A stretch of DNA of 12,179 nt from Clostridia bacterium (GTDB lineage Bacteria; UBA6262; WVXT01; JAUXBS01): contig JAUXDE010000051.1 in the NCBI GenBank assembly GCA_030618495.1, positions 1 to 12,179 on the forward strand. Direction: 5' to 3'. Shown here one piece after another: positions 1 to 12,179 of the stretch. The translations under genes and the position numbers were made by a program. Each line of letters opens with the position of its first letter. The first letter of the stretch is position 1. The notes under the pieces were generated by a model, which ran no database searches, was not told the DNA's origin, and saw nothing but the letters and a program-made list of their open reading frames with translations.

Positions 1-475
1 TATCCTCTGATTCATTGATTTTCCTATACTCAATGAGAGACCTTTCTCTATTACCTAACTGCTCATAAATCCTTCCTAAGTATATGTGAATCATTTTTTG
101 TTCCCACGGAGAAAACCTGTACTTCCTTGTCATCTGGGATTTCATTGTCTGTCCAACAAAACCTTCTAAATGCTCATTGTATGTTACACACATTTCCAAA
201 ATTCTTGCTGCTTCCTTATAATCATGCGCATAACAAGCTGCCACACCATGATTCCCTAGGTGAATACCCCGGCATACGAGTTTCTTTCTTGCCTTTTTGG
301 TTTTTGGTTTAGCCGGGTCCCCATCAGTTAAATGACTGTATTCTTTCTGCGCGGTCTTATAATCCCCCTTGGAATATGCTGTGTTTGCCAGGTTATAATG
401 ATTTACGGCGCACCCGGACAACAAGCCAAATGCCAGTACAAGAATTAATGCAAACACCCAGTTTTTCTTTTTCAT
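1..475 (-). CDS. Lipoprotein with helical repeats, partner of LpoB-like protein (3' end outside window)
   Basis: The frame is open for 158 codons from the ATG at 473-475 to the window edge, so the C-terminus is missing. Residues 1-22 form a lipoprotein signal: KKKN at the N-terminus, a hydrophobic stretch, then the lipobox LSGC with Cys22 as the lipidation site. The mature part is helical and TPR-like: residues after 30 read AYSKGDYKTAQKEYSHL, and later segments pair short helices (ACYAHDYKEAARILEM; IYLGRIYEQLGNRERSLIEY). An AAGGAG ribosome site lies 9 bases upstream of the ATG, and the gene starts 17 bases after the LpoB-like gene, so the two form one operon. Lipoproteins of the COG3014 type commonly sit beside lpoB-like genes; I infer membership of that family from pattern and context. 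Its molecular role is not known to me. It probably faces the periplasm from the outer membrane. Confidence 0.82.
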   Translation of the reverse strand, partial: MKKKNWVFALILVLAFGLLSGCAVNHYNLANTAYSKGDYKTAQKEYSHLTDGDPAKPKTKKARKKLVCRGIHLGNHGVAACYAHDYKEAARILEMCVTYNEHLEGFVGQTMKSQMTRKYRFSPWEQKMIHIYLGRIYEQLGNRERSLIEYRKINESED

Positions 476-492
476 AAAATTATTCTCCTTGT

Positions 493-1218
493 TTATTCAA
501 GAAACCCCCTGCTTTTCTGGGAATACCAGTCCCTGGCACCCATCCAGACAATTATGGACGTTTTAACTTCCAGCATTTTCAAAGACAGGCGGTAATAGGA
601 ACGGCGCTTGGTCTTTGAAAAAGTTTCCTGTTTCTTTTCAATGGAAGAAATATCGCCGTAAACAAAGAAGTCAACTCCGTGCATCTTGCCCATTTCGCCT
701 ATTTTTTCCGTAAGCCCGCTTAACTGGAATTTCAGTTCTTCTATTAACAACTCGCGCTTGTTCGGCGCCACGAAGACAGCTTTTCCGTTATTCAGCATTA
801 ACTCCATGATTTTGTCCGCGATGATATCCGTATTAAAATACTCGGAAGTCTTGTTTTCAATATGAAGGAAGGCAATGACGGGAGGTCTTTCGGTTTTCAA
901 GTAGGTATTGACGCTCAAATCCTGGTACAGGGCATAGGCTATTCTCGAAAGGTCTTCCCCCCCCACCTGCTCGTCCATCTTTTTAAGTATTATATCCCCC
1001 TCGGAACTGTTGCTGACATGAGTAACCCTCTCCGCGTTTATTGTCTGTTCCCTCATACTGCTCCCCGCGGTAATAACATATTCTTTTTTGTCGGAATTGT
1101 AATTAACGGTCTTTGCGCGCAGGGCTGTCCCGTCCTTCAGGTGGACGTACTGAACAGTGGCGCAGGACAGATTTACCAGAACCAGGGGCAGCGCCGCCCA
1201 CATTAAAAGTTTTTTCAT
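493..1218 (-). CDS. lpoB: LpoB-like lipoprotein (putative penicillin-binding protein activator)
   Basis: This 241-residue protein has an N-terminal secretion signal ending at NLSC (Cys19). The Asn at -3 makes the lipobox imperfect, but lipidation is still likely. Residues about 22-70 form a small beta-rich module of the 'HLKDGT...' type often found on envelope proteins. Residues about 85-241 match the LpoB/DUF-type fold: PPVIAFLHIENKTSEYFNT, then DIIADKIMELMLNNGKAVFV, and the GVDFFVYGDISS strand near 185. In Enterobacteria LpoB is an outer-membrane lipoprotein that stimulates the class A penicillin-binding protein PBP1B; the partner is not in this window, so the role here is inferred. The ATG at 1216-1218 follows AAGGAA and a strong promoter at 1252-1280. 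It is the first gene of a two-gene lipoprotein operon. The extra N-terminal module is absent from the short E. coli LpoB, so it may be a lineage-specific variant. Confidence 0.8.
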   Translation of the reverse strand: MKKLLMWAALPLVLVNLSCATVQYVHLKDGTALRAKTVNYNSDKKEYVITAGSSMREQTINAERVTHVSNSSEGDIILKKMDEQVGGEDLSRIAYALYQDLSVNTYLKTERPPVIAFLHIENKTSEYFNTDIIADKIMELMLNNGKAVFVAPNKRELLIEELKFQLSGLTEKIGEMGKMHGVDFFVYGDISSIEKKQETFSKTKRRSYYRLSLKMLEVKTSIIVWMGARDWYSQKSRGFLE

Positions 1219-1251
1219 ATTTCCTTTTTTTAGCCTTCGGTGTTATTTAGC

Positions 1252-1280
1252 ATATTATATTTTTCATAGTAAAATGTCAA
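1252..1280 (-). promoter_or_regulatory. Sigma70-type promoter for the lipoprotein operon
   Basis: Read on the minus strand: -35 box TTGACA (1275-1280), a 17-base spacer, and -10 box TAATAT (1252-1257). The expected start of transcription near 1245 leaves a leader of about 27 bases to the ATG at 1218, with AAGGAA in it. Box match, spacing and position all agree. Confidence 0.85.
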
Positions 1281-1309
1281 GTTTTTTGTCTGAATCATTT
1301 GCGTCGTTT

Positions 1310-1338
1310 TTGATTTACAGATAAATTTATGATATACT
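1310..1338 (+). promoter_or_regulatory. Candidate extended -10 promoter for the O-antigen ligase gene
   Basis: TTGATT (1310-1315), a 17-base spacer, and TATACT (1333-1338) preceded by TG (1330-1331). It lies back to back with the promoter of the divergent lipoprotein operon. The predicted transcript start near 1345 falls only about 10 bases before the TTG start codon at 1355 and inside the AGGG ribosome site (1344-1347). Either the mRNA has an extremely short leader, or translation starts further down, or another promoter is used. Confidence 0.55.
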
Positions 1339-1354
1339 ACTACAGGGCAAAATA

Positions 1355-3076
1355 TTGGATAAAAAAAATAACAGTTTAATCAAATCAGGCATCATGTTTT
1401 TAGCCATCGCGCTGCCGCTGGTATTCCTGCCGGCAACCAGGGATACGTTCCTTATCAAGCATACCATACTACAAACGGTAATACCGTTTCTGCTGATAGC
1501 CTCAGTCATTAAAAACGTACAACTCCTGAAGGCAAGACTGCTAATCCCCATCCTTATCTTCACGGCAGTCCTGCTGCTTTCGATGGTAAACACTTCAAAC
1601 ACCGCGGTAAGCGTCAATGCCCTGGTTGACAAACTGGTATTTATGGGCGTCTACCTTATCATAGCAAGCCGGAATAATGAGAAGTTCCGTTCAAAATTCA
1701 TAAACTACTCGCTTGTCGCGGGCTTTTTCGTATGCCTGTACGGCATGATACAGTCAACAGGTCTGGATTTCATCGTTTGGGCCCGGACCTTCGGGGGAAG
1801 GCTCTCCTCGTCACTTGGCAACCCCAACTTCTTTTCGGGTTACCTTGTTGCCCTCATCCCCTTAAGCCTTGCCTCGGCGATAAAGACATCAAAAAGCTTA
1901 AAAAAACTGCTCCTGTCCGTAAATACGGTGTTCCTGATAGTCTGCCTCGTACTCACAAAGACCCGCGGGAGCTGGATTGCCTTTATAATCTCCATGCTGG
2001 TGTTCCTTGCGCTGGCGGGAAAAATCCTCGCAAAAAGCGCAAATATAAAACGCCTCTATATTATCTCCGCCGCCGTAATGGTTTTCATTTCCTCTTACAT
2101 AGTCCTTTCCGACAATGATTATACAAGGAAGTTCAAGTCAATATTCAACCCCAACATAGCCTCAATATCCGAAAGGGTATTCAAATGGCGAACGGCGCAG
2201 GAAATGATAAAGGACCATCCCCTTATAGGCGTGGGCATAGGCGCGGTAAAGGTCAACTACGCCCTTTCCCAGGCGGAGGCAAGAAAGAAAATGAGAATAG
2301 TGCTCAGGGGAACGAGCGAAAGCCAGGTTCACAACGAATACCTGCAGATATGCGCTGAAGCCGGCGCGCTGGGCCTTGCCGCCTTCCTGGGAATCATAGT
2401 GGTATTTTTTGCGGGTGTCTTCAGGCGCCGGGCGCCTGACTCCCAGCCGTGGATTACCGCGGGCATAACAGCGGCGGTAACCGGAATCCTGGTTGACAGC
2501 ATACCCAACTTCCCCCTTCATATAGTCCCCACGGGTTTCCTGTTCTGGTCATACCTGGGATTGATGGAAACACCGGGGACAGAAGACCATAAACAGGCAA
2601 AACAGAAGATAGCTTCAACCGGAAATACTGTACAGGTAGTATATAAAACTGCTATAATCCTTGTTATAATACTGCTATGGCTCAAGACCGTACCCAATGA
2701 GTTTATAGCCGATTTGCGCAGGAGTAACGGCGACATGGCAAGTAAGACAAAGAACTGGAAAAAAGCGGCAGCGGAATACGAAAAGGCCCACCGGCTAAGC
2801 CCCGTAAACGGGCGTATCTGCTATGACCTGGGCATGGCTTACGTTCGGCTTAATGACTATGACAGCGCCATCCGCTCTTTCAAGGAATCAATAAGGATAC
2901 GAAATTACGGCGAGGTGTACAACGACCTTGCGAACTGTTATTACCTTAAGGACATGAAAAGGGAAGCCGTAAAGAACTGGGAGACAGCCGTCTATCTCGG
3001 CCTCCCTGACCCGGATGACCAGGATAAAGTCATAAAAAACCTTAACATTTTAAAATCCCGCATGAAGGAGCAGTAA
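1355..3076 (+). CDS. O-antigen ligase/polymerase-like membrane protein with C-terminal TPR domain
   Basis: A 573-residue protein with about a dozen membrane segments over residues 12-450, followed by a soluble tail. Family hallmarks of the Wzy_C/O-antigen ligase group are visible: GRLSSSLGNPNFFSGY (149-163), TRGSWIAF (203-210), the block ERVFKWRTAQEM (273-284) and VHNEYLQ with His326 in a large extracytoplasmic loop. Members join or polymerise undecaprenyl-linked glycans at the periplasmic face of the inner membrane. Residues 460-570 hold TPR-like helix pairs (NWKKAAAEYEKAHRLSP; DYDSAIRSFKESIRI), which suggest a protein partner. The TTG start at 1355 has AGGG 7 bases upstream; ATG at codon 14 (1394) is an alternative but would remove the charged N-terminal tail. 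The stop overlaps the next start as TAATG. Whether it ligates O-antigen to lipid A, polymerises a repeat unit or glycosylates protein cannot be told from sequence. Confidence 0.88.
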   Translation: MDKKNNSLIKSGIMFLAIALPLVFLPATRDTFLIKHTILQTVIPFLLIASVIKNVQLLKARLLIPILIFTAVLLLSMVNTSNTAVSVNALVDKLVFMGVYLIIASRNNEKFRSKFINYSLVAGFFVCLYGMIQSTGLDFIVWARTFGGRLSSSLGNPNFFSGYLVALIPLSLASAIKTSKSLKKLLLSVNTVFLIVCLVLTKTRGSWIAFIISMLVFLALAGKILAKSANIKRLYIISAAVMVFISSYIVLSDNDYTRKFKSIFNPNIASISERVFKWRTAQEMIKDHPLIGVGIGAVKVNYALSQAEARKKMRIVLRGTSESQVHNEYLQICAEAGALGLAAFLGIIVVFFAGVFRRRAPDSQPWITAGITAAVTGILVDSIPNFPLHIVPTGFLFWSYLGLMETPGTEDHKQAKQKIASTGNTVQVVYKTAIILVIILLWLKTVPNEFIADLRRSNGDMASKTKNWKKAAAEYEKAHRLSPVNGRICYDLGMAYVRLNDYDSAIRSFKESIRIRNYGEVYNDLANCYYLKDMKREAVKNWETAVYLGLPDPDDQDKVIKNLNILKSRMKEQ

Positions 3077-4500
3077 TGTTCTGGATAGTTTTTGGAATAA
3101 TCACCCTGGTAAAATTTGTAACCATCATATTCCTTGGGCCCGGTGATGACGAGGCCTACTTCTGGGCATGCAGTAAAAACCTTGAGCTTGCTTACTTCGA
3201 CCATCCCCCCATGGTTGCCTACGTGATAAAAGTGTTCACATCAATATTCGGGAACAACCCCTTTGCCATACATGCCGGAGCGCTGGTATTAACGTCATGT
3301 TCCATACTTATCGCATACAAGTGGCTCAGGGAAATGTTCTCTGAAGAGGAAACCCTCTGGGGAAGCCTTCTCTTCATGTTCGCACCCGTCATATTCATGG
3401 GCGGGGTAATAATGGCTCCCGACGCCCCGCTGGCGCTGTTCTGGACACTCTCCCTTTACCTGCTCTACAGGGCGCTTAAGGAACAGAAGAACCTGTACTG
3501 GTACCTTACGGGCATATCAATGGGACTGGCTTCATTAAGCAAGTATAACGGCTTCATCCTTCCCGTTATGATGTTCCTCTATTTAATATTATCAAAAAAC
3601 CACCGCCCCTTCCTGAAAAAAAAGGAACCGTACATAACACTGCTATTATCAATCATAGTATTCCTACCCGTTATCATATGGAACGCGCAGAACGACTGGG
3701 TATCGTTTCACTTCCAGTTCGTCGGCCGCCACAGGTTCTCCCTTTCCATAGTGAAGTTCCTGTTATTCGTGGCCTCACAGATGCTCTACCTTGCGCCTAC
3801 GGGCTTTATTATCGCAATGTGCGGGTTTACGGGACTGGCAAGGTTGTGGAAAAAGAAGTGGGAATACCGCTATCTCTTCCTGATGTCCTTCCCCGTAATA
3901 GCGCTGTTTGCGGCAAACAGCCTTTACTCCCATAAATTTTTGCCGCACTGGCCCGCGCTCGGCTATATCGGGGGCTTCATGGGGGCAGCGGCAGCAATAA
4001 AACTCACCGGGAAATACAAACTACTGTTAAAACTCAACCTTGCGGTTTGTTCCATACTGATTGCCTTCCTTATAGTATCAAGTTTCCACCCGGTAATCCC
4101 GCTTGCGCCAAACGCAAGGGAAAAGGACTTCACCAATGACTTCTACGGCTGGGATTTGTTAAAAAAGGAAGTTGAAACGCTGACAGAATCACTCCCCGAC
4201 GATATCTTCTACCTCGCGGAAAGGTACCAGACGGGGGCGCAGTTCAGCCTTGCTACTAACAAACCGGTATGGGTTAAAAGAAAAGGAAGGACTACCGGTT
4301 ACGACTTCTGGCAGGATATCGACAGCCGTAAAGGAATGGACGCCCTTTATTTCACCCACTCAAGATTATTCGCAAACCCCAAACACATCTACAGGTTCAG
4401 GAGTATTAAACTTCTCAAGGAAATACCGGTCAAAAGAGCCGGTATAAAGGTAAGGACTCTTTATCTTTATTTCTGCAGTGACTTCCGGGGAACCAAATAG
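3076..4500 (+). CDS. GT39-family (ArnT/PMT-like) polyprenyl-phosphate sugar transferase
   Basis: A 474-residue integral membrane protein with about ten hydrophobic segments. The first extracytoplasmic loop carries the family signature: GPGDDEAYFW (21-30, acidic residues D24, D25, E26, expected catalytic/metal site) and YFDHPPMVAY (40-49). A second hallmark, MAPDAPLA, lies at 113-120. Members move a sugar from a polyprenyl-phosphate donor to a lipid or protein acceptor on the periplasmic side. The start ATG shares one base with the upstream stop and is preceded by GAAGGAG (3064-3070), so translation is coupled to the O-antigen ligase-like gene. Together they suggest a surface glycan or glycoprotein step. 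Acceptor and sugar cannot be read from sequence. Residues 355-474 form a soluble C-terminal domain, as in related proteins. Confidence 0.87.
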   Translation: MFWIVFGIITLVKFVTIIFLGPGDDEAYFWACSKNLELAYFDHPPMVAYVIKVFTSIFGNNPFAIHAGALVLTSCSILIAYKWLREMFSEEETLWGSLLFMFAPVIFMGGVIMAPDAPLALFWTLSLYLLYRALKEQKNLYWYLTGISMGLASLSKYNGFILPVMMFLYLILSKNHRPFLKKKEPYITLLLSIIVFLPVIIWNAQNDWVSFHFQFVGRHRFSLSIVKFLLFVASQMLYLAPTGFIIAMCGFTGLARLWKKKWEYRYLFLMSFPVIALFAANSLYSHKFLPHWPALGYIGGFMGAAAAIKLTGKYKLLLKLNLAVCSILIAFLIVSSFHPVIPLAPNAREKDFTNDFYGWDLLKKEVETLTESLPDDIFYLAERYQTGAQFSLATNKPVWVKRKGRTTGYDFWQDIDSRKGMDALYFTHSRLFANPKHIYRFRSIKLLKEIPVKRAGIKVRTLYLYFCSDFRGTK

Positions 4501-4554
4501 ATCATTTCTTCTTACCATATCCCTTCCTATTCCCAACAATAACATATATTTTCA

Positions 4555-4583
4555 TTGACAGCCTGAATATTATAATGTATAAT
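4555..4583 (+). promoter_or_regulatory. Exact-consensus sigma70 promoter of the secreted beta-domain protein
   Basis: TTGACA (4555-4560), a 17-base spacer, and TATAAT (4578-4583): a perfect match to consensus. Transcription would begin near 4590 and give a leader of about 85 bases that contains the G-tract repeats at 4632-4674. Confidence 0.85.
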
Positions 4584-4631
4584 TATTTTAGTTTAATATT
4601 TCATTAATTTGTGAATATTATTTCAATTGTA

Positions 4632-4674
4632 GGGGTATATAAATACGGGGGGATATTAATATGGGGGTGCATAA
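4632..4674 (+). repeat. Three-unit G-tract leader repeat
   Basis: Three G runs start at 4632 (4 G), 4647 (6 G) and 4663 (5 G), at intervals of 15 and 16 bases, each followed by an AT-rich stretch of the type TAT..AATA. The last run lies 7 bases before the ATG and can act as a ribosome site. The second lies 8 bases before another ATG (4661) that opens a five-codon frame ending in TGA at 4676-4678, overlapping the main start as ATGA. Role unproven. Confidence 0.5.
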
Positions 4675-6603
4675 ATGAAAAATGTATTTGCAACACTTCT
4701 TTTTTCACTCACGCTTTTCTTCCTTCTTATTTCCGTTTCAAACGCTGATGTCCTGACAATCAGGCCGAATGCTGCAGGGATAAATTCAGGCTGGATAGGT
4801 ACTCCGCTCAATACATACGAAGACGTGGACGAAGCGGCGCAAAACGGAGATGCTGACTATTTTTGTGTAAGTGCCAAAAATGCTGTACATAGTTTTAGTA
4901 TGGTTGACCACACAACTGAAACAGGCACTATAAGTAATGTGAGAGTTATAATCTGGGCAAAACATACAGTCCCATCAGAAGGTGTAATTATACAGATTGT
5001 TAGCGGTTCTGCCTATGATGGAGCAACAATTGATCCTCTTACTGCGACTTATGTGGAGCATACCAGTGACTGGGCGACGGATCCTGCCGGAGGCGACTGG
5101 ACATGGACCGATATAGATAATATAGAGGCAGGAATCAAGTCAATTGGTGCAGGTGCTTTTTCACCAGAGGATAGGGTTACCCAGGTATACGTTGAAGTAA
5201 CCTACGCGACTAATAATGCCCCTAACGCTCCGGTTACCCCGGAATGCGACGGCAAGGCAAGCCCCGCAATCACAACCGAAACAGCCCCGGATTTTACCTG
5301 GGTGTTTTCCGACCAGGACGGCGGCGATTCACAATCGGCGTATGCTGTTCTCGTATCAACGAGCAGTACCAGCCTTGACAGTAATACCGGCGAAATGTGG
5401 GATACGCTCAAGTATGTTTCAATAGACTCTTCGGCGGCGTACGGCGGTTCCGCGTTGTCCGAAGATACAACTTATTACTGGAAGGTGAAGACATGGGATG
5501 CCGGTGATTCGTCCGGGCCGTACTGCGGAACGCAGTTGTTTTTTCTGCAGGCAGGCTCAGGCCCGGCAGTGCCGACAGGCCTTGTGGCTACAGCAAGCAC
5601 AAAACACAGCATCAGTTTATCGTGGCAGGCGGACGAGAACGTAAGGTACGCAATAGAGAAGTCCTCCAACAGTACCGACTTCAGCATGATAGAACAATGG
5701 AGTGATAACATAACAAACAACGCTTATACTGCAATGAACCTGAAAGCGGGTTCATCCTACTGGTTCAAGGTTTACGGTTACAATCAATCCGAGGTTATGT
5801 CAGGCCCTTCCACACCTGCCGTGAAAATGACGAAATCCGTTGCGGTTGTCATCAGTTCTTCAGCGTACACGAAATGCGGAAACGTAAATGATTGCGAAGT
5901 CCTCATTTCAAGCGGGACATTCCAGGAAGATGTTTATATTGAAATCGATACCAACCCCTCTTTAGGCGGCAATATTGGAATAGCCAATGGCAAACTGAAT
6001 AAGTTCCGTTACATGGAAGGTTCAATAACGGATATTAACATCTATAATATGTATGGCTCAAAGATGGAGATAAACGATTTCCAAAACAGTATATATTTAA
6101 GGATTTATTACAATATAACGGAAGTGGCTAATGCGGGCATAGACGAACAGTCCTTGAGGATTTACACCTTAAACGATGAACGGGAACAGTGGGTTAAAGT
6201 GGGCGGGGTTCACAATGTGAATGAGACCGGCCATTTTGTGGAGGTTCCTGTTGAGCATTTCTCCGTATTTTCCCTGGTAGGGGGCGGAGAAAGTTTGGAA
6301 TTGGTGAATATGGCAAATTACCCGAATCCTTTTTCCGATGAAACTGTATTCATCTTTGAAATCACAAAAAGGGCAAATATTAAACTGCAGATTTTCACTA
6401 CTTCAGGACGGTTGCTAATGACATTTGAAGAACCGGATATGGATCCGGGATACAACACGATTCCTGACACAGGAGGAGGCTGGAACGGCACGGATGTTAA
6501 CGGCAGCAACATTGCATCAGGACTGTACTTCTGGAAGTTAACAGCCACTCCGGAGGGAGGAACACCTGTCAGTGGGACAGGAAAGCTAACGATAATAAGA
6601 TAA
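4675..6603 (+). CDS. Secreted multi-domain beta protein with FN3-like and FlgD-like C-terminal domains
   Basis: A 642-residue exported protein. A signal peptide covers residues 1-24 (hydrophobic core FATLLFSLTLFFLLISV, cut after SNA). Residues 25-177 look like a jelly-roll or carbohydrate-binding type beta domain (DWTWTDIDNIEAGI near 141-154, TQVYVEVTY at 169-177). Residues 180-292 are Ig/FN3-like with TTYYWKVKTWD at 265-275. Residues 298-388 are a clearer FN3 domain (VPTGLVATAS...ISLSWQ...YWFKVYGYN). Residues 390-535 form a beta-rich module of no family I recognise. Residues 545-642 match the FlgD-like/T9SS type A tail: NYPNPFSDET, VNGSNIASGLYFWKL and a final KLTIIR. Such tails serve surface sorting or attachment in FCB and related phyla. 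No catalytic motif is visible, so adhesion or glycan binding is more likely than enzymatic activity. It is monocistronic, with its own promoter and terminator. Confidence 0.85.
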   Translation: MKNVFATLLFSLTLFFLLISVSNADVLTIRPNAAGINSGWIGTPLNTYEDVDEAAQNGDADYFCVSAKNAVHSFSMVDHTTETGTISNVRVIIWAKHTVPSEGVIIQIVSGSAYDGATIDPLTATYVEHTSDWATDPAGGDWTWTDIDNIEAGIKSIGAGAFSPEDRVTQVYVEVTYATNNAPNAPVTPECDGKASPAITTETAPDFTWVFSDQDGGDSQSAYAVLVSTSSTSLDSNTGEMWDTLKYVSIDSSAAYGGSALSEDTTYYWKVKTWDAGDSSGPYCGTQLFFLQAGSGPAVPTGLVATASTKHSISLSWQADENVRYAIEKSSNSTDFSMIEQWSDNITNNAYTAMNLKAGSSYWFKVYGYNQSEVMSGPSTPAVKMTKSVAVVISSSAYTKCGNVNDCEVLISSGTFQEDVYIEIDTNPSLGGNIGIANGKLNKFRYMEGSITDINIYNMYGSKMEINDFQNSIYLRIYYNITEVANAGIDEQSLRIYTLNDEREQWVKVGGVHNVNETGHFVEVPVEHFSVFSLVGGGESLELVNMANYPNPFSDETVFIFEITKRANIKLQIFTTSGRLLMTFEEPDMDPGYNTIPDTGGGWNGTDVNGSNIASGLYFWKLTATPEGGTPVSGTGKLTIIR

Positions 6604-6706
6604 TGCCGGCAATTCTACATCCTGCAATAAAAAAACTTTTTTGTTATAGTTCCTGTTCCCTTTCGGTCAATTCAACCGGCAGTCGCTGCGGAAACAATGG
6701 CAGGAA

Positions 6707-6733
6707 AAACCCGCTCTTTCAAGGAGCGGGTTT
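6707..6733. terminator. Bidirectional intrinsic terminator between convergent genes
   Basis: A perfect 10-base stem, AAACCCGCTC (6707-6716) with GAGCGGGTTT (6724-6733), closes a 7-base loop that can pair further. On the plus strand it runs into TTTAATATTTTAT; on the minus strand the stem is followed by TTTTTCC. It separates the end of the secreted protein gene (6603) from the end of the receiver gene (6763) and can serve both. Confidence 0.88.
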
Positions 6734-6762
6734 AATATTTTATAAGCACTTACAACGCAACC

Positions 6763-7161
6763 CTATACTATCCCCCCAAGCATGGGCATTTTCAGCAGGC
6801 ATTTCACCCGGACAATAAGCTCGTCCAAGTCAAAGGGTTTAACCAAGTATTCATCAGCACCTGAATTATACCCGGCTATCTTATCGTTCTTATCGTCCAT
6901 AACTGTTAATAGCAATATGGGCAGCCTCTTGTAAACAGGGTCTTTCCTGATTGCCCTGGCAACCCTGAACCCATTCATCCTTGGCATCATTACATCAAGT
7001 ATCATCAGGTCCGGGTCCTCGTCCCGGACCTTTATCAATGCGTCCTCGCCGTTCTGAGCGGTTATAACTTCATACCCCTCGTTCATTAAAAGAAATTCCA
7101 GGGCATCGCGAACTGTCTTTTCATCATCCACTACTATTATCTTTTTCCTGTCCCTTTTCAT
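6763..7161 (-). CDS. Stand-alone response regulator receiver domain (CheY-like)
   Basis: A single receiver domain of 132 residues with no output domain. All key residues are present: acidic pair D12/D13 (IIVVDDE), phospho-acceptor D56 (LMILDVMMP), T86 (ILLLTV) and K108 (YLVKPF). The domain would accept phosphate from a histidine kinase and act by protein contact; neither kinase nor target is encoded nearby. The ATG at 7159-7161 is chosen because GGGAGG (7168-7173) lies 6 bases upstream and the promoter -10 box lies at 7187-7192. The frame runs open to an ATG at 7215, but that start would fall on the -35 box and add 18 residues before the domain. It converges with the upstream secreted protein gene across a shared terminator. 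Confidence 0.93.
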   Translation of the reverse strand: MKRDRKKIIVVDDEKTVRDALEFLLMNEGYEVITAQNGEDALIKVRDEDPDLMILDVMMPRMNGFRVARAIRKDPVYKRLPILLLTVMDDKNDKIAGYNSGADEYLVKPFDLDELIVRVKCLLKMPMLGGIV

Positions 7162-7167
7162 TACAAT

Positions 7168-7173
7168 CCTCCC
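7168..7173 (-). promoter_or_regulatory. Ribosome binding site that fixes the receiver start
   Basis: GGGAGG on the minus strand, 6 bases before the ATG at 7161. It supports the shorter 132-residue product over the in-frame start at 7215. Confidence 0.85.
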
Positions 7174-7186
7174 ATTCTCAACATAA

Positions 7187-7215
7187 ATTATATCACGCGT
7201 TTTTAATTCTGGCAA
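7187..7215 (-). promoter_or_regulatory. Sigma70 promoter of the receiver gene, extended -10
   Basis: On the minus strand: TTGCCA (7210-7215), a 17-base spacer, and TATAAT (7187-7192) preceded by TGA. The predicted start near 7180 gives a leader of about 18 bases to the ATG at 7161. Confidence 0.82.
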
Positions 7216-7319
7216 GTAAATTAATTGTAAAGGTTTTTTAGTATAAAATAATCATTAATGAATGGTAAAAAAAACCCGGTTTCAACGTCCTTTCATATGA
7301 ACTATGGTTCAATAATAAT

Positions 7320-7348
7320 TTGTATTTTTTACATATATTTGATATATA
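7320..7348 (+). promoter_or_regulatory. Candidate promoter of the YjbQ-aldolase-AroD operon
   Basis: TTGTAT (7320-7325), a 17-base spacer, and TATATA (7343-7348) preceded by TGA as in an extended -10 element. The leader would be about 30 bases and includes AGGAG (7376-7380). The region is very AT-rich, so chance matches are more likely than for the other promoters here. Confidence 0.5.
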
Positions 7349-7385
7349 TAGATTTTGAAGATTATTATTTCCAACAGGAGAAACC

Positions 7386-7781
7386 ATGATAAAAGAACTA
7401 TCGGTAAAAACACACTCGCATTCCGAACTGGTTAACATAACGGGACTCGTTCAGGAAGCTGTTTCAGAAAGCAAGGTAACCGAAGGCGTATGTATAGTAT
7501 TCGTCCCACACACCACCGCCGGCGTTACGATAAACGAGAATGCCGACCCGGATGTCAAAAGTGATATCCTGATGAAACTGGACAAGCTGGTTGACTGGAA
7601 CGACAGGGATTACCGGCATGATGAAGGGAATTCGGCGGGGCATATAAAAGCAACCATGACGGGTTTCTCCCAATCCGTTATCATCCAAAACGGACAGCTT
7701 CAGCTGGGGACGTGGCAGCATATATACTTCGCGGAGTTTGACGGGCCGCGTTCACGCAGGGTAAAGGTAAAGATAATATGA
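7386..7781 (+). CDS. yjbQ: YjbQ/UPF0047 family protein, paralog 1
   Basis: A 131-residue protein with the usual length and full motif set of the YjbQ (COG0432) family: FVPHTTAGVTINEN (39-52), YRHDEGNSAGHIKA (76-89) and LGTWQHIYFAEFDGPRSR (107-124). Conserved His42, His78, His86 and the acidic pair Glu117/Asp119 are the likely active-site residues. The E. coli member has weak thiamine-phosphate synthase activity, but the true substrate of the family is unsettled, so I give no reaction. It is expected to be cytoplasmic and trimeric, as known structures are. AGGAG lies 5 bases before the ATG. It is the first gene of the operon and its TGA overlaps the next ATG by four bases (ATGA). A second, diverged copy lies at 9263-9679. 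Confidence 0.93.
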   Translation: MIKELSVKTHSHSELVNITGLVQEAVSESKVTEGVCIVFVPHTTAGVTINENADPDVKSDILMKLDKLVDWNDRDYRHDEGNSAGHIKATMTGFSQSVIIQNGQLQLGTWQHIYFAEFDGPRSRRVKVKII

Positions 7782-8350
7782 ACACGAAAGCATCCATGAA
7801 AGAACTGGTTAAGGTCGGCAAAAAAATGGTCTCATCGGGCCTTGCTTACTCCACCATGGGCAACCTGAGCAAAAGAACCGGCGAAGACATGATAATAAGC
7901 GCCTCGGGCTGTATGCTCGAGGAACTCGAGGGACGCCTGGTAACGGTCAGCCTTGATGAAACCGTTGAAAATGAAATGACCCGCAAAGCGTCTAACGAAA
8001 TCAACGCCCACAGGAAAATCTATGGCAAAACTGACGCGCTTGCCGTGCTTCACGGTCATTCAAGGTACGCCGTCATACAATCGCTTATTCACAAGGATAA
8101 GGAAGCGCTGGCGCCAACCGACCTTGAAAGCCTTCATTTCATGAAGGAGATTCCCATGGTAAAAGGCGATTTCGGAAGCAATGAACTTGCCCAGAACGTA
8201 TCAAGCGCCCTGGTAAAACACAAAGGAGTAATAGTCCGCGGCCACGGCAGTTTTGCCCGCGGAAAAACGCCCTGGGAAGCGCTCACGATACTTCACGTTA
8301 TAGAGAACTCAAGTTTTATTAACTACATGATAGAACTATCAAGGAAATAA
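7778..8350 (+). CDS. Class II aldolase/adducin family protein (FucA-like)
   Basis: A 190-residue protein that covers the whole class II aldolase fold. Metal and catalytic residues line up with L-fuculose-1-phosphate aldolase almost number for number: MGNLSKR (27-33), SASG (41-44), an ASNEINAH segment with Glu74 as the likely acid/base, zinc ligands His92 and His94 in VLHGHSRYA, and His156 in VRGHGSFA. The family includes sugar-phosphate aldolases, ribulose-phosphate 4-epimerases and methylthioribulose-phosphate dehydratase; sequence alone does not choose among them. No kinase or isomerase of a fucose or rhamnose pathway is present. Translation is coupled to the upstream YjbQ gene through ATGA, and no strong ribosome site of its own is visible. 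Confidence 0.9.
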   Translation: MNTKASMKELVKVGKKMVSSGLAYSTMGNLSKRTGEDMIISASGCMLEELEGRLVTVSLDETVENEMTRKASNEINAHRKIYGKTDALAVLHGHSRYAVIQSLIHKDKEALAPTDLESLHFMKEIPMVKGDFGSNELAQNVSSALVKHKGVIVRGHGSFARGKTPWEALTILHVIENSSFINYMIELSRK

Positions 8351-8359
8351 AAATATATC

Positions 8360-9250
8360 TTGAAATCAAAGAAAATTATAATAATCGCCATAGCAGTTAA
8401 CCTCGCCATCCTTGCGGTCGGTCTATGGTACTATCTTTCAATACCCGTTGATGTCAGCATTGAAATTGATTCAAGAGACTACTGCCCGGGAGATGTAGTA
8501 ATAATAAAAATCAAAACCTCAAGGGAACTTAAGGAATCCACCCTTGTTTTTAACTCCCAGAAGACGAAGTTCTTTGAAACGGGAAAAAATGACGACAGCC
8601 GGCTCTACCGCGGGTTAATAGCCGTGCCCCTGAACTGCAAGCCCGGTGAAAACGCATTGGAAATCATTATAAAATTCCCCATAGTAGGGACGCGCCGCTT
8701 TAACAGGACCGTCAATATTAAAAGCAGGAAGTTCAAAAGAACTCATATCGCGTCCCTTTCAAGGACAAACAAGATAATGAAAACACTTGCGGAGGAATCC
8801 AGGGTTGCAAGACAGCTCCGAAGTAAAATAACCCCTGAAAACCTCCGGGAGGGCAGGTTCATTATACCCGTTAAGGGAAGGTTCTCAAGCCCTTACGGCC
8901 AGGTAAGAACCTACGGCAAAAGAAGAAGAAAAGGCCGCCACCGCGGGACAGACATATCGGCGCCTAAGGGAACAAAGATTAAGGCGGCTAATAACGGCGT
9001 GGTCAGCATGGCCGCGAAGTTCCGGGGCATAGGCAACACCATCCTGGTAGACCACGGCCAGGGAATACAGTCGATTTACATGCACCTTGACAGTATAGAC
9101 GTAAAAAGAACCGATACCGTCAACAAGGGCGGCATCATAGGAACCGTCGGCTCGACGGGCCAGTCCACGGGGCCGCACCTGCACTGGGGTGTTTACGTAA
9201 ACAACGTAGCCGTTGACCCCATGCAGTTTACCGAAAAAGACATTCCTTAA
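8360..9250 (+). CDS. Membrane-anchored M23 (LytM-type) peptidase
   Basis: A 296-residue protein with a single N-terminal membrane segment (residues 5-27, IIIIAIAVNLAILAVGLWYY) and no signal cleavage site. Residues 30-125 are beta-rich and Ig-like. Residues 165-290 are a peptidase M23 domain with an intact zinc site: His194 and Asp198 in HRGTD, His273 and His275 in GPHLHW, and YMHL with His242. Active members cut peptide cross-links of peptidoglycan; this one should face the periplasm. The start is TTG at 8360: the upstream in-frame TAA (8348-8350) leaves no ATG or GTG before it, and the next Met is inside the protein. No good ribosome site is present; AAGGAA lies 13 bases away, so translation probably depends on the aldolase gene. 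A cell-wall enzyme among metabolic genes is unusual. Confidence 0.9.
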   Translation: MKSKKIIIIAIAVNLAILAVGLWYYLSIPVDVSIEIDSRDYCPGDVVIIKIKTSRELKESTLVFNSQKTKFFETGKNDDSRLYRGLIAVPLNCKPGENALEIIIKFPIVGTRRFNRTVNIKSRKFKRTHIASLSRTNKIMKTLAEESRVARQLRSKITPENLREGRFIIPVKGRFSSPYGQVRTYGKRRRKGRHRGTDISAPKGTKIKAANNGVVSMAAKFRGIGNTILVDHGQGIQSIYMHLDSIDVKRTDTVNKGGIIGTVGSTGQSTGPHLHWGVYVNNVAVDPMQFTEKDIP

Positions 9251-9252
9251 CC

Positions 9253-9257
9253 GGAGG
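9253..9257 (+). promoter_or_regulatory. Strong ribosome binding site inside the operon
   Basis: GGAGG, 5 bases before the ATG at 9263, in the 12-base gap after the peptidase gene. The aldolase, peptidase and release-factor-like genes lack a site this good and seem to rely on coupling. Confidence 0.75.
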
Positions 9258-9262
9258 ATAAA

Positions 9263-9679
9263 ATGAAATCATTAACAAAGCACTTATGGTTCAACACTCC
9301 CCACAGGAGGGATTACATCAACATAACGGGCGAGGTTGAACAACTCGTCAGGCAAAGCGGCGTGAAGGAAGGGCTATGCCTCGTAAACGCCATGCATATC
9401 ACCGCGGGCGTGCACATAAACGACGATGAATCGGGGCTGATACAGGATATTGACGACTGGCTGGAACAACTCGCCCCGCACGAACCGGTATCCAAATACC
9501 GCCATAACACCGGTGAAGACAACGCCGACGCCCACATAAAGAGGAGCATAATGGGCAGGGAAGTCGTAGTGGCGATAACGGACGGCAAGCTTGACTTCGG
9601 GCCCTGGGAACAGATATTCTACGCAGAGTTTGACGGTAAGCGTAAAAAAAGGGTAATGGTAAAAATCATAGGGGAATAA
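9263..9679 (+). CDS. YjbQ/UPF0047 family protein, paralog 2
   Basis: A 138-residue second YjbQ-family member. The motifs are kept but changed: [13 protein letters not shown] (42-54) in place of the PHTTAGVTINEN form, [20 protein letters not shown] (79-98), then [19 protein letters not shown] (112-130). Conserved His45, His81, His91, Glu122 and Asp124 align with those of paralog 1. Differences lie in the first motif (MHIT for PHTT), in a two-residue insertion before the HIK motif and in the basic C-terminal motif, so the two are diverged paralogs rather than a recent copy. Subfamilies of this kind are known in bacteria and archaea, function unknown. Strong GGAGG upstream. One base separates its stop from the aroD start. 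Confidence 0.92.
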
Positions 9680-9680
9680 C

Positions 9681-10406
9681 ATGACAGTTAAATCATTGAA
9701 AAAAAGGCTGAAGGGCAGGTACTCGGTGGCAGCCCCGGTATGGGGCGGCGATATCCTTAAAACCGCAATAAAGGCAAAGACTCTGGGAGCGGACATGATT
9801 GAACTCCGCATAGACGACATGATAAAAACCGCCAGAGACACAACAACTATCGCAGGCCTTGTAAAGAAGGTTAAAAACCGGGTAAAACTTCCCATAATAG
9901 CCACCATAAGGTCTTCCCGGGAAAAGAGCGCTTCCTCCGGCTGGAAACCTGCGGATAACGAACGCCTTAAACTGTTTGAATCAATTATCAAGACAGTCGA
10001 CATGGTGGACATCGAGGGCAGTTCTGCCGGGATAAACAAAAAAGTAATACAACTTGCCCATAAAAACGCCAAACTTGCGATAGTTTCATACCATAACTTC
10101 AAAACAACGCCTTCAAACAAGTCACTTAAAAAAACCGCCCTTAAAGCGCTTGGGTTAAAGGCGGATGTCGTCAAGATTACCGTTATGACAAAGAGCGTAC
10201 AGGACGTGGGCAGGCTCATGCTCTTCTGCGAATCGTGGAAGAAGACACCGATGATAGCCATCTCAATGGGTGAACTGGGAAGTATTTCAAGGATAGTGGG
10301 CTTTGCCTACGGGTCATGTATAACCTACGGCTACGTTAACGGGCCCAACGCGCCCGGCCAGCTGAGCGTAAAGGAGTTAAGTGTATGTTCAGGTATAGAA
10401 TTGTAA
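9681..10406 (+). CDS. aroD: Type I 3-dehydroquinate dehydratase (AroD)
   Basis: A 241-residue class I dehydroquinase, which turns 3-dehydroquinate into 3-dehydroshikimate through a Schiff base in the shikimate pathway. Signature residues are present: ADMIELRID with Glu41, Arg43 and Asp45; PIIATIRSSREK (71-82); catalytic His138 in SYHNF; Schiff-base Lys165 in VVKITVMTKS; Arg204 in GSISRIVG; and APGQLSV with Gln226. The start ATG at 9681 follows AGGGG closely. The enzyme should be cytoplasmic and active. No other shikimate gene is present in this operon. The C-terminus is odd: after GQLSVKELSV it ends CSGIEL, which lies on DNA shared with the nupC remnant that begins at 10385. Family members usually continue with a short helix, so the last residues may be a product of the junction. 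Confidence 0.93.
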   Translation: MTVKSLKKRLKGRYSVAAPVWGGDILKTAIKAKTLGADMIELRIDDMIKTARDTTTIAGLVKKVKNRVKLPIIATIRSSREKSASSGWKPADNERLKLFESIIKTVDMVDIEGSSAGINKKVIQLAHKNAKLAIVSYHNFKTTPSNKSLKKTALKALGLKADVVKITVMTKSVQDVGRLMLFCESWKKTPMIAISMGELGSISRIVGFAYGSCITYGYVNGPNAPGQLSVKELSVCSGIEL

Positions 10407-10537
10407 GTTTCATAGGAGGCATCGGCGGCGTCGCCCCAAACAGGAAAAAAGACGTAGCCGCGCTGGGGCTGAAGGCGCTTGCCGGCGGTACCCTTGCGGC
10501 ATTCATGACCGCCTGCATTGCCGGGGTCCTCTTATGA
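10385..10537 (+). pseudogene. 3' remnant of a concentrative nucleoside transporter (NupC-type)
   Basis: A 50-codon frame that starts at ATG 10385, inside the last 22 bases of aroD, and ends at TGA 10535-10537. It ends in the C-terminal signature of CNT/NupC transporters: IGGIGGVAPNRKKDVAALGL, then KALAGGTLAAFMTACIAGVLL, a final transmembrane helix. In full proteins (about 400 residues) this follows a CGFxN-type segment; here only a degraded CMFRYR is left and nothing of the transporter is found upstream in any frame, because aroD occupies it. I infer a deletion that fused the end of aroD to the end of nupC. Its TGA overlaps the next ATG (ATGA), so the remnant may have been kept because it couples translation of the downstream gene. 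It could also be a small membrane protein. Homology call is from memory of the family, not a search. Confidence 0.72.
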
Positions 10538-10938
10538 GCATAAGCACGGGAAAGAAGAACAAACTCCTCACTAAGATGAAATCCCTTAAGGTATACGAAA
10601 AGGACATAGTAGAGAAGTTCATCCGCTCAAGCGGGAAGGGCGGCCAGAAAGTAAACAAATCGTCAACCTGCGTGTACTTAAAACACCTTCCAACGGGCAT
10701 TGAAGTTAAATGCCAGGAGGAACGGGAACAGGCGTTAAACCGTTTCCTTGCCAGGAGACTCCTCGTTGAGAAAATAGAAGAAATAATAAAAGGCAGGGAA
10801 AGCGCCAGAAGACAGAAGATAGAAAAACTCCGCAGGCAGAAACGCAAGAGGTCAAAAAGGGCAAAGGAAAAGATGCTGAGGCTCAAAAAAATACAGTCAG
10901 AAAAGAAACAACTCCGCAGGAAGGTGGATATAGTGTAG
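10534..10938 (+). CDS. Small GGQ-domain release-factor-like protein
   Basis: A 134-residue protein with the catalytic domain of class I release factors: RSSGKGGQKVNKSSTCVYL, with GGQ at residues 36-38, followed by TGIEVKCQEEREQALNRFLA. It lacks the codon-recognition domains of RF1 and RF2, as do ArfB/YaeJ and the mitochondrial MTRFR group. Residues 90-134 are a highly basic helix (RRQKIEKLRRQKRKRSKRA), as expected for entry into the mRNA channel or rRNA binding. The likely role is peptidyl-tRNA hydrolysis on stalled ribosomes or peptidyl-tRNA drop-off. The sequence resembles the RF2-like 'TGIEVKCQ' type more than E. coli ArfB, so I do not assign a symbol. It is last in the operon, coupled by ATGA to the nupC remnant, with no good ribosome site of its own. 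Confidence 0.9.
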   Translation: MSISTGKKNKLLTKMKSLKVYEKDIVEKFIRSSGKGGQKVNKSSTCVYLKHLPTGIEVKCQEEREQALNRFLARRLLVEKIEEIIKGRESARRQKIEKLRRQKRKRSKRAKEKMLRLKKIQSEKKQLRRKVDIV

Positions 10939-10974
10939 CCTTACCTTGTTTATCCTTTTTTATACAGAAAAGAC

Positions 10975-11003
10975 TTGACAAATCAACTAACATTGTATAT
11001 AAT
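10975..11003 (+). promoter_or_regulatory. Exact-consensus promoter of the AbiE module
   Basis: TTGACA (10975-10980), a 17-base spacer, and TATAAT (10998-11003): a perfect consensus promoter. The start near 11010 gives a leader of about 36 bases, with AAAGG (11033-11037) 8 bases before the AbiEi start. Confidence 0.87.
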
Positions 11004-11031
11004 TAACGATACAAGCGTTATTACTGTACAA
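10989..11031 (+). promoter_or_regulatory. Probable AbiEi operator: inverted repeat over the -10 box
   Basis: TTGTAT (10993-10998) and ATACAA (11009-11014) form a perfect 6-base inverted repeat with a 10-base spacer that spans the -10 box. With flanks, AACATTGTAT pairs with ATACAAGCGTT except for one extra base. A third half-site, TGTACAA (11025-11031), lies 17 bases further on in the same direction as the second. AbiEi proteins are known to bind inverted repeats in their own promoters and repress them; the match to this module is inferred. Confidence 0.6.
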
Positions 11032-11045
11032 TAAAGGTTGATATC

Positions 11046-11867
11046 ATGGAAAACTTGAAAACTTTAGGAAAAAAAAGCGCAGAACTGATATATAATTTAT
11101 ACAATCAAAAGAAAACAGTTTTTACTATCAGGGATGTTTCCCGCATCACCGGATTGAACTACAACTCTGCGGGAAGATTTATTTCTGAACTAAAGAAAAG
11201 AAATATTATTTCATCCTTGAAGAAAGGAAAACATATAGTAATCCCACCCGAACTCGGTAATCCAAATAAATATATCGGTAATCCATATGTTGCGGCAAGA
11301 GAAATCATGAATTCACCGCATTACTATATTGGTTTCTACAGCGCCATGAAGTTCCGGGGCATGACAACACAACCGGTAATTAAAATGTTTGTGGTCACCC
11401 CTAAAAGACAGTTTCCCCCACAGGCTAACAATGATAAGTTCCTTTTTATACATACCGACAAACAGAACATCTGGGGTATTAGGGCGGAATGGGCAACGAA
11501 AACAGACAAGGTTAGGATTTCAGATACTGAAAGGACAATAATTGACGGGCTGGCGCATCCGGAATACTGTGGAGGCATTACCGAAGTTGCCAAGGGCATA
11601 TGGCTTATAAAGGAAAAAATAGACTTTTCTCTTCTTCTTGGCTATCTCCGGAAATACGACAAAAATGTAATAGCTAAAAGGTTAGGTTACATACTTGAAA
11701 TACTCGGTATTGCTGGAAACGGTTTTGTAAATACAATAAAAGAATTTATTAAAAACCGGTATGACATATTTGACCCGACAATCGAGAGAAAGATTATTGA
11801 TAAAAACAACTGGCGTTTAATCGATAACGTCGGCAGGGAACAAATTTTAAGGATTATCTCACACTAA
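11046..11867 (+). CDS. abiEi: AbiEi-type antitoxin/transcriptional regulator (type IV toxin-antitoxin)
   Basis: A 273-residue protein. Residues 1-65 are a winged helix-turn-helix: KKTVFTIRDVSRITGLNYNS, then ISELKKRNIISSLKKGKHIV. Residues 70-150 carry NPYVAAREIMNSPHYYIGFYSAM and the QNIWGI segment, and 158-169 show the AbiEi hallmark ISDTERTIIDGL followed by HPEYCGGITEVAKG. In AbiE modules this protein represses the operon through its N-terminal domain and counters the toxin through its C-terminal domain. The stop is two bases before the AbiEii start. An exact-consensus promoter and an inverted repeat lie just upstream. The gene is richer in AT codons (AAA, ATA, TTT) than the operon before it, which fits horizontal acquisition, but this is only my impression. 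Confidence 0.87.
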   Translation: MENLKTLGKKSAELIYNLYNQKKTVFTIRDVSRITGLNYNSAGRFISELKKRNIISSLKKGKHIVIPPELGNPNKYIGNPYVAAREIMNSPHYYIGFYSAMKFRGMTTQPVIKMFVVTPKRQFPPQANNDKFLFIHTDKQNIWGIRAEWATKTDKVRISDTERTIIDGLAHPEYCGGITEVAKGIWLIKEKIDFSLLLGYLRKYDKNVIAKRLGYILEILGIAGNGFVNTIKEFIKNRYDIFDPTIERKIIDKNNWRLIDNVGREQILRIISH

Positions 11868-11869
11868 CC

Positions 11870-12179
11870 ATGATTGATTACAGAACCGTACAGAAAATAA
11901 GTATAAAAGAAAACATTCCTGAAGAAACCATTGAAAAGGACTACCTGATTGAATTATTGATTAGTTTCATGATAAAGAACTCTTATATTAACAAAAATCT
12001 TGTTTTCAGAGGAGGAACAGCATTAAAAAAAGTGTATTTCCCCGCTTTTCGCTACTCGGAAGATCTTGATTTCATAGTAGAACCCACTATACTGACAGGT
12101 CTACCGGATAAACTCACTCATATTTTATCAAAGATTAATAAAGATATGCCTTTAATTCTAACATGGAATTCTCAATACC
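11870..12179 (+). CDS. abiEii: AbiEii-type nucleotidyltransferase toxin (3' end outside window)
   Basis: The N-terminal 103 codons are open to the window edge. They hold the family core: IEKDYLIELL (21-30), LVFRGGTALKKVYF (44-57) with the GG[ST] nucleotide-binding motif, and RYSEDLDF (61-68) with the DxD-type metal pair Asp65/Asp67. AbiEii proteins belong to the DUF1814 nucleotidyltransferase family; related MenA-type enzymes add nucleotides to tRNA and stop growth. The catalytic residues seen are intact, so it is probably active; motifs further downstream lie beyond the window. The ATG follows the antitoxin stop by two bases. The nearest AAGGA is about 18 bases away, so expression is likely coupled to AbiEi. 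Confidence 0.9.
   Translation, partial: MIDYRTVQKISIKENIPEETIEKDYLIELLISFMIKNSYINKNLVFRGGTALKKVYFPAFRYSEDLDFIVEPTILTGLPDKLTHILSKINKDMPLILTWNSQY

Follow-up and report, generated by a model that had tools for sequence, protein, structure and literature searches.

A 50-codon frame between aroD and a release-factor-like gene (10385..10537, + strand) is very probably the operon's own nupC, reduced by one in-frame internal deletion of 350 codons. Three observations argue for this reading: a full-length gene lies between the same neighbours in the sister species, the two sequences are exactly colinear around the missing block, and both ends of the gene are kept in the stub. The window, by which we mean the whole 12,179-nucleotide stretch analysed, is contig C93 of a 1.69-Mb draft genome that comprises 179 contigs and is 98% complete. 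It was compared with the genome of a sister species (G001, 76% complete), the sole genome of the same genus and the same family in the comparison, and the 50-residue translation served as the query in a survey of 290 genomes.

Similarity of the 50-codon frame to CNT transporters

The frame opens with an ATG at 10385 and ends at 10537. An earlier note had recognised these 50 codons as a real frame but had placed the start at 10380. The translation, MFRYRIVSFIGGIGGVAPNRKKDVAALGLKALAGGTLAAFMTACIAGVLL, matches the end of two family models. Residues 8-47 align with the last 40 of the 213 positions of PF07662 (positions 174-213; 42.7 bits, E = 6.8e-11, cut-off 32.3), and residues 9-49 align with positions 361-401 of the 401 positions of TIGR00804 (nupC), where the score of 37 bits compares with a cut-off of 442. 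The C-terminal ends of solved CNT nucleoside transporter structures match the same stretch, with E values from 7.6e-9 to 1.7e-6. Judged by these profile and structure matches, the CNT/NupC similarity of the last 41 residues is unmistakably far beyond chance, and the resemblance proposed in the earlier note is thus borne out by a protein search with the 50 residues.

Among the hallmarks of the CNT/NupC family, the C-terminal Nucleos_tra2_C end is present, while the N-terminal domain, the gate domain and the length of about 400 residues are absent; a Pfam search of the 50-residue frame found neither PF01773 nor PF07670. Relative to complete NupC/CNT transporters (TIGR00804; PF01773-PF07670-PF07662), the stub has matching first nine and last 41 residues, with 80% identity to the G001 NupC across the last 45 aligned residues. 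It lacks, however, 350 internal codons, and with them the N-terminal domain, the gate domain and most of the C-terminal one, and so cannot be a transporter. The stub ends in a moderately hydrophobic helix, with a maximum Kyte-Doolittle mean of 1.97 over 19 residues.

No second or full nupC was found in the 98%-complete genome, which gave no PF01773 match and has the stub as its sole PF07662 match. Two PF07670 'Gate' matches were considered as CNT candidates and rejected, as both fall in a single 567-codon frame of contig C46 that lacks the CNT terminal domains and, by inference, probably encodes a FeoB-type protein. Across the survey, the CNT segment was found in 70 of the 290 genomes, the window's own included. 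In all 69 others the open frame around it is 332 codons or longer, compared with 65 codons in the window, and no similar 50-codon CNT stub was found in any other surveyed genome. The earlier note had also considered that the remnant might have become a small membrane protein. An open frame with a start, a ribosome site and a moderately hydrophobic terminal helix speaks for such a protein; the retained residues, however, are the end of the last two helices, typical of the family and without new features, and a comparably short CNT frame occurs in no other genome searched. A functional small membrane protein is, in our view, hardly credible.

One missing block in a colinear operon

On contig C11 of G001, the operon runs from a UPF0047 gene through an aldolase-II gene, an M23 peptidase gene, a second UPF0047 gene and aroD to a 400-codon nupC and the release-factor-like gene, and the window has the same gene order. 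The G001 nupC carries PF01773, PF07670 and PF07662, all complete, and overlaps aroD by 31 bases and the release-factor-like gene by four (ATGA). G001 thus offers what a remnant of an internal deletion should have, a close relative with the intact orthologue in the same position. The start of the stub, MFRYRIVSF, corresponds to the N-terminus of the G001 NupC, MLKYRIISF, and its last 41 codons (IGGIGG...) are the C-terminal end of nupC, joined in frame to the first nine. The full gene in the interval between aroD and the release-factor-like gene upholds the earlier diagnosis of a decayed nupC, and neither of the two findings named in the note as refuting it came about. Two details of that diagnosis have to be revised. 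The stub had been described as a 3' remnant with only the last transmembrane segment, but nine N-terminal codons are kept too and both ends are present; and aroD had been said to occupy the place of nupC, but in G001 it likewise precedes the full nupC and overlaps it.

The upstream neighbour, aroD (9681..10406, + strand), is intact and encodes a type I 3-dehydroquinate dehydratase of 241 residues (PF01487, E = 6.4e-54; TIGR01093, above cut-off), 71% identical to its counterpart in the same position in G001. The overlaps of the stub were correctly given in the earlier note, with 22 bases shared with aroD (10385-10406) and four with the release-factor-like gene (10534-10537). The aroD stop codon (10404-10406) comes three codons earlier than in G001, whose aroD stop falls at the place of the deletion junction; since aroD stops earlier in the window, the deletion leaves it untouched. 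Inside aroD, eight bases before the ATG of the stub, lies the Shine-Dalgarno-like site of nupC, AAAGGAG (10370..10376, + strand); the full nupC of G001 has an identical site in the matching position. The stub thus keeps the nupC start codon, its Shine-Dalgarno site and the overlaps with both neighbours. Further upstream, the two UPF0047 genes (7386-7781 and 9263-9679), about 37% identical to each other, flank the aldolase-II and M23 peptidase genes; the second is 92% identical between the window species and G001, and its neighbours are 64-80% identical.

By blastn, the window and G001 align in two blocks, window 6793-10416 with G001 277-3934 and window 10412-10931 with G001 4980-5499. A single block of 1,050 bp, exactly 350 of the 400 codons, is absent from the window, with colinear flanks on both sides. 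A breakpoint scan together with the blastn blocks places the deletion junction at 10411..10417 (+ strand), with the best breakpoint lying 27-32 bases beyond the start of the ATG. No more than a few bases at the junction could belong to either side. Near the breakpoints, the G001 sequence has no exact match longer than six bases, and that one does not lie at the junction; the junction word occurs once in the window.

In a draft of 179 contigs, such a join might have been made by the assembler, or might represent a minority variant, the true gene being of full length. An assembly misjoin would need a shared word of about the assembly k-mer length at both breakpoints. The shared breakpoint sequence is far shorter, which makes a genuine deletion, at little or no homology, the more likely event; in addition, no leftover N- or C-terminal piece of nupC was found elsewhere in the genome, and both flanks remain colinear onward. 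We regard an artefact or minority variant as highly improbable. A true deletion would have arisen on the lineage of the window, fairly recently and at little or no homology, its direction and date resting on the one comparison with G001 plus the universality of full-length CNTs. In the sister-family genomes G002-G005, nupC was not found, and in the two of them examined for gene order no aroD separates the UPF0047 gene from the release-factor-like gene, which is shorter and divergent and follows either directly or after a short zinc-ribbon-like frame; these genomes therefore do not date the deletion.

Coupling to the release-factor-like gene

The downstream neighbour (10534..10938, + strand) encodes a release-factor-like protein of 134 residues, with an RF-1 domain containing GGQ (PF00472, E = 9.5e-24), 78% identical in G001. 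Its start codon and the stop codon of the stub overlap in ATGA (10534..10537, + strand), the same four-base overlap as behind the full nupC in G001. The ribosome site of this gene is weak in both genomes, reading GCCGGGGTCCTCTT before the ATG in the window and GCCGGGATCCTCAT in G001. Relatives of the release-factor-like protein that are 60-70% identical occur in drafts of Elusimicrobia, Omnitrophota, Aminicenantes and Nitrospirae, whereas within the window's own order the sister family has a shorter, much more divergent counterpart, a distribution that suggests horizontal spread of the gene. Beyond it, a perfect match to a sigma-70-type promoter (10975-11003; TTGACA, 17 nt, TATAAT, 12/12) immediately precedes an AbiEi-like antitoxin gene (11046-11867), which is followed by the start of a likely AbiEii partner (11870 to the contig end).

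The deletion spared the ribosome site and start codon of nupC, partly since both sit within aroD and their bases are needed there. Translation of the 50 codons therefore probably continues from the Shine-Dalgarno site of nupC itself. A ribosome that terminates on the stub could then re-initiate on the release-factor-like gene through the ATGA overlap, as it could after reading the full gene. Of 14 gene pairs from Haloferax and E. coli tested for termination-reinitiation at overlaps of this kind, 13 showed it (PMC6728339), and short ORFs that solely deliver ribosomes have been discussed (PMC12548453). With these coupled short upstream ORFs, the stub shares the four-base overlap and the combination of a strong upstream and a weak downstream ribosome site; it differs in that its overlap is inherited from a full-length gene and in that coupling is here read from sequence. 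That the coupling goes on after the deletion is plausible, and we lean slightly towards it. As the comparison with G001 reads, the coupling signals are inherited from the full-length arrangement and not acquired by the remnant, since the full nupC of G001 is already followed by the ATGA overlap and the weak ribosome site; the coupling leader of the earlier note is possible, but not as a new acquisition.

A further question is whether the stub has been retained by selection, its translation serving to deliver ribosomes to the release-factor-like gene. A true coupling leader would fit the good Shine-Dalgarno site ahead of the stub, the weak site ahead of the release-factor-like gene, their ATGA overlap and the fact that coupling at such overlaps is common. 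All of these signals are, however, older than the deletion, and the start and ribosome site would have been kept anyway by virtue of sitting in aroD. The preserved frame also fits, as one of the two alternative frames across the 3' remainder stops at once. Yet chance alone puts one deletion in three in frame, and the remaining frame is open into the release-factor-like gene without a stop, so that an in-frame junction was not the sole tolerable outcome. Retention is seen in no second lineage. Selection for ribosome delivery is therefore possible but doubtful. We likewise judge it unlikely that the stub is under selection either as a leader that sets how much release-factor-like protein is made or as a small membrane protein derived from the transporter's last helix.

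Age of the stub and loss of nupC

In the flanking genes, the two species have protein identities of 71% for aroD and 78% for the release-factor-like protein and differ by about 1 to 1.6 substitutions per silent site. Over the 41 shared nupC codons, protein identity is 85%, with dN of 0.071, dS of 0.67 and a ratio of about 0.1. Against the CNT model, the 41 residues score 41.5 bits in the window and 37.5 bits in G001, and at two conserved positions, P18 and I45 of the stub, the departure from the family is in G001 and not in the window. The stub thus appears to have undergone little or no decay at the residue level, and the simplest reading is a deletion that is recent relative to the split of the two species. 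The low ratio of amino-acid to silent change could be taken as a sign of a functional small protein, but it is expected if these codons have mostly sat in a functional nupC since the divergence. The absence of decay fits selection on the stub as well as a recent deletion and is hence no evidence for function; most likely, the stub peptide is functionless.

Because the substrate-binding and gating core is gone, nucleoside transport would have been lost at the nupC locus in the lineage of the window, as judged from what is known of the family. Searches for nucleoside phosphorylase and thymidine kinase as signs of a joint loss of salvage gave nothing clear, with G001 only 76% complete, and literature searches on retained pseudogene remnants gave nothing useful. 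The stub resembles internally deleted pseudogene remnants in bacterial operons in its one deletion, its colinear intact neighbours and its open remainder. It is neater than the usual remnants of deleted genes in having an in-frame junction and overlaps kept on both sides, but nothing essential differs. The comparison with the one sister genome shows well that the event is an ordinary, lineage-specific gene loss of a familiar type, in an operon whose genes overlap tightly. The window and G001 form a clean before-and-after pair for one gene loss, with both overlapping neighbours unharmed and the frame kept; while a single case does not decide the matter, such pairs could serve to ask whether overlaps with neighbouring genes constrain the deletions that survive.
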